The notes beneath the pieces were generated by a model. The model saw nothing but the letters and a program-made list of their open reading frames with translations. It searched no databases and was not told the origin of the DNA. A program made the position numbers and the translations under genes. DNA of 64,000 nt. It comes from Echinarachnius parma. Taxonomy: Eukaryota; Echinodermata; Echinoidea; Clypeasteroida; Echinarachniidae. Positions 1 to 64,000 of this stretch are shown here, one piece after another; within the stretch, counting starts at the first letter, position 1, and every line of letters starts with the position of its first letter. Location: positions 5,001-69,000 of the forward strand of contig JBAMJV010002050.1 of assembly GCA_037951105.1 (NCBI GenBank), read 5' to 3'.

Positions 1-668
1 TTGATAATTGTTTACATTTAAATTTACGCTTAAAATTAAGTAATGTTGGACACTCTTTTAAAAAGTCTGGTAGATTATTCCAAATAACTGACCCTCTATA
101 TCTAATAACAGTTCTAGAAAAACTATAACGAAAGAATGGAACATAAATTTTGTGTGAATTTCTAGTTGTATATACATTTAGGTTTCTATTAAAAACAAAG
201 TAATCATTAAAACAAATAGGCAAGTTAATTTTATCGTATACATAAGTGAACATAAAAGCGGCAACACTTATCTCATATAAATCATGAAGTTTTAAAATTT
301 TCAATTTAAAAAATAATTTGTCTGTATGTGCTCTATAAAAAGAATTTGTTATAACCCTGACAACTCTCTTTTGTAATAAAAATATCTTTTGCATCAAATA
401 CATTGCACAATTGCCCCATACGATTATACAATAATTAAGATATGGTAAAATCATAGTATTATACAAGTTTACTAGTATACGTAACGGCAATATAAATTTA
501 AGTCTATTTAAAACACCAATTACTTTAGAGATCTTATTGGAAATACAATTTATATGGTATTTCCAGGTTAAGTGTTCATCAATAATAATACCTAAAAAGG
601 TTACTTGGTGTACTTGCTTTATTTCTTTTCCATTAATACATATCTTAATATCATCATCCTTCACATAT

Positions 669-1593
669 TTAGTTTTTAGTTTTAAAAATAATATAGTTTG
701 TTTTATCAAAGTTTATCAACAATTTATTGGCAAGAAACCATTTATGTATTTTAGCAATTTCACTATTTAATAAAATATTAACATGTACAGGATCTTTACC
801 AGATACAAACAAGGTAGTGTCGTCAGCAAATAAAATAGAAGATAAAATATTACTGACAAGTGGCAAATCATTAATATATAATAAAAACAAGAGTGGTCCA
901 AGATTTGAACCTTGTGGGACCCCAGTTAAAATAGAACTATGTTCTGAGTAAAATTTGCCCATACTAACAAATTGCCTTCGGTGTGTTAAATAACTTTTCA
1001 TTAAAAGAAGAGGAATTCCTCTTACTCCATAAAAACATAATTTATTTATTAAAATATCATGATCAATACAATCAAACGCTTTTGAGAGGTCTAAAAATAC
1101 ACCAATTAAGAATTCATTACTTTCAAAAGCATTTGCTACTTTATCTGTAAAATCGAGAAGTGCATGGCAAGTACTATAACCTTTTCTAAAAGCAAACTGT
1201 TTCTCATATAAAATATTATTTTTACATATAAAACTAGTCAATTGAGTACATAAAATCTTTTCAAATAATGTACTAAAAACTGATAAAACGGATATTGGTC
1301 TATAATTATTCAAAAGAGATTTATTGCCTTTTTAAAAAACTGGAATTACCTTAGCAATCTAGAATTGGTACACATAAAGGTGTAACAATTAAATGAATCG
1401 ACTGTTTCAGTACCTTAGGGTGAACTCCATCATAACCAGGACTTTTATTTACATCAAACTTCATAACCACATCAATAATATCTGCATTTGTAACAGGGGA
1501 TAAAAACATTGAGTTCCGAAAATTTCCTTTTAGGTACTGATCATATTTAACTGACCCACCATTACACATGTTAGTATTAATATTTTGCTGCAA
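669..1593 (-). pseudogene. LINE reverse transcriptase core, interrupted
   Basis: Two frames make up the polymerase. 1351-1593 carries 'NKSPGYDGVHPKVLK' (RT motifs 0/1). 669-1313 carries 'NNYRPISVLSVFSTLFEKI', 'FLDLSKAFDCIDHDIL' (motif A), 'GVPQGSNLGPLLFLLYINDL' (motif B) and 'LFADDTTLF' (motif C, the catalytic Asp pair). Motif residues are intact, but a stop codon and a deletion lie between the two parts (1314-1365), so no active protein can be made from this copy. Confidence 0.88.
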
Positions 1594-1656
1594 TTCTTGC
1601 CCAATTTTACTAAAATAAGAATTAAATGTATTGACAATTCTTTGTTAATCCACAAT

Positions 1657-2163
1657 TTATTCACCATCAACTTCAATATCATTTACACCATGCTTAGATG
1701 TTTTCTTATTCAAAATCATATTTATTAGTTTCCATGTTGCTTTCACGTTATTACGAGCATTATCAAATTTAGAATCATAGTATGCACGTTTATTTTCCCG
1801 AATTAAATTATTCAAAGTATTTCTACATGTTTTATATGCAAGTTCACGTAAAGGAGTTGAATTTCTTAAGTACTTCCGATATAACAAGTGTTTACGTTTA
1901 CTCAATTGTATTACCTCTTTTGTTACCCAAGGCTTATCTACTTTCTTTTTCTTTTTAACAAATTTAACAGGAAAACATTCATCATAAACCTCTTTATATA
2001 ACTTAAAACAATAATTATACCTATCATTCACATCATGAATTAAATTTAGTCGTTCCCATCTTACTTTATTCAACTCATTACAAAAGTGTTTAATATTTTC
2101 TTCATTCAAATCAATTTTAGGAACTTCATCATCATCCTCGGAATCAAACGTTTTTGATTTCAA
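1657..2163 (-). pseudogene. LINE linker between endonuclease and RT
   Basis: This lysine-rich 168-residue frame contains the 'KPWVTKEVIQLSKRKHLLYRKY' type of block that sits between endonuclease and RT in CR1/jockey-like elements, followed by 'ENKRAYYDSKF' and 'TWKLIN'. It is in the same orientation and order as the flanking domains. It begins abruptly where the C-terminal part of the endonuclease should be. Confidence 0.8.
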
Positions 2164-2917
2164 AATCTTTTGTTATTCTAGTCGGCTTATAAATATATGG
2201 TAAAAATGAGAGAGTAACAAAGCTATTAAAAAAAACCATTACACTCATACTTTCATCCTTTTTCAAAAAATCAACATTAACATCGCCCATAACAATACAT
2301 TCCTTTCTTTCTTCCACAATCTTATTCAACGATACTTGAAGTTGAAGTAAACAATTTAACGGATTTTGAGCTGGAGGTCGATATACAACAGCAACTATAA
2401 CATTTTTCACATTATTACGTAATTCAATAAACACACTTTCCATATCATCACTAAAAATATCTAAATCCAAACGTCTAAAAAATCTTAGGGTATCATTAAT
2501 ATATAAACCAACTCCACCTCCCCTTTTATTTGGGCGACAATTTCCAACAAAGTTATAATGAGGAATACAAATTTCTTGTTCTTTTCCTTGTTTTAACCAT
2601 GTTTCACAAACTCCAATTAATGATAATGGTTTATTGAAAACATCAAGACAGTTTGTGAATGTATCAAAATTTTGTTTTAAGCTCCGACAATTAAATTGGG
2701 CAAGAGATAGCGTAGATTGTTTAAAGTTTTCCAAAACATGACTAAATTCCAAGGGAGTGTAATATTGATTTTCAATGAGATCACCAGTATCATCATCAAG
2801 TGTTAAATCAGTTTGATCATCCACTTTGCACAAGAAACAATTACTACATGTTACATTATTTTGCCTGTTACACAAGATACAACTACATTCAAATGACATC
2901 AAAAAGACAAACAACAA
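2144..2917 (-). pseudogene. LINE endonuclease domain, C-terminally truncated
   Basis: This 257-residue frame holds the first part of an exonuclease-endonuclease-phosphatase fold, which nicks target DNA for retrotransposition. Visible motifs in order are 'LAQFNCRSL', 'GVCETWLKQG' (catalytic Glu), 'KRGGGVGLYI', 'VVYRPP' and 'GDVNVDFLK'. The frame stops after 'KPTRITKDF', where a working enzyme would continue to the Ser-Asp-His motif. That motif is not found before the next block begins at 2163, so I infer an internal deletion that would abolish nicking. Upstream of the fold is a Cys-rich stretch (C-x2-C and similar spacing) of unknown role. Confidence 0.85.
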
Positions 2918-3173
2918 ACAACGTCAAATAATATTATCTTAAAAATATAGCGAATAACAGTTCATAATGATTGTATACACATGGGAAGAATATGAAATTA
3001 ATTTATAAGAAAATTAGCAATAATATTAAATTCAAATTTCAGAGTTCAGATGTATAGCCCTAAGGCACAAATGTAGACTTCCGGTATCATGGGAATGTGT
3101 ATTGTCTCAATAAATGTCAATGTCAATATCATGATAAGGTCCGGATAGAGAAATGAAAGAAATGTTTTGTAGT

Positions 3174-3971
3174 TTATATCTTTGAAAGGTCACTCACCGA
3201 CCAGATTCTTTTCCTGACAGATTTCCCGTTCGTTGCCTTCAGCAACAGGATGATCCTGCCGTCGGTCGACCATGCTGCGTCTATCTTGTCATTTTTCTTG
3301 GCTTCTTCTTTCGCTTTGTACAGGATGGTCCTATTTCTTACAGTCAGATCTTCTTCTATGCCTATGTGGGTTCCTTTCAACTTTCTGCGGTTCTTCAGGA
3401 TTCTCTCTCTGGTTCGGTATGAGGTACACCTCACTATGATCGGCCTCGGTTTGGTAGCGCTCCTCCCAGTCGTTTCTCCTGCAGCGACTGGTGCACCGAC
3501 ACGATGGGATTTGTCAATCTCCGTCTGATCCAGGTTGATGTCCAGCTTCGAGCGCGCCAGATCCAAGATCAGCTTGTCCGTGTCTTCTCCTGGGTGTTCA
3601 GGAACGCCGTACACCCGAATACATGTACGCCTGGAGTGTTGTTCTGCCTCATTGGATTCTGCCTTTAGCTTGTTGATGCTGGCCATGCTGCTTTCTTGTA
3701 TTTCCTGAAGTCTCTTGATGGTTTCAGTCTTCGTTCGCAGCTGATTCTCTAGTTCTAGGATGCTGCCTTCAGCCTTCTCCAATTTCTCACGCAGGTCCTG
3801 CGTCTCCCGCTTCGTCGACTTCGTGACTGCTAGCTGGAGCATCTTGTTAAAGTGTTTACTGTTAAAGAAGTTCTGGACTTCGTCTTCTATATGATCATGG
3901 TTGTCATATGATTCAGTCTCGGGTTGAGCAGTAGCAGCAACAGTGTTTTTCTTTGCTTTACTTGTTGGCAT
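3174..3971 (-). CDS. LINE ORF1-type RNA-binding protein (L1-like)
   Basis: An uninterrupted frame of 265 residues. It starts with a basic, Ala/Thr-rich segment, then a coiled coil over about residues 50-110, then an RRM-like region with 'RRTCIRVYGVPEHPGED', 'DKSHRVG' and 'RPIIVRCTSYRTRERILKNR', and a C-terminal 'IGIEEDLTVRNR...' domain. This is the layout of L1-type ORF1 proteins, which form trimers and bind element RNA. It precedes the EN-RT relic in the same orientation, but it is intact and about 50% GC while the relic is about 30% GC and broken, so the two may be different insertions. ATG at 3971 is the first in-frame start. Confidence 0.75.
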   Translation of the reverse strand: MPTSKAKKNTVAATAQPETESYDNHDHIEDEVQNFFNSKHFNKMLQLAVTKSTKRETQDLREKLEKAEGSILELENQLRTKTETIKRLQEIQESSMASINKLKAESNEAEQHSRRTCIRVYGVPEHPGEDTDKLILDLARSKLDINLDQTEIDKSHRVGAPVAAGETTGRSATKPRPIIVRCTSYRTRERILKNRRKLKGTHIGIEEDLTVRNRTILYKAKEEAKKNDKIDAAWSTDGRIILLLKATNGKSVRKRIWSVSDLSKI

Positions 3972-4139
3972 TGTGGGTGAGTTTGTTTACCTTTTTACTG
4001 AGTTTATAAATAGCCTTCAGTTTGCGGGCAAGAGGCAAGTTTATCAGTGAATAGAAGTGATTATAAACTTTCGCGGTTACATCCAGATCAGATGGGCGGT
4101 TTGGTGGGATTGCGTCATCAACCGCTCATCCTCCAGGGA

Positions 4140-4516
4140 CATTAATTATTGCAAAAATCAGTGGCGAAAAGAGCAAAAAAAAAAGGACACTTGTCCAGTT
4201 TAGACTGGGCTACACTATTCATCTCCGACTTTGATTACGTTAATTATCGGTTGTCTGAGCGATGGCTCAGATTATTGCGATTCATCATGGATTCGTTCAT
4301 CGCGATTTCGTTGGGGTTGCAAGTTGCGGTTCGTATATATATGGAAATAAGTATGTGAGAAGATGTGGAGGGGTGTAGCTTTATAGACTTTTCTGGAACG
4401 TTTAGTATTAAACATGTTGAAAGCGGGATTTTTAGATTGCGATAACACATGAAACGTTGGAAATATTTTACTTCATTAACATGATTATCATTAAGTTTAG
4501 ACTATTATACCACATA
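4140..4516. other. Intergenic, no recognised feature
   Basis: No coding signal or clear repeat seen. The short open frames on both strands have no recognisable domains. Confidence 0.5.
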
Positions 4517-4930
4517 TAAAGGGTACCACCACCCCAAAATAATATTCTTATTAATGAAAGGTAACATCTTTAGTGGTCCATTCCATCAACAAGTTCACAA
4601 AAATATGTTTCCAGAAAAAAAATATATAATTGGAAAACGCATCATCATTCTAAAGCATGAGTTCATGGGTCTGCATATACGAAGACTACTTTGTCCAGAG
4701 CGAACGATCGTCCGGGATTATATTGTCTCCAAACGTACGCGTGAATAGCATTGGCTCACTCGCAAATGTTTGGCCCGTACGGAACCAGGAAATAATAGTG
4801 GTTTCGTAAGTGGTGGTAATTAATTGCTTTGTTTATAAATTACACAAAATGTTTGGTATCTATTTGATATCACAAAACGGTACCAAAACATATAAGTATG
4901 TGTTGTTCTTTGCCTGGTGGTCCCTTTTAA
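4517..4930 (+). mobile_element. MITE-like element, family A, copy 1
   Basis: About 414 bp bounded by short inverted ends (AAAGGGTACCACCACC at the left; GGTGGTCCCTTTT at the right). The interior matches the reverse complement of 37891-38338 over nearly its whole length, for example 'TGATATCACAAAACGGTACC' and 'ACGCGTGAATAGCATTGG'. There is no coding capacity, so it is a non-autonomous DNA transposon. Confidence 0.8.
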
Positions 4931-5062
4931 ACTGTATTATCTGCGAGGGGGATGGGGGCTCCAGGCTCAGCCCCCTTTATTATGTACACCAGTGTATGCT
5001 GCACGTTTTTCTTGTTTTCATTATGAATTATTTAGTTATATAACGTAAACCTGCTTAATTTT

Positions 5063-5850
5063 GAAGAAGAAGAAAAAAAGCAAAATATGAGTTTGTTTTC
5101 CTATGCAATCTGTTTAAGCAACAGGGGTTTGAACCCTGCATGTTCGAGCAGTGGTTCTTCGATCTCCTTGCTCTTTGCAGGCCCATGCAGGCATACACAA
5201 TTCTCGTGCTGAAATGCGCAACTGATTTTTCATTTTAACACCACATGTTCAGTAAGTAATAAACAAGCATATGGAAGCCAAACTATTGCTATTATTGAAA
5301 AACGCAATATAAGAGTTTGTATCTGTGCAATCTTATGGGACCCCCATGGAAGACCAGCCATGTCTAGACGGGGCTGAATGGGCCATCCCTCCGAATTCAT
5401 TTGATTTATTTACAGTGAATTATATACAGTTGTTGTTCCTATTCTTTGTAATGTTTTTAATCTTGATTTCGGAAATAATTAAATACAAATACGAATACCA
5501 ATCTGTTTAAGCAACACCCAAAATCAATTTGATGAGGGGTTTTAATGAGCAGTGGTTCCCCTACATGCTCTCTGTAGGTCCATGCAGGCATACAACACAC
5601 TCCTGATGAGATGCGCAACTGAAAACCAGTTAGTAATACAAACATTTAAAAAGCATATGGAATGCAAACTGTTGGTACAAATTGAAGAAAAAACGCAAAA
5701 TTTGAGATTTTATCTGTGTAACCTGTTTAAGCAATATAAAAAACATTGATGAGGGGTTTTAACCCTGCATGAGCAGTGGTTCTTCTCCATGCTCTCTGTA
5801 GGTCCATGCAGGCCTGCTGAGATGCGCAACTGATATATCCTGTTAATGAA
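5063..5850. repeat. Degenerate tandem repeat, three ~200-bp units
   Basis: Three diverged copies start near 5103, 5500 and 5722. Shared blocks are 'ATCTGTTTAAGCAA', 'GAGCAGTGGTTC', 'GGTCCATGCAGGC' and 'GATGCGCAACTG'; two copies also share 'AAGCATATGGAA'. Other sequence separates copies 1 and 2. No coding function is apparent. Confidence 0.75.
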
Positions 5851-5859
5851 TACCAGCCA

Positions 5860-6545
5860 CAGCCGGGGTCCCGCTGCCAATACGTCATCCTAGCCATTGG
5901 CGCAGCTACGGGGGGGGGGGGGGGGGGGGGGGGGGGTGGCACGCCCCCACATAATCTGATGAAAAACAAAATTAATACAAACTTAAAGGGAAACGATCGG
6001 AAAGGTAAAGAAATGCAAAGAGCATGCGGCCAATCATCAGCATGATCAGCTGCACCGCGCTTCGTCACTGATCATAATACGCTCATTTAAATGAAACCCA
6101 CCTTCTTTCATCTTAAACAAAATACAATAAATCGGAGTCTTAATAACGCTCATCATGTCGCCCATCCTAGCCAATGGCGAAGCTACAGTGGGCACGGGGG
6201 CTTGTGCCCCCCCCCCCCCCCCCCACCCACACACACTTAGTTCATTAAACAGACAATATAACATAATAAGGGTAAACACAATCGGGAATATAAGGAAATT
6301 AACAGAGCGTATACGTGCCCCCAATCGGTGGACCACGCTACGTCACTGATCCTAGCTCCCCTAAAGCCATCCACCTTCCTTTCGTCTTTTTTGTAGAGGT
6401 AAATTATTGGAGTCTTCATAACACGCTCATCATGTCGCCCATGTCTGCCAGATATTAGAGTCTTCATAATGAGCTCATGTCGCACGTTCATGTCTCTTTT
6501 ACATAATAATTGGAGTCTTCATAAATTATTATAACGCACTAATGT
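5860..6545. repeat. Tandem ~290-bp repeat with G and C runs
   Basis: Two to three diverged copies of a unit containing 'CATCCTAGCCA(A/T)TGGCG(A/C)AGC', a G or C run (5910-5936, about 27 G; 6209-6223), 'CGTCACTGATC' and 'GGAGTCTTCATAA(C)'. The opening resembles a dispersed 'GTGGCGTAGC' repeat that recurs near 19418, 19829, 59338 and 59898. Confidence 0.65.
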
Positions 6546-7780
6546 ATCTTACGATGTGACACGTACAATTACATTATTATCCCTGGTCAGGGTATACAGT
6601 TGAAAACCACGCAATTATCTTGTGCACAATTTTAACTCCCGGGGGAGCATACGAAATGCATGCAACTGATCGCATGGCTAACCTATTTTAAGTCGTGTCG
6701 TGAGTGGAGCTGTACTTAATTACCCGGCCTTTTTAGGGTTAATAGTAGTGAAAGGGCAATGTGAAAACCTAATTTTGTCTCAAATTGATGAGGTGCGCGT
6801 AATTAGTATTCTACTCCATGTCCAGACTGTAATAACGAAATTGCAGCGGCGGCGTTTCTCCGGCCAAAACAGGTCCTTACCATAATTATGAGGAGAATAC
6901 AAGCGGGAAGGGCACGGAGGGGGCAGGGTGATAATTATTATAAAGGAACCCGCTGGTCAATTATTGTTAGCACCCATCTTTTGCTGCGTTCACACTTACA
7001 CGTTGTGTGCCATGCTACATCGATATAATCGTCAAGAATTGTAGTACTTTATGCCCTTTACATTGTCATTAATGCATTTTTTAGCCTTGGCGAAAGGGCG
7101 ATAATACTACAAGGTGTATCATATTACATAACATAACATAAATCACATGATATCTTTATTTATCATATCTTTATCTCAATTGTTAAAGTGATCCATTAAC
7201 TTGGTCAAATTCAACTAAAATCACCTGAAGCTTTCACACAGGTAACCATGGTAACAGAAGAATGGAATGAGTTTTAATTTTTCTAATGTGTGTCTTATTA
7301 TGAAGATATGTATGATTGAATTGAAAAGCGTTCTGGAACGCTTTTCGATCGCTGTCAAAGTCAATGGGCAGTAGGTGATAAGATCTGACATCAAAATTAA
7401 CTTTTCACTCAGTAAACAGAGTTCTTCTTTGGAAACTATCACACATCACTCAGAAAAAGCTTACAATTATATTGGTATATAATTGAAGTCTCAAATATCA
7501 CCGTTGGAAAAACATAATAAAGCTAATGGATCCCTTTACAGAGAAATGTGGGTGTGGCCGTTTGTAATGCAGGACTAGTTAATACTAATAATAATCGAAT
7601 AAAATGATTTTTGGTGATGGAAATCCCCGTTAACATGTTAAGCATAATTATAGCGATTGGGGCATGTAGTAGGCAAAGAGTAGCCTGGTAATACAGGAGG
7701 ATCATCCATTTACCCCAAGTTTGACTTCAATAACGAACACAAGGGTAACAAATTCGGGTTAAAAAATAAAAACAATGCAA
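6546..7780. other. Intergenic, no recognised gene
   Basis: No gene signal. A fragment near 6575-6660 ('CCCTGG..CA', 'AACCACGCAATTAT', 'AACTCCCGGGGGAGCATA') is related to sequences near 45660-45740 and 38568-38592, which suggests an old dispersed repeat. Confidence 0.45.
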
Positions 7781-8089
7781 AGAGCGCCCCCCCCCCCCCT
7801 CCTCCTCCCCCCCCCCCCCCCCTGTTTGGGGTCTCGGTGTGGACAGCGTGGTTTGTCTCTCGCGCTTTTAATGACCAAAACGACCCCTTTCGCTTGACGC
7901 GAACATCATTCGTCACAGTAACACTAAGCGACACCCCAATAATAATGTAAATGAGACCGCCCGTGCAGCAATGATGTTGATGTTTTGCTCAGTCTGTTCG
8001 TACCAAAGGTGGAAAAGAACAGTGGAATAAACAGGAAGTGCAAGCATATGAGACAGGGGGCTGCAGCCCCCCCCCCCCCCCCCCCCCCT

Positions 8090-8240
8090 TGGAGTTTTGA
8101 AAAAGACCATATTCGGGCTAAAAGAACCCACCATTCGAGCAAAATCATGCCAAAGTCGGGCAAAACATCGAATTCGGGCAAACCCATATCATATTCGAGC
8201 AAAAGCATGTTCTATTCGGGCAAAATGATGTTGTCAAATT
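8090..8240. repeat. Short direct repeats 'ATTCGGGCAAAA'
   Basis: About six imperfect repeats of 'ATTCGGGCAAAANCAT' spaced 20-30 bp. The same motif and the flanking 'AGTTTTGAAA' recur at the right edge of the window (63908-64000), so this belongs to a dispersed repeat family. Confidence 0.6.
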
Positions 8241-8355
8241 CGGGAAAAGTCAACATAGAACATTATATTGAGGTGGTTAAATCCTAATAACCATTTTATT
8301 TATTTATTGTTCTGCTTGTGAGATGAGAATGGGTAAGATGGTATTTGGGCAAAAG

Positions 8356-8580
8356 ACCTCAGCCCCCTGGGAAGAATGTGCCCCTGCGCCCATGCGTGCA
8401 AGGCGAGGTCGGTGCTTCGCCCCCCCCCCCCCTCAGCCCCCTGGAAAGAATGTGCCCCTACGCCCATGCGTGCAAGGCGAGGTCGGTGCTTTGCCCCCCC
8501 CCCCCCCCCCCCCCCTCAGCCCCCTGGGAAGAATGTGCCCCTGCGCCCATGCGTGCAAGGCGAGGTTGGTGCTTTGGTGG
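8356..8580. repeat. Tandem repeat, three ~75-85-bp units with C runs
   Basis: Three near-identical units each carry 'AAGAATGTGCCCCT(G/A)CGCCCATG' (split motif) and 'GTGCAAGGCGAGGT', followed by a C run of different length in the first two. The frames open across it are by-products of repeat composition, not genes. Confidence 0.8.
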
Positions 8581-8857
8581 ATATATCCCCCCCAATATTT
8601 CAGGTGGGGGGGATGGCCTGTAGTTGTTACTATAGTCTTCTTTAAACCACTTTTTGATAATGCTAAACTGCCCAAATCCAAAATTTTCCGGGCTGCGCCC
8701 CTGGAACCCCCATTAAGGTTATTTGACCCAGTCCCAGCCCTGTACTCATTAAACAGTTTTATTCAGGACTTCTCTCTTGGCAAACTTTCAGGCGATCCTG
8801 GCCCACTGTGCGTCTGCGCTTCGCTCACTAAAATTGAGCTAACTATTCAATAGATAA

Positions 8858-9379
8858 TTGTATTTCTGGATATTACAAATCCCAAAGCTTCCGGGGGCTT
8901 CGCCCCCTGGACCCCCAATAAGCTTTCCAATGTGGGTATCCCTTGACTTATTCTATTCAGGGTTCCATCAGGATGATTGCAATCGACAGTATTTATCTAT
9001 CAGACTAAAATTCATCCATACTTGAACAGTGCCCTCATCATAGCAGGAGCTTGCAATGTGCACTTAATAATCTTCCAATCTCTAAACAGCTAAATCAAAA
9101 GCCAATTAACTAAAGAATAGTTAACTCTATCATATAGACAACATATTTATATCTGGATATTACAAATCCCAAAGCTTACGGAGGCTCCGCCCCCTGGACC
9201 CCCAATAATCTGCCGAATATGGGTATCCCATGACTGATGCTATTCAGGGTTCCATAAGAATGCTTGCAAATATGTATCTATCAGGCTAAAGTTCATATTG
9301 GACAAAGCCCAGCTCATAACATGATGCTTGCAATGTACACTTAATAATCTTCCAATTTCTAAACACCTGAATTAAAAAG
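8858..9379. repeat. Direct duplication, two ~240-bp copies
   Basis: Copies at 8858-9101 and 9146-9379 share 'CTGGATATTACAAATCCCAA', 'GCCCCCTGGACCCCCAATAA', 'GATTGCAATC/GCTTGCAA' and 'CTTAATAATCTTCCAAT'. A shorter related piece is at 8680-8715. Confidence 0.8.
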
Positions 9380-9993
9380 CTTTGGGGCCTCCTAACCCCC
9401 CCCCCCCCCCCCCCCCCCCTCAGCCATAAAAACCCGGGCACGCTGATGGGTTGTCGCTTCGCTCCCTCGCCAGAGATGGTCAAACTGACGAATCATCCCC
9501 CCAATGGCGAGAAGAAATCGACGCCCTTGGTACCATGCATTACCTCGATGGAAATTGATCATCTCTAGAAGTTCTCAGGATAATTATGTCGCGTGGAGAC
9601 AGTATTAGAAGCTGTCACGTAATTATGTATCGCATAACAATTCTCCCCGATAGATAAGGACACGCACCCATGTATTAATTTATAACACGAGCCCTTTTTC
9701 AAATCGCAAGGGATTTTCGCCGTTGATATTGCATTACCCCCTCCCTTCCCTCTCAGTGGTATAGCTACAAGCATAGGCGTATTGATGGGGTGTTTGGGGT
9801 GTTCAACACCCCCTTTAGCGAAGAAATTACTGTGTAAGGTATACAAACACACCCCAACTATACGCCACTGAATGAAGATAAAACACCCCCTAGAACAAAT
9901 CCTGGGCGCGTTTATAGCTACATGGGACAAAGTCCCCCCCCCCCCCTGTGCCCCCCCCCCCCCTTTGCTCCCAGAGGATGGCGGTGGCTTCAA

Positions 9994-10486
9994 AACCTCA
10001 TATAATTAGATAGGGAGTAATTATCAGTAATACATCCATAATGTAAAATCATTATCAGTGGTAAAGCTCAACTTGAAAGTTGTCAAGATTTGGCTTTGAT
10101 AAAACAGGCTGTGAACAGGTGAATTGTAAAGATCTTTAATCTGTCATACTTTGAGATGGAGCGAAGGGAAGCTGCTGTCCGCCGAGCAAAAGTAGAATTT
10201 ACGGATTTGCGCGTCAAATTATACATATGTATGACGTTTCTTTTGTGCAAGTCCAAAGTCGTGAGTGACGTTATAGATTGTCTGAACTTTTTTGTTAATT
10301 TTTATAACAAATTATTCTGTTTTCCCTTCAATCCATGCAGCTGGTTTCACCAAAAAAAAAAGGTGAAAATACGTAATTTATTTTCTGCGAAAAAAATATA
10401 AAGAATATTAAATGAAAACTGTTTTCCTATTCCTATATATTCATTGCCCATCCAGATAACCGCAATTGATTCCAACTCGCAACAAA
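9994..10486. other. P4HTM upstream region
   Basis: AT-rich sequence ahead of the predicted start codon. No TATA box, initiator or CpG cluster that I would call a promoter. 5' untranslated exons could lie here but cannot be recognised. Confidence 0.4.
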
Positions 10487-10786
10487 ATGCGAAACATCTT
10501 CCTGATTTTTGAGATCACCTTCCTGATCGTAGCGCTTGGCTTCCTGATCGCGGTGAGCGATGACATCCAAGATCCGCGTTCAGAGGCAATGGACGACGTC
10601 GTAGATCATACTGGAACTTCACGATCACCAGAAACGCTACACGATGGCGTAAGCGGTGAAATGGTGATCGAGTCTCCGATTGTCGCTATTGACGATGACG
10701 GAAACCTCGATGAGGCGTTCGAAGTGGATGACGACTTAGACAAGGAGTACGACAACCTGTGGCTATTTCAGTACGACCCAGTTGAA
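10487..10786 (+). CDS. P4HTM: P4HTM exon 1: membrane anchor and acidic stem
   Basis: 100 codons, phase 0, donor GTAAGA. The ATG at 10487 has an A at -3. Residues 3-24 ('[20 protein letters not shown]') form a hydrophobic anchor right at the N-terminus, consistent with a type II protein whose catalytic part is luminal. The rest is Asp/Glu-rich, and '[16 protein letters not shown]' leads into exon 2. The anchor is nearer the N-terminus than in vertebrate P4HTM. Confidence 0.85.
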
Positions 10787-13700
10787 GTAAGATTATTCAC
10801 TATTTTGATTGAATGTGTAATAATATATTTGTTTGTGTTTGAATAGAAGTGTGTGTATGTTTCTTGTTTGTATATGTGTATTCTTGTGTGTGCTTGTGTT
10901 TATGTACTTGTGTGTGTTTGTGTGTATGTGCACGCGTGTGTATATGTGTGTGCGTAAATGCGCACAAGTGTGTGTATGTGGGTATGTTCATTTTGTGGGT
11001 GCTTTAGTCCGTGTGTAGATATATAAATGGTATTTATTGGTTTCATGATTCGCAGTCTTGCATTTGAATTGTACATGAATTACAAAATTAAAATATATGC
11101 ATTGTACAAATTATTACATTTAGTTAAAAATTGTTCAAAACATTTCATGTTATTGCTGCGTATACAAAAACATTTAATGGACATAATCTAACATGGAGAA
11201 TGTATACATCAAATTCTATTGTAAATAAATGTTAACTTTATGTTCTATAATATATGCATATAAATATAACGACATAAACTTCCATATTAATTGGACTACT
11301 CAAGGATAACAGCGGTTGAGGGTTGTAATAAGGACTAATGCGGTTTTTGAAAGATACGATTATTTTTTTTGCGGTGTTTTTCTTTTCCGCAAACCGCTAT
11401 TTCGTTGGCTCGTTCTTTGTGAATCAATTAAATCATATATTTAAAAATGAGTAGTGGGTGGAAAAGGGGCATGGAAGAAGAAAGTACATACATCAAAATA
11501 ATCCAAAGGAAGTTTAACACGAAAAGATGAAAAGGTCAGTGAATTACAAATGAAAGAAAGAAGGGTAGATGATCATTTGATATGAATAAACAACTTCCTG
11601 ATGTCCCAAATACCAAGGAAGCCAAAACTCACGAAAAAGTAATATCATATCATGTTAATATATTATTGTCATAAGATGCTAGTGGCAATGTGACCAAGGC
11701 ATGGAGATGATAATGATGATGATAATGACGGTCATAAACGATGCACCACCAGCGGCATATAACACTTTTTTAAAATCATGTTTCAAGTTTATTTTTCCAC
11801 ATAAGAATTAAAAGCAGTGTAAATACAGAATACAATGTAAAATATACAATAAAAATATACATATTTGAGAAAAAACATAAATAAGAAGAAGAGGAAGCAG
11901 TTTAAAAAATTCAAAATGTGGGGGAAAAACAAAGGCCATTAGACCTATCAAAGGTTTTTTTTTTCAGGAATAATACATTTCAGTAAATATGCTTCAGTAT
12001 CAATGTACAAAGTACACGAAACAGCACAATGTTAGAACAGTTTAAAGTAAAAAAAAAAAAAAAATTGTTGATGTCGACAGCTATCGTCTATCGTCGTGGT
12101 CTAATTATGGCTATATTCTCGTGTGTTTCATTCGACAACAAAATAAATTGTACGTTATGTAATGATTAATTTATTTCTACCTGCCGAGAGCTCTTACGAT
12201 CTAAAAATAAATTCTTTACGTGACACAAAAGTGTTATTTGTAAAGATCAACATTCACAATGACGCGAATTCTGAACAGTGGGTTATCTTTAATCATGTGT
12301 TGAAGATATCCTTCTTTCGCAAACATCTTCAAGTTCAGAAAAAAACTTTGTATAAACCTGAAAAATACTACGTACATCAAGTTGGTGACATTTCAAAATT
12401 CAATCACTTTGTAGTCTCGCTCTTGAGCTCATTAAAGTTTCAATCCGGAGATATTGATTATGGATTATTTTGTATTATTTTACCAAATTAAAAAGAGAAA
12501 ATCAACATGCTATATTACATCTCTGATTGAATCACTACTTACATTACATGATAAGGGGTATGTAGTTCCTAGACTAATTCAACTGTCATAGCGGTCATTT
12601 ATTATTTCGAGCTCTAAAAGTCAATATGATTGCACTAAAAGTAATTTGTAGGCATTTTGTTTAGCTATCATGTCATATTTTCTTTCATACAAGGTAATAC
12701 TCTGTCAACTGTTGAATTCTGTGCTTGCAAAAGGCGGACCGAATCTGTAGGTCCTGTAACCATGGAAATGTTTTGCCATTTGGGGTAACCAACAGACTAT
12801 TGATGGTACTAACTGTGTATCATATTTAACCCATAGACTAAAATAACCAAGGGTTAAATTTAGTCCTCAGTGAGGAGACGTCGGGCCAATAATGCTGAAT
12901 GTGTGATCAACAGAAAGAGATGCTTTAGCATTAAAGGGGTCTAAATTAGTAACTTTGTTAACATATGCAACAATTGATGAATGGTTAATAAAATGTGATT
13001 TTGTATATGTCCACTAAGTAATTTGTCAAGATCTGATGTTAAATAAATGTTATATTACCGAGTAATGAGCGAAAATGCAAAGTGATATTCGCTAACTAAT
13101 TGTTGCACTGTTGTAAGTTTCCAGTGGACAATTAAAACTCAAAACACTTCAATCATAATATATGTTTAACGAAAGGGAAATTATGTTGGTATATACGAAT
13201 ATAACAAGGTATAAGAGAACCACTGGAGTTCTAAGTAAGTTGTGTGGATGATAAGTTTTGCCAGTACGCAACAAATATCCAATCTCCATAAATAAATAAA
13301 TTAATAATGATAATCAACAGAAATGCGTCAGCCTCCAGTTCCCAGCGTAACTAAAATAATAAGGAAAACATAGCAATATAAATATATTTATAGAAGAAAT
13401 AGCCGGAGAGAAACAAATTTCATTCGAGAATTGTCATGATCATCACACCTCATATTTCGATGCAATTCCAATTGTCATGATTAGCGACGGATAATAAATG
13501 AGTATGTGTATTCAACACCTTTTATCGTGTAATTCATAAACAAAACTAAATACTGTCTTTCGTTCCGCTCTGGGTTTTTTACGTGACTAAACTAGGAAAG
13601 AGGTTTATAGTTTGAACAAATTATTAGCAAATCATATTTTATAAACAAACCCATGCAGTCTTACTTTATTTTGAAATGCTTGAATTCATATTTGATTAAT

Positions 13701-16700
13701 CCGCTGATGTGATGTGACCGAAATACGAAAGTAAAATAATACAGATAATGAAATATACGGAAAAGCATTATCATATTATATTAATCTTGTTTATAAGTAA
13801 TTATACAAAGAAACAAGGTATATCAAACTGAATATGATTCGTGCTCCACTAGAAACTATACAATTATTCATCTTCTTATTTACATCTTCCTTAGATAACA
13901 GTGGCTACAAAAGTTAAGAAGAAGAAGAAGAAGAAGAAGAAGATATATCATGAAGTAGTATTTTGGTATAATTCAAACCATCTCCGTCGTGTAATTCCCG
14001 TCATCACTCTGATTGTGATCCTCGCGGCATGTCTCATGCGATGGAATGACTCGGACTCCTGATGACATGTGAGGATTCGGGACGTGACACACTACATGCA
14101 CTAGGGGCTAGCAATTTATTCTGCTCAGCTCGGTGGAGTAACAGTGGCGTAATATACACGGGTGTAAAATGGGGGCGTATTGGATGGGAAATTGGGCGTT
14201 CTATCCGCTAAGACTGTGTTGATTTTAATATTATTTTGTGAATTTCTTCATTGACCACAACCGATGTATATTCGAGACCAACCTTGATTGTTGGGCTGTG
14301 TGCTATGAGCATTTTTAGGGTTGGGACTCGAGTTTAGAATTTGGTAGAATTGAGGTTTCGGGCATCATGTAGTCTATTTTCAAATAGGTTTAGACCCCTC
14401 CGAGAGACCATGATCCGTATGAAGTTGTATACGTGCCACGGCACTTGATTTGCCTACACAAATCAAGATATACGTTACCATTATTATTATGAAGAGCTTA
14501 ATTCCAAAAGGCGCTATATCCAATTTGTTTTCAACTATCGAGAAAACAGTTTATTTGCCCAACTTTGTAAACATGCTTATTGGAATATGACACCGGAACG
14601 TTCCATATTTTGATTTTTATTGTGTAATTTGTCCTAAGATTTAGATGATAGCTACGTAGCCTATTTATGTATTGATATCGTTAACTCAACCTTGAACCTT
14701 GAAGAATTACTCTCCCAAAAGCGTAAACGCTGTCCTGGAGAGGGCTGTGCTGTGTTGCGTGGTGATGTGCTGTTGGTGAAGTGATGTGGGGTTGTTCTCC
14801 GTGCACTATATACACTGTGCAGGGTGCAGTGTGCAGGTGGTGCAGGTGTGTCCCTCGTTTACAACATCTTCAGGGGCAGGGGCGGCGCCATAATCCGTAT
14901 ATGGCGAGTAATGCCACTCTCCTAAAGCCAAGTAATGTATTTGCTAAGACAGCGTTGCTTGGGAGAGTGTTCCAGACACGGACTGCTCTGGGAAACACGC
15001 TGTACCTGTAGCAATTAACTCGGAAAAATGGTATGGAAAGTGGATTAAGCGCATTTTGTATGCACGTCATATATAATGTGCCTGTTCATGAATGCAACAC
15101 TATCATTTTCATTTCTACTTATATCATTCGACTGATATGGCGGGCGCCTAGAGACACACACTATCTATGATTAATAAAGCAATCCGCTTGGAGCTGCTAT
15201 CATACATGTCATAGTTGGCATATTTCTGCGCAAAATATGTATCATTTAGCTGAATGATATGATTATTGGGGAATCCTCTCGGGATTAATTACGCCCATAA
15301 CGTCATTGTGAAGGTCTAAGAATAAACATGTTCCTACAATGATGTCGCGAGCTTGATTTACAATGGACGCGAATAACGATTATGTAATAAGATGCACAAT
15401 GGTTTGATCCTTTGGCATTAATACATATATACATGTCAATATCGCTCATAAGAGATTATAGATGCATGAATACCGAATACATCCTTGATACAACTTGCGT
15501 AAAGGCCTGTCATGTGATATGGACTCTGTTTGAAACATATCTGCTTGTCAATAATAATAGTTTCCTGTTCATTTCCCAGGACACACGAGACAAATGAAAC
15601 ACGGAGCTATGATCCAAAAATATGTAAACGTTTTTGTATCAAACTTAAAGGGACATAGTAACATTGTCCAAATCCTCAAAATACAATTGGAATTCTAGCG
15701 GTTCCCTCATGCCTTGTTGTATTCGTAGTAACAATAAAAGCATGGAACCGGTTTCGGTTTTTCGAATTTCCCTTTTGTTAAAAAGATATTCACAATTGAA
15801 GTGTTCGGATTTTTAATTATCCACTGGAAACTTTGTCTGAAGTCAGTGCAATGAGTTAGCAAATATCACTTTGCATTTTCACTCATTTCTTCGCCATATA
15901 ATAGGCCTATATGCCTGATATATCGTACTGAATAGAATATTGATTTATCATGAATTTCCCGACGGCCAGTTATATTCAAAATGAATGGTAAGAAAAATAT
16001 TTGTATATAATGTACATTGCGTGTGGGGTTTTTATTCTGCTTGATGTAATGCGTAACGATTGTTTATGTTAATGTGTTACAAAAGACAAATTATATGATT
16101 CATATATAGTTACATTTACGTAATTTGTGATTGCATCATTTGAATGCATAATTTTAATAACGCTGATTTATACTGATAAGAAGACAGAATTCATCGTCTT
16201 TGGATCAGTGCAGCAGAGGAAGAAAGTCGAAGTTCCTGATCTTATAGTGGGTGAAACTGTCATCAAATCAGTCGATCGTGTGCGGAACCTTGGCCTTGTA
16301 CTGGACGCTAACATGACGATGGAACCACAAATCACTAACTGCATCAAATCATCCATATTTCATCTACGTAACATCCGGAAAATCACAAAATATCTCAACC
16401 CACATGCACTGAAAAGTCTCATTCATGCATTCATCACCTCTCGCCTAGATATGTACAATGCAGTAATGTCCGGGTTACCACAGTGTCAAATCTACAAATT
16501 GCAGAAAATCCAGAACGCAGCCGCACGTCTCATCTCCCACACACCACGCTCAGCACACATCACTCCCATTCTAAAGGATCTTCACTGGTTACCCGTCAAG
16601 AAAAGAGTCATTTTCAAACTCCTCACTCTAACTTACAAATCCATGCATAACCAGGCCCCTCTCTACATCTCCGAACTTCTTCAAGTGCGCGTGCCAGGCC

Positions 16701-17885
16701 GAACAAGACTTCGATCCACCTCTACAGTCCAGCTCTTGGAAGGAAGATCTAGGAGGTCGTGGGGGGACAGATCGTTGCGGGTTGCTGCACCACATCTATG
16801 GAATCAGCTTCCCCAAGATCTCCGTCAATCTCAAACAATCAATACCTTTAAATCATGTCTGAAAACCTACCTGATGAAATTACCTTAAATATGCCCGGAG
16901 TTATATATGTGATTACTTTTTATGCTTAAGATTACTATTTTATGACTATGTTTTTTGTTATCATTTTGTAATGTTGAAATGTGCGCCACGAGTGTCCGAA
17001 CGGACAGATGTGCGCGCGATATAAATGTATAATTATTATTATTATTATTATACTGGACATGTATTTTGTCTCATAGGAATTATTTCTTATTACATTAACT
17101 TAGCCAGACGTTAAATTTCTTAAACCGCATTACCGGGGTACAGCTGGGGAGAACTGAGGCATACAATTGACATTTCACGTGACTGTATAAAACAAACAAA
17201 ACATCGACATTCAATTTTCATCACAATTATTGCACCAGGCCAAAGAAGTGTTATCATAACTTATTTGAAACGCTTAACAAATTAGAATGAAAGATAAATT
17301 TTCTTCTACAGTATTGCTTAATGATGTTAAGAATATGTGAATAACACTGTATCAGAAAGACCTGAATTGTTGTGAATAACAGTATTAGCTGTTCTACTGC
17401 TTCATAGGAATTAAGGGTATAATTTCTAACTCCTCCCTCCCTCTTGTCTCTCTCGCTTCCATTTGATATCTCCCCTTTCTTCTTGCTTCCCTCACTCCCC
17501 TCTCTTCCATTTTCTCCCTCTTTTTCCTTCTATCTCTGTCCCCTTCTACACCTCTATCTTTCTGCCATCCTCTCCCTATCTGCCGCTCCGCCCCCTCCCC
17601 CCCTCTCCCCTCTCTCTTACTATTACCCTCCCCCTCTTCTCCTCTCTCCCTCCCCTCTCCCTCTCTCACTCCCCCTAACCCCCCTCCCTCTCTTTCTCTC
17701 TTACTCTTTCCCTTCTCCTTATTCCCAGGTCGGGTACGAGCAGGACATCGAAGTCGAAGCCGGGATGGTCCTGAAGATGAAGACACTGGCCGTCAAACCT
17801 CCCGTATTTGGTAAGAACGCCAGCGTATGGATTGGAGTTCTTGGGATGTCCCTGTCTCCCCCCCCCCCTCCCTAAAAAAAAAATG

Positions 17886-17920
<35 letters not shown>

Positions 17921-18542
17921 AAAATTAAATAAATAAATAAATGAATACATAAAATAAAATAAAATAAAGTAAATAAATATATCAATAAATAAATAAATAG
18001 ATAAATAAATAAAAATTAAATAACTAGCAACCACCATATTATGAAGAAATAAACAGTACAATGTACTTCTTAGAAAACACTAATAATGAATATTTATTTC
18101 GATCACCATGCCGAAGTAGTAAAACCCCTTTTATTGTTTTTCTTTTCTTCTGACTCGTAGAAATCAAAAACTTCCTGAGCCATGCGGAGTGCGATCACGT
18201 GATGCAGTTGGCCCTCGACCGCGGTCTCCACACCAGCCAGGTCGTTCCCGATCGCAGCTTCTCCGAAGATGACGAGATTAAGGAGTTCTTCAAGGATCAC
18301 GACGTCGACGATGACGACCGTTTGGACGCATGCGAGCTCCGCAAGGTCCTCATGCTCTTTCCAGCAGCCAAGAGCGTCGAGTTTACCGACGATGACGTGA
18401 CGGTAAATAACGAATTCACTTGAATAATGTTTATAATCAGTGGCACGTCCTCCCTCAATATACACAACGATAAGGGGAAATGTGTGAAAACATTAATAAA
18501 TACATAAGGTGTGCCCCCAATAGCGTGTGTCTCCACTACCCG

Positions 18543-18579
<37 letters not shown>

Positions 18580-21500
18580 ATCAGTCCAACATGCTACGAC
18601 ACTGTATATCATTATTATTTTTAAAATATTGTTGTATTAGATTGGTTTAGGCGTTTGTCTTCCAAAAATGACACAATTTCGACACAATGACACAAAATAT
18701 GACATTGTTTTGTCTAATTTCGAGGTGCCTTTTTGCCTGAATATGCCGCTTTTAAAACCCTCAGGGCTGCAGCCCCCACCCCCACCCCCCCCCCCCCCAC
18801 CAGCCTCATACGCCCATGAAGTCTGTCTGCAAGCCATAGTTAAATTCTCAAAACATTAGGTGACTGAATTGTGTCTAACATAAAGACTTTTAGTTTCAAA
18901 TAAGAATTTTACGGACTTGCTGTACAAGCCATTGACTGAAACAAGTGAGCGTATAGTGTAATAAACTGACCCTGCATACTTTCTACTTTCAGGAGCTGAT
19001 CAAACTGAAACTTGACAAGAACGACGACGGCGTGATCGACCTCGGCGAGTTCATCGACTCGGACACACCGGAGATGGAGGACGAGATCGAACAGTGGCTC
19101 CTGACCGTGGGGGGCGTCGGCGAGAATGAGGCGAAGCGAAGCCAGGCGCGAGTCAGCGATCAGGCGTGGCTTGACCCAGTGGACAACGGAGGACCAAGTC
19201 CTACTACGACTTCAGGACAGGTTAGAAACTCAAACGATGCAAAGGAAAATGTAATTCTTTGAACAAAATGTGGAAGAGCTGTTTGGACTATGTATCACAA
19301 GCATTTTATGAGAATGATTTGAATTTAAGGCGTGAAGGAGACGAAGCTGAGTTGACCATTTGAAGCCTGGTTCGCGGACCAGGCATGACTTGACCATTAG
19401 GGTGGCAGTAAGGACAGTGGTGTAGCTACGGGACGGTGGGTGGGGGGGGGGGGGCACGAGGGCTCGTGTCCCCCATTCGATTTGACAAAAAACAATAAAA
19501 CGAAACAAATCATAATGGTAAATAATCTGTGGATAGAAAAACATCGTTTGATAAACAAATTATAAGTGAAACATAATGGGAACAAAATCTGTGAAAAAAT
19601 TAAGAAATACAGCACGTGTGTCCTCCAATAATTAGCGAATCACGTCCGACACACGCTACGCCATCTGAGTAAGGGAATTGCAATTGCGGTGTTCTATCCG
19701 ACCCTTCTCTCCCATGCACTTATACATTTGATTCTGTCAATCATGTTTAACTTAAATTGCTACTTAAATATACAATCTTTTTTTAATGTAATTAAACAGC
19801 ACCGGAAGTGACACATCCAGGATGTGCAGTGGCGTAGCGTGGTCGGACTGATTGGAGAGGGGGGGGGGGGGGGGGGCAGCCATAATTATTTGGGGCACAC
19901 CTTATATATTTTCTTGTTGTTTTTTTTTCTTCAAAAAGCTGCCACCTCATGCTTCTGTTTGCTATTGGGTTTTATTTTTAGTTATTGGGGATACGTGCCC
20001 CCCCGTCGCTTGTTAGTCAACAAACGTTCGTTCATCAAAAATATGTATGATTTATTTGATTAATATGTGCATTATTTTGCCTGCCTTGTTTTACAGGGTG
20101 CGTCGGCCTCACGCTTCTACCGAGTGCCATCATTCAAACCAGCGAAAACCTTCAGGTAAATATGGGTTTATAAAATGTGGGAGTGGAAAATGTGTTTTTT
20201 GTGTGCAGATATATATAGGGAGTAATTTAAGTTAAACATTATAGACAGAATCAAATTTATATATAACTTTTATGTAAAGCCGTAAGTTTCTTCGTTAATT
20301 GTTGAAACAGTTCTTTTTAAAAGGAATGCAATTTGATAAAAAAACAGTAATAATATTTTCATTTTCAAGTAGCCCAGGGGGGGGGGGGGGGGTTTCACAA
20401 AGGTACTAAGTTGAACTTAACTCTAAGTTGGACTTAAAAAGTATGGTAAGCCATTTGTAGCCTTGGAATAAAATATAATCCAAATAAAAAATGCAAGTAT
20501 TTTAGACTTTTCATAAATGTTACATCAAGAACATGAAATCTCTTTGATTATAGAAAATATAAATGATTTGAATCAACATTGTATGCCTTTCAAAAGAACT
20601 TTTACAAAAATGTTTCAAAGAAACAAGTGGCTTACCATAATATTTAAGTTCAACTTAGAGTTAAGTTCAACTTAGGATCTTTGTGAAACACCCCCCTGAA
20701 GTTATTGAAATACATTTTTGTAAGAAGTCTCAAATACTTGTATTTTGTTTTGCTTTCTGAATAATTATGTTGTATTCCAAGGTTACGGACGGTTTTCTAT
20801 ATTTGTTAGGTCCAATTTAGAGATAAGTTTAACTTAGAATCTTTCTGGAACACCTACTGAATGATTGCAGTGAACCGCGGTAATAATAACAATGTAAAGT
20901 ACTATGATACTCAGGGAAATAGTGCTGTATCAAATAATCGTTAGATATTATTTGATTTATTTCTCGAATTTATATTTTGTAAAAACATATTAAAATTTCA
21001 TTTCCTTTTATTATTGACTTTACTTTTCCATTTGGTGCGAACCAAAATCAAAATAACAACATCACCACAATCAACAACAACACCAACCAACAACAACAAC
21101 AACAACGACATCAACGACAACGATAACAGCTAATATAGAGTCTCGTATTTATCTTGCTAAAGACCTACATGTATTTTTCCTTTCGTTTTTTATTAATGAC
21201 GTTAATATTAATTTTGGTGTGCAACAAAAGCAACAACAATGATTATAATAACTATACAAATAATAATAATAAAGACAAGATAACAACTTCTCGAGCGTCG
21301 TATTTATCTTACTAACGACCTCCAGGTAGTGCGTTACCAGCCGGGCGGCCACTACCACGCCCACTACGACTCCAACGCTCTGGATGACGATTACGAGTGC
21401 GCTCACACCTATGGCATCGAGGATGATGACGACGACCGGAAGATCAAACATGGCGACGACTTCAGCCGGAAGAGACTTTGCAGGTATTTTCTTCGTTATC

Positions 21501-24500
21501 ATTTAATAATTATTACAAATATGTACAAAAGGATACTTGTTTATGTATTGAGTTATTGGGCATACACGGTTTCCGATTATTCGTGTATTGGTTTGTTTTG
21601 TGTTGTTTTATTGTATATTATTAATTATATGCATTCTGTGCTATAATTTTTTCTTTTATTATAAACATTAAGTTAGTTTTAAGTATTTTCTGATTTTTGC
21701 AACACACTTTTTTGTGCATTAAGCTCACATAACTTACTATTTATGATTCACAGTAAATAATGTTTTGGACCAAGAACATTACTTTATTAATGAATTCTTA
21801 TTGTAATTGCTCAGTATATCGCTTTGATTAAAAGCATCTTGTACTGGGAGGGAATGCTTATCCAGACGCAGGCAATGTTATTTACTCATGAGGTGAAATA
21901 CACGATTCAAGTAATGTTTGTAATTTGCTGCCTTCCCGATTGCAGAAAAGATATCATTTACCTAAGAGGTGATCTTTAAAGAACAATTCAATTAGTTGTT
22001 CCTTTAATGTTCCTTTTCTCAACAGAATAGCGACAGTCCTGTACTACCTGAACGATGTTGACGAAGGGGGTGAGACCGCCTTCCCGGTTGCAGACAACGA
22101 ATCGTTTACTCAAGAGGTAGGACCATATTCCGTTATTTAAGTTGTAATGTTAATTAAATGTCATTGGTTTATAATATTAAAATGTTAAGTCCAATGTATA
22201 TTTGCAATCATTCAAACAAGATGACAAATATTCGTTGTACATGCATCATGTTTAATTACGAATATTTGTATGACAACATACGACTGTCGTCTATAAAATT
22301 GCAGTATTTAATAAGTCTGGTCTCCCATTAAAGGTTATTATGTCAAGAAGAATGACCTATGGTTAAGTAGAAAGGTAAATCCCATAGAAATATTTTATAA
22401 AGTTTTTATTTGGTACGGTAGTTAATTGCACTTCAGGTCGTGATATTTACTTTACAAGTGTACTATGTAAATGTCATGATTGGGTATGTGCTATAATTTA
22501 TCACTTACATCGGAAACGCCAGAAGGATTGAAGTGGACAAATGACCTTTCAAGGGACGAAAATATTAAAGACGTGATCAGGGTACCAATTAAAAACGTAA
22601 AATAACAGCGATTGAAACAAAAACAGTTAATGCAGGAGAAAACAAAGCAAGGTACGACAAGATACATAATATCTAGCTCTCGATGGCGTATATATATACT
22701 TGAGGGTGCAAGGTCGCTCTCTTCCCTCCACGGACGTACAGATGGATGGGGGCTTGGGGCTGCACCCCCCCCCCCCCCCCCCCCCCCCAATAAGATTCAA
22801 ATATAGTGTAATTGATAAGCGTTTCTAAGAAGTGACACATTGTACCTTCTCATGACTGTTAAACCATCTGAAAACTCATGTTCAGTACCCATAATTCAAA
22901 AAAGGGCCCTATATATTATACATGTATATCGTGGGAGGGTATACCCACATTCTTCAAAACGACTCAGTCCCTTTCCTCCCTCGAAAGACCCCCCCCCCCC
23001 CCCTCCCCCTAACTAGAGAGAACAAAGGGGAATAATTCTCATTATATAACACTGCTTTCATCCCCCCTGAAACCTTGCCTCCTCCCTCGTGCTACTTGGG
23101 TTGACCCTGTCTGATCTGCGCTACTATTTAATCTTTAGTTAGAAATGTAATAGCGAGAAGTATATAGCGAACATTTGGTTATCTGTCATAGGAGATTGAA
23201 TAATAGCCGTAGGGCGACTTGAATGAATAAAACAACACATTAAATAAATAAATATGCTTTGTCGCTCGAATAGACAGAAGAGGAGAAACACAGACGCGAA
23301 GAACAACTTGAATGAGTGAAAGGGAAACATCTCCAGGCGAGGAGATCATTCAGATATAATTCATCATTTGATCATGAACGTCGTGTCTACACCGAATAGG
23401 GAGGGTTGGGTTCATCATCATATACAGTCAAGTGTGAACTCGACCTCAACATTCGTTATAGCTGTTATGCTGTATAAGGCGATTATAATCATGATAATGG
23501 GGGCATGGTTAAGTTATTGTGGCACGACTGGAGGGGTTCCGAATTCGAAGCTTTTAGTTGACCCGCCATTTATCATTAATTATTTATTATCAGGTCCTTC
23601 TATTTAGTAAGACATTTTAGTTGTATTGTTATTGTTGCTGTCAATCCATGCCTGCGCATAGATAATGAATATTTAATGGTTACTCTCTCATGAAAAAGCT
23701 GATGCGCCTCGGACTCAAGCTAGGAATCTAGTGGGTTACTATAATATTACGTATTTGATATTTAATGGGTTAACTAACCATGAACAATTAATTAAACACA
23801 GTGGTTACAATCAAGGAAACAGATATTTGCACCCAAGAATCAGGCCTGGTCGGTGAGACATACTGTTACGCAGTCACATGATCGTTCATGAAAAAAGAAA
23901 GAAAGGAGATCGCTCCTCAGATTACCCCCAATTCTTTATCCCTGTGTGAACGTAGTATAATTATGTGTTTAAATCTGACAGGTAAAGATCAATAAAAGCA
24001 CGTAGCCCCCATACATTTGAGCAGTTTCCCCCTCTCGATCTCTCTCTTGTACATTTGTAATGTTATAATAACATTACACACCACACTTCGAAGAAACCCT
24101 TCTGATTATTGAATGGGTTCTTTCTTAATAGTCTTTCGTTCTGGTATGAGAGTGTTTTTGTAATACTAAAGAGGGAGAATGTTTAGCCTAGAAATCTAAA
24201 ATATTAGACAGTGTTGTTATTAGTAGCTGTTTTTACTTGTCTCATGTTTATCTGTATTAACAGTGGAAGGACGTCACACATAATGTACTCGACTATATAA
24301 AGATACACTTCTCGACAGACTTTTTGTTATTGTGGTCCAATGTATTCGAAAACATAAATGGATAACGTTATGATTTTATTTTAATATATCTTCTTGATAA
24401 CGTGTTATTTTGTATAATTTATTAACTGTTACTTATTTAGAATGAATTCGAATGAATTAATATGAGCTTCACTGGGAATCGAACTCGGGACCTCGGGATT

Positions 24501-26959
24501 GCTAGCCTAGGTCCGCTGCTCTAACCTTGGAGCTCACCAGTCAAACGGTGACGAAAATTGATAAACACGATTGAAGAATGACGCATATATCAAGAAACAA
24601 TCGAACGCTAATATCTGTTTCCATTTTTAAATTGAATTTAACAGACGATTGAGGCATCTCCATGTTATATTTACGATCTGTCAAAGCGCTGTCACAAGTA
24701 AAACGGTGACGAAGATTGTTTCAAAAAAAGAATACAGATACCAATAATGAATACAATAATGTACTGTATTTTGCTTTTGCACATTAAACAAAAATCGCTT
24801 GAATTATTCGACGTACATATATTCAATTAATTACTTTCTGCATATTATGCTTTATTTCATCAGACGATCGAAGCATCTGCATGTGATATATACGATCTGT
24901 CGAAGCCGGGAAACGATGCAGAAGGTTGAATTAAAATTATTATAATGAAAACAACAATTAACGAATGACGCATTAATATAACAATAAGGTGTACAGATGT
25001 AACTTTCTTGTTTTCATTGTAATGTATTTCAACAGACGATAGAGGCTTCTCCTTATGATATCTACGATCTGTCGAAGCACTGTCAAAAGTCAAACGGTGG
25101 CAAAGATTGTTTCAATATTAAAAGAATAGAGGTAGCATATAATTTACTGTATTATGTTTTTACACATTGAACAAAAATCGCTTGAAATATTTGACGTATA
25201 TATTCAATGTATTTACTTTCTGCCCATTATGTTTTATCTCAACAGACGATCGCCTCGATGGGTCGAAGCCAGTATAATGATGTAGAAGATTAAAACAAAA
25301 AATTGTATTATCATAATGAAAACAACAATGAACGAATGACGCATTAATACAAACATCAGATGTAACTTTCTATTTTCATTGCAATTTATTTCAACAGACA
25401 ATAGAGGAGTCTCCCTATGATATCTACGATCTCTCGAAGAACTGCCACAAGTCAAACGTCGTAGTTCCTCCGGAAAAGGGAAAAGCCATCCTCTGGTACA
25501 ACCATTATCTGGATGACGAAACGGGTAATTATTGTCAAACCTGTCTTAGCGGCTACCTGTCTTAGCGGCCACCTGTCTTAGCGGCCACCTGTCTTAGCGG
25601 CCAATCTGCCTATTGGCTACCAGAAGTGTTCCCCTGCAGAAGAAAAGTGTATTGTGGAACATGTCTATATAGACGGGTCACCATATGATTCTGGCCAATT
25701 GTCACGTTTCTCTTGGGTGGTCATTATACACAGGTTTGACTGTAAATCTCGATAAAGAACCCGCTAGATTCGGAAGCTCGGCTCTACTTGACTTTCAATT
25801 ATAATTATAAATACAACTTGGTATAACGTGCGATATTGTACTCTTTCAAGAACCGAAATGTGCAATTCCGTACAATGACTATGAAGCTGAACCCTCGGTT
25901 TAATACTAATAAAATAATAATGACCATGTTTTTACATAAATAAGACTTTAAAATCTTTTAAAAACTAGAAGTCCAGTCCAGTGTGAAGCGCTCCCCAGCA
26001 CCCTAAACCATATGAATTGAATAACACGGTTTATAAGGGAAAATGATGAATTATACATGTCAACTATAATAATTACGGGAATACATAACATAACAAACAT
26101 ATTGTTTATTATTGTATGAATGATTATGATTGGCTAACTTCGATAAGGAAGTTGCTCATTGTTTAGCTCTAATTACCAATCACATAGAGATATATATTAT
26201 ATCTTATATATTATATTATATATTAATATTCATTACGAATTCATTCCAAATAAAACAGGTTGGTTGGGAGAGAATCGCAATTACTCACTGCACGGAGGGT
26301 GTGACGTCACTAGAGGAACCAAATGGATCGCAAACAACTGGATAACGGTTGACGACAAGGCGTACCGACAGATTCTCTTCCATCGGCGCCACTATTCCGA
26401 ACAGTCATCAGCTAGTATGGTGTCCGAATCGGTAGCCGATGCGCCGATGAACGGCCGAGCAGCGGCCGACGGGATGCTTGACACTGACGAAGACATCCGA
26501 GAGTTTCGTTCCGAGAGTTCCGTTAGGGCCGACGAGATTCCGAAAACTTACGTTGGAGTCCGAGAAGGTGATGATGCCACTGACAGAAATCCGCTGAACG
26601 ACGAAAAATTACAAGAAACTATTGACGCGACCGAAGACATTCCGAGCCCTTACGAAATAGAACGAAAGAATCCCGAAGCAACCGACAAAATTCCGAATGC
26701 TGGCGATGAAGTACGAGAGAGTGCCGAAGCTATCTTAAATGATGAAGGATATAATTCAGATGACGGAAATTATTTATTGGACGATTCTGTGGGTGGCGTA
26801 AGAAAAGGGAATAATAACTTGAATATGAGAGAGCTAGAGAAAGATAAAACATTTCAGAAAAGTTTAGATGGCTCGAATGAGAAAATAAGGGACAATTCCG
26901 AAAAAGATGAAAGCATACCAATTGAAAGACAGAAAATACATTCCAATGACGAGCTATGA
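10487..26959 (+). CDS. P4HTM: Transmembrane prolyl 4-hydroxylase (gene span, 9 exons)
   Basis: Exons read: 10487-10786, 17729-17810, 18161-18402, 18993-19220, 20097-20155, 21326-21483, 22026-22116, 25398-25524 and 26259-26959. In the known family the product is an ER-membrane Fe(II)/2-oxoglutarate dioxygenase that hydroxylates proline (HIF-alpha is a reported substrate). Seen here: an N-terminal membrane anchor, two EF-hand loops, the 'HAHYDS' (HxD) and 'SLHGG' iron ligands, and 'TRGTKW' with the 2-oxoglutarate-binding Lys. Every junction is GT-AG, and all are in phase except exon 5 (phase 2) to exon 6 (phase 0), where about 40 residues expected in the family are absent and a stop would follow. 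A missing exon is the likeliest reason. The C-terminus is about 170 residues longer than usual and ends in NDEL. Confidence 0.9.
10840..10990. repeat. TG-rich microsatellite
   Basis: Imperfect (TG)n/(TGTGTT)n tract just inside intron 1, about 50 bp after the exon 1 donor. The frames open on both strands here are composition artefacts. Confidence 0.85.
10991..14860. other. Intron 1, proximal part
   Basis: AT-rich intronic DNA. It holds an A run near 12048-12064, a short (GAA)n tract at 13914-13942, and an open frame at 12162-12491 with no recognised domain that I do not call as a gene. Nothing else supported. Confidence 0.5.
14876..15063 (-). pseudogene. LINE RT C-terminal fragment
   Basis: A minus-strand frame reads '[19 protein letters not shown]' and '[17 protein letters not shown]', the conserved end of CR1/L2/jockey-type reverse transcriptases. 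Only this short tail remains, inside intron 1 of P4HTM and opposite to it in direction. Confidence 0.7.
16160..17052 (+). mobile_element. 5'-truncated CR1/L2-like LINE with 3' tail
   Basis: The frame 16127-16888 carries the C-terminal part of a reverse transcriptase: '[11 protein letters not shown]', '[15 protein letters not shown]', '[13 protein letters not shown]', '[14 protein letters not shown]', 'APLYISELL' and '[16 protein letters not shown]', ending at a TAA. A short 3' UTR follows with a GC-rich stem-like stretch ('GTCCGAACGGAC', 16994-17005) and a terminal (ATT)n tail at 17034-17052. These are hallmarks of 5'-truncated insertion by target-primed reverse transcription. The polymerase core is missing. 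It lies in the sense direction of intron 1 and its reading frame is still open, so it may be fairly young. Confidence 0.88.
17412..17728 (+). repeat. Long pyrimidine tract ending at exon 2 acceptor
   Basis: About 300 bp almost wholly C and T on the coding strand, running straight into the CAG acceptor at 17726-17728. Open frames across it on both strands are low-complexity artefacts. Confidence 0.85.
17729..17810 (+). CDS. P4HTM: P4HTM exon 2
   Basis: 82 bp, acceptor TTCCCAG, donor GTAAGA, phase 0 in and 1 out. It encodes '[20 protein letters not shown]' followed by 'AVKPPVF', the conserved lead-in to the prolyl-hydroxylase region. Confidence 0.88.
17876..18030. repeat. AAT/AAAT microsatellite
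   Basis: (AAT)n followed by imperfect (AAAT)n in intron 2, next to a short C run at 17861-17873. Confidence 0.85.
18161..18402 (+). CDS. P4HTM: P4HTM exon 3: first EF-hand
   Basis: 242 bp, acceptor CGTAG, donor GTAAAT, phase 1 in and 0 out. It encodes '[20 protein letters not shown]' (start of the P4H region, matching the 'FLS..EC' pattern). An EF-hand loop [12 protein letters not shown] follows, with acidic residues at positions 1, 3, 5, 9 and 12, as needed for calcium binding. Confidence 0.88.
18543..18578. repeat. C36 homopolymer
   Basis: 36 consecutive C on the plus strand in intron 3, one of the two longest homopolymers in the window. Length in such tracts is often unreliable in assemblies. 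Confidence 0.85.
18993..19220 (+). CDS. P4HTM: P4HTM exon 4: second EF-hand
   Basis: 228 bp, acceptor TTTCAG, donor GTTAGA, phase 0 in and out. The loop [12 protein letters not shown] is a canonical EF-hand. It is followed by an acidic helix '[16 protein letters not shown]' and a Ser/Gly/Pro-rich linker. Confidence 0.88.
19400..19480. repeat. Dispersed 'GTGGTGTAGCTACGG' repeat with G run
   Basis: 'GACAGTGGTGTAGCTACGG' is followed by a G-rich run and 'GGGCTCGTGTCCCCC'. The same design recurs near 19829 ('AGTGGCGTAGCGTGGTCGG'), 59338, 59898, 60140 and 60326. Confidence 0.65.
20097..20155 (+). CDS. P4HTM: P4HTM exon 5
   Basis: 59 bp, acceptor TTTTACAG, donor GTAAAT, phase 0 in and 2 out. It encodes '[19 protein letters not shown]' plus two bases. 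The sequence is plausible for the linker before the catalytic core but weakly conserved. Its exit phase does not match the next recognised exon. Confidence 0.65.
20375..20698. mobile_element. Foldback MITE in intron 5
   Basis: About 324 bp with inverted ends of some 60 bp: the left 'GGTTTCACAAAGGTACTAAG...' mirrors the right '...CTTAGGATCTTTGTGAAAC', flanked by G/C runs (CAGGGG / CCCCTG). A related single arm lies at 20806-20857. No coding capacity. Confidence 0.85.
21034..21325 (+). repeat. Duplicated exon 6 acceptor region
   Basis: Two diverged copies (about 21034-21175 and 21212-21326) share 'GG(T)GCGAACCAAAA/GTGTGCAACAAAAG', CAA-rich sequence and 'TCGTATTTATCTT(G/A)CTAA'. The second ends at the working acceptor ACCTCCAG. 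The first ends in 'ACCTACATG', a decayed equivalent with no exon after it. Confidence 0.65.
21326..21483 (+). CDS. P4HTM: P4HTM exon 6: HxD iron-binding motif
   Basis: 158 bp, phase 0 in and 2 out, donor GTATTT. It encodes '[16 protein letters not shown]', in which His (codon 21362-21364) and Asp (21368-21370) form the HxD facial-triad ligands for Fe(II). An acidic insert '[14 protein letters not shown]' and 'FSRKRLCR' follow. Confidence 0.92.
21845..21975 (+). pseudogene. Two decayed partial copies of exon 7
   Basis: 21929-21973 ('GCCTTCCCGATTGCAGA..', then 'TTTACCTAAGAGGTGA') matches the last 45 bp and donor of exon 7 (22078-22121) closely. 21854-21895 is a more decayed match ('TTTACTCATGAGGTGA'). 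Neither continues an open frame. They lie 100-200 bp upstream of the real exon. Confidence 0.7.
22026..22116 (+). CDS. P4HTM: P4HTM exon 7
   Basis: 91 bp, acceptor TCAACAG, donor GTAGGA, phase 2 in and 0 out. It encodes '[20 protein letters not shown]' and '[10 protein letters not shown]', the double-stranded beta-helix strand block typical of P4H enzymes. Confidence 0.92.
22117..24460. other. Intron 7, proximal part
   Basis: AT-rich intronic DNA with C runs at 22765-22788 and 22989-23003. No gene or clear transposon recognised. Confidence 0.5.
24463..24540 (-). repeat. tRNA-derived (SINE-like) fragment
   Basis: On the minus strand, 'GGTTAGAGCAGCGGAC' (A-box-like) and 'GAGTTCGATTCC' (B-box) are spaced as in a tRNA gene, but the acceptor ends do not pair. 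It is a tRNA-related pseudogene or SINE head rather than a working tRNA. Confidence 0.6.
24540..25397 (+). pseudogene. Array of four decayed copies of P4HTM exon 8
   Basis: Starts at 24645, 24864, 25036 and 25246, each directly after a (C/A)AG acceptor-like site. Their translations begin '[16 protein letters not shown]', '[16 protein letters not shown]', '[20 protein letters not shown]' and 'TIASMG', against '[20 protein letters not shown]' in the working exon. None has the second half of the exon or a donor; one has a stop (24699-24701). The intron pieces between them alternate between two types, giving a higher-order period near 380-390 bp. Confidence 0.9.
25398..25524 (+). CDS. P4HTM: P4HTM exon 8
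   Basis: 127 bp, acceptor TTTCAACAG, donor GTAATT, phase 0 in and 1 out. It encodes '[20 protein letters not shown]', '[20 protein letters not shown]' and 'ETG'. It is the only full member of the local exon 8 array: only this copy carries 'KGKAILWYN' and a donor. Confidence 0.92.
25539..25602 (+). repeat. 16-bp tandem repeat x4
   Basis: Four copies of ACCTGTCTTAGCGGCC (the first ends CT), starting 14 bp after the exon 8 donor. Confidence 0.9.
26259..26959 (+). CDS. P4HTM: P4HTM exon 9: catalytic end, acidic tail, NDEL
   Basis: 701 bp including stop, acceptor AAAACAG, phase 1 in. It begins '[20 protein letters not shown]' and '[10 protein letters not shown]', with the distal iron-binding His at 26291-26293 and the 2-oxoglutarate-binding Lys at 26321-26323. 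After about residue 50 comes a roughly 175-residue Asp/Glu/Asn-rich, probably disordered tail with loosely repeated 'DEIP', 'EDIP' and 'DKIP' motifs. The last residues are 'IHSNDEL', a KDEL-type retrieval signal. The tail is much longer than in vertebrate relatives. Confidence 0.92.
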
Positions 26960-26979
26960 TTAACGCCTAAATTGAATTT

Positions 26980-27155
26980 GCCTTCGCCACCATCACCACT
27001 ACTACCAACACCATCGGCCACTTTCGTCATCATCACCACCATCACCACCACTACCAACACCATCGGCCACTTCCATCACCACCACCACCACCACTTCCAC
27101 CACCAAGAGCATCATCATCATCATCATCACCTCCACCACCACGAAGCTCATATCA
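26980..27155 (+). repeat. CAC/CAT trinucleotide repeat in 3' region
   Basis: Imperfect (ACC)n/(CAT)n tract starting about 20 bp after the P4HTM stop, probably in the 3' UTR. It also contains a direct duplication of 'ACCAACACCATCGGCCACTT'. Confidence 0.85.
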
Positions 27156-27404
27156 AAAATGATTATTTTGTATTATCTTTGATTTGAAAACATACAATTA
27201 GTGCTAATGAACATTCCAATTTCAAAGTTATAGGAAACGATCATCCAAATATAAATGTTTGATAGGTAAAATTGATCAGTTTTAGTGATCCATTCCTCCA
27301 ACAACCATATAAATATGTTAATACAAATATTTGTATCCAAACTTAATGATGATAATTACTGCCGAGAATCATTCACGGGTCTGCAGAAACAGACTAGTAA
27401 AACT

Positions 27405-27957
27405 TAAAGGGATAGTTGAGTTCTGGTAAGGAGAGTACAGTTTTAGTGAAACTGAATTTTAGTAACCAAAACCTGCATCATTACATTACAAACTAATAGT
27501 TATAACTAGAAAGGAACACAAAATTATAAATGACGTAGTAAAGATCATGTTATCATTCAAAAAGAGCCGTTAAAACGTTAGAGGGCGCTCTCTAAACACT
27601 CATCGGTTTCAACCATTTTGAATAAAATATTGTGCATGTGATGCTTTGTTGAAATAGTGATTAGATAGAGAAATAACCAACAACTATTTAAATACCTATT
27701 TTGTAACTTTTTGAAAAGAGGAAGCATTTTTTTGAATTTTTAACGGCTGGTTCAAAATTCTCTAATAAACCCGGGGCCCCGGGTTTATTACAAATTGTTA
27801 TATTTATGGATATTTCAGCCGTTTCTGAACCGATTTTGATCAAACAAAGATGATTTTATTGTTTAAATATTATGCTCTTTCAAATTTTACACTCAGTTTT
27901 TCATTACCTCACAAACCAATTAAGTAGTCTAGCGCCCTCTCTACCAAAACTCAATGT
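27405..27957. mobile_element. MITE-like element with central palindrome
   Basis: Ends are weak inverted repeats ('TTGAGTTCTGGTAAGGAGAG' against '..CTCTCTACCAAAACTCAA'). A piece of the interior ('ACCTGCATCATTACATTAC', 'AAACTAATAGTTATAA') recurs at 49640-49677 in DPYD intron 3, which shows that the family is dispersed. It holds a perfect 28-bp palindrome at 27763-27790. Confidence 0.6.
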
Positions 27958-28256
27958 TGTTGTTGTTGTTGTTTAGTTTGGTGGCAATCAGTCAAATCTG
28001 ACTATTGTTGCCAATTGCTTTTCTATTGATTTCATCTTCACATATTTTTAAAATATTATACAATTTTATATATCAACAAATTATTTCTATGGCACCGCTA
28101 AAAATATTGCGATATTTCATTTTTTTTTCTTTTCTCCTACCTTATTATGAATATTACTTTTATATACAAAAATATAACAATTGTCCTTATTTCAATAACA
28201 ACTTTCCCTTTAACCACTATATAGTCTCCGAAGTACATAGACAAAACATTGCAAAA

Positions 28257-28580
28257 TGGCCCGGATTCACAAAGGAGGTTTGTGTAATCCATGGTTTAAA
28301 CAATGGTTTAAATCTATGGAGTACTGCTAATAGACAAGTAAAACAATTTATAATTCTAATGATATGACTGTTAGTGCTTGCTTACCATCAAATTTCACCA
28401 CCTGAGAAGACAAAACATTTATTTGGTGCCTTTAGAAAATGTGTAGCATCAACATTGTTAACAAGTACAGAGTTTACATTGTTTCTCCATCAATTTACAA
28501 ATGGCACTCCATAGAATCTAATGTAGACCACGGTTCAAACCATGGTTTGCACAAACCACCTTTGTGAATTCCAACCCATA
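28257..28580. mobile_element. Foldback MITE
   Basis: Inverted ends of about 65 bp: left 'GGATTCACAAAGGAGGTTTG' is mirrored by right 'CAAACCACCTTTGTGAATTC', and both continue inward through 'CCATGGTTTAAA/TTCAAACCATGG'. The interior has no genes. Confidence 0.8.
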
Positions 28581-30180
28581 TGTTTAAGTCTTCTTCAGCA
28601 GATCCATGAATACATGATTTAGATAGATTCGAATGATGAGTTTTCAAAATAATATAACTATGATACAAATTTTCTGGAAACCTATTTTTCAGAACTGTTG
28701 ATGGTATGGCCTTTACTATTATTATTCTTTCTTTCATACAACAGACTATTATTTGTGTGTGTTGGTTCCCATTAATAACTGATGCATTTCAATACCATTA
28801 TAAAACAGTCTACAATGTGTTCACCCACATGAACATTGATCAATGCTAATGCACTATCAAGTATTTATGTTGTATATTGTGTAAGAATTCTAAGAAAACA
28901 ATATCTATTATTTTTCAATCTGCAAATTTTGCCAAAAGATAATTATACATTTATTGGCCAAGTGCAATTTATTGAAAGAATTGATCAGTACTGTTGAAAC
29001 AAATATAAATGTGTCTATTGCTGTAATGAAACGAACAATTCTCTTGAACTTGAAGTATTGGTTGCTTTCTATGCATTCTCATTCTAAATGGTGTGTTTTG
29101 TTTGTTTACTGAAAGTAGCCTAGGCATGCATGGATGTGTGCTTTTGTTTCGGTGTTTTATGTATCTGTATGTGTGTATGGGTGTGTGCGTGTATTTGTTG
29201 GTGTGTTTGTGTCATTGCCTTAGTATGCTTGAACATGCTTGTAAGTTTGCTGTAATGTCTATGTGTTAACAATTTAGACAGTAAACTTCCACATAATCTT
29301 TTACATTGTCTAAATCTGTTGAGGGCTTTCGAACACGCAAAAACATACATACAAACAAAATACATCAAAAGTCTGCAAGAAATTAATTTCAAGACACTCT
29401 AGGATTTATTGTCTACTCCCCTAAGCCAGTTATTTATATTACAGCTCAAACATTCTATATTTACAGCTTGTTTCAAGAAACTGTCATTTCCATTACAGAG
29501 TTAATATAAACTATGCCACACAAACTTCCTAAATTTTCCAATTCAAGCACAACAAATCACACGAATTTACAAAAATATATTGTTATTTGACTTGAAAGCA
29601 GAAAATATCATCAAGAGCATTTGCGTCATCATATGACTTGGAAGACCAAACAGTTCACTATTAGCTTTTTACACAACAAAAGTACACATTGCAGATTTGT
29701 TCAAAATTCATACTAATATGAGCCTGTGCCGAGAGCAAAATCAAAACTGCGTTGTACAAGTAATAAACATTGCAGATTTGTAAACATTAATACCATGTCT
29801 TTGTGCGGTGAGCAAAAATCAAACTGTCTACTACACGTCACTGCATTCTATAATGTACAAACTACACCCTTACGATTACCATTATCACATTACATAATCA
29901 TGGAATAAGCTACAATTTAGATTTAGAAATAACTCTGAAAATCTAAAATCATTTAAACATATGCCCTTTTTCAGATAGATGTTATATTTCTAACTTTGTA
30001 ACTTTTTCCCAATTACCTGATTTGGAGGATTTATAGAAATATTTTAGATACATCTCTTTTTATGTTTTTATTGTGTTATTTGTTCATGATACAGTTTTAT
30101 GAATCGACAAACATCTTTAAAATAAAAACTACTTTCTCAATCTTGCACACCCGGGCAACATGCTAATGTGTCTTGTTGAC
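28581..30180. other. Intergenic, AT-rich
   Basis: No gene. A TG-rich microsatellite-like stretch lies at 29128-29215. No other recognisable element. Confidence 0.5.
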
Positions 30181-30182
30181 AA

Positions 30183-30242
30183 GACCGGTTGTAGCAACCC
30201 ACGACCAGTTGTAGCAACCCACGACTGGTTGTAGCAACCACT
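30183..30242. repeat. 20-bp tandem repeat x3
   Basis: Three copies of GACC(A/G)GTTGTAGCAACCCAC; each contains the palindrome-like core GGTTGTAGCAACC. Confidence 0.85.
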
Positions 30243-30328
30243 CCTTGAGATTAAGATCTGAATTTGAATTCTAGATTAATCTGCAGGAGACACGAATGAA
30301 CGAACAATTGTAAAATAATAATGGCACA

Positions 30329-30362
30329 ATATGTGACCTTACACCACAATACGACCATTAAG
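30329..30362. repeat. Single arm of a dispersed MITE family
   Basis: 'CAATATGTGACCTTACACCA' matches the ends of the element at 35868-36288. Confidence 0.55.
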
Positions 30363-30662
30363 TCTGAGAAAATGATTACCTTATCAATATAAATAATGTC
30401 ATGCTTAAATTATTGTGACACCCATCAATCACCAATGATTTTGTTACACTTACATTTTGATTAAAAAATAAAGAATTCTGTTTGGACGTCTTTTCATTAA
30501 AGAAACGTCTTTGATATAGAGCAGTACTGATTACATTTAGACAAAATAAAAACACAAGAGAAAACATTCCAAAGTACCAGAATTCACATGCTGGACTACA
30601 TGTAGTTTGGACTATCAAGTAAGTAGTATTTCCTTACCTCAAGAAAATAGGAGAATTCTGTG

Positions 30663-31479
30663 TTAACCCTAATCCCACTGGGGGGGGGGCCATTTTGGCC
30701 CCCCCCTGTCGTTTTTTTCGACGTGCATCTAGACCGTTTGGAATTTCACGTTCAAACTTCATGACTATTTTCTCTCAAGTCTCCCGCATGTTTTGATATA
30801 TAATTCACCCCGGTCGGACATGTAGAACCGATTTTAGAGGTCGATAATTGCTCGACCGTCACAAAAAAATGTAATTTTTGTACAGGTTTCTATGTAATTC
30901 CTATATCCGATGCCATGTAAACTCCAAATCTGTTATAATTGTTACTTTGAATTATAATTTGGATTATTTCTTTGTTATTAATTGAATTCATACACTTCAG
31001 AGATAAATTATTCTTTAAAAAACAAAACAAAAACAACAAAAAAACAATAAAATACATAAGAATGAAAACAATGTGGGTAAATCCGGGAATACTAATTTGC
31101 ATATTTATGCAAATTAGTGATATATTTTATCACCATAAAAAACATGGATATGATGAATAACATCATTTGAAAGTATTTTTACAGAAAACCTGAAGAAATC
31201 CTGTAATTTCTCTTGATTTTAGATGAAAATCCCAATTTTCCCCCAAATTCGTCAAAAATTTGCATATTCAAAATTTTAATTAATTATTATAAAATTAAAA
31301 AATCATAACATTTTTTTTTTTCTTTCAAATTCTTATTCTACTTGACTTGTTGTACGTATGTGCCAATTTTCAAGTTGATCGGTCCATTCGTTGCCGAGAT
31401 TGGAGGGGGGGGCCAAAACGGCCCCCCCCCCCCCCAGTGGACTCAAGTGACCAAAATAACCCAGTGGGATTAGGGTTAA
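30663..31479. mobile_element. TTAA-flanked MITE, 'CCCTAATCCC' family, copy 1
   Basis: 817 bp bounded by a perfect 19-bp inverted repeat TTAACCCTAATCCCACTGG. Just inside each end lies a G-run/C-run hairpin (GGGGGCCATTTTGGCCCCC; GGGGCCAAAACGGCCCC). The interior is AT-rich with 'TTTGCATATTTATGCAAAT'. The TTAA ends suggest a piggyBac-type target. A related copy lies at 53992-54762. Confidence 0.85.
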
Positions 31480-32049
31480 ACAAAACTAAATCAATTCAAC
31501 TGAACTTACTATTTTGGGAGTACCGTTTAGTTTCACAATAGAACTAATTCCTTCCCAATGCACATTTCATACAACTTTTCCATTCATTGTTCTACTCCCA
31601 AAATAGGCAAGTCCAGTTGAATAGATTTAGTTTTGTTTCTATGAACTCTTTCTTAGATGAATGAAATCTACACCATCATAGGAAAAAAATCACTTGCACT
31701 TATGTATGAAATGCAACATTTCATCTAAAAGCATCATACTGATACAAACAATTATGGATATGTGGGTCCTTAGATCCACCACTCTTCCAAGATAACACAT
31801 TTGTCTTCAGGATATCTCTTGCTATGGAAAATCTTCAAATTCAGCAACTAAATATGCAAAAAATGGTGAATAAAGAAGATATATATTGCTGAAAACCTCT
31901 TCATTTGGAATGAACACATAATGCAAACAATTCCTGAGAAAGAATTAAAGAAAAAAAAAAACAATTCATACATTTAGCATTTATTTTTTAAATTACAAAA
32001 TTTAAATTTTCAAAGTACCACGAACTGCGTTCCAGGGATACAAGATAAA

Positions 32050-32745
32050 TAGTCTTTATAGATGGATGGTTTAAGTATGGTTATCGGTGATCACACAAGC
32101 AGGTTTGACCATGAATAGACATACAAAGTTAAACACAATGATGTTAATCGACTTCTACTGTAGAAAGAATTCAAGCAAGATACAGATTGCTAGTATTTAT
32201 AGACAGGTGGTTTTCATAGAAAGGTTTCACTATGCAGATGACCATAAGAGCAGGTTGGACAGAACACATACATAAATGTCTAAAGAAAATAATATTTATC
32301 AGATTATAATAATGCAGAAAGAATCATTCTCCAAGTTACAGATTATTGGTCTCTGGGTACAGGTGGTCTTTAAATGTCAAGTGTGTTTATTATACAGATG
32401 ACAAACATATCAGGTTTGACAGTACAAGCGTGTCAAAACACAATAATATTCATAAGATCATATTAAATTCTTCAGAAATAAATAATCTCCAAGTTACAGA
32501 TTATTGGTCTTTAAAGACAAGATGGTATTTGGGTACAGGTGATCTTTAATAGTCAAGTGTTTTTACTTTACAGATGACCATAAGAGCAAGTACAAGCATG
32601 TCAAAACACAATTATATTCATCAGATTAAAATACTGCAGAAATAAATATTCTCCAAGTTACATATAACTGGCCTTTATAGACAGTAGTCTTTGTATACAG
32701 GTAGTGATTGTTAACAGGTGGTGACAATAGCACGTTTGACCATAC
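32050..32745. repeat. Degenerate ~165-185-bp tandem repeat, about four units
   Basis: Recurring blocks are 'CAGATGACCATAAGAGCA' (near 32236, 32395 and 32570), 'CTCCAAGTTACAGATTATTGG' in part, 'GTCAAAACACAAT' and 'GGTACAGGTGGTCTTTAA'. Downstream of the DPYD 3' end; no coding signal. Confidence 0.75.
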
Positions 32746-33177
32746 AGCTGAAAACAAATGCTGTTTATTATTTCGGTTGCCCTAAGAGCAACAGGAATCT
32801 TCAATTAATTGCAAAATTTTAAATTGAATGCTCATCAAATAAACAAATGCATGTACAAATTAAATGTTTGTATTAATACGATTATAAAACAAAAGCCCCT
32901 TCAATAAAACTCAAATCTAACCTTAGTTTATCTTGACATAAACATAATATGCAAATACAACACACAAGTGAGGAAACATATAAACGAGTATAAAAGAAAT
33001 TCTAAGATTTTTTGAAATCTTACATTGAGTAAGTATGTGTAGTTCAATTCAAGGCATGCATAGACACAGTACTGTATAAATTTCATCCTCATTAAAAGCA
33101 GGCATGATAAAGAACATTTGTGACCATTATTATCAATAAGTCTAGAAAAATACAAGGATTACTTTCAATAAGTCCTA

Positions 33178-33183
33178 TTTATT
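33178..33183 (-). promoter_or_regulatory. Possible DPYD polyadenylation signal
   Basis: AATAAA on the minus strand about 195 bp after the DPYD stop. Position is plausible, but the motif is common in AT-rich DNA. Confidence 0.35.
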
Positions 33184-33378
33184 TTATAGATGTGCAAATG
33201 GTAATGTTGTAACACAGTGAATCAATGTTTTAAATGTGTTTCATATTGGTATATGCCAAACTTTTCTTCAGTTTTGGTCATAATTCAACAAATTCAACCC
33301 ATGTTAAATTTGGATGCTAAATGTGTTTTAAACGAAGATACAGCGTTTCAGATGTTTTAACCAGAACCTGGCCATCTA

Positions 33379-33690
33379 TTAGGAGGCGGTACCGACGGCG
33401 AGTGGTATACCCCTGTAGGGGTTGTATGGTCCGTCACGGTTCGTCATCTTGATGCAATCGATGATGGGACACACGCTGACACACAGCGTGCAGCCCGTGC
33501 AGTCATCAGTGACATGGGGGAGATGCGTCTTGGGGTCAAAGGTGATTGCCTGGTAGCCTGAGTCGTTGCAGGTCATGTAGCACTTGCCGCAGTTAATACA
33601 CATCTCCTCGTCGATCAGCGCCACCACTTGGTCACTGTTGTCCAGTTGGCCGTACGACCCGATCCGGTCAAGTGCCTTTCCAATCACCTC
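33379..33690 (-). CDS. DPYD: DPYD exon 17: C-terminal ferredoxin domain
   Basis: Acceptor ATTTCAG, stop TAA at 33379-33381; residues 923-1025. '[11 protein letters not shown]' (953-963) and '[12 protein letters not shown]' (from 986) ligate two [4Fe-4S] clusters that pass electrons from FAD to FMN. The last residues, '[10 protein letters not shown]', are variable in the family. Confidence 0.95.
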
Positions 33691-36600
33691 CTGAAATGGG
33701 ATATAATAGAGAGAAGAAGAAGAAGAAAGACTGAGATTGAAGTAAGATTGAATTGACAGAAAATATTTAAAACAAGATAAAATTTTAAATATTTTAAATA
33801 TCTTAAACCTCTAACTGCTTGGTCTGAGAGGTTAACTTTTATGGGAAATAAACCACAAAACTACAACCCTACATATTTTACATACCCAGATCATAGGAAT
33901 GGATTTCTTGGCCTGTCTTGCAGGTCTCTGGGGAAGGGGGGAGGCTATTTGCTGGTTATCAACCGTTAGTTCAAAGGCTCACTTATTGCCAGCTTCAATG
34001 TTCATGTTTAATTTTGTAATTCAGAAAATGCAGTGAAAAATGGCATAATTGATATGTTATGTTACTTTATATTGTGATACATTAACCTGTTCCCGTGGAG
34101 ATTCTGAAATCCCCATTGACTTTGTACATAGCCCACTCGGTTCCCGTAGGCAAGGGGTTAAGTTACGACATCGTTTCATTATAATTACACATAAACTAAC
34201 CCTGATTGTGGGAATGGGTTTCTTAGGCTGTCTTGCTGGTCTCTGTGGGGCTGGTTGTTGGTCCTCTCCCGTCAGATCCAGGGCTCGCTTGTTGCCGGCT
34301 ACAAGCTTGATCCGTTCTTCCATGTAGGGCCCAAATGAGGGCAGGTGCTGTACAGCATGAAGAACAAATTAATCATTATAAGCCTTAGATAACGAAATAG
34401 GTAGGAAGAGCATGCACTCTCAAATCAGTGGGATTCTGAGTTAGAATCCAGAGCATTTTCTCTATTATTCATATGTTCCATTCTTCATCTTCTTTTATCT
34501 TCTTTTCGTTCATATTCTAAACCTTTTTTTTCTCTACTATCATTAAATTCCTCTCCAACATATGTTCCTTCTATTTCTCTGTATTATCACATCTGTAATT
34601 TATATTTTCCTATCCTCCATATTTTGATTCTTCTGTTCTCTCATTATCTCATCTGCCATCTATTCATTTCCCATCTGTAACACCCATCCTCACCTTGCCA
34701 ATGACATCGGCCACTCGGACCACTTTGCCTCTCTGGTGTCTGAAGGTAGGCGGGCTCTGTCCGTCCCAGTCTGCTAGCTCACCCAGACTGTCTAGGTACA
34801 GCAGGGCCTGTAGTCCCGTTACATAGTCCTCGATCAACGTAAAGTCCTGGTTCTGGACGGCACTGCACACCTGGGTAAAGAAAAGTGTAAAAATCAAATC
34901 AAGTCTGATTTTAAATCATATCTGTCTATCCCAGTCAGCTAGTTCATATCTGTTCTGAAGGTAGAGCAAGACCTGAAATCAAGTCTGTAATCAGTGTGAA
35001 GTCCTGGTTTGGGATAGCACTGCAGCTCGGCAGGCCAACAAAAAGATTCACATAAAGGTTTTCCCGCTGACCAAAATAAACTAAACAATTATACGTCATA
35101 TATTATGTTGTCAGCTAGTTTGTTAAGGCTATGGTGGTAGCAGGGCTTGTAGTCCTGTCACATAGTCCTCCGTCAATGTGAAGTCCTGGTTCTGGATGGC
35201 ACTGCAGATCTATTGCAAGCACAAACAAAATGTATGACTTCAGAAGAAACTACAAGTTTGATTAGACTACAGGTAGAGCAGGACCTGCAGACTGCAGTCA
35301 TTTCACTTTAGTCCTCGATCAATGTGAAGTCCTGGTTCTGGATTGCACTGCACACCTGGGGTTTAACTAAAGAATTCATTTTTTTAGTTTGCACTGAACC
35401 CAAGAAACTAGAATGCTTAATTAAATGACATAACATGTCTGCCTATCCCAGTTAGCTAGTTTGTCTAAGCACTGAAGGTAGAACAAAGCCTGAAGTTATT
35501 TCTCATAGTTATCATAGTTCTCATTCTGGATGGTACACAGAGTTGTTCTTATGTTACCTGTACTGCGCTAGCACCAGCATGCAGGAACTGCAGTGCCGCA
35601 TCAGGCAAGTCCATGCCTCCCGTCACTAAGATGGGCAAGCCAGGCAGGCTCTTTGTCCCACAATTCATCATAATAAGACAACAAGAAAGGCTAGAAGGTC
35701 GGGTAAATTGTTTGTGCTGCCATCCTACAATTCAACATGATAAGAAACCACAAAGGCTGTTCATACATGTATTGATTATTCCATTATTTACCTGTACTGC
35801 GCCTGTCCCACGCCTCCCGTCGCTAGGATGGGAAAGCCGGGCAAATTATTTGTGCTGCTTTTATACAGTATATGTGAACTTACACCACAAAACAACCTTT
35901 ATGTCGCTGTGGTAGTTTCTCTTTTATTAGCTAAAATATTCATATTTTGGTATTTCCTGAATAAGCATATTTTAATCTAGCTTCTGTAACATTTTGAGCA
36001 TCGGAACTCATGTTTAAATATTATTTTAGTCATCTAATAAATGAGATCTTATTACTGCGCTTGAATGGACACTGATCTTTTAAGTGGCCGGTTTCTTCCT
36101 TATTTTAAAAATGCTTCAGCCATATTCCAAATCTTTGGTGTTCATTTTGAGAGGGTTTGCTTAGTCCAAATATGACGAATGATAACCCATTTTAAAGGTA
36201 ATGACTTATATTTTAATGTTTTATGAAAAACAGCACAATCTGTTTTCCCTACTTATTGGTCGTTTTGTGGTGTAAGGTCACATATTGTAATCAGAAAATT
36301 ACAGAGAGAAATGATTAAAATTCTAACCTGTACTGCGCTAGCACCAGCATGCAGGAACTGCAGTGCTGCATCAGCAGAGTCCACGCCTCCCGTTGCTAGA
36401 ATGGGAAAGCCGGGCATGTTGTTTGCGATGGCAGACACCGCCTTCAGTGCGATTGGTCTGATTGCATTGCCAGACACTCCACCATATGTTGTGCGTTTGG
36501 CCTTTCCCACTGCCGGCCATGCACTGCTGTTTCCCTTCAGTCCCATTAGACCGGAAACCGTGTTGGTAGCAGTCACACCATCAGCTTTGCCTATAAACAT

Positions 36601-39600
36601 AAAATAGAGAGAATTTACATGAGCTTGCCTTACAGAGCTAAAATCTTTGAATGCCTAAGTACATAACATTTTAATTCAAAGAATGAAGCATTCATTTTAA
36701 AATTCTGCCATTCCAAAAGGAACTACCTAACTTTCTTGGGTCATACATGTATATGTCAGAAAGCCAAACTAATCATAGACAAAAGCTCAATTTGGATACA
36801 CATGCGGTTAGTCTTTATACTGCAGTACACAGTATTTTTGGTAGAGTCAGTTGATCTAGACAAATCAAATTCTTAACTTCAGAACCCTATTGCTAGGTTT
36901 TTCCTGTAAACTACTTTTAAAATCACTATAAGAAAGATTCTCATCATGAGTTGAATTAGCAAAATTACATGCATTATAATATAAATCTAATCAGACGGAT
37001 ACATGTGCGTGCCCAGTTAATGTCAAATAATAATCATTATACTGTACCTTCCTTTGCGGCACGAGCAATTGTCACGATGTTGGTCACATTGGGTGTCAGC
37101 TTGGCGAAGAATGGGATGTTGACAGCAGCTCGCACCCAGCGACAGATGTTTAGGACCATTTCTGGGTCCTGTCCACAGGCTAGACCCATCCCCTTCTCTC
37201 CCATGCCATGGGGGCATGACAGGTTGAGCTCCAGGGCATCAGCCCCAGCCGCCTGTAACATAACAAACAAGTTTGTTGAGATATCGCGAGAACGAAAATG
37301 GGACGGACGTACGTATGGACGGACTGAATGCCTCTGGCCACTTCGTTGGCGGAGGCATAACAAATATAAGTGGTAGAAAATGTTTATTAACATTCTTTCT
37401 TTTTTTAACAGGACAAATACACCTGCAAGGTTTAGCATCCAGGCTAGGTCTATGCTCCAGCCACCTGTAACATAACAACAAACATAAGTAGTAGAAAACG
37501 TTTATTAACATTCTTTCTTTCTTTTTTTAATGGGACAAATACACCTGCAAGGTTTAGCATCCAGGCTAGGTCTGTGCCCATCTCTCCCATGCCATGGGGG
37601 CATGCCAGGATCAGTTCCAGGGCATCAGCCCCAGCTGTCTGTAATTCAACAAATAAATGAATTAAACATGAAATGTATTTGGGCTAGGTTCATGTCCTTT
37701 TCCCCCATGCAATGAGGACATAGAAGGTCCCGCCTTAGCCCTCTGCCTCAGCCGCCCGTAATACATCACGAATATTAATATTAGTTTTAAACATTTTTTT
37801 CTCGAAAATAGAATTATAAAATCACTCATAAAAATCAAAACCCATTTTATTTTTCTGTTACAGTTAGCAAAACAAGGTCCAAGAAAAATGTTTAAAGGGG
37901 ACCACCAGGCAAAGAACAACACATTATTATATGTTTTGGTACCGTTTTGTGATATCAAATAGATACCCAACATTTTGCAAAGGGTTGTGTAATTCATAAA
38001 CAAAGCAATTAATTTCCACCATTTACGGAACCACTGCTATTTCCTGGTTCCATACGGGCCAACCATTTGCGAGTGCGCCAATGCTATTCACGCGTACGTT
38101 TGTAGACAATAGATTCCCGGGCGATTCGTTCGCTCTGCACACGTTGCAATTCACCGCACACATAGCAGTCTGCGTAATTCAGACCGCATGAACGCATGCT
38201 TTAGAATGGTGATGCGTTTCCAATTATTTTTGTTTCTTTCTGGAAACATATTTTTGTGAACTTGTTGATGGAATGGAATACTAAAGATGTTACCTTTCTT
38301 TAATAAGAATATTATTTTTGGGTGGTGGTACCCTTTAAGTTCCAGTTGTTTTGGTTGATCGTGACAAAGTTACTAAATCTCTTGAAGATATCCAGCTAAT
38401 GCTTCATATATTGACATCTTGGCCAGCTTGGTCCAATCATCCTTGTTTAAGCTGCACTTGATGCTGGCAATAACCATACGATCCGGGAAGTCACGCTTGA
38501 ACTCAGTGACGATCTGGCACCAGAAAGCCACGGTCATCGGAAACATACCCTTATCAACTCAGCACTTAATCATAACTCCCCGGGGAGCATACATTGACTT
38601 ACCTCCGACTCCTTAGCCAGCTTGGTCCAATCATCCTTGTTGAAGCTGCACATGATGCTGGCAATCACAATACGATCCGGGAAGTCCCGCTTGAGCTCAG
38701 TGACGATCTTGCACCAGTAAGCCGCCGTCTTCTCACTAATCAACTCAATGTTGAGGAACGATCCTTGCCCAGGCCCGTACAGGTGGCCCGACGTCGTTCC
38801 GCGCACAATGCGCGGCGAGACATTTGTGATTATGTCCTGAATGAACCAGTGGAAAAATTGATATGAATACGCATGGGAAATACAATTCAAGACCAATTCA
38901 GGCCTGTAGCAAGAATTTTTAAGGGGGGTGCATAAATTACAAAATCTGGCACCAATATGCCACTTTCTTCTCACTGATCAACTTGATGTTGAGGAACGAT
39001 CCCTGCCCAGGCCAGTAAAGGTGGCCGGATGTTGTACCACAAAACAATGCACGGTGACAGAAAATGATATAAATGAGCATGAGAAAGAACCAAGTTATAT
39101 TTGAATATGCCTAGGAGAGAAATACTGGTTAAATCAAAAATCTAGATGGGACCATACGAATTCTGGCAGTTTGTGGTGGCATATCTGTCATAATTTGCTA
39201 GATTTTCCAGTTATTAACTATTCAATGCGCTTTACCATCTCTCCAATGTAATCTAGCATGAAATTATGTATGTCTTTAATTTTCTCTCAAATATTCATAC
39301 TGTCTATGATAACCTCAAGTCTACTGGGAAACTATTCTACACTGTAGGGCTTGCAAAATGAAATACTACGTTCCCCTCTCTATAATTGGTTCTTGGCATC
39401 ATTAGCATTGATGAGTCTACCGTAAAACTCCGTGTATAAGACACACTTTTTTTCCGTCGGAAAATTTTCAAAGTGGGGGGGTGTGTTTTATACACAGGTA
39501 CAGCCAAAAAATAAAAAATAAAAAATTGGGGGAGGGGGGACACCCTGTAAACATGTTGAATGTGTATAACACATGGTTTAGGGTATGACAAGAACTTACT

Positions 39601-42600
39601 GTCAGTGGTAGCATTCAGCTAAATATACCTTTTTCTCACACACAAAATATTGGTTACAGATGTAAAAATTGCAAGTTTATTGAGCAGTAATACTGCTGCT
39701 AATGAATATTCATACATTCGTGAGCAGCAGTACTAATTAAATATGCAATTTTCTAACCAGTGGTTATAAATTTTGCTTATAATTAAAATTAGTTAGTAGT
39801 AAATTTAGAAAATTGCATTATATTTAGTGAGTATTGGTGCTCATGAATATTCATGAATATGAATATGAATATTTATGAGCACCAGTGTTACTGCTAAATA
39901 AATGTGCAATTTGTGTACTAACCACTATTTTTATGTGAGAAAATGATTGATGAATGCTACATTCAACATTAAGCTTTTGTCATGCCCTAAAAATAAATGT
40001 TTTTTTTTTTTTTTTTTTTTTTTTGCTGTGAAAGTTGGGGGTGCGTTTTATACACGAGTGCGTCTTATACACGGAGTTTTACGGTACTCTAGAACGATGA
40101 TGACAGTTTGCACTACATTGAAAGAAATCATTCTTACCTTATCAAGAACGTAAGTCTTCGTGACGACGAATCCCCAGCCAGCCTCGAAGGCGCGCCTGAT
40201 CATGGGTGCAGAGGTGGTGGGCGGGGCGCTGGCAAGGCCATAGGGGTTGGGGAACTTCAGTCCACATATCTCCACACTGGTGTCCACCAGGTCAATCGGG
40301 GTGTAGAACTTGGGCAGGGCTGGAGTGCTGGGTATGGGGATGCCATGTAAAGACTGCAGTTGTGAACAGACGGAGAGAAAGACAAGTTTCTATGAGGTAT
40401 GATACTGTTTTCATCTTCTTTCATTTGATTGTTGTCATCCTGATGCCATTTCAGAAGTACAAATCTGTTTGAGAAGACTATATCGGAATATAATGTAAGG
40501 ATAACATCAAAAGAATTGAAGAACTGTACAGTTTGCCTAAAGTATTAAGGAAAAGAATACAAAAAACAAGAATCAACCTGTTAAATAATTTAGTCCTCAT
40601 ATCTCCACACTAATGTCGACCTGGCCCCATATTCATAAACCATGCTAGCTTAGTTCCTCGCTAAGTGTACTTTAAATGTGCAGTTTATTTAGCAACAAAC
40701 AGTTTTCCTAGTCCCCAACTAGGGTCAACTGGGTAAGCCTTAGGTACCCTCTAAGTTAACCTTAGTTAGCAACTAAAAGATCTTGTGTATAATTCTTAGC
40801 CACGTCATCCAAAATAGACTTAGCAAGGAACTAAGCTAGTGGGCTTTCATAAATATGGGCCCAGGTCGAAAGGGGTGTAGAACTTGGGCAGGGCAGGGCT
40901 GGGGTGCTGGGTATGGGTATACCATGTAGAGACTGCAGTTGTGAACAGCAAATAAAAAGAAACATTATACACATTCTATAACGTATATGACAATACAAAT
41001 TGCTAATATCAACATGAAGAGGTTACACTATTCAAGTCATTCAATTGACCTCAGCCAAGATATATATCAGCCAGTTAAAAATAACAGTTGTCACTAAACT
41101 TCACTTATTGTTACTCACTTGAAGGTACTTGTGTATGAACCATGCAGCCGTCTTGCCATCATTGACCGACTCCACGGTGGTCTGGGCTACACCCCCCAGG
41201 TCGCCCCCACAGAAAGCCCACGGCTCGCTCATCTGCATCGACTCAGCAGACACCTCAGGGAGCCCCCACGTGTTGAACTTCATGGGAGCCAGTGCCTTCT
41301 TGACTGTAGAGAAGTTTTTAAAAATGAGATACATGAAATACCAACTTTGGTTACTGTGATCACAAACATTATCATGTATATATCAATATAATTATAGGAG
41401 CACATGAAATGTGTTTGTACATCTACCGTTAATGTCCATAGTATACTTGTGGTTAACAGAATGTTTTACTGAATTTAAAGGGACTTTCAGTTTTGGTTTA
41501 GAGGGTGCTTCAAGAAAGGGTTTAGAGGTTTAGAGGTTGCATCAAGAAAGGTAATACAAAACTATGTGTACAATTTGAAAAATTTCAAAATTTCAAAAAC
41601 AGAATCAGATTTGTTTTATCAAAATCACTTCAGAAATGGCTTAATATCCATAAATATATCTGATTGGAATAAATGTTGGGAACCAAATTTTATTCACTCA
41701 TTAATTAGAAAATGTTCGACAAGAACTGTACTTTCCCATCGCGGATGCTGCAAAAGTATCTTTGAAACTAACCATCTTCATTGAGCAGGGTAGAGCCGAA
41801 AGCGGAGATGATGTAATCAGTCTTGAGCCTTATCATCTGCTCCTCATCTTCAATCCACTTCCCGTCATCATCCTGCTCTGTACGGCATAGTTCCAGACCA
41901 GCTACATGGCCCCCTTTCAGTATCACCTTACGCGGGGCCAAGAACGGCATGAATTCACACCTCTCCTCCCTAGCAACATCCATCTATGCAAAAATTAAGA
42001 AAAAATCATTCAAATCATACAATTCACATCATTATAACAAATTTATATGGTAAATTCACTATATTTCATGATTTCTAGACATGGTTTTGTAATTGGATTA
42101 GTTTGTGGAGCCTAGATGGGCATGAATTCACAACTTTGCTCATTAATAGCAACATCTATTTATGCAATAAAGAAAGAAAAAAACATTCAAATCATACAAG
42201 TCACAAGTACATGTATAACAGATTAATTCACTATATTTCATGTTTTCAACATCAGTAAAGGTTGGAATATATCCACTTATTCAGATATATGTAAAGAGCT
42301 TTTTTGACTGTTTTGACTGTACCATCAACTTAAAATACAATATATTATTTGTATGTTCACAATGACTTTTTATGCCTCCGCCAACGAAGTGGCCGGAGGC
42401 ATTATGTTTTCGGGTTGTCCGTCCGTCCGTACGTACGTCCGTCCGTACGTACGTACGTCCCGTTTTCGTTCTCGCGATATCTCAAGAACTGGTTGACGGA
42501 TCAATTTCAAACTTAGTATGAGTGTACATATTGGGGTGGCGATGATCTGATTAGATTTTAGGGGTCATGGAGTAAAGGTCAAGGTCACAGGACACAATAC

Positions 42601-45600
42601 ATATGCAAAAATGCCTTGTTCTCGCGATATCTCAAGAACCAGTTGAGGGATCAAAGTTCTTCAAACTTGGTATGAGTGTACATTTTGGGGTGGCGATGAT
42701 CTGATTAGATTTTGGGGTTCATAAGGTCAAAGGTCAAGGTCGCAGGACACAATACATGTGTAAAAATGCCTCATTCTTGCGATATCTCAAGAACCGATTA
42801 ACAGATCAATTTCTAACTTGGTATGAATGTACATATGGGGTAGCAATGATATGATTAGAATTGAGGGGTCATGAGGTCAAAGGTCAAGGTCACAGGACTA
42901 AATATATATGCCAAAATGGCTTGTAATGGCAAAATTTCAAGAACTGAATGTCAGATTCAAACTCGGTACCTGAATGTATCATAAAGAGTCAACGTAGCCA
43001 TAAAATGTTGGGGTCATGAGATTGAGGTCAAGGTCACAGGACTCATACATGCAAAAAAGCTTGTAATGGCAAAATATCAAGAACTAAATGTAAGATTTCA
43101 ATCAAACTTGGTACCTGAATGTTTCTTAGGGAGCCAATGTAGCCATCAAAGTTTGGGGTCATATGGTCAAGGTCACAGGATTAAAAATGTATGAAAAATA
43201 TTTTTACAAAATTAATTCAGTGCATGTTATTTGGGCTTGATATTAAAATCGCGTGATAGCGGAGGCATAATTTTCGACTGCGCGCAGTCGAAGATCCATC
43301 TAGTTTATCTTATGATGGCAATGTCAGATAATTCATGCTTCAGCATTAAAAATAATACCAATAAGATTCATCATCAAATAATATAGGGGCCGGAGTAAGC
43401 TATAAAATAAAATATTATATTCATGAAAATTACTGGTATCGTAAAAATATGTGTATGATTATAAACTTTAATGCATACTGCATGTAGTATGTTATTGTTA
43501 GTACCAGTACTTTTTCTTGTGACTCGTAAACATCCTGATGTAATCAATCACACGCAGCAGCTTACATCAAATTATATTTCTGATAACTTATTCCAGAAAA
43601 TACAAGCATGACAGTTCATATCAATATTTGTTGGTATCTCATATGAATAATAATATATATGACAAATTTATATAGCGCTTAAAGTGATGCCTGTAAAGTG
43701 TCAGATATTGCACAAAATGACATTTGAGACTTCAATCCTACATCAATATCATTGTAAAATATAATTGAAAGATTTGTGAAAGTTTGAAAGAAAACGAACA
43801 GTGTTTACCTAGTGAAAATAACGAATATTGAGTTAATATTTTATCACCGAATACTGATGGCCTTCCGTAGATTTGTCGCAGTAATGTTCGTCCGTTTGAT
43901 CTCGACGATATCCGCACACGTGTGTATACATGTACAGACGGTACGGAATTCAAATTCATGGAATTTGCGCACGCATGATCGGCTCAATTACATGTCTGGT
44001 CGGGAAGATTTCCCACGCGCGCTGGCTGGACGTATTCAGCTGAGGCAATTGTACTTTTTATCAAAAGCCTTGATCAACGCTTTACTTTCAATGATAATTA
44101 TCTTCATACTAAAGGGACATTTGAAAAAATCCAAATCAGAAGAAGTTTCAATAAAATATTATGGATATGATCCCTTGTATTGTAATTAATAACAAACATT
44201 ACTAATGGGAGTACACAGTACACACTTAGCAATTTTCACTACTAACCTCTTCTGGCACGGCTCTAATGGTGGTGAAACCCTTCCTAAAGACGATGTAGAC
44301 GCGTTTGGCCCCGCAGCGGAGAGCTGAGGTGGCGCAATCAAAAGCGGTGTCGCCCGCACCAAGTACGATCACGTTACCCCGCAGGGTAGGCAGGCTGGAT
44401 TTACAGGAACACATACCTGGGGGCGAGAGAATGTGTGATGAGGTTTCTTTTTCTTTTACCAAAAGGACTACAATATAACTTCTTAAAAAATAATGTTGAA
44501 TTACATAGCGAAGAAAAACTGATTACATGATATATAGGGCCTACATTTTCGTTCCTTTTCTATTTTTATTACAAAAGTGTTATTATAGTAGATAAGCTGC
44601 AGTTTTCAGCATTTTGTTGCATCATTGTTTTGTTATGACATTGAATGCACATCCATTTTGGTACCCAGACAATGCATGAGTTGGCAGATGAAAAATGAAC
44701 ACCAACCATGCATTGTCTATGTATTGCCTACGACACACAACTGAATGTAAATGTATGCATGAGTCAACATACCTGCTTTGCTGGCCTTGGCCACTTTGGG
44801 CAGGAAATCCTTGGATGTAAAGAAGCCCTGGTCCTCGGTGAGATCCTGGAACATGGGAGCACGCTTGGCCTCGGGTAGACCAAGACCAACAAACACAGCA
44901 TCATGGCCAGAACTCTTCAAGGATTCCAGGCTCATTCCATTTATCCCCAGACCCTTGTTGAGTTCCACCTGTTGGGAAAGACAGGATAAAGTCAGAATCA
45001 AAGGAATGACTTCAATCATAATTGTAAAAATAAACAATATCTGGTTCAGTATAATGATAATAATACTAATAATATTGAAATATATACGTATATGGCCTAA
45101 GCATTGATTATCAATAACCAGTTTTGATTGTGAATTATTTGACTGAACCCCTTGCCTGCAGGAACCAGGTGGGCTATGAACAAAGTCTATGGGAATTGCA
45201 GAATCTCAAAGGGAACAAGTTAATAATAAACCCAAACGATTTAAATGACCCTACAGAAGATGGTATATTACCTTCACACCAAGATCTTTCATTTGGTCGA
45301 CCTCGAACGAAACAACTTCATAGGGCAGACGGAATTGGGGGATCTCGGCAGAGCTAAGACCTCCGATGAAAGATTCCTTCTCATAGACTGTGAGGGCAGT
45401 ATAACCCAGGCGAGCCAGGAAGGTGGCGCAGCTGATACTGGCAGGGCCGCAGCCAATCAGAGCCACCTTGGATTGGTAGCTGAAATTCAGAAATATGCAC
45501 AAAAAAGTACAATATGTATGATTGCTATGAAGACATGGCAATCATTCAGAGCCACTTTTGATAGGTAGCTGGAGCAGTAATCATAATAATTATAACAATT

Positions 45601-48600
45601 CTATATTCTTAGATCACAGACACATCTGTCAGCAACCCTTGGGACACACAACTATCATTATTACCCCTGGTCATCTGGGCACGTTACAAAACCACACAAT
45701 TATTTTTAGCACCTTCTCAGCTCCCCGGTGAGCATATTAGCAGCGAACAACCATATGTGACCAGCTATGGCAAAACCCGGCACTTGTCGGTAATTCATGT
45801 TTTGAAGAAATGGGCATTTTAAGTTCACACAATGTGTGTAAAAGATTTATGATTGTAACATTGAAACAATCATATCTTCGCAAATTATTGACAAAGCATC
45901 AAATGAAAGCTTGTGATCAGGCCTTTTTAATGATATGAAAATAGATACATTTTGAGTTTTACCGACAAGTGCAGGGTTTTGCTATAGCTGGTCACATATT
46001 GTACCATCAGGCTTAGAAACACAACTCAGAGTCAGGGGGCAGAAGATTTGGGTGTTTTTTTTACAAACAATAAATAATTTAGAAAACATTTGTTACCAGC
46101 TATTACATCATGAAATCAGGATGTTCAAATCTTACCTTTCAGGGAGATCGTCAGGGGGCGGAAGGTTCGGGTCTCTGATCTGAGGGATCTTCATTTCTTT
46201 GAATATCTGTTAATATTTTAAGGTGCACAAAAAGAGAACAATGAAGGTGTATTTTAAATTGACTTGAATGAAATACTGATTGTTTCAATCATTTCTTATC
46301 TGGATTCATCCGATCTACAATAATTTCAACAACAAATACAAAACGATACATTCCAGCAATAATATAACATTATAAGTAAAGTTCTTTAATGTAACATAAC
46401 ATAACATAACATAACGTAACATATCAAAGAAAAAAGCCAAATTAAACAATACTTTCATAACTCAGAAGGTAAAAGAGGGGGAATACATAACTAAGACTAG
46501 TAACATAAGTGTAATCCCTGAAGTGAATTTGTGATTGAATCATTGAAATCTTCTATTCTTTGAACTAAGACCAATTCCTTCTTCATTATTATAGTCAGCC
46601 AGCTATACACGGCACAATATGCTTACTTCTGAATATGGTTTCAAGTGTTTGTTCAATGACATCAAATATCAAAACAGCATAGTTAAATGTATTTGATTTG
46701 ATTTATTAAACCATTAAAAACACAAGAATATATACAGTTTTACAGCAATGATATTACAAATGGTATAAATACAGTTCTGTAAAGTTGACTAAGTACAATG
46801 AATGTATGGCAAAGAGCATGAACTAAAGGGATCTTCATTGAACTATCAAAATCAAACAGGACAAAGTACACATTGTTGCATTATTGCACATCAATGCTTT
46901 GTAGTGCCATGAATAGGAGGTCTAACTATGGAGGAGGCACGTCCTAAACTAGACTCAGTGCTCACGCGCGAATGAACAGACAGCCGCTCGACGTCGACAA
47001 GCTAGAAAATGATTTTAAAAATCACATAGTGGAGGGCCGTTTTCCGAAATATGTTCACGCCATAATAGGCTCTATGCGTTATCAAAAATTACCTTTAAAA
47101 AAAATAAATAAAAAAAAAAAAAAAAGTTAGTGACCCCCTCCTCTCCAATCAGTCTAACCACTGATTTCACTGGCATAAGTAATATCATAATTATTACAGT
47201 ACTTACACAAGGTTATTTGTCATGGGTGAAAAAGCACATGAAAGCAGACAGTGCAATTCATTTGTATGTCATGCCTCATTTAACAACCTGTAAACACATC
47301 AATGCCAAACCGTGTCGGTAGAAAAAGGAATGCAAATAAAAAGCAGGCGAATGCTATCTTTTATTGCCGTATTTGTGCACATTTACTGCCATCATGAAAT
47401 AGATGAAAACAGATAATCTGTGTGTCAATATATTAATGACTTGTATATATTACAGAACAAATATTATCAAGAGTGTTGCAAGCATTAATTACATGAAGAG
47501 CATATTTAAATGGACACTTACAACAATTGCAAAAGTTTTATGAAATGGGGCCCTATAGGCTCATGATTAAGTGCCCATGCAGGCCACAGACTGCTGCAGT
47601 TCTCTGATTAATATTAACCGGTTCAGGACTGTTTGATTTTGCTATAACAGTAATCTCCATAGACCCAAGCTGGAGTATTTCGGGGACCAAATGAATCCTG
47701 AATGGGTTAAAGCAGCGTTTCTCAACCTTTTTTAACCCGAGGCCCACTTTGGCTCCTACAAATTTTTGGAGGCCCACCTTACAAGAACATATATGGAAAA
47801 ATGAAAAAATGACAATAAAATAACAATAAGAAAACTGTGTGGTATCTATTTGTCAGTTGCAATGCAAAAAAAACTTTCTACACACCTTCAATGGGACACT
47901 TGAGGTTATGGGAAATTAGAAAATCAAGTCGTGGTTTAGTGATGGGGGACAGGTTCACACGCAAAGTGGCATTCAGAGTCAGTGGCGTAATGAGCAAAAA
48001 CCTTTTTTTTTTTTTTTTTTTGGGGGGGGTGCTAAACCACCGCATATTGCGAAGGAGCAAAGCGACTGAGCGGGGGGAGGGGGAGCGGGGGGAGGGGGAG
48101 GGTGTGGGAGGGGGTGTCCCCCCTCCCACGGTAGGGAGCTTTTGCATTTTTGGACTTGAAACTGTGCAATCTGGTGCATACCTAGATAGGAAATTCTGAC
48201 TTGGCAACGCGTCAAATATGCACCCCCAAAAATATTCGCAAAGTGACATTATACAGTTCGAACAGTGCATCAAAAGCCACACTATACAACAACATGAACA
48301 TTGTATTCTAGACGTAGACAAGACCGATTCTCGAGGGAGCGAAACAATTACCGAGAGGGGGAAGGGTGATGGGCCCGATCGTAGGTTGGTGTCCGCCCGT
48401 GCACGGTAAGGGGGATTTTGCAATATTTAACTTGAAATCATGCTATCTGGTGCATACTTGGGAAGGAAATTTGACTTGACATGAAGCAAAATCTTATTGC
48501 ACATCGAATAAAATCAACCAGGACGTGGACTAGCTACCACAGAATTTTAAAAATTTCATTTTGGCCGACCTCGCGGCCCACCAGTGGGCCGCGGCCCACC

Positions 48601-51600
48601 GGTTGAGAAACGCTGGGTTAAAGGACCCCTCTTCAGCTTGCATCCTCCGACGCACACCATTCCGCATGTCAGTTTAAAATTTGTGAATGTTTCCAATTTC
48701 AGATTATGAATGAGCCATCTCGTACATTGGGATGAATATCGGCGTTATCGGTTGCATCTGTGCGCAGATATCGCAGCCATATAGGAACGATCTACCCATC
48801 AAGGACGAGAGCTATTTTAAGGCAAAATTGATCATTGTTTTCCTCTACAAATTGGCAACTCCTAAATGTTGTCGACCTATTAATGACATAAAAATAGGTG
48901 GAAAATATTTAGTTATTACAATTTAAGACAAATATGAGGTGACTTTGCCGCAAAGTTGCCAATTTGAACGCCAATATCTGTTCATTAAAAAATAACTAAA
49001 GCAGGTAGAGTAACAAAATAGGGCTCTAAAAATAGAGATATTTATACTCTTTCTTCTTGTACACTTCACACAACTAGTCTTCTTCTTGTTAAAGTGTAGG
49101 ACTACCAAACCACAAATATGTGGGCCTTAGGCACTGATGGGTTACTCACCTCGGTGGCAAACTGCTGCAGTCCTCCGATGTTAATGGGGCCCTCTTCTGA
49201 TGCATACAGGTTGCATCCTCCCACACACAGATCACTGGTGGGGCACACCATTCCACACGTCAGCCCCAGAGGGTTGTCAGAGAATATGGCCTTCGATGCT
49301 CCATAATAGTTCTATTTTACACAAATGAAAGGCATGAGATTAATATTTAGCCGAGATTTTTGGTGTATATATTTATACAGGCATATTTACTTCAAAAACA
49401 GGGAAAGCAAAAATGGCCTTTGATGGACATAATAATTCTACACAAATGAAAGGATCAAGGTGACAGATTTGGGGGGAAAGGGGCGTCTTCACATCTTTTT
49501 TCAAGAGATTCTGGGCTGTTCCCCCGTCATGTCAACAAAAGGGACAGTACCTTACTAAGATATATGCATTGTTATAGTTGGTATTGTTATTTTAAAGAGA
49601 TATTTCGAGTTTAAGGTCAAACTGAAGTTTAGTAACCCAAACCTGCACCATTACATTACAAACTAATAGTTATAAAACTCCACCATGCTCGAAAGATTAC
49701 CCTTAATAATCCTCACCTTGTTAGCAATGCTGGTGATGAAGGCCTTGACATTACCCTTAATAATCCTCACCTTGTTAGCAATGCTGGTGATGAAGGCCTT
49801 GACATTACCCTTAATAATCCTCACCTTGTTAGCAATGCTGGTGATGAAGGCCTTGACATTACCCTTAATAATCCTCACCTTGTTAGCAATGCTGGTGATG
49901 AAGGCCTTGACATTACCCTTAATAATCCTCACCTTGTTAGCAATGCTGGTGATGAAGGCCTTGACATTACCCTTAATAATCCTCACCTTGTTAGCAATGC
50001 TGGTGATGAAGGCCTTGACATTACCCTTAATAATCCTCACCTTGTTAGCAATGCTGGTGATGAAGGCTTACCCTTAATAATCCTCACCTTGTTAGCAATG
50101 CTGGTGATGAAGGCCTTGACATTACCCTTAATAATCCTCACCTTGTTAGCAATGCTGGTGATGAAGGCCTTGACATTACCCTTAATAATCCTCACCTTGT
50201 TAGCAATGCTGGTGATGAAGGCTTACCCTTAGTAATCCTCACCTTGTTAGCAATGCTGGTGATGAAGGCCTTGACATTACCCTTAATAATCCTCACCTTG
50301 TTAGCAATGCTGGTGATGAAGGCCTTGACATTACCCTTAATAATCCTCACCTTGTTAGCAATGCTGGTGATGAAGGCTTACCCTTAATAATCCTCACCTT
50401 GTTAGCAATGCTGGTGATGAAGGCCTTGACATTACCCTTAATAATCCTCACCTTGTTAGCAATGCTGGTGATGAAGGCCTTGACATTACCCTTAATAATC
50501 CTCACCTTGTTAGCAATGCTGGTGATGAAGGCCTTGACATTACCCTCAGTAATCCTCACCTTGTTAGCAATGCTGGTGATGAAGGCCTTGACATTACCCT
50601 TAGTAATCCTCACCTTGTTAGCAATGCTGGTGATGAAGGCCTTGACATTACCCTTAGTAATCCTCACCTTGTTAGCAATGCTGGTGATGAAGGCCTTGAC
50701 ATCAAGTTGGGTTGGACAACTCTTTTGGCACGGGGCATCCGCACATTTGAGACATCGGGCTGCCTCCTTCAGAGCAGCACGCTCGCTCAACGTTGTGTGT
50801 TTCACATCATCAAAATTGTTATCCAGATCACCACACGTCTATAAAAGATAGTTAGTTTGTAAGCATTACTTAACCCGTTCACTTCAAGATTCAGAAATCC
50901 CATGGATAGACTTGTACACAACCCACCCGGTTCCCGTAAGCAACAGACTAATAATAATACAATATCAATTATGCTAACATATATATTTAAGATATCTTAC
51001 TGCCTCTTTCAAAGAAGCACACTCGCACAATGCATAATATATGTTTTATATCATCAAAATTGTTAGATCAGCATACTGTACATTTATAATTTAGGATAGT
51101 TTGTAACTTAAAGAATGATAATATCATTTAGCCATTTAATTACAATTTTTAATATTACCTACACTAGATAACAGTAGGATATTAAAACTAATGGCAAAAA
51201 GTTAAGGTATTATGCTTCACTCAGTTTATTACACCATTAAAGATCCCCACACTTATAATAATAATAATAACCCTAAACAAAATTAAAATTAAAAATAAAA
51301 CAGGGCAACCATAATTAAACTGATATTATAATTTCAATAATAAATAATTCTCTACTGTCACTGGCAATTCAAACCAACTACATGTATACATGTACATTGC
51401 CATTGTTCATAATAACAACAGCTGTTATTTTCTCACAGAAGAGCACACTAAACACCTGTGATTACTTTTGTATGGTTTGCATGCTCAATTGTGCAGCTGT
51501 AAATTAAAGGGGAGCTAAATGCTAGCAATTTTCGCTTACTGGAACTGATTTAAGAGCATTATTCCTGTTACTCCTAGTCGTTTATTACTTCTTTGGTGTC

Positions 51601-54600
51601 GCTGTTATATAATATCAGGGTTTTAATTGGAATCTAAATTGGAAGGCAGACAGTGTTCAGGCACATCTATGCTATAAATAGTCATACTATGGTATGACCA
51701 TTTACACACGGTACACACCAGACACACAATATCATCTGAGCAAACGCTGTATACAAATGCAGCTGTGACTGTTGTTTGACTACCGGCACCTGTGCATTGT
51801 CAATGCAATGCAGAGCGCATAGTACAGTATTGTAATATCTGTTTGAGTGTGTTCAGGCAACTTTTTTATGAGGTATTCCCATCTTAGGGGGTTTGGTGTT
51901 TCTTTAAAATGCATTTGTTTTCATGGAAAAACACTTTTATTTTGATTCTTCATGAAAGATTTAAAAAGTCAGTCAGTCAAATTTACACTCCTTTGATGGA
52001 CCTGCGATGGACGACATTCATATGCCACATCATACACATAGATTGCTCTTCACATGGTGTAAAAGTAGATTTTAGATTTGTCAATATATCAAAACTTACT
52101 AGAATTCTTGCAGGGGAAACAATTTATTTTCAAGAGCTTCTTTTCAAGCCAGCCTCTATCAAAGAACTTCATGAAGCACTCTGAAGCAGGACATGACCCG
52201 GGGGGGGGGGGGGGTGGGTGGGGGAACTCGAATTATTTTTTGACGGGGGTGTGCCTCACGGAACTCTGAAATGGGGGTCTTACTCTTAAGAGCTGACTAC
52301 AAGCTCAAAATATAGGGTCTTTGGAGCTACAAAAACCCTGAAACGGGAGTTAAGGGGTCTGAGGAGCAGACTAAAACTACAAAATACATGGACTTGGAGC
52401 TACCAAAGACCTACCAAGTCATTCCAGGGGTCTATGGAGCGGCAATTTTTGAAAATCGGAAATCTTGAGAGGGTGTCTCGTTTGGGTCACACCTCCACGT
52501 CGATAGTGAAAAGGTGCATCGTTTGAAGCACACCTCCAGGTCGATAGTGAAACTCTGCATGATACATAAACCGCTATATACTCACCATTTATGGCAAAAG
52601 AAAAGAAGAGTCATATGAGAGGATTCGAACCCATATAAACAAGTGTTGAAGTCGACAGCGTGACCAGTAGGCCACGTACACCACTGATGGTCAGTATGGT
52701 CTCATTGTAATTATAACCCTCAAACTCATTCAAACCCTAATCCTAGTGACGTTGCGTGATGTCACGATATGAATATTCATTATCGACTTGGAGCCGAGGT
52801 AGACGTTGACGTGGAGGTGTGACCCAAACGACGTATCCATCTTGAGAGCGGCAATCGGGTGTGAAAACATGGGTCTTGTAAGCGGCACATACCCATCTTA
52901 CATTATACATGAGTGCCCCCCCCACCCCCCCCCCCCCCCCCCCCCGGGGACATGACATGTTACTCATACCTGTAGGTACATTCAAATACTGTACTATGCG
53001 CTCTGCATTACATTGATAATGCACAAGTGCCGACAGTCGAACGACCGTCACCAATACATTTAGTATACACCCTTTGCTCCAATGATATTGCGTGTCAGAC
53101 GTGTAAATGGTCATACCATCGTATGACCAATGTTTACAAAGTAGATGTGGACATGACTACATCCCCTAAGCCTCATGGGCCGGTATTCTACTAAATTAGT
53201 CTGGCCTAAAGTGTTAACTAAGTGTCCACTAACCTCCGGCTAAGTTGATAACTTTAGTCCGGACTAAAATGTTGTATTCTGGTAGGCCTGTTTATGACTA
53301 AAGTGATAAGTTTGCAGGTTTAACTAATCTGAGGTGTGGACTAAAGTGTGGATTAGTTAGTCCAAGGTTATGAACTTAGTCCAGCCTAAGTTGATAAATT
53401 TAGTAGAATATCATGCATGGTGTTTTTTAAGTGGTTTATTTATTGCATCCAAACCTTGAGTACCCTACTAAACAACCCAATTATACTTACAGCGCAAGAC
53501 TTGGGCCCATTTCGCTTCCAGTACTTTCTGTTGTCCTTGGTGGTCTTGGTCTGGACTAGCTTCGCATGGGACTGGACCTTGGGATTGAGAGCTAGCAGAT
53601 TCTGCACAAAATAACAAGCAACCAAAAATACATTTGTAGTAACAGTTCAAATTGTTGAGTGAATAAAAATTGTAAATCTGGGTGTGAAATCGCTGGAACG
53701 ACATGGATGTTCATATTTACTTGTATGCCAAAATTTTACCATTTCATATTTTCTGCTAAACACAAGTTTGACTCCGAATGTTTGCATTACATGTAAACGA
53801 AACTGATGAATAATGTATGTAAATGTTACAATACAAGCCATTTCAGGTCTTACTAATTAGTAATTAGCGCGAACAAACTATTTACTGCAAACAAATTTCC
53901 CATTCACATGTACTGGTTCGCATGAAATTGTAATTACCGCGAACAAGCATGAACAGGATTTACTGCGAACAAATTTGTTTGCAGTATATAATTAACCCTA
54001 AAAGGGCCGGGCTATTTGAGGTCTTCAGCAGGCCGGGGGGGGCCATTATGGCCCCCCCCTAAGATCTCGGCCGCGGAGCGGCCGATCGCCGTAAAATTGT
54101 GCACGCATGATAAGTGAAGTGTATAGAATACAATGGTAATTTAGAAAATTTTGAAAAATGCATTAATTTGCATATTTATGGTAATTTATGCAAATAAGTC
54201 ATTAAATTCATATTTTTACCCATAAATCATATATTCTTCATAATTAAACTCTGGTTTTCACTACATATATTCATCAGAGCATTTGTAATGATAATACGAC
54301 AAAAATTTTTGGAAGAGCCCGGTTCTTCCTTATGTTTTCTATTGTTTTGTTAATTTCTTATGTATTTCTTTGTTTTTTTAAACTAATGTATTTTATTGTT
54401 TTTGTTGTTTATTTTATTTCTAACTATAATTTAACTATTTTGAATCCCCAAACCAACATATAACATGTAAACAACACCAAATAACTAATGATACACCTCA
54501 TTTTACGAAAATTGATATTTCCATTATGTTTTGTACACAAATCACGAAATTGAGCGATTTTCGGGCTGACATGCATAGACAAAAGGTCACGTGACTTTGT

Positions 54601-55500
54601 AACGGTAGGTCCGATTTTCGTAATTTTTTTTTAAAATGTGCGCAAGACCCGATAGAAAAAAGCCACCAAGCCGCGGCGCGTCATCGTACAGCGTTTTGGA
54701 CCAATAAAAAAAATCGCGGAGGGGGGGCCATTATGGCCCCCCCCCGGCCCTATTAGGGTTAAATCCTGTTCGCACTTGTCAACAGTATTTTTTAAATCCC
54801 GTTCCCACTTGTTTGCAGTAAATCCTGTTCGCGCTTGTTCGCAGTAAATTTGTTTCTGCTTATTCCATCAATATGTATTTTTATATCGATGGCTTATTTG
54901 CGTTATAGTTTGCGCTTGTTCGCGCTTATTAGTAGGCAGCCCCGTAGTCCAGGGCCAGGGTGAGTAGGACCGGCCATTTCAAATCATGACAAATGTTCTG
55001 AATAATATTGAAAAGAGCAATTTGAACAAGAACAAGTTGTTATGTTCAAAGATAGAAATACTCTAATCCATCAACAGCATTTTATACTTTGTATTCCCTA
55101 TTTGCAAAGCCAAAGTGTGTCAATATTTCATTAAAAATATCATCACCATGGCCATTTCATTTGTTGTTGCTGTTGTTAACTGAATTGGTTTAAAATTTTT
55201 TTGAAGTAATTGGCTACGAAAATCTCCAAACCAAATATTAATATTCTCATTATACATCTGCTAAATTGTGCTTAAGTCAACCACAGCCAATTTACAGGAG
55301 TGTGTCTTCAATTACTTCAAATTGTTTCAGTCATCTCGATCTCACTCAGTCTCAGAGTCTCAGACCGTACCAGTCCATCCACCGACAACAATACATTCAA
55401 AAATAAAAACAAGGTCGATTTTCGGATAATTCCAAAGTGAAAAACATCATAGTATTCATACCTCAATATCAGCCACATCTTTGGACAACATCCGAGACAT
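33379..55500 (-). CDS. DPYD: Dihydropyrimidine dehydrogenase (gene span, 17 exons)
   Basis: The enzyme (EC 1.3.1.2) reduces uracil and thymine with NADPH in the cytosol, the first and rate-limiting step of pyrimidine breakdown. Exons in gene order: 55500-55462, 53601-53491, 50838-50668, 49311-49150, 46206-46136, 45479-45272, 44968-44773, 44416-44247, 41983-41773, 41303-41119, 40353-40138, 38836-38603, 37252-37048, 36590-36328, 34870-34694, 34347-34201, 33690-33379. All junctions are GT-AG and keep phase; the total is 3078 bp, giving 1025 residues, the length of human DPD. Cys79/82/87/91, active-site Cys671 and Cys953/956/959/963 fall at the human numbers. Order: N-terminal Fe-S domain, FAD and NADPH domains, FMN TIM barrel, C-terminal two-cluster ferredoxin domain. 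Introns are full of exon relics and MITEs. Confidence 0.97.
33893..33999 (-). pseudogene. Decayed partial copy of DPYD exon 16
   Basis: Plus-strand text 'GGAATGGATTTCTTGGCCTG' and 'TGTCTTGCAGGTCTCTG' parallels exon 16 at 34212-34240, followed by 'GGCTCACTTATTGCCAGCTT' against 'GGGCTCGCTTGTTGCCGGCT'. Internal gaps and no usable frame. Confidence 0.75.
34201..34347 (-). CDS. DPYD: DPYD exon 16
   Basis: 147 bp, acceptor TGTACAG, donor GTTAGT. It encodes '[20 protein letters not shown]' and '[10 protein letters not shown]', the linker between the FMN barrel and the C-terminal ferredoxin domain. The middle ('[14 protein letters not shown]') differs from vertebrates. Confidence 0.93.
34694..34870 (-). 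CDS. DPYD: DPYD exon 15
   Basis: 177 bp, acceptor TACCCAG, donor GTGAGG, phase 0. It encodes '[20 protein letters not shown]' and '[16 protein letters not shown]', the end of the FMN-binding barrel. Confidence 0.95.
34915..35545 (-). pseudogene. Four decayed copies of DPYD exon 15 5' half
   Basis: Copies at about 34920-35036, 35108-35215, 35266-35362 and 35440-35545 each repeat 'GTGAAGTCCTGGTT(C/T)(T)GG', 'TAGTCCTC(G/C)(A/G)TCAA' and, in most, 'GCACTGCA(G/C)' at the acceptor side. The third even keeps 'GCACTGCACACCTGGG', the exon 15 edge plus acceptor. All are interrupted by gaps and have no usable frame. They lie in intron 14, upstream of exon 15. Confidence 0.88.
35555..35855 (-). pseudogene. 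Two decayed copies of DPYD exon 14 3' end
   Basis: 35559-35655 ('ACCTGTACTGCGCTAGCACC', 'GCATGCAGGAACTGCAGTGC') is close to exon 14 at 36325-36420, including the donor. 35792-35852 is shorter, joining 'ACCTGTACTGCGCC' directly to 'CACGCCTCCCGTCGCTAGGA'. Both lie downstream of exon 14 in transcript order. Confidence 0.88.
35868..36288. mobile_element. Foldback MITE, 'TATGTGA(C)CTTACACC' family
   Basis: 421 bp with inverted ends: 'TATGTGAACTTACACCACAA' against 'TTGTGGTGTAAGGTCACATA'. It is inserted directly beside the exon 14 relic. A single arm occurs at 30329. Confidence 0.82.
36328..36590 (-). CDS. DPYD: DPYD exon 14: FMN barrel
   Basis: 263 bp, acceptor TATAG, donor GTTAGA, phase 1 in and 0 out. 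It encodes '[15 protein letters not shown]', '[20 protein letters not shown]' and '[20 protein letters not shown]', the phosphate- and FMN-binding strands. Confidence 0.95.
36591..37047. other. Intron 13
   Basis: AT-rich intron without recognised elements. Confidence 0.5.
37048..37252 (-). CDS. DPYD: DPYD exon 13: active-site cysteine
   Basis: 205 bp, acceptor TTACAG, donor GTACAG, phase 0 in and 1 out; residues 659 onward. '[20 protein letters not shown]' carries Cys671, the general acid that protonates C5 of the pyrimidine. '[14 protein letters not shown]' follows. The exon opens with Ala-Ala where vertebrates have Asp-Ser. Confidence 0.95.
37269..37363 (-). mobile_element. Terminal fragment of the 'GCCTCCGCCAACGAAG' element
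   Basis: 'CTCTGGCCACTTCGTTGGCG' and 'GGAGGCATAA' with 'GGACGGACGTACGTATGGAC' match the reverse complement of 42369-42485, the left end of a larger element in intron 8. It lies 17 bp from exon 13. Confidence 0.85.
37404..37772 (-). pseudogene. Three decayed copies of DPYD exon 13 5' part
   Basis: Copies near 37406-37475, 37530-37645 and 37676-37765. The second keeps 'CCCATGCCATGGGGGCATGC' and 'CCAGGGCATCAGCCCCAG'. The first two also share 'GGACAAATACACCTGCAAGG' and a T-rich lead. All lie in intron 12, upstream of exon 13. Confidence 0.85.
37891..38338 (-). mobile_element. MITE-like element, family A, copy 2
   Basis: 448 bp, reverse complement of the element at 4517-4930, with ends TTTAAAGGGGACCACC and GGTGGTACCCTTTAA. 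TTAA at both edges suggests a TTAA target site. Compared with copy 1 it has extra or diverged sequence near 38140-38210. Confidence 0.85.
38370..38595 (-). pseudogene. Decayed copy of DPYD exon 12 3' half
   Basis: 'GGCCAGCTTGGTCCAATCAT', 'CCTTGTTTAAGCTGCACTTG' and 'ATACGATCCGGGAAGTCACG' parallel exon 12 at 38617-38695. It ends at 'CTGGCACCAGAAAGCC', then runs into unrelated sequence. Very well preserved, so probably recent. Confidence 0.9.
38603..38836 (-). CDS. DPYD: DPYD exon 12
   Basis: 234 bp, acceptor ATTCAG, donor GTAAGT, phase 0. It encodes '[20 protein letters not shown]', '[20 protein letters not shown]' and '[20 protein letters not shown]', part of the FMN/pyrimidine-binding barrel. 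Confidence 0.95.
38935..39072 (-). pseudogene. Decayed copy of DPYD exon 12 5' half
   Basis: 'AACTTGATGTTGAGGAACGA', 'TCCCTGCCCAGGCC' and 'GGTGGCCGGATGTTGTACC' parallel 38740-38800. Located in intron 11, upstream of the working exon. Confidence 0.85.
39418..40086. mobile_element. MITE with 25-bp perfect inverted ends
   Basis: 669 bp beginning TACCGTAAAACTCCGTGTAT and ending with its exact inverse, extended by a second inverted block ('GTGTGTTTTATACAC' against 'GTGCGTTTTATACACGAG'). TA at both edges fits a TA target (mariner/Tc1-like). The interior holds a T run at 40000-40024 and a nested AT-rich palindrome ('GTGCTCATGAATATTCATGA', 39837-39880). Confidence 0.88.
40138..40353 (-). CDS. DPYD: DPYD exon 11
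   Basis: 216 bp, acceptor CTGCAG, donor GTAAGA, phase 0. It encodes '[20 protein letters not shown]', '[20 protein letters not shown]' and '[16 protein letters not shown]', the start of the FMN barrel. Confidence 0.95.
40600..40950 (-). pseudogene. Decayed copy of DPYD exon 11, split by a MITE
   Basis: 40604-40625 ('ATATCTCCACACTAATGTCG') and 40862-40945 ('GGGGTGTAGAACTTGGGCAG', 'GCTGGGGTGCTGGGTATGGG', 'GACTGCAGTTGTGAACAG') are the two halves of the exon 11 5' part, acceptor included. A foldback element lies between them. Confidence 0.88.
40622..40863. mobile_element. Foldback MITE inside exon 11 relic
   Basis: About 240 bp with inverted ends 'GGCCCCATATTCATAAACCA' and 'GGGCTTTCATAAATATGGGC', then 'GCTAGCTTAGTTCCTCGCTAAG' partly mirrored by 'CTTAGCAAGGAACTAAGCTAG' (split here). 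No coding capacity. Confidence 0.88.
41119..41303 (-). CDS. DPYD: DPYD exon 10: NADPH domain end
   Basis: 185 bp, acceptor TCTACAG, donor GTGAGT, phase 1 in and 0 out. It encodes '[20 protein letters not shown]', '[20 protein letters not shown]' and '[13 protein letters not shown]', including the GGD segment that contacts FAD. Confidence 0.94.
41773..41983 (-). CDS. DPYD: DPYD exon 9
   Basis: 211 bp, acceptor GCATAG, donor GTTAGT, phase 0 in and 1 out. It encodes '[20 protein letters not shown]' and '[16 protein letters not shown]' of the NADPH-binding domain. Confidence 0.94.
42095..42255 (-). pseudogene. Decayed copy of exon 9 edge plus intron 8 sequence
   Basis: 'GGGCATGAATTCACAAC' and 'AGCAACATCTATTTATGCAA' match the 5' edge of exon 9. 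The following 'AAAACATTCAAATCATACAA' and 'TTCACTATATTTCATG' match the adjoining intron (42000-42075). The duplicated unit thus includes intron as well as exon. Confidence 0.88.
42369..43304 (+). mobile_element. 'GCCTCCGCCAACGAAG' element with internal tandem repeats
   Basis: About 936 bp with inverted ends TTATGCCTCCGC / GCGGAGGCATAA. Inside are a GTCC/GTAC-rich simple tract (42416-42465) and about five diverged ~150-bp units built on 'GCGATATCTCAAGAAC', 'CTTGGTATGAGTGTAC', 'GATCTGATTAGATTTT' and 'GGTCAAGGTCACAGGAC'. A terminal fragment occurs at 37269-37363. No coding capacity. Confidence 0.85.
43305..44246. other. Intron 8, distal part
   Basis: AT-rich. The open frames here (such as 43812-44189) contain no recognisable domain. 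Confidence 0.45.
44247..44416 (-). CDS. DPYD: DPYD exon 8: NADPH Rossmann motif
   Basis: 170 bp, acceptor CCCCCAG, donor GTTAGT, phase 1 in and 0 out. It encodes '[20 protein letters not shown]' and '[20 protein letters not shown]'. GAGDTA is the nucleotide-binding loop for NADPH. '[16 protein letters not shown]' follows. Confidence 0.95.
44773..44968 (-). CDS. DPYD: DPYD exon 7
   Basis: 196 bp, acceptor CCAACAG, donor GTATGT, phase 0 in and 1 out. It encodes '[20 protein letters not shown]', '[20 protein letters not shown]' and '[19 protein letters not shown]'. Confidence 0.95.
45272..45479 (-). CDS. DPYD: DPYD exon 6: FAD Rossmann motif
   Basis: 208 bp, acceptor ATTTCAG, donor GTAATA, phase 2 in and 0 out. 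It encodes '[20 protein letters not shown]' with the FAD-binding GxGxxS/G loop (GCGPAS), then '[20 protein letters not shown]' and 'MKDLGVK'. Confidence 0.95.
45536..45578 (-). pseudogene. Short decayed copy of DPYD exon 6 5' edge
   Basis: 'CAATCATTCAGAGCCACTTT' and 'GATAGGTAGCTG' parallel 45454-45482, acceptor included. It lies about 60-100 bp upstream of exon 6. Confidence 0.75.
45753..45999. mobile_element. Foldback MITE
   Basis: 247 bp with inverted ends: 'ATATGTGACCAGCTATGGCA' / 'AAACCCGGCACTTGTCGGTA' on the left, 'TACCGACAAGTGCAGGGTTT' / 'TGCTATAGCTGGTCACATAT' on the right. About 45 bp pair with few mismatches. Confidence 0.9.
46018..46052 (-). pseudogene. Short decayed copy of DPYD exon 5
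   Basis: 'GTCAGGGGGCAGAAGATTTG' and 'GGTG' parallel 46150-46172 ('GTCAGGGGGCGGAAGGTTCG', 'GGTC'). It lies downstream of exon 5. Confidence 0.7.
46136..46206 (-). CDS. DPYD: DPYD exon 5
   Basis: 71 bp, acceptor TTAACAG, donor GTAAGA, phase 0 in and 2 out. It encodes '[20 protein letters not shown]' and 'LPE', the linker before the FAD domain. Confidence 0.92.
46207..47570. other. Intron 4, distal part
   Basis: AT-rich. A (ACATA)n short tract is at 46388-46422 and an A-rich tract at 47094-47126. Nothing else recognised. Confidence 0.5.
47580..48695 (-). pseudogene. Decayed copy of DPYD exon 4, split by a hAT-like MITE
   Basis: 48624-48685 ('CCCCTCTTCAGCTTGCATCC', 'GCACACCATTCCGCATGTCA') matches exon 4 at 49189-49262 with one internal gap. 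47592-47624 ('GACTGCTGCAGTTCTCTGAT') is a weaker match to 49158-49182. The transposon at 47713-48615 separates them. Confidence 0.75.
47713..48615. mobile_element. hAT-like non-autonomous transposon with 8-bp TSD
   Basis: 903 bp with inverted ends CAGCGTTTCTCAACC / GGTTGAGAAACGCTG, flanked on both sides by the identical 8 bp GGTTAAAG (47705-47712 and 48616-48623). Ends and duplication length are those of the hAT superfamily. No transposase. Inside sits a T run and a [17 protein letters not shown] dispersed repeat (about 47980-48215) also found at 62395-62530. Confidence 0.94.
49150..49311 (-). CDS. DPYD: DPYD exon 4: N-terminal Fe-S domain
   Basis: 162 bp, acceptor AAATAG, donor GTGAGT, phase 0. 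It encodes '[20 protein letters not shown]', '[20 protein letters not shown]' and '[14 protein letters not shown]', with the Cys residues of the second N-terminal [4Fe-4S] cluster. Confidence 0.95.
49696..50667 (-). repeat. 54-bp minisatellite made of exon 3 end plus 5' splice site, 18 copies
   Basis: The unit on the minus strand is 33 bp of exon 3 (encoding [11 protein letters not shown]), the donor GTGAGG and 15 more intron bases, giving 54 bp. Donor-edge copies start (plus-strand CTTGTTAGC) near 49717, 49771, 49825, 49879, 49933, 49987, 50041, 50088, 50142, 50196, 50243, 50297, 50351, 50398, 50452, 50506, 50560 and 50614. The working exon is next at 50668. Three units are 47 bp and break the frame. 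The block continues exon 3 with no gap, and the repeated donor is unchanged in every copy. Confidence 0.97.
50668..50838 (-). CDS. DPYD: DPYD exon 3: N-terminal cluster cysteines
   Basis: 171 bp, acceptor TTATAG, donor GTGAGG, phase 0; residues 51-107. '[20 protein letters not shown]' holds Cys79, 82, 87 and 91, ligands of N-terminal [4Fe-4S] clusters. It ends '[10 protein letters not shown]'. The true donor cannot be told by sequence from the 18 copies after it; it is placed here because it gives the family-standard protein. Confidence 0.93.
50995..51080 (-). pseudogene. Decayed copy of DPYD exon 3 5' part
   Basis: 'TGCCTCTTTCAAAGAAGCAC' and 'ACTCGCACAATG', 'ATATCATCAAAATTGTTAGATCAGC' (in parts) parallel 50760-50832. 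Located in intron 2, upstream of the working exon. Confidence 0.8.
51685..53150. mobile_element. Large foldback element with ~170-bp inverted arms
   Basis: The left arm 51685-51845 and right arm 52965-53145 are inverse copies (for example 'ATGGTATGACCATTTACAC' and 'AATGCAGAGCGCATAGTACA'). Further inverted blocks lie inside: 'GGGTCACACCTCCACGTC' at 52484 against 'GACGTGGAGGTGTGACCC' near 52808, and C/G runs next to 'ACATGAC'. The left side has about 340 extra bp (51845-52185). A tRNA-like segment sits near the centre. No transposase. Confidence 0.85.
52611..52690 (-). repeat. tRNA-like segment inside foldback element
   Basis: On the minus strand, 'GTGGCCTACTGGTCACGC' (A-box-like) and 'GGGTTCGAATCC' (B-box) are correctly spaced, but the acceptor stem does not pair. 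Probably tRNA-derived rather than a functional gene. Confidence 0.6.
53181..53412. mobile_element. Foldback MITE
   Basis: Inverted ends 'GGTATTCTACTAAATTAGTC' and 'AAATTTAGTAGAATATC'. The interior is built of repeated 'TTAGTCCGGACTAAA/GACTAAAGTG' palindromes. Confidence 0.8.
53491..53601 (-). CDS. DPYD: DPYD exon 2
   Basis: 111 bp, acceptor TTGTGCAG, donor GTAAGT, phase 0. It encodes '[20 protein letters not shown]' and '[17 protein letters not shown]', matching the 'LALNP...KKHWKRN' pattern of the DPD N-terminus. Confidence 0.93.
53849..54940. mobile_element. Outer foldback element split by another MITE
   Basis: Left 53849-53991 and right 54763-54940 are inverse copies built from 'GCGAACAA', 'TTACTGC(G/A)AACAAATTT' and 'AATCCTGTTCGC'. 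The TTAA element 53992-54762 lies exactly between the arms, so a younger element is nested in an older one in intron 1 of DPYD. Confidence 0.75.
53992..54762. mobile_element. TTAA-flanked MITE, 'CCCTAATCCC' family, copy 2
   Basis: 771 bp, ends TTAACCCTAAAAGGGCCGGG and (inverted) TTAACCCTAATAGGGCCGGG. Each end has a hairpin GGGGGGCCATTATGGCCCCC just inside, as in copy 1 at 30663-31479. The interior shares 'AATTTGCATATTTATG'. Confidence 0.85.
55462..55500 (-). CDS. DPYD: DPYD exon 1
   Basis: 13 codons, '[13 protein letters not shown]', donor GTATGA, phase 0. The ATG has A at -3. Length and the 'LSKD.ADIE' motif equal those of vertebrate exon 1, which fixes the start. Confidence 0.93.
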
Positions 55501-56600
55501 CGTTCCTCTGATTAGCAGTCTTGTCTTTGACTCCGAAAATATATTACAGCAGAAATTTGACGTAAAAAGATTCGGCTAAAATTTCACAGCAGGCTAAGTC
55601 TCTTGACCTGAGTCTGCAATGTTAATGCGGATTGAATTGCCTGTACTCTGGCTGTATGACGTGGATATACCACGCAAATTGCGTAGTGAATGGTGGTCCG
55701 CCCGTTGTGTACAGTACTGTGTTATTGTCGGCCACGTTTATTGATTGTGGGTACCCATGAATGCATTCATAAAGTCAGTTCAGTTCTCGGAACAGCGCCA
55801 ACTGACGGTCACATGGACGCTCAGCGCAGCGTGCATTGCCATTGGTCGGGAAAGGAACCGCCTCCGTCACACCCTTTTTTCTCGAAGTATAGTCAATTGA
55901 ACGTTGAATAACCTCTTTTGTATGTTTCAATAAGTTTCAAGCTTATTTTGTTTGTATCTTTCTCTCAAGTCTCAACTATTAAAAGACACAAACTCAGAAT
56001 GGTATAAACTAAATAATGAAGAAAGGCACAAAAAAAGGTTGACCGAATGTTGAATATAGGGTCAATATTTTGATATTTTGTGATCGACAATGTCGAGACA
56101 AAATATCAACATTTGTGAACTAATAATAATAATAATGACAATCAATTCAACTTTATTTCACATAATGATATACATTCATTGGAAATCAATAACATGCCAC
56201 CTTAATATTATTATGTTTTGACTTGGAATATCACTTAAATTACGGATAGAGAAATATAACTTACGGATGTTTATTATAATTCACGGCAAATTCGTAATAT
56301 TATTAATGTGTTATAATCATCTCTTTCTATAATGATTGTATGTATATTAACGAAAATTCTCTATACCTCGCGATTTTGTCTTATAGCTATTTTGATGTTT
56401 GTAAAATAATTATCGTTGCATGTTATTGTATACATAACTTATGCCACTGCAATTAGCTGCTCTGCGAATCACATTTTGTTTGCTGCATAAAATACAAAAT
56501 TATTATAACAAGAAAATATGATCAATTATCAATTGTTGAATATAAGTTCATGAAGTCATAAACACTGTATATACGCAGAATAATTAAACTTTAATTTAGA
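55501..56600. other. DPYD upstream region
   Basis: Probable 5' UTR and promoter, but no TATA box or other element that I can assign. No gene beyond it to 56600. Confidence 0.4.
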
Positions 56601-57120
56601 AAAGTGTTGGCAATGCACATTTCTCAAACGCACTTGACGGAAACGGAGTTATAATTAAACCCACATCTATCATTTTGAAATAATTTGTTGTTTATAAAAC
56701 ATCGACTCAGAAAAAGAATCTGAAATCTAAACAAATCTATCTTTCAATGTTTCCGTATGTTATAATAAGCGCTGAACGCAGAGCAAATTTGAATGTAAAC
56801 CAAAATGATATTTATGATGATGTCGGATAGGCGGAGCTGTAGTAGTCATATACTGTACATACATGGTCGAGAAACGGCATTGATGATAACTCCATTATTT
56901 GGCTGCATTTTCTTCAAGTGCGTTTGAGAAATTGCATTGCCCACCGGATTGCCCATTGCCCATTTTGAAATTGAAGTTCTATAACTGAAATGAATCTTGC
57001 AATGGGAATTCATTATAATCTTGATGAACAACTATGGTCGAGAAAAGGCATTGATGAGGGTTTTATTACAACTCCATTACAAGTGTGTTTGAAAATTGCA
57101 TTGCCATTGCCCATTGCATA
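56600..57120. repeat. Inverted and direct copies of a ~60-bp block
   Basis: 'TTTCTCAAACGCACTTGACG' at 56619 is inverted at 56915-56935 ('TTCAAGTGCGTTTGAGAAAT'). 'TGGTCGAGAAA(C/A)GGCATTGATGA' recurs directly at 56862 and 57034. Probably rearranged MITE arms. Confidence 0.65.
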
Positions 57121-57257
57121 ACGTACATATACCAGCTTGCAGTGTTTTTAAAAGTAAAACAAAAACGGCCTTTTTATTATTATGTTTTCTCCCTCTTTGA
57201 TATTATATCTTTGGAGGGGGGGTGGGGGGGGGGGGGGGGGGGGAGGCAACTGCCACC

Positions 57258-57502
57258 CTACACTCTAACAAATAACTAGTCAAAATGATCAGAAACTGAG
57301 ACAGCCGGGCAGGTACCTGCCACTGCTCTAGTCAAAATGATCCGCGAAATCTACTTTTATATTCTAATTTAATATTGCCTTTGTATACAAATAAAAAATA
57401 TTTAAAAATTTTACTCAACAACGTGAAAACTCAGTTATAATTGAATGAAGACTCAGTTATTGATCATTTTGACTAGTTTTTTTTTTTATTTTTAGAGTGT
57501 AG
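57258..57502. mobile_element. MITE with 'CTACACTCTA' ends
   Basis: 245 bp with ends CTACACTCTAACAAATAACT and AGAGTGTAG, and inner inverted 'ACTAGTCAAAATGATCA' / 'TGATCATTTTGACTAGT'. A degenerate internal copy of the inner block is at 57328-57344. Confidence 0.85.
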
Positions 57503-57788
57503 CGAGATCCCAGTGAGATCCACTGGTAGCCCCCCCCCCCCCCCCCCCCCAGCGAGACGCAAACATGTGCGAAGCCCCCAGGGTTTCGTGGATGCTCGAT
57601 GTGGGCTCAACGTGCATGCACGAAGTCCCAATGGATGCTCATCAGGTCGCGGATCGGCTGGCTCCCTCCACGCGAGATTCATGAAGACCATAATTGGCTT
57701 CGTGGATCCCGGGGGTGGGGCGGTCCCAGCATAGAGTTTCACAAACGAGGGTTGAGATGTTCAGGTCCCGAGTGAGATGCACGATTAG

Positions 57789-57826
<38 letters not shown>

Positions 57827-57990
57827 ATAGTTCCGTGGATGCTCGCGGGAGGAGAGATGCATGAAGCCCCCTGCGGATTTTTGTGGCTGCTCGGCGAGTC
57901 CGAGCCACGAAGCCACTCAGGGTTTGGTGGATGCTCAGGAGGATCGGGAGCTCCCAGCACGGGGGGGAGGGGGGGGGGGGGGGGGGGGGT
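57503..57990. repeat. GC-rich direct repeat with long C and G runs
   Basis: Two diverged copies, about 57503-57770 and 57771-57960, of a unit with 'GTGAGATCCAC', a C run, 'TTCGTGGATGCTCG' and 'ATGAAG(C)CCC'. It includes a 38-bp C run (57789-57826) and ends in a G run (57961-57989). Open frames here are artefacts. Confidence 0.7.
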
Positions 57991-57999
57991 TGCCTCAAA

Positions 58000-58255
58000 A
58001 TGGGGGTCTTATAGGAGCGGGGGTATGGGCGGCAATCTGCCTTTCTTTTTTTTTTTTAAATGGGACCCTATATAAGGAGCGGCGGTTGATGAAAATGGGA
58101 CCCTTAGGAGCGGCGGTTGATGAAAATGGGGGTCTTATAGGAGCGGGGGTATGGGCGGCAATCTGCCTTTTTTTTTTTAAATGGGACCCTAAGGAGCGGC
58201 GGTTCATGGAAATGCGACCCTTAGGAGCGGCGGTTGGTGAAAATGATACCATGCG
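58000..58255. repeat. Tandem duplication, ~125-bp unit x2
   Basis: Both copies read 'AATGGGGGTCTTATAGGAGC', 'GGGGGTATGGGCGGCAATCT', a T run and 'AAATGGGACCCT', then two 'AGGAGCGGCGGTT(G/C)(A/G)TG' repeats. Confidence 0.9.
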
Positions 58256-58994
58256 ACCGCCCCCTGCCCCCCCCCCCCCCCCCCAGGATCGACGCCCCTG
58301 CTAAAAATAATATAATATGGCTGCGCTCCCACTGCACTGCATTGCACTCCGCACTGAACTAATAGCGCTAGCTAATGAACCCCAATTGACACTTCTAACT
58401 CCAGTTGTTCTTGTTGTTGTTATCCTTTTGGAGTTAATTCTGTGTTGGAGTGAAAAGTGGGGAAGCTAGGATTTTTTTCAGTTGGGGGGGGGGGGGGGGG
58501 GGGGTTTGGACAATCCTGAGGTCCCAATCCTTCTAAGAGGCCCCAATTCAAATGTCTTGATGCCGATTTCCGTTTACCATTTTTCCTTTTTGCCCCCCAT
58601 AAAATTGTCTGTGCCCCCTCCCCATACCCCATGGAAAAAAAGGGTAAACACTGAGTATCTGCCCCAAGAAATCGGATTATTTATGACGTAAAGTTCAATT
58701 TAGGGCAATCTAGAAGGATGGGGACCTCAGCCAAGATCCCCCCCCCCCCCCCCCCCCCCCCCCCCCACAAGCAAATCGGTCGTTCTGTACTTTTTTTTTG
58801 ACGTCCGGTCGTTCTGTATTTTTTGACGTCAATCTCAAATTCGACTGCAAATTAGACTAGTAGATAGATATTTACACGCACGTAAGTAAAGTCATACAAC
58901 AGTACAACACTCACCAAGTTACATAAGTATGCGGCGTATACCGTCGCCGGACACACAAGGACCGTGCACTCCCACAAACGGTACGGTAAATTGC

Positions 58995-59215
58995 CACTTG
59001 GTCTACAACCATTTAGTCTATTCCCATTTGGTCTACTAGAAAATCATGAATCTGGCAGCTTAATTATGATTATGATTATGGATTATGACTAGGGTTAGGG
59101 TTGTGGATTAGGGTTAGGGTTAGGGTAAGGGTTAGGGTTAGGGTTAGGGTTTTGGAGGCATCAGGTAGTAGACCAAATGGGAAGTAGACCAACTGAGATT
59201 AGACCAAGTGAACAT
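58995..59215. mobile_element. Foldback element around telomere-like repeats
   Basis: Left 'CCACTTGGTCTACAACC' and 'CCCATTTGGTCTACT' mirror right 'AGTAGACCAAATGGG' and 'AGATTAGACCAAGTG'. The centre is an interstitial (TTAGGG)n tract. Confidence 0.8.
59090..59154 (+). repeat. Interstitial (TTAGGG)n tract
   Basis: About nine TTAGGG or near-TTAGGG units in a row, with slight variation (GTGGATTAGGG, TAAGGG). Confidence 0.9.
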
Positions 59216-59329
59216 AAACCCATTCGTGATACGTCCGTGTTGACGTTATACCAAACACTACAGTATCGTGATCACCGCGTACCGTATCATGAATGTACTG
59301 TATGCAATTTGTTGACGTCAAGAATGCTA

Positions 59330-60500
59330 CAGTGGCAACAGTGGCGTAGCGTGGTGGAACAGATGGAGAGGGGGGGGGGGGGGGGCTCACTTGAATACAT
59401 CCTCATGTTTCATTTTGTTGTTGGGGACAAGCCCCCCCCCCCCTAATTCCACAGGCACCGGAAGTGGGGGGGGGGGGGGCAGGGGGGGCGGCCCGCCCCC
59501 CCCCCCCCCCCCCGGAGGGCAAAACGCGTGTTGCCCCCCAAAAGCCCCCTCCAAAAAAGAGAAGAAAAAAAGAAGAAAAAAAAGAAGAAGAGTGGGAAAG
59601 AGAAAATAAAATGTTTGAGCTAAGACTTGTTAATTCTAACGTTCAAAAACTAATGTATTCATCCAGTTTTAGTTTTCGCGGCGCGCTTTGCGCGCGAACA
59701 GATCATCTCAGTTTGCGTTCAACGGTTGTATGGTCTGGGGTGAGTGTGGTTGGGCATGAGCCCCTCCACAAAAAAAAAATCGTGAGCCCCCTAGGTATTT
59801 GCCCCCCCCCCCCCCCCCCCAATCCCAAACTGCTTCCGAAATGTGTACATTATAGAGTACTGTATTTTCTGACGTCACGCTTATGTTACCATAAACAGTG
59901 GCATAGCGTGGTCAGAAAGCTAGGGGGGGAGGGGGGGGGGGGGTGGGGGGGGGGGGGGGGGGGGGGGGGGGTGAGGGCTCACTTAATTTCATCCCCATCT
60001 TTTTCTTTATTATTTGGGGCAAGTGCCTCCTGCCCTTTGCCCCCTCTTTGATGCATTCTCTTTGACATTAAAATACAATTATGAAGATTTTACAACAGTT
60101 CTTTATTTTCTTAATTCACGACTTATGTTACCATATATGGTAGCGTGGTCGGATAGCAAGGGGCTCATTTGATTTCATCCTCATGTTTTTTTCTTTATTT
60201 GGGGCAAGTGCCCCCCCCCCCCCCCCCCTGTCCCCTTTTGACGCATCATCTTTTAAATAAAACACAATTATGAAGATTATAAAAACAGTTCTATATTTTC
60301 GTACGTCACGACTTATGTTACCACCATAAACAGTGCCGTACATTGGTCAGAAAGCTAAGGAATCGGGGCTCACTTGATTGTATCCTAATGTTTTTCTTTA
60401 TTATTTGGGTCAAGTGCCCCCCCCCCCCCCCCCATTATCCCCCTTTTGACGCATCGACTTTGAAATGAAATGAAATACAATTATTAAGGTTCAAATACAG
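59330..60500. repeat. Tandem array of the 'GTGGC(G/A)TAGCGTGGT' repeat
   Basis: One copy at 59337-59450, then three tandem copies from about 59870, 60110 and 60300 (period about 190-240). Each has 'CACG(A)CTTATGTTACC', 'GGGCTCA(C/T)TTGATTTCATCC' with variants, 'TTTATT(ATT)TGGGGCAAGTGCC', a C run and 'TTTTGACGCATC'. A G-rich block at 59925-59971 is an expansion within one copy. Confidence 0.8.
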
Positions 60501-60503
60501 TTC

Positions 60504-61439
60504 TGCTGGCAGGCTCGGAGGGTGGATGCCCAAGAGATGCTAGCAGCCCCCAGGCTGCTGGCAGGCTCGGAGGGTGGATGCCCAAGAGATGCTAGCAGCC
60601 CCCAGGCTGCTGGCAGGCTCGGAGGGTGGATGCCCAAGAGATGCTAGCAGCCCCCAGGCTGCTGGCAGGCTCGGAGGGTGGATGCCCAAGAGATGCTAGC
60701 AGCCCCCAGGCTGCTGGCAGGCTCGGAGGGTGGATGCCCAAGAGATGCTAGCAGCCCCCAGGCTGCTGGCAGGCTCGGAGGGTGGATGCCCAAGAGATGC
60801 TAGCAGCCCCCAGGCTGCTGGCAGGCTCGGAGGGTGGATGCCCAAGAGATGCTAGCAGCCCCCAGGCTGCTGGCATGCTCGGAGGGGTGATGCCCAAGAG
60901 ATGCTAGCAGCCCCCAGGCTGCTGGCAGGCTCGGAGGGTGGATGCCCAAGAGATGCTAGCAGCCCCCAGGCTGCTGGCAGGCTCGGAGGGTGGATGCCCA
61001 AGAGATGCTAGCAGCCCCCAGGCTGCTGGCAGGCTCGGAGGGTGGATGCCCAAGAGATGCTAGCAGCCCCCAGGCTGCTGGCAGGCTCGGAGGGTGGATG
61101 CCCAAGAGATGCTAGCAGCCCCCAGGCTGCTGGCAGGCTCGGAGGGTGGATGCCCAAGAGATGCTAGCAGCCCCCAGGCTGCTGGCAGGCTCGGAGGGTG
61201 GATGCCCAAGAGATGCTAGCAGCCCCCAGGCTGCTGGCAGGCTCGGAGGGTGGATGCCCAAGAGATGCTAGCAGCCCCCAGGCTGCTGGCAGGCTCGGAG
61301 GGTGGATGCCCAAGAGATGCTAGCAGCCCCCAGGCTGCTGGCAGGCTCGGAGGGTGGATGCCCAAGAGATGCTAGCAGCCCCCAGGCTGCTGGCAGGCTC
61401 GGAGGGTGGATGCCCAAGAGATGCTAGCAGCCCCCAGGT
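60504..61439. repeat. 52-bp minisatellite, exactly 18 units
   Basis: The unit starts TGCTGGCAGGCTCGGAGGGT and ends GCTAGCAGCCCCCAGGC. It is nearly identical in all copies; one variant unit is at 60868-60919 (GGCATGCTCGGAGGGGTGAT). The unit length is not a multiple of three and no frame spans it, so it is non-coding. Confidence 0.97.
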
Positions 61440-61576
61440 TGTAGCTGTTGCTCTAGCTAAAGATGTTGCTGTTGCTGTAGCTCTTGCTCTAGCTGTTGAT
61501 AAAAAATGTTGTTGTTGTTGTTGTTGTTGTTGTTTGTTGTTGTTTGTTGTTGTTGTTTGTTGTTTGTTGTTGCGAG
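61440..61576. repeat. GTT/GCT-rich microsatellite after the minisatellite
   Basis: Imperfect GTTGCT/TAGCTGTTGCT units, then (GTT)n with interruptions at 61507-61575. Open frames of poly-Gln or poly-Cys type are artefacts. Confidence 0.9.
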
Positions 61577-61668
61577 CGCGTAACCTCCCAGGAACAGTGA
61601 CGCTAATTTGGAAGAAAGAATGGTTAGCAGACAATAAATACTTGTAATCAAATAAATACACATGTTGA

Positions 61669-61750
61669 GAAACTGCGTCGAACGGGATTTGAACTCGGGT
61701 CGCCAGCGTTGAAAACCATCACTCTGCCCAATTTGCCACAGCGAGCTGGC
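61669..61750 (-). repeat. tRNA-derived (SINE-like) fragment
   Basis: On the minus strand, 'GTGGCAAATTGGGCAGAGTG' (A-box) and 'GAGTTCAAATCCC' (B-box) are spaced as in tRNA, but the T-stem and acceptor do not pair well. Not called as a working tRNA. Confidence 0.6.
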
Positions 61751-62109
61751 GACAGAACTACATTTTATTGCCCACCAAACTATCAATAATGACATTATAT
61801 GATCGGTCGTGCATTTCAGAGTAAAAGTTCAAAATTTGAAAGTCTTGTATCGACTTCAACATTATACAGAAATGTTGATATCGACTCACTGCGGAAACGC
61901 CCATGTAAGCAATATTGGCCATATTCTAATGTTGATGCCATTGTATATGTATGAAGGCGATTATTGAACAACTTCTATTTTCTGAAACATATATAACGAT
62001 AGTCAAATAAGCACATGATGTTTGTATGTTGGCAGTGTCGTAGATCTAGTGGGCATGCACAGGGGACACACCCCACAATAAATTGACAATATAAATTGCA
62101 AAAATCCGA

Positions 62110-62560
62110 AAATCAAAGGAGTGGCGGAGCACAGGGGCGTCGATCCTGGGAGGGGGGGGGGGGGGGGGCTGCATGGGGCGGTCGCCCCCCAATGAAAATA
62201 TTGGGGGGGGGGGAACATATCAGTCAATTCGGTCCGTATGCGCTGAACACAAATCAAATTGGAATATCATGTGTCCCCCCCCCCCCCCCCCCACATTTGA
62301 AAGTGGAGGAGATTGTCCCCCTCCCTTTGTCATTATGTATGTTTGGTTCCATACTTATATACTTCATATTACGTGAAATTCCTGTCTCAGGTGTGCACCA
62401 AATCGCACAATTTCACACCCAAAAATACAAAAGCTCCCTACTGTGGGAGGGGGACACCCCCTCCCACACCCTCCCCCACTCGGTCGATTCGCTTCCTCGC
62501 AATGTCTCCCCTCCACTTTTGAGAAGTTGTTGACGCCCTTGCTTAGTTTCATGGGAGCTC
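62110..62560. repeat. Dispersed GC-run repeat, two parts
   Basis: G run 62150-62168, then 'GGTCGCCCCCCAATGAAAAT' and a second G run. The segment 62395-62530 ('AAAGCTCCCTACTGTGGGAG', 'CACCCTCCCCC') is related to the repeat inside the hAT-like element at 48060-48200. Confidence 0.6.
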
Positions 62561-62639
62561 AATGCCCTAGACTATATCGATGGCTCTATACAGGATTACG
62601 TGGATCCATCTTTTCCTCGCTATGCCCTTTAAAAATACG

Positions 62640-63520
62640 TTACGAGTAGGTTCACTATTGTATACAATTTTAACACCCATGATAGGAGTTGCAAATGTCT
62701 GAAATCTAAAAGCTTTTAAAAATATGAAGACAGGCTGACTTTTTCCTACTCAGTTTAACATTCACATGGTAGGGTAGTATATCAGGACAAATTTGTTTTG
62801 CATAAGCATATTGCAATATGGGAGAAATAAAAACAAACTTGATTTTCTCGGAATGGTATAAAGTGCAACCCCTTTTGCAAACAAACTGAAATGGATCTAA
62901 CCCCTTTTGAAAAAAAGAAGATTTTTCTTAGCCATTTGTTAACACTTTTTGATGGGAATTTCAACTTTTCTTTGGTATCATCTTATAGAGCTACTAAAAA
63001 TCAATACATTAAGACAACAAAATCAAATTTGATGAAAATAGATCTAACCCCTTTTGAAAATGAGCTCTTATTATATAAATGTAATATATAATTGGGACCA
63101 CATGAACCCAACACCAAACACTGGCAGCCATTTCGAGAAAATGGCGCCCATGGCCACAATGAGTACTTTCTATAGGTGGCTCGATGTCTAAACTTGTTTA
63201 CCTAGTACTTATACCTAGTTGTCACGTATACGTGTTTTCACGCTTTTATCATAAAGTGCACATTTAAAGTTGGGCAGCTTACTTAATTCCTGAAAAGAGA
63301 CTTATGAACAATACCAGCGGCATGCCACAGCTGGGTCGTCCAGATTCAGGTATTGTATAGTCATAGTATTCACGGAAACACTCCCTTAGAAAATCAGAAA
63401 ATCAATACAAGTTTAATGGACAAATAATACACATGATGCTGAGTAGGCCAGTAGCCAGGCATGGCACGGGGTCCACTTTTCTATCGGCGGGTCTCAGCAG
63501 TCAGCCATCTAAACTGGTAG
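62640..63520. other. Intergenic, no recognised feature
   Basis: AT-rich. The phrase 'ATCTAACCCCTTTTGAAAA' recurs at 62895 and 63042. No gene seen. Confidence 0.45.
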
Positions 63521-63524
63521 CGAT

Positions 63525-64000
63525 CTCCCCCTCCCCCTACCCCCCTACCCCCCCCCCCCCCCCCGGCTTGCACAACTCAAACCAGTGGTCTTGGTCTCGG
63601 CAACGATCGATCTCGGGCCCGTTTTTCCAAATTACGTACCCCCCTACCCCCCCCCCCCCCCCCGAAAAATACTGGCTATACGGGCCTGCTTTTATTTAGC
63701 CCAATTATGAGTTACAAAGGATGGGTTTCTTTTCTTCATAACGTTTATTCAACGATGTTTAACCGCATCAATTCCTTAATTCGTTAATTCAAGCAATGAC
63801 AATGGATGTCTTGTTGAAAGTTCTTCCCAGGTTTACTGGTGTGGCCCCTAATTTCTATAGTCGTATATAGGAGGCGGGGTCTTAGGGGTTTACAGACCCC
63901 CTGCAGTTTTGAAAGAGGCCGATGATAATATTCTGGCTAAAAGCACCCGAAATTCGGGCAAACTCATAATTGTCTTCGGTCAAACTCATATCATTTAGGG
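63525..64000. repeat. C-run repeats and 'ATTCGGGCAAA' repeat at window edge
   Basis: 'CCCCCTACCCCCCC...' occurs twice (63533-63564 and 63637-63663). 63895-64000 is related to 8060-8170 ('AGTTTTGAAA', 'ATTCGGGCAAACTCAT') and continues beyond the window. Confidence 0.6.

Follow-up and report, generated by a model that had tools for sequence, protein, structure and literature searches.

A donor-spanning minisatellite behind exon 3 of the dihydropyrimidine dehydrogenase gene of Echinarachnius parma, and other exon-tail donor arrays in the same genome

How can a gene work when the 5' splice site of one of its exons is followed, straight away, by 18 further copies of itself, and which of these donors is taken? 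The question is raised by a stretch of 64,000 nucleotides from Echinarachnius parma (positions 5,001 to 69,000, forward strand, of contig JBAMJV010002050.1 in GCA_037951105.1), which we call "the window"; it has no gaps and lies on contig C2049 of an assembly of 1.2 Gb in 14,790 contigs. The gene on its minus strand is dihydropyrimidine dehydrogenase (DPYD), as the sequence-only reading of this DNA had proposed together with the boundary of exon 3; homology, gt-ag borders and an open frame bear out both. Our model, from which exon 1 is absent and whose numbering starts at exon 2, holds 16 coding exons from exon 2 to the stop, all with gt-ag borders, in a single open frame of 1012 residues. Exon 2, the first coding exon found, spans 53491..53601 (minus strand, like all gene features below); exon 3 (50668..50838) has 171 nt, phase 0 and the acceptor tcttttatag; exon 4 (49150..49311) starts in phase 0 with NYYGASK; intron 4 and exons 5-17 occupy 33379..49149, with the frame intact to TAA. 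The introns flanking exon 3 measure 2652 nt (intron 2) and 1356 nt (intron 3). Among the homologues listed (the best 120 of 1054 matches), the closest is that of Strongylocentrotus purpuratus (88.8% over 1012 residues), followed by Diadema antillarum (86.7%), with three sea stars and one brittle star at about 79% identity. The gene is apparently intact and single-copy: the intact frame, together with a genome search with the first 363 model residues in which all seven matches fell at this locus and no second DPYD contig was found, rules out a pseudogene or a redundant copy.

Exon 3 ends in ...AACAAG|GTGAGG at 50668/50667, and directly behind it come 18 copies of a unit made of the start of the intron and the tail of the exon, a claim of the sequence-only reading that is upheld by the letters themselves and by TRF (19.0 copies, exon 3's own tail being counted in). 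The first G of the exon's GTGAGG, at 50667, opens donor 1, the presumably functional one from the sequence and the homologue alignment, and the minisatellite in intron 3 extends from there to its 3' limit at 49696 (49696..50667), with a last intron part of 21 bases after the 18 copies. Fifteen units measure 54 bp (21 intron and 33 exon bases) and three measure 47 bp (20 + 27); the donors after donor 1 stand at 50613, 50559, 50505, 50451, 50397, 50350 and so on down to 49716. Every unit carries a usable-looking donor, and 19/19 donors, counting donor 1, read AAG|GTGAGG. The statement that each unit keeps the complete exon edge and donor is thus right for the donor in 18/18 units and for the full exon edge in 15/18, the three 47-bp units having 27 of the 33 exonic bases. 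On the minus strand of the window, the 9-mer AAG|GTGAGG is present 20 times, and the plus strand has none; the donor array is, therefore, not a product of chance. Units are further organized in a higher-order repeat of 155 bp (54+54+47). They differ by two substitutions (ACT/ATT and AAG/GAG), both in the intron part and both changing an amino acid in the read-through frame, and by one 7-bp deletion shared by three units, which is part of the 155-bp block. As far as the sequence tells, the array is real. The ends of the duplicated segment, read directly from the sequence, have only "AT" in common, an overlap that would suit a microhomology-sized first duplication.

An array that adjoins the end of a coding exon and includes the exon's own donor is of a known kind, represented in the available parts of PMC2630376 and PMC5954066 by the 31-bp variable number tandem repeat (VNTR) of human CBS and the 25-bp VNTR of human ABCA7. 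The CBS array lies, by its name c.1444_1467+7(16_21), over an exon-intron junction and, like the DPYD array, repeats the tail of a coding exon (24 nt in CBS) with the start of the intron (7 nt), 16 to 21 times, in the gene of a metabolic enzyme; unlike in DPYD, its unit of 31 bp is not a multiple of three, and its polymorphism is shown in people, whereas the DPYD array is seen in one assembly (excerpts of PMC2630376). The ABCA7 array, of about 12 to 427 units, lies at the donor of exon 18 and resembles that of DPYD in that its first GT is the exon's own donor; the donor of the next unit is sometimes used, giving a transcript that retains one VNTR unit (2 +/- 1%, constant over array length and subject to decay), and long alleles raise exon 19 skipping 3.2-fold (PMC5954066, in the text available). 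It differs from DPYD by its intron-only unit of 25 bp, which breaks the frame, and its long alleles act through exon 19 skipping rather than through decoy donors, as far as the same excerpts go. In the open-licence literature searched, outside which most subscription papers fall, we found neither a description of a DPYD array nor a genome-wide collection of such exon-tail arrays from an echinoderm; this agrees with the earlier remark that no case in DPYD is described, the kind itself being known from CBS and ABCA7.

Is DPYD alone in this genome? We scanned the assembly for three perfect donor-like words spaced by 39-69 bases. With a loose pattern, the matches numbered 873 + 524, versus 504 + 542 for the same pattern read backward. 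Its places, listed as far as contig C1023, showed arrays on at least 14 contigs, of which 13 were fetched (C879, outside these 13, has the unit of C186); among the matches listed, 7/13 fetched arrays start at an exon end (C438, C218, C592, C1023, C236, C378 and C859), and the others, as far as visible, do not (C863, C647, C927, C186, C451, C1002). Five strict scans of the whole genome, in which a unit recurring on several contigs was counted as one array, found a coding-exon tail with its donor in 18/32 distinct arrays (18/27 with flanks read), five arrays having been called "not exon" from their low-complexity or dispersed units (C2823, C3161, C5718, C2533 and the C5256/C8184/C10260/C13514 family). 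By pattern, exon-tail arrays numbered 1/2 for CAGGTAAGT (22 matches vs 62 backward), 3/6 for AAGGTAAGT (25 vs 38), 3/10 for AAGGTGAGK (43 vs 76), 7/7 for CAGGTGAGT (43 vs 2) and 4/7 for GAGGTRAGT (86 vs 93), flanks being read for the arrays of donor patterns and for none of those of backward patterns. Donor patterns are thus not consistently commoner than backward ones, and clearly so for CAGGTGAGT only; the genome is, therefore, simply rich in arrays, and the striking feature is how many of the donor-bearing arrays lie at true exon ends. Adding C592 and C236, which the loose scan gave, to the 18 of the strict scans, the genome holds at least 20 exon-tail donor arrays, DPYD included. Behind each of these 20 exons stand from three to about thirty donors that are nearly identical and spaced by some tens of bases, and the first match was the exon's own donor in 7/7 exon-tail arrays for which this was computed. 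At C3535 and C3492, the further copies begin some hundreds of bases into the intron and not at the exon edge, the first further donor lying at +284 and +398, respectively.

The identity of the 19 exons other than DPYD exon 3 was clear from a match in eight cases, weak in two, a hint in one and given by the open frame only in eight. Clear matches were obtained for a carboxylesterase (C438, Pfam E 5e-13), dynein-2 light intermediate chain (C218, PDB E 4e-6), transaldolase (C592, Pfam 7e-11), an LDL-receptor class B protein (C1023, Pfam 3e-11), CAND1 (C236, PDB 3e-9), a carboxypeptidase (C3492, Pfam 2e-11), a cupin-like protein (C5539, Pfam 1e-6) and ECT2 (C9615, PDB 5e-7); the weak ones, both below cutoff, are CUB-like (C378, Pfam 0.02) and oxysterol-binding (C3535, 2.8e-4), and the hint is to Myt1 kinase (C9980, PDB 0.14). 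An open frame ending at the donor defines the exons of C859, C2769, C8328, C2171, C4833, C9633, C4421 and C8428. Homology searches run on six of these eight gave no convincing match for C859 (no Pfam), C4833, C2171, C8328 and C8428, and for C2769 a ribosomal L9-like match of 0.009, below cutoff, with nothing in a further search; we take the C2171 exon to be RNF121-like.

How, then, should the DPYD array be understood? In our opinion, it is very probably a mostly neutral minisatellite, which arose by tandem duplication across the junction and is ignored as exon definition takes the first donor. A small tandem duplication over the exon 3/intron 3 junction would have given birth to it, and slippage or unequal exchange, partly in blocks of 155 bp, would have made it grow. 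Splicing would pick, of all the donors, the one closest to the acceptor of the exon itself ("exon definition", or exon-centric proximity), and the gene would work because that donor is the one taken at exon 3; the copies past donor 1 would lie outside the defined exon and leave with the intron. The array would, in this respect, be one of the 20 or more of its class, within a wider habit of junction-spanning duplication that leaves decayed exon halves behind.

What is known of the choice between identical donors speaks largely for such a rule. According to the available sections of PMC9225289, in minigenes whose flanking introns measure 365 nt, two strong and identical donors set 52 nt apart lead to exclusive use of the upstream one, and natural human pairs of near-equal strength prefer the upstream donor in 60% of events; the choice leans upstream when both flanking introns exceed 250 nt and downstream when both are short. 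The DPYD donors are 54 nt apart, and both flanking introns of exon 3 are longer than this 250-nt figure for exon definition (PMC9225289, same sections). On the other hand, about 60% of events go downstream once the strength filter is removed, and an older intron-centric rule quoted in these sections would favour the most downstream donor. One has to keep in mind, therefore, that with natural pairs at 60% and with the intron-centric rule, some leakage to decoys at DPYD is possible. Nor need such arrays be cost-free: in the ABCA7 excerpts (PMC5954066), long alleles raise skipping, and the 2% figure is that of transcripts subject to decay.

The decoys would have contrasting effects on the protein. 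The stretch 50398..50667 is open and in frame with exon 3, and translation confirms the arithmetic of the sequence-only reading for the first five decoys: use of donors 2-6 would add 18, 36, 54, 72 or 90 residues, in frame and with no stop. It had also been said that the 47-bp units break the frame further out, and this too proved right; the first of them lies at 50351..50397, and each of donors 7-19 would bring in a premature stop, after 216 model residues for donor 7 and after 200 for donors 8-19. The open frame is, in sum, kept by 5/18 decoy donors and lost by 13/18.

With a premature stop behind 13 of the 19 donors, the array might be imagined to lower or tune DPYD output, either through degraded mRNAs from donors 7-19 or through exon skipping caused by a long array, in both cases scaling with array length. 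The CBS 31-bp VNTR is reportedly linked to reduced enzyme activity, as the title of a 2001 paper by Lievers has it, and this may be counted in favour of the idea. So may the skipping of the next exon, which long ABCA7 alleles raise; yet the decoy-donor isoform of ABCA7 stays constant over VNTR length (both from the accessible portion of PMC5954066), and the minigenes with two identical strong donors ignore the downstream one (PMC9225289, in part). We consider this role of the array improbable.

The alternative put forward by the sequence-only reading was an enzyme of variable length, donors 2-6 being used to a useful extent and adding 18-90 residues to the N-terminal Fe-S domain. The identity of all 19 donors, the 54-bp step, a multiple of three, and the in-frame, stop-free extensions of donors 2-6 are in its favour. 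The protein family points the other way: none of the 120 listed homologues (the best 120 of 1054 matches) has an indel at the exon 3/4 junction, and exactly 28 residues separate two fixed alignment columns around it in the window protein and in all 120. The junction thus appears to be a fixed point of the DPYD family, with no sign, at 0/120 indels, of the tolerance to insertion expected of protein-diversifying tandem donors. Likewise, no protein bearing the array repeat was found among the 120 listed of 1054 matches, although the query words came from a region including the repeat, and such a protein should have ranked high (the proteome of this species may lie outside the database); the repeated motif occurred twice in none of the listed homologues, and many had no match to it at all. 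Within the array, both substitutions change an amino acid and 3/18 units break the frame, which also tells against the idea.

The sister arrays weigh in the same direction. The step from the first donor to the next is a multiple of three in only 2/20 cases, DPYD (54) and C9615 (54), and the C9615 extension contains a stop, which leaves DPYD as the sole array of the 20 with a first extension that stays in frame and has no stop. In the other 18/20 (one-sided p 0.018 for this excess, a post hoc test on which we do not build), the use of a decoy would usually ruin the protein, and frame keeping is not a feature of this class of arrays; the simplest reading is that their decoys are hardly used. At DPYD, the first extension being in frame and open, leakage would give protein instead of degraded mRNA. 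Adding that the ABCA7 decoy isoform amounts to about 2% (PMC5954066, as excerpted), we hold a length-variable DPYD to be highly improbable. The evidence (0/120 homologue indels, 18/20 steps not divisible by three, and the minigenes in the available sections of PMC9225289) favours the first-donor rule, which the sequence-only reading had named as the other option and under which donor 1 would be the one in use.

It is extremely improbable, in our view, that the assembler simply expanded a short repeat. The evidence is, admittedly, that of an assembly, and one in 14,790 contigs, but the internal variants (ACT/ATT, AAG/GAG, the 7-bp deletion three times) and the 155-bp higher-order pattern are those of real arrays, the assembly contains many other arrays with variants of their own, and one exon-tail array recurs with equal step lengths on C1023 and C5052, which could be an assembly duplicate. 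That the array arrived beside exon 3 as the cargo of a mobile element can be dismissed: a fragment of a high-copy interspersed (MITE-like) repeat, found by genome search at 49607..49695, does start exactly at the array end and has at least 41 further matches (40 of 3383 candidates scored), but 7/7 other copies fetched lack the array and continue with the element's own interior, which rejects a Helitron- or MITE-borne minisatellite, and the array unit was found nowhere else in the genome.

We also considered intron gain by tandem genomic duplication, the "AGGT" model described in the available part of PMC3443670, in which a segment containing AG|GT is duplicated in tandem, as it is here. In that model, the segment is exonic and a new intron results, whereas the DPYD segment lies across a junction that was already there, without sign of a new intron (PMC3443670, in part); the candidate failed on the 21/54 unit bases that match nothing in the coding sequences of the 120 homologues listed.

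Returning to the mostly neutral minisatellite, the other DPYD exons carry traces of similar events. Comparing the exons with the window, leaving out the exons themselves, the array matches and a few weaker translated matches, we obtained 12 decayed copies in the orientation of the gene and, at E 1e-3, none on the opposite strand of the window. The eight copies that lie upstream all stem from heads (of exons 3, 9, 11 in two pieces, 12, 13, and 15 twice), and the four that lie downstream all stem from tails (of exons 12 and 16 once each and of exon 14 twice); this split gives a Fisher p of 0.002, or 0.012 with each exon and side taken once (6 vs 3), for a test devised after the copies were seen and on matches that are not all independent. 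Among the heads are those of exon 3 (50985..51065, 75% identity), exon 11 with its acceptor (40861..40932) and exon 12 (38944..39057); among the tails are those of exon 12 (38418..38538, 90%), exon 14 with CAG|GT (35558..35655) and exon 16 (33896..33998). Of the upstream copies, those of exons 11 and 13 and one of exon 15 retain the AG, which that of exon 9 has lost, the exon 3 copy being too altered to judge; of the downstream copies, one of exon 14 and that of exon 16 retain the GT. Such a pattern would be expected if junction duplications were tolerated, the copies outside the innermost acceptor-donor pair decaying freely.

A human counterpart of the decayed heads may be seen in CBS c.844_845ins68, a 68-bp duplication spanning a junction that still gives normal mRNA, one of its sites being strongly preferred (available text of PMC2630376). 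It differs from the DPYD array in being a single duplication, at the intron 7/exon 8 junction, with no array; we read it as lying on the acceptor side, whereas the text of PMC2630376, in the part available, says donor. Elsewhere in the genome, similar copies of exon heads are visible by eye upstream of the exons of C2769 and C2171, and an Isy1 exon (Pfam 8e-18), a chance find, has a downstream copy of its tail.

We suggest, tentatively and with more doubt than conviction, that junction-spanning duplication is a running process in this lineage, hidden by exon definition: the innermost pair of sites would always be used, heads would pile up upstream and tails downstream, and arrays would then turn into fossils. 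If so, all stages would be on view within the single gene DPYD, and the genome would contain dozens to hundreds of natural experiments on how identical splice sites compete. What makes the DPYD array valuable is its sister arrays and the tests that they allow. The choice between identical 5' splice sites has so far been studied in designed two-site minigenes; here, natural sets exist at 20 exons, offering replicates for the exon-centric proximity rule, for the error rate per extra donor and for a possible cost. They are also a warning for annotators, as predicted genes may have exons that run on into an array of this kind.

We also compared the number of exon-tail arrays with that expected under random birth. 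Twenty 10-kb pieces of three contigs, 192.5 kb after removal of N, contained five arrays (at least 8 copies, period of at least 20), one of which we take to be zinc-finger coding sequence, and one array with a period of 39-69 and at least 3 copies; the three contigs were picked from the matches of an earlier genome search, and the sample is not a random one. Assuming 200,000 donors, random birth would give donor arrays in the order of 5, a figure uncertain by a factor of ten or more, versus 18 found, from which we conclude only that exon-tail donor arrays are "not clearly depleted". At the sampled density, arrays covering a donor are to be expected now and then, and the argument for neutrality leans on this rough density from a single 192.5-kb sample.

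The acceptor side was scanned as well. The matches to TTTTNCAGG are dominated by one satellite, with at least three arrays among the matches listed, and TTTTDCAGG gave 8 distinct units on 11 contigs, flanks being read for 7/8 units (8 pieces). The acceptor arrays are too few for rates to be compared. We dropped the prediction that they would be rarer than donor arrays, as CBS c.844_845ins68 and the exon-centric rule imply that both sides would be tolerated. Among the seven TTTTDCAGG units with flanks read, one is an acceptor-side exon array: on C5006, its exon, without a Pfam match, is similar to phosphoglycolate/pyridoxal phosphatases (NCBIfam 4e-12, below cutoff; PDB E 1.2e-11).

The introns of DPYD, the minus-strand dihydropyrimidine dehydrogenase gene, hold 12 decayed partial copies of its own exons, located at window positions 33896-42159 and 50985-51065. 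Their placement follows the exon end from which they derive: copies of exon heads lie upstream of the parent exon, and copies of exon tails lie downstream of it.

Across the 20 tandem arrays of exon tail and 5' splice donor found in this genome, that of DPYD included, the first donor-to-donor distance is divisible by three in only two (one-sided p = 0.018, post hoc). This scarcity (2/20) could hint at selection against in-frame arrays. One gene segment is present on both contigs C1023 and C5052, with identical step lengths in its donor array and, in addition, an intronic array of equal extent on both; the two copies represent either two haplotypes or an assembly duplicate.

An acceptor-side counterpart to the donor arrays, its unit made of the intron end and the exon head, precedes a phosphoglycolate/pyridoxal phosphatase-like exon (L062, C5006:17350-17950), and a chance find on the opposite strand of C495 (L060, 35400-36000) is an Isy1-like exon whose tail and donor region are present once more downstream of it.

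The window contains a second tandem array, nearly perfect, at 60503-61438 (unit of 52 bp, 18.0 copies, 99% matches), whose left edge directly adjoins sequence that, judged by eye, resembles a repeat also present some 210 bases farther upstream. A high-copy MITE-like repeat occupies 49607-49695, adjoining the end of the DPYD array, and recurs in the seven further copies examined (L002-L008); several copies start near TTAAAGGGATAGTT. On the minus strand, 669-2917 carries reading frames that we take to resemble a LINE-type reverse transcriptase and endonuclease. Finally, eight runs of G or C, each of 27-49 bases (e.g., at 5910, 7787, 18539, 52916, 57789, 57961, 58738, and 59923), are, in our impression, many for 64 kb.
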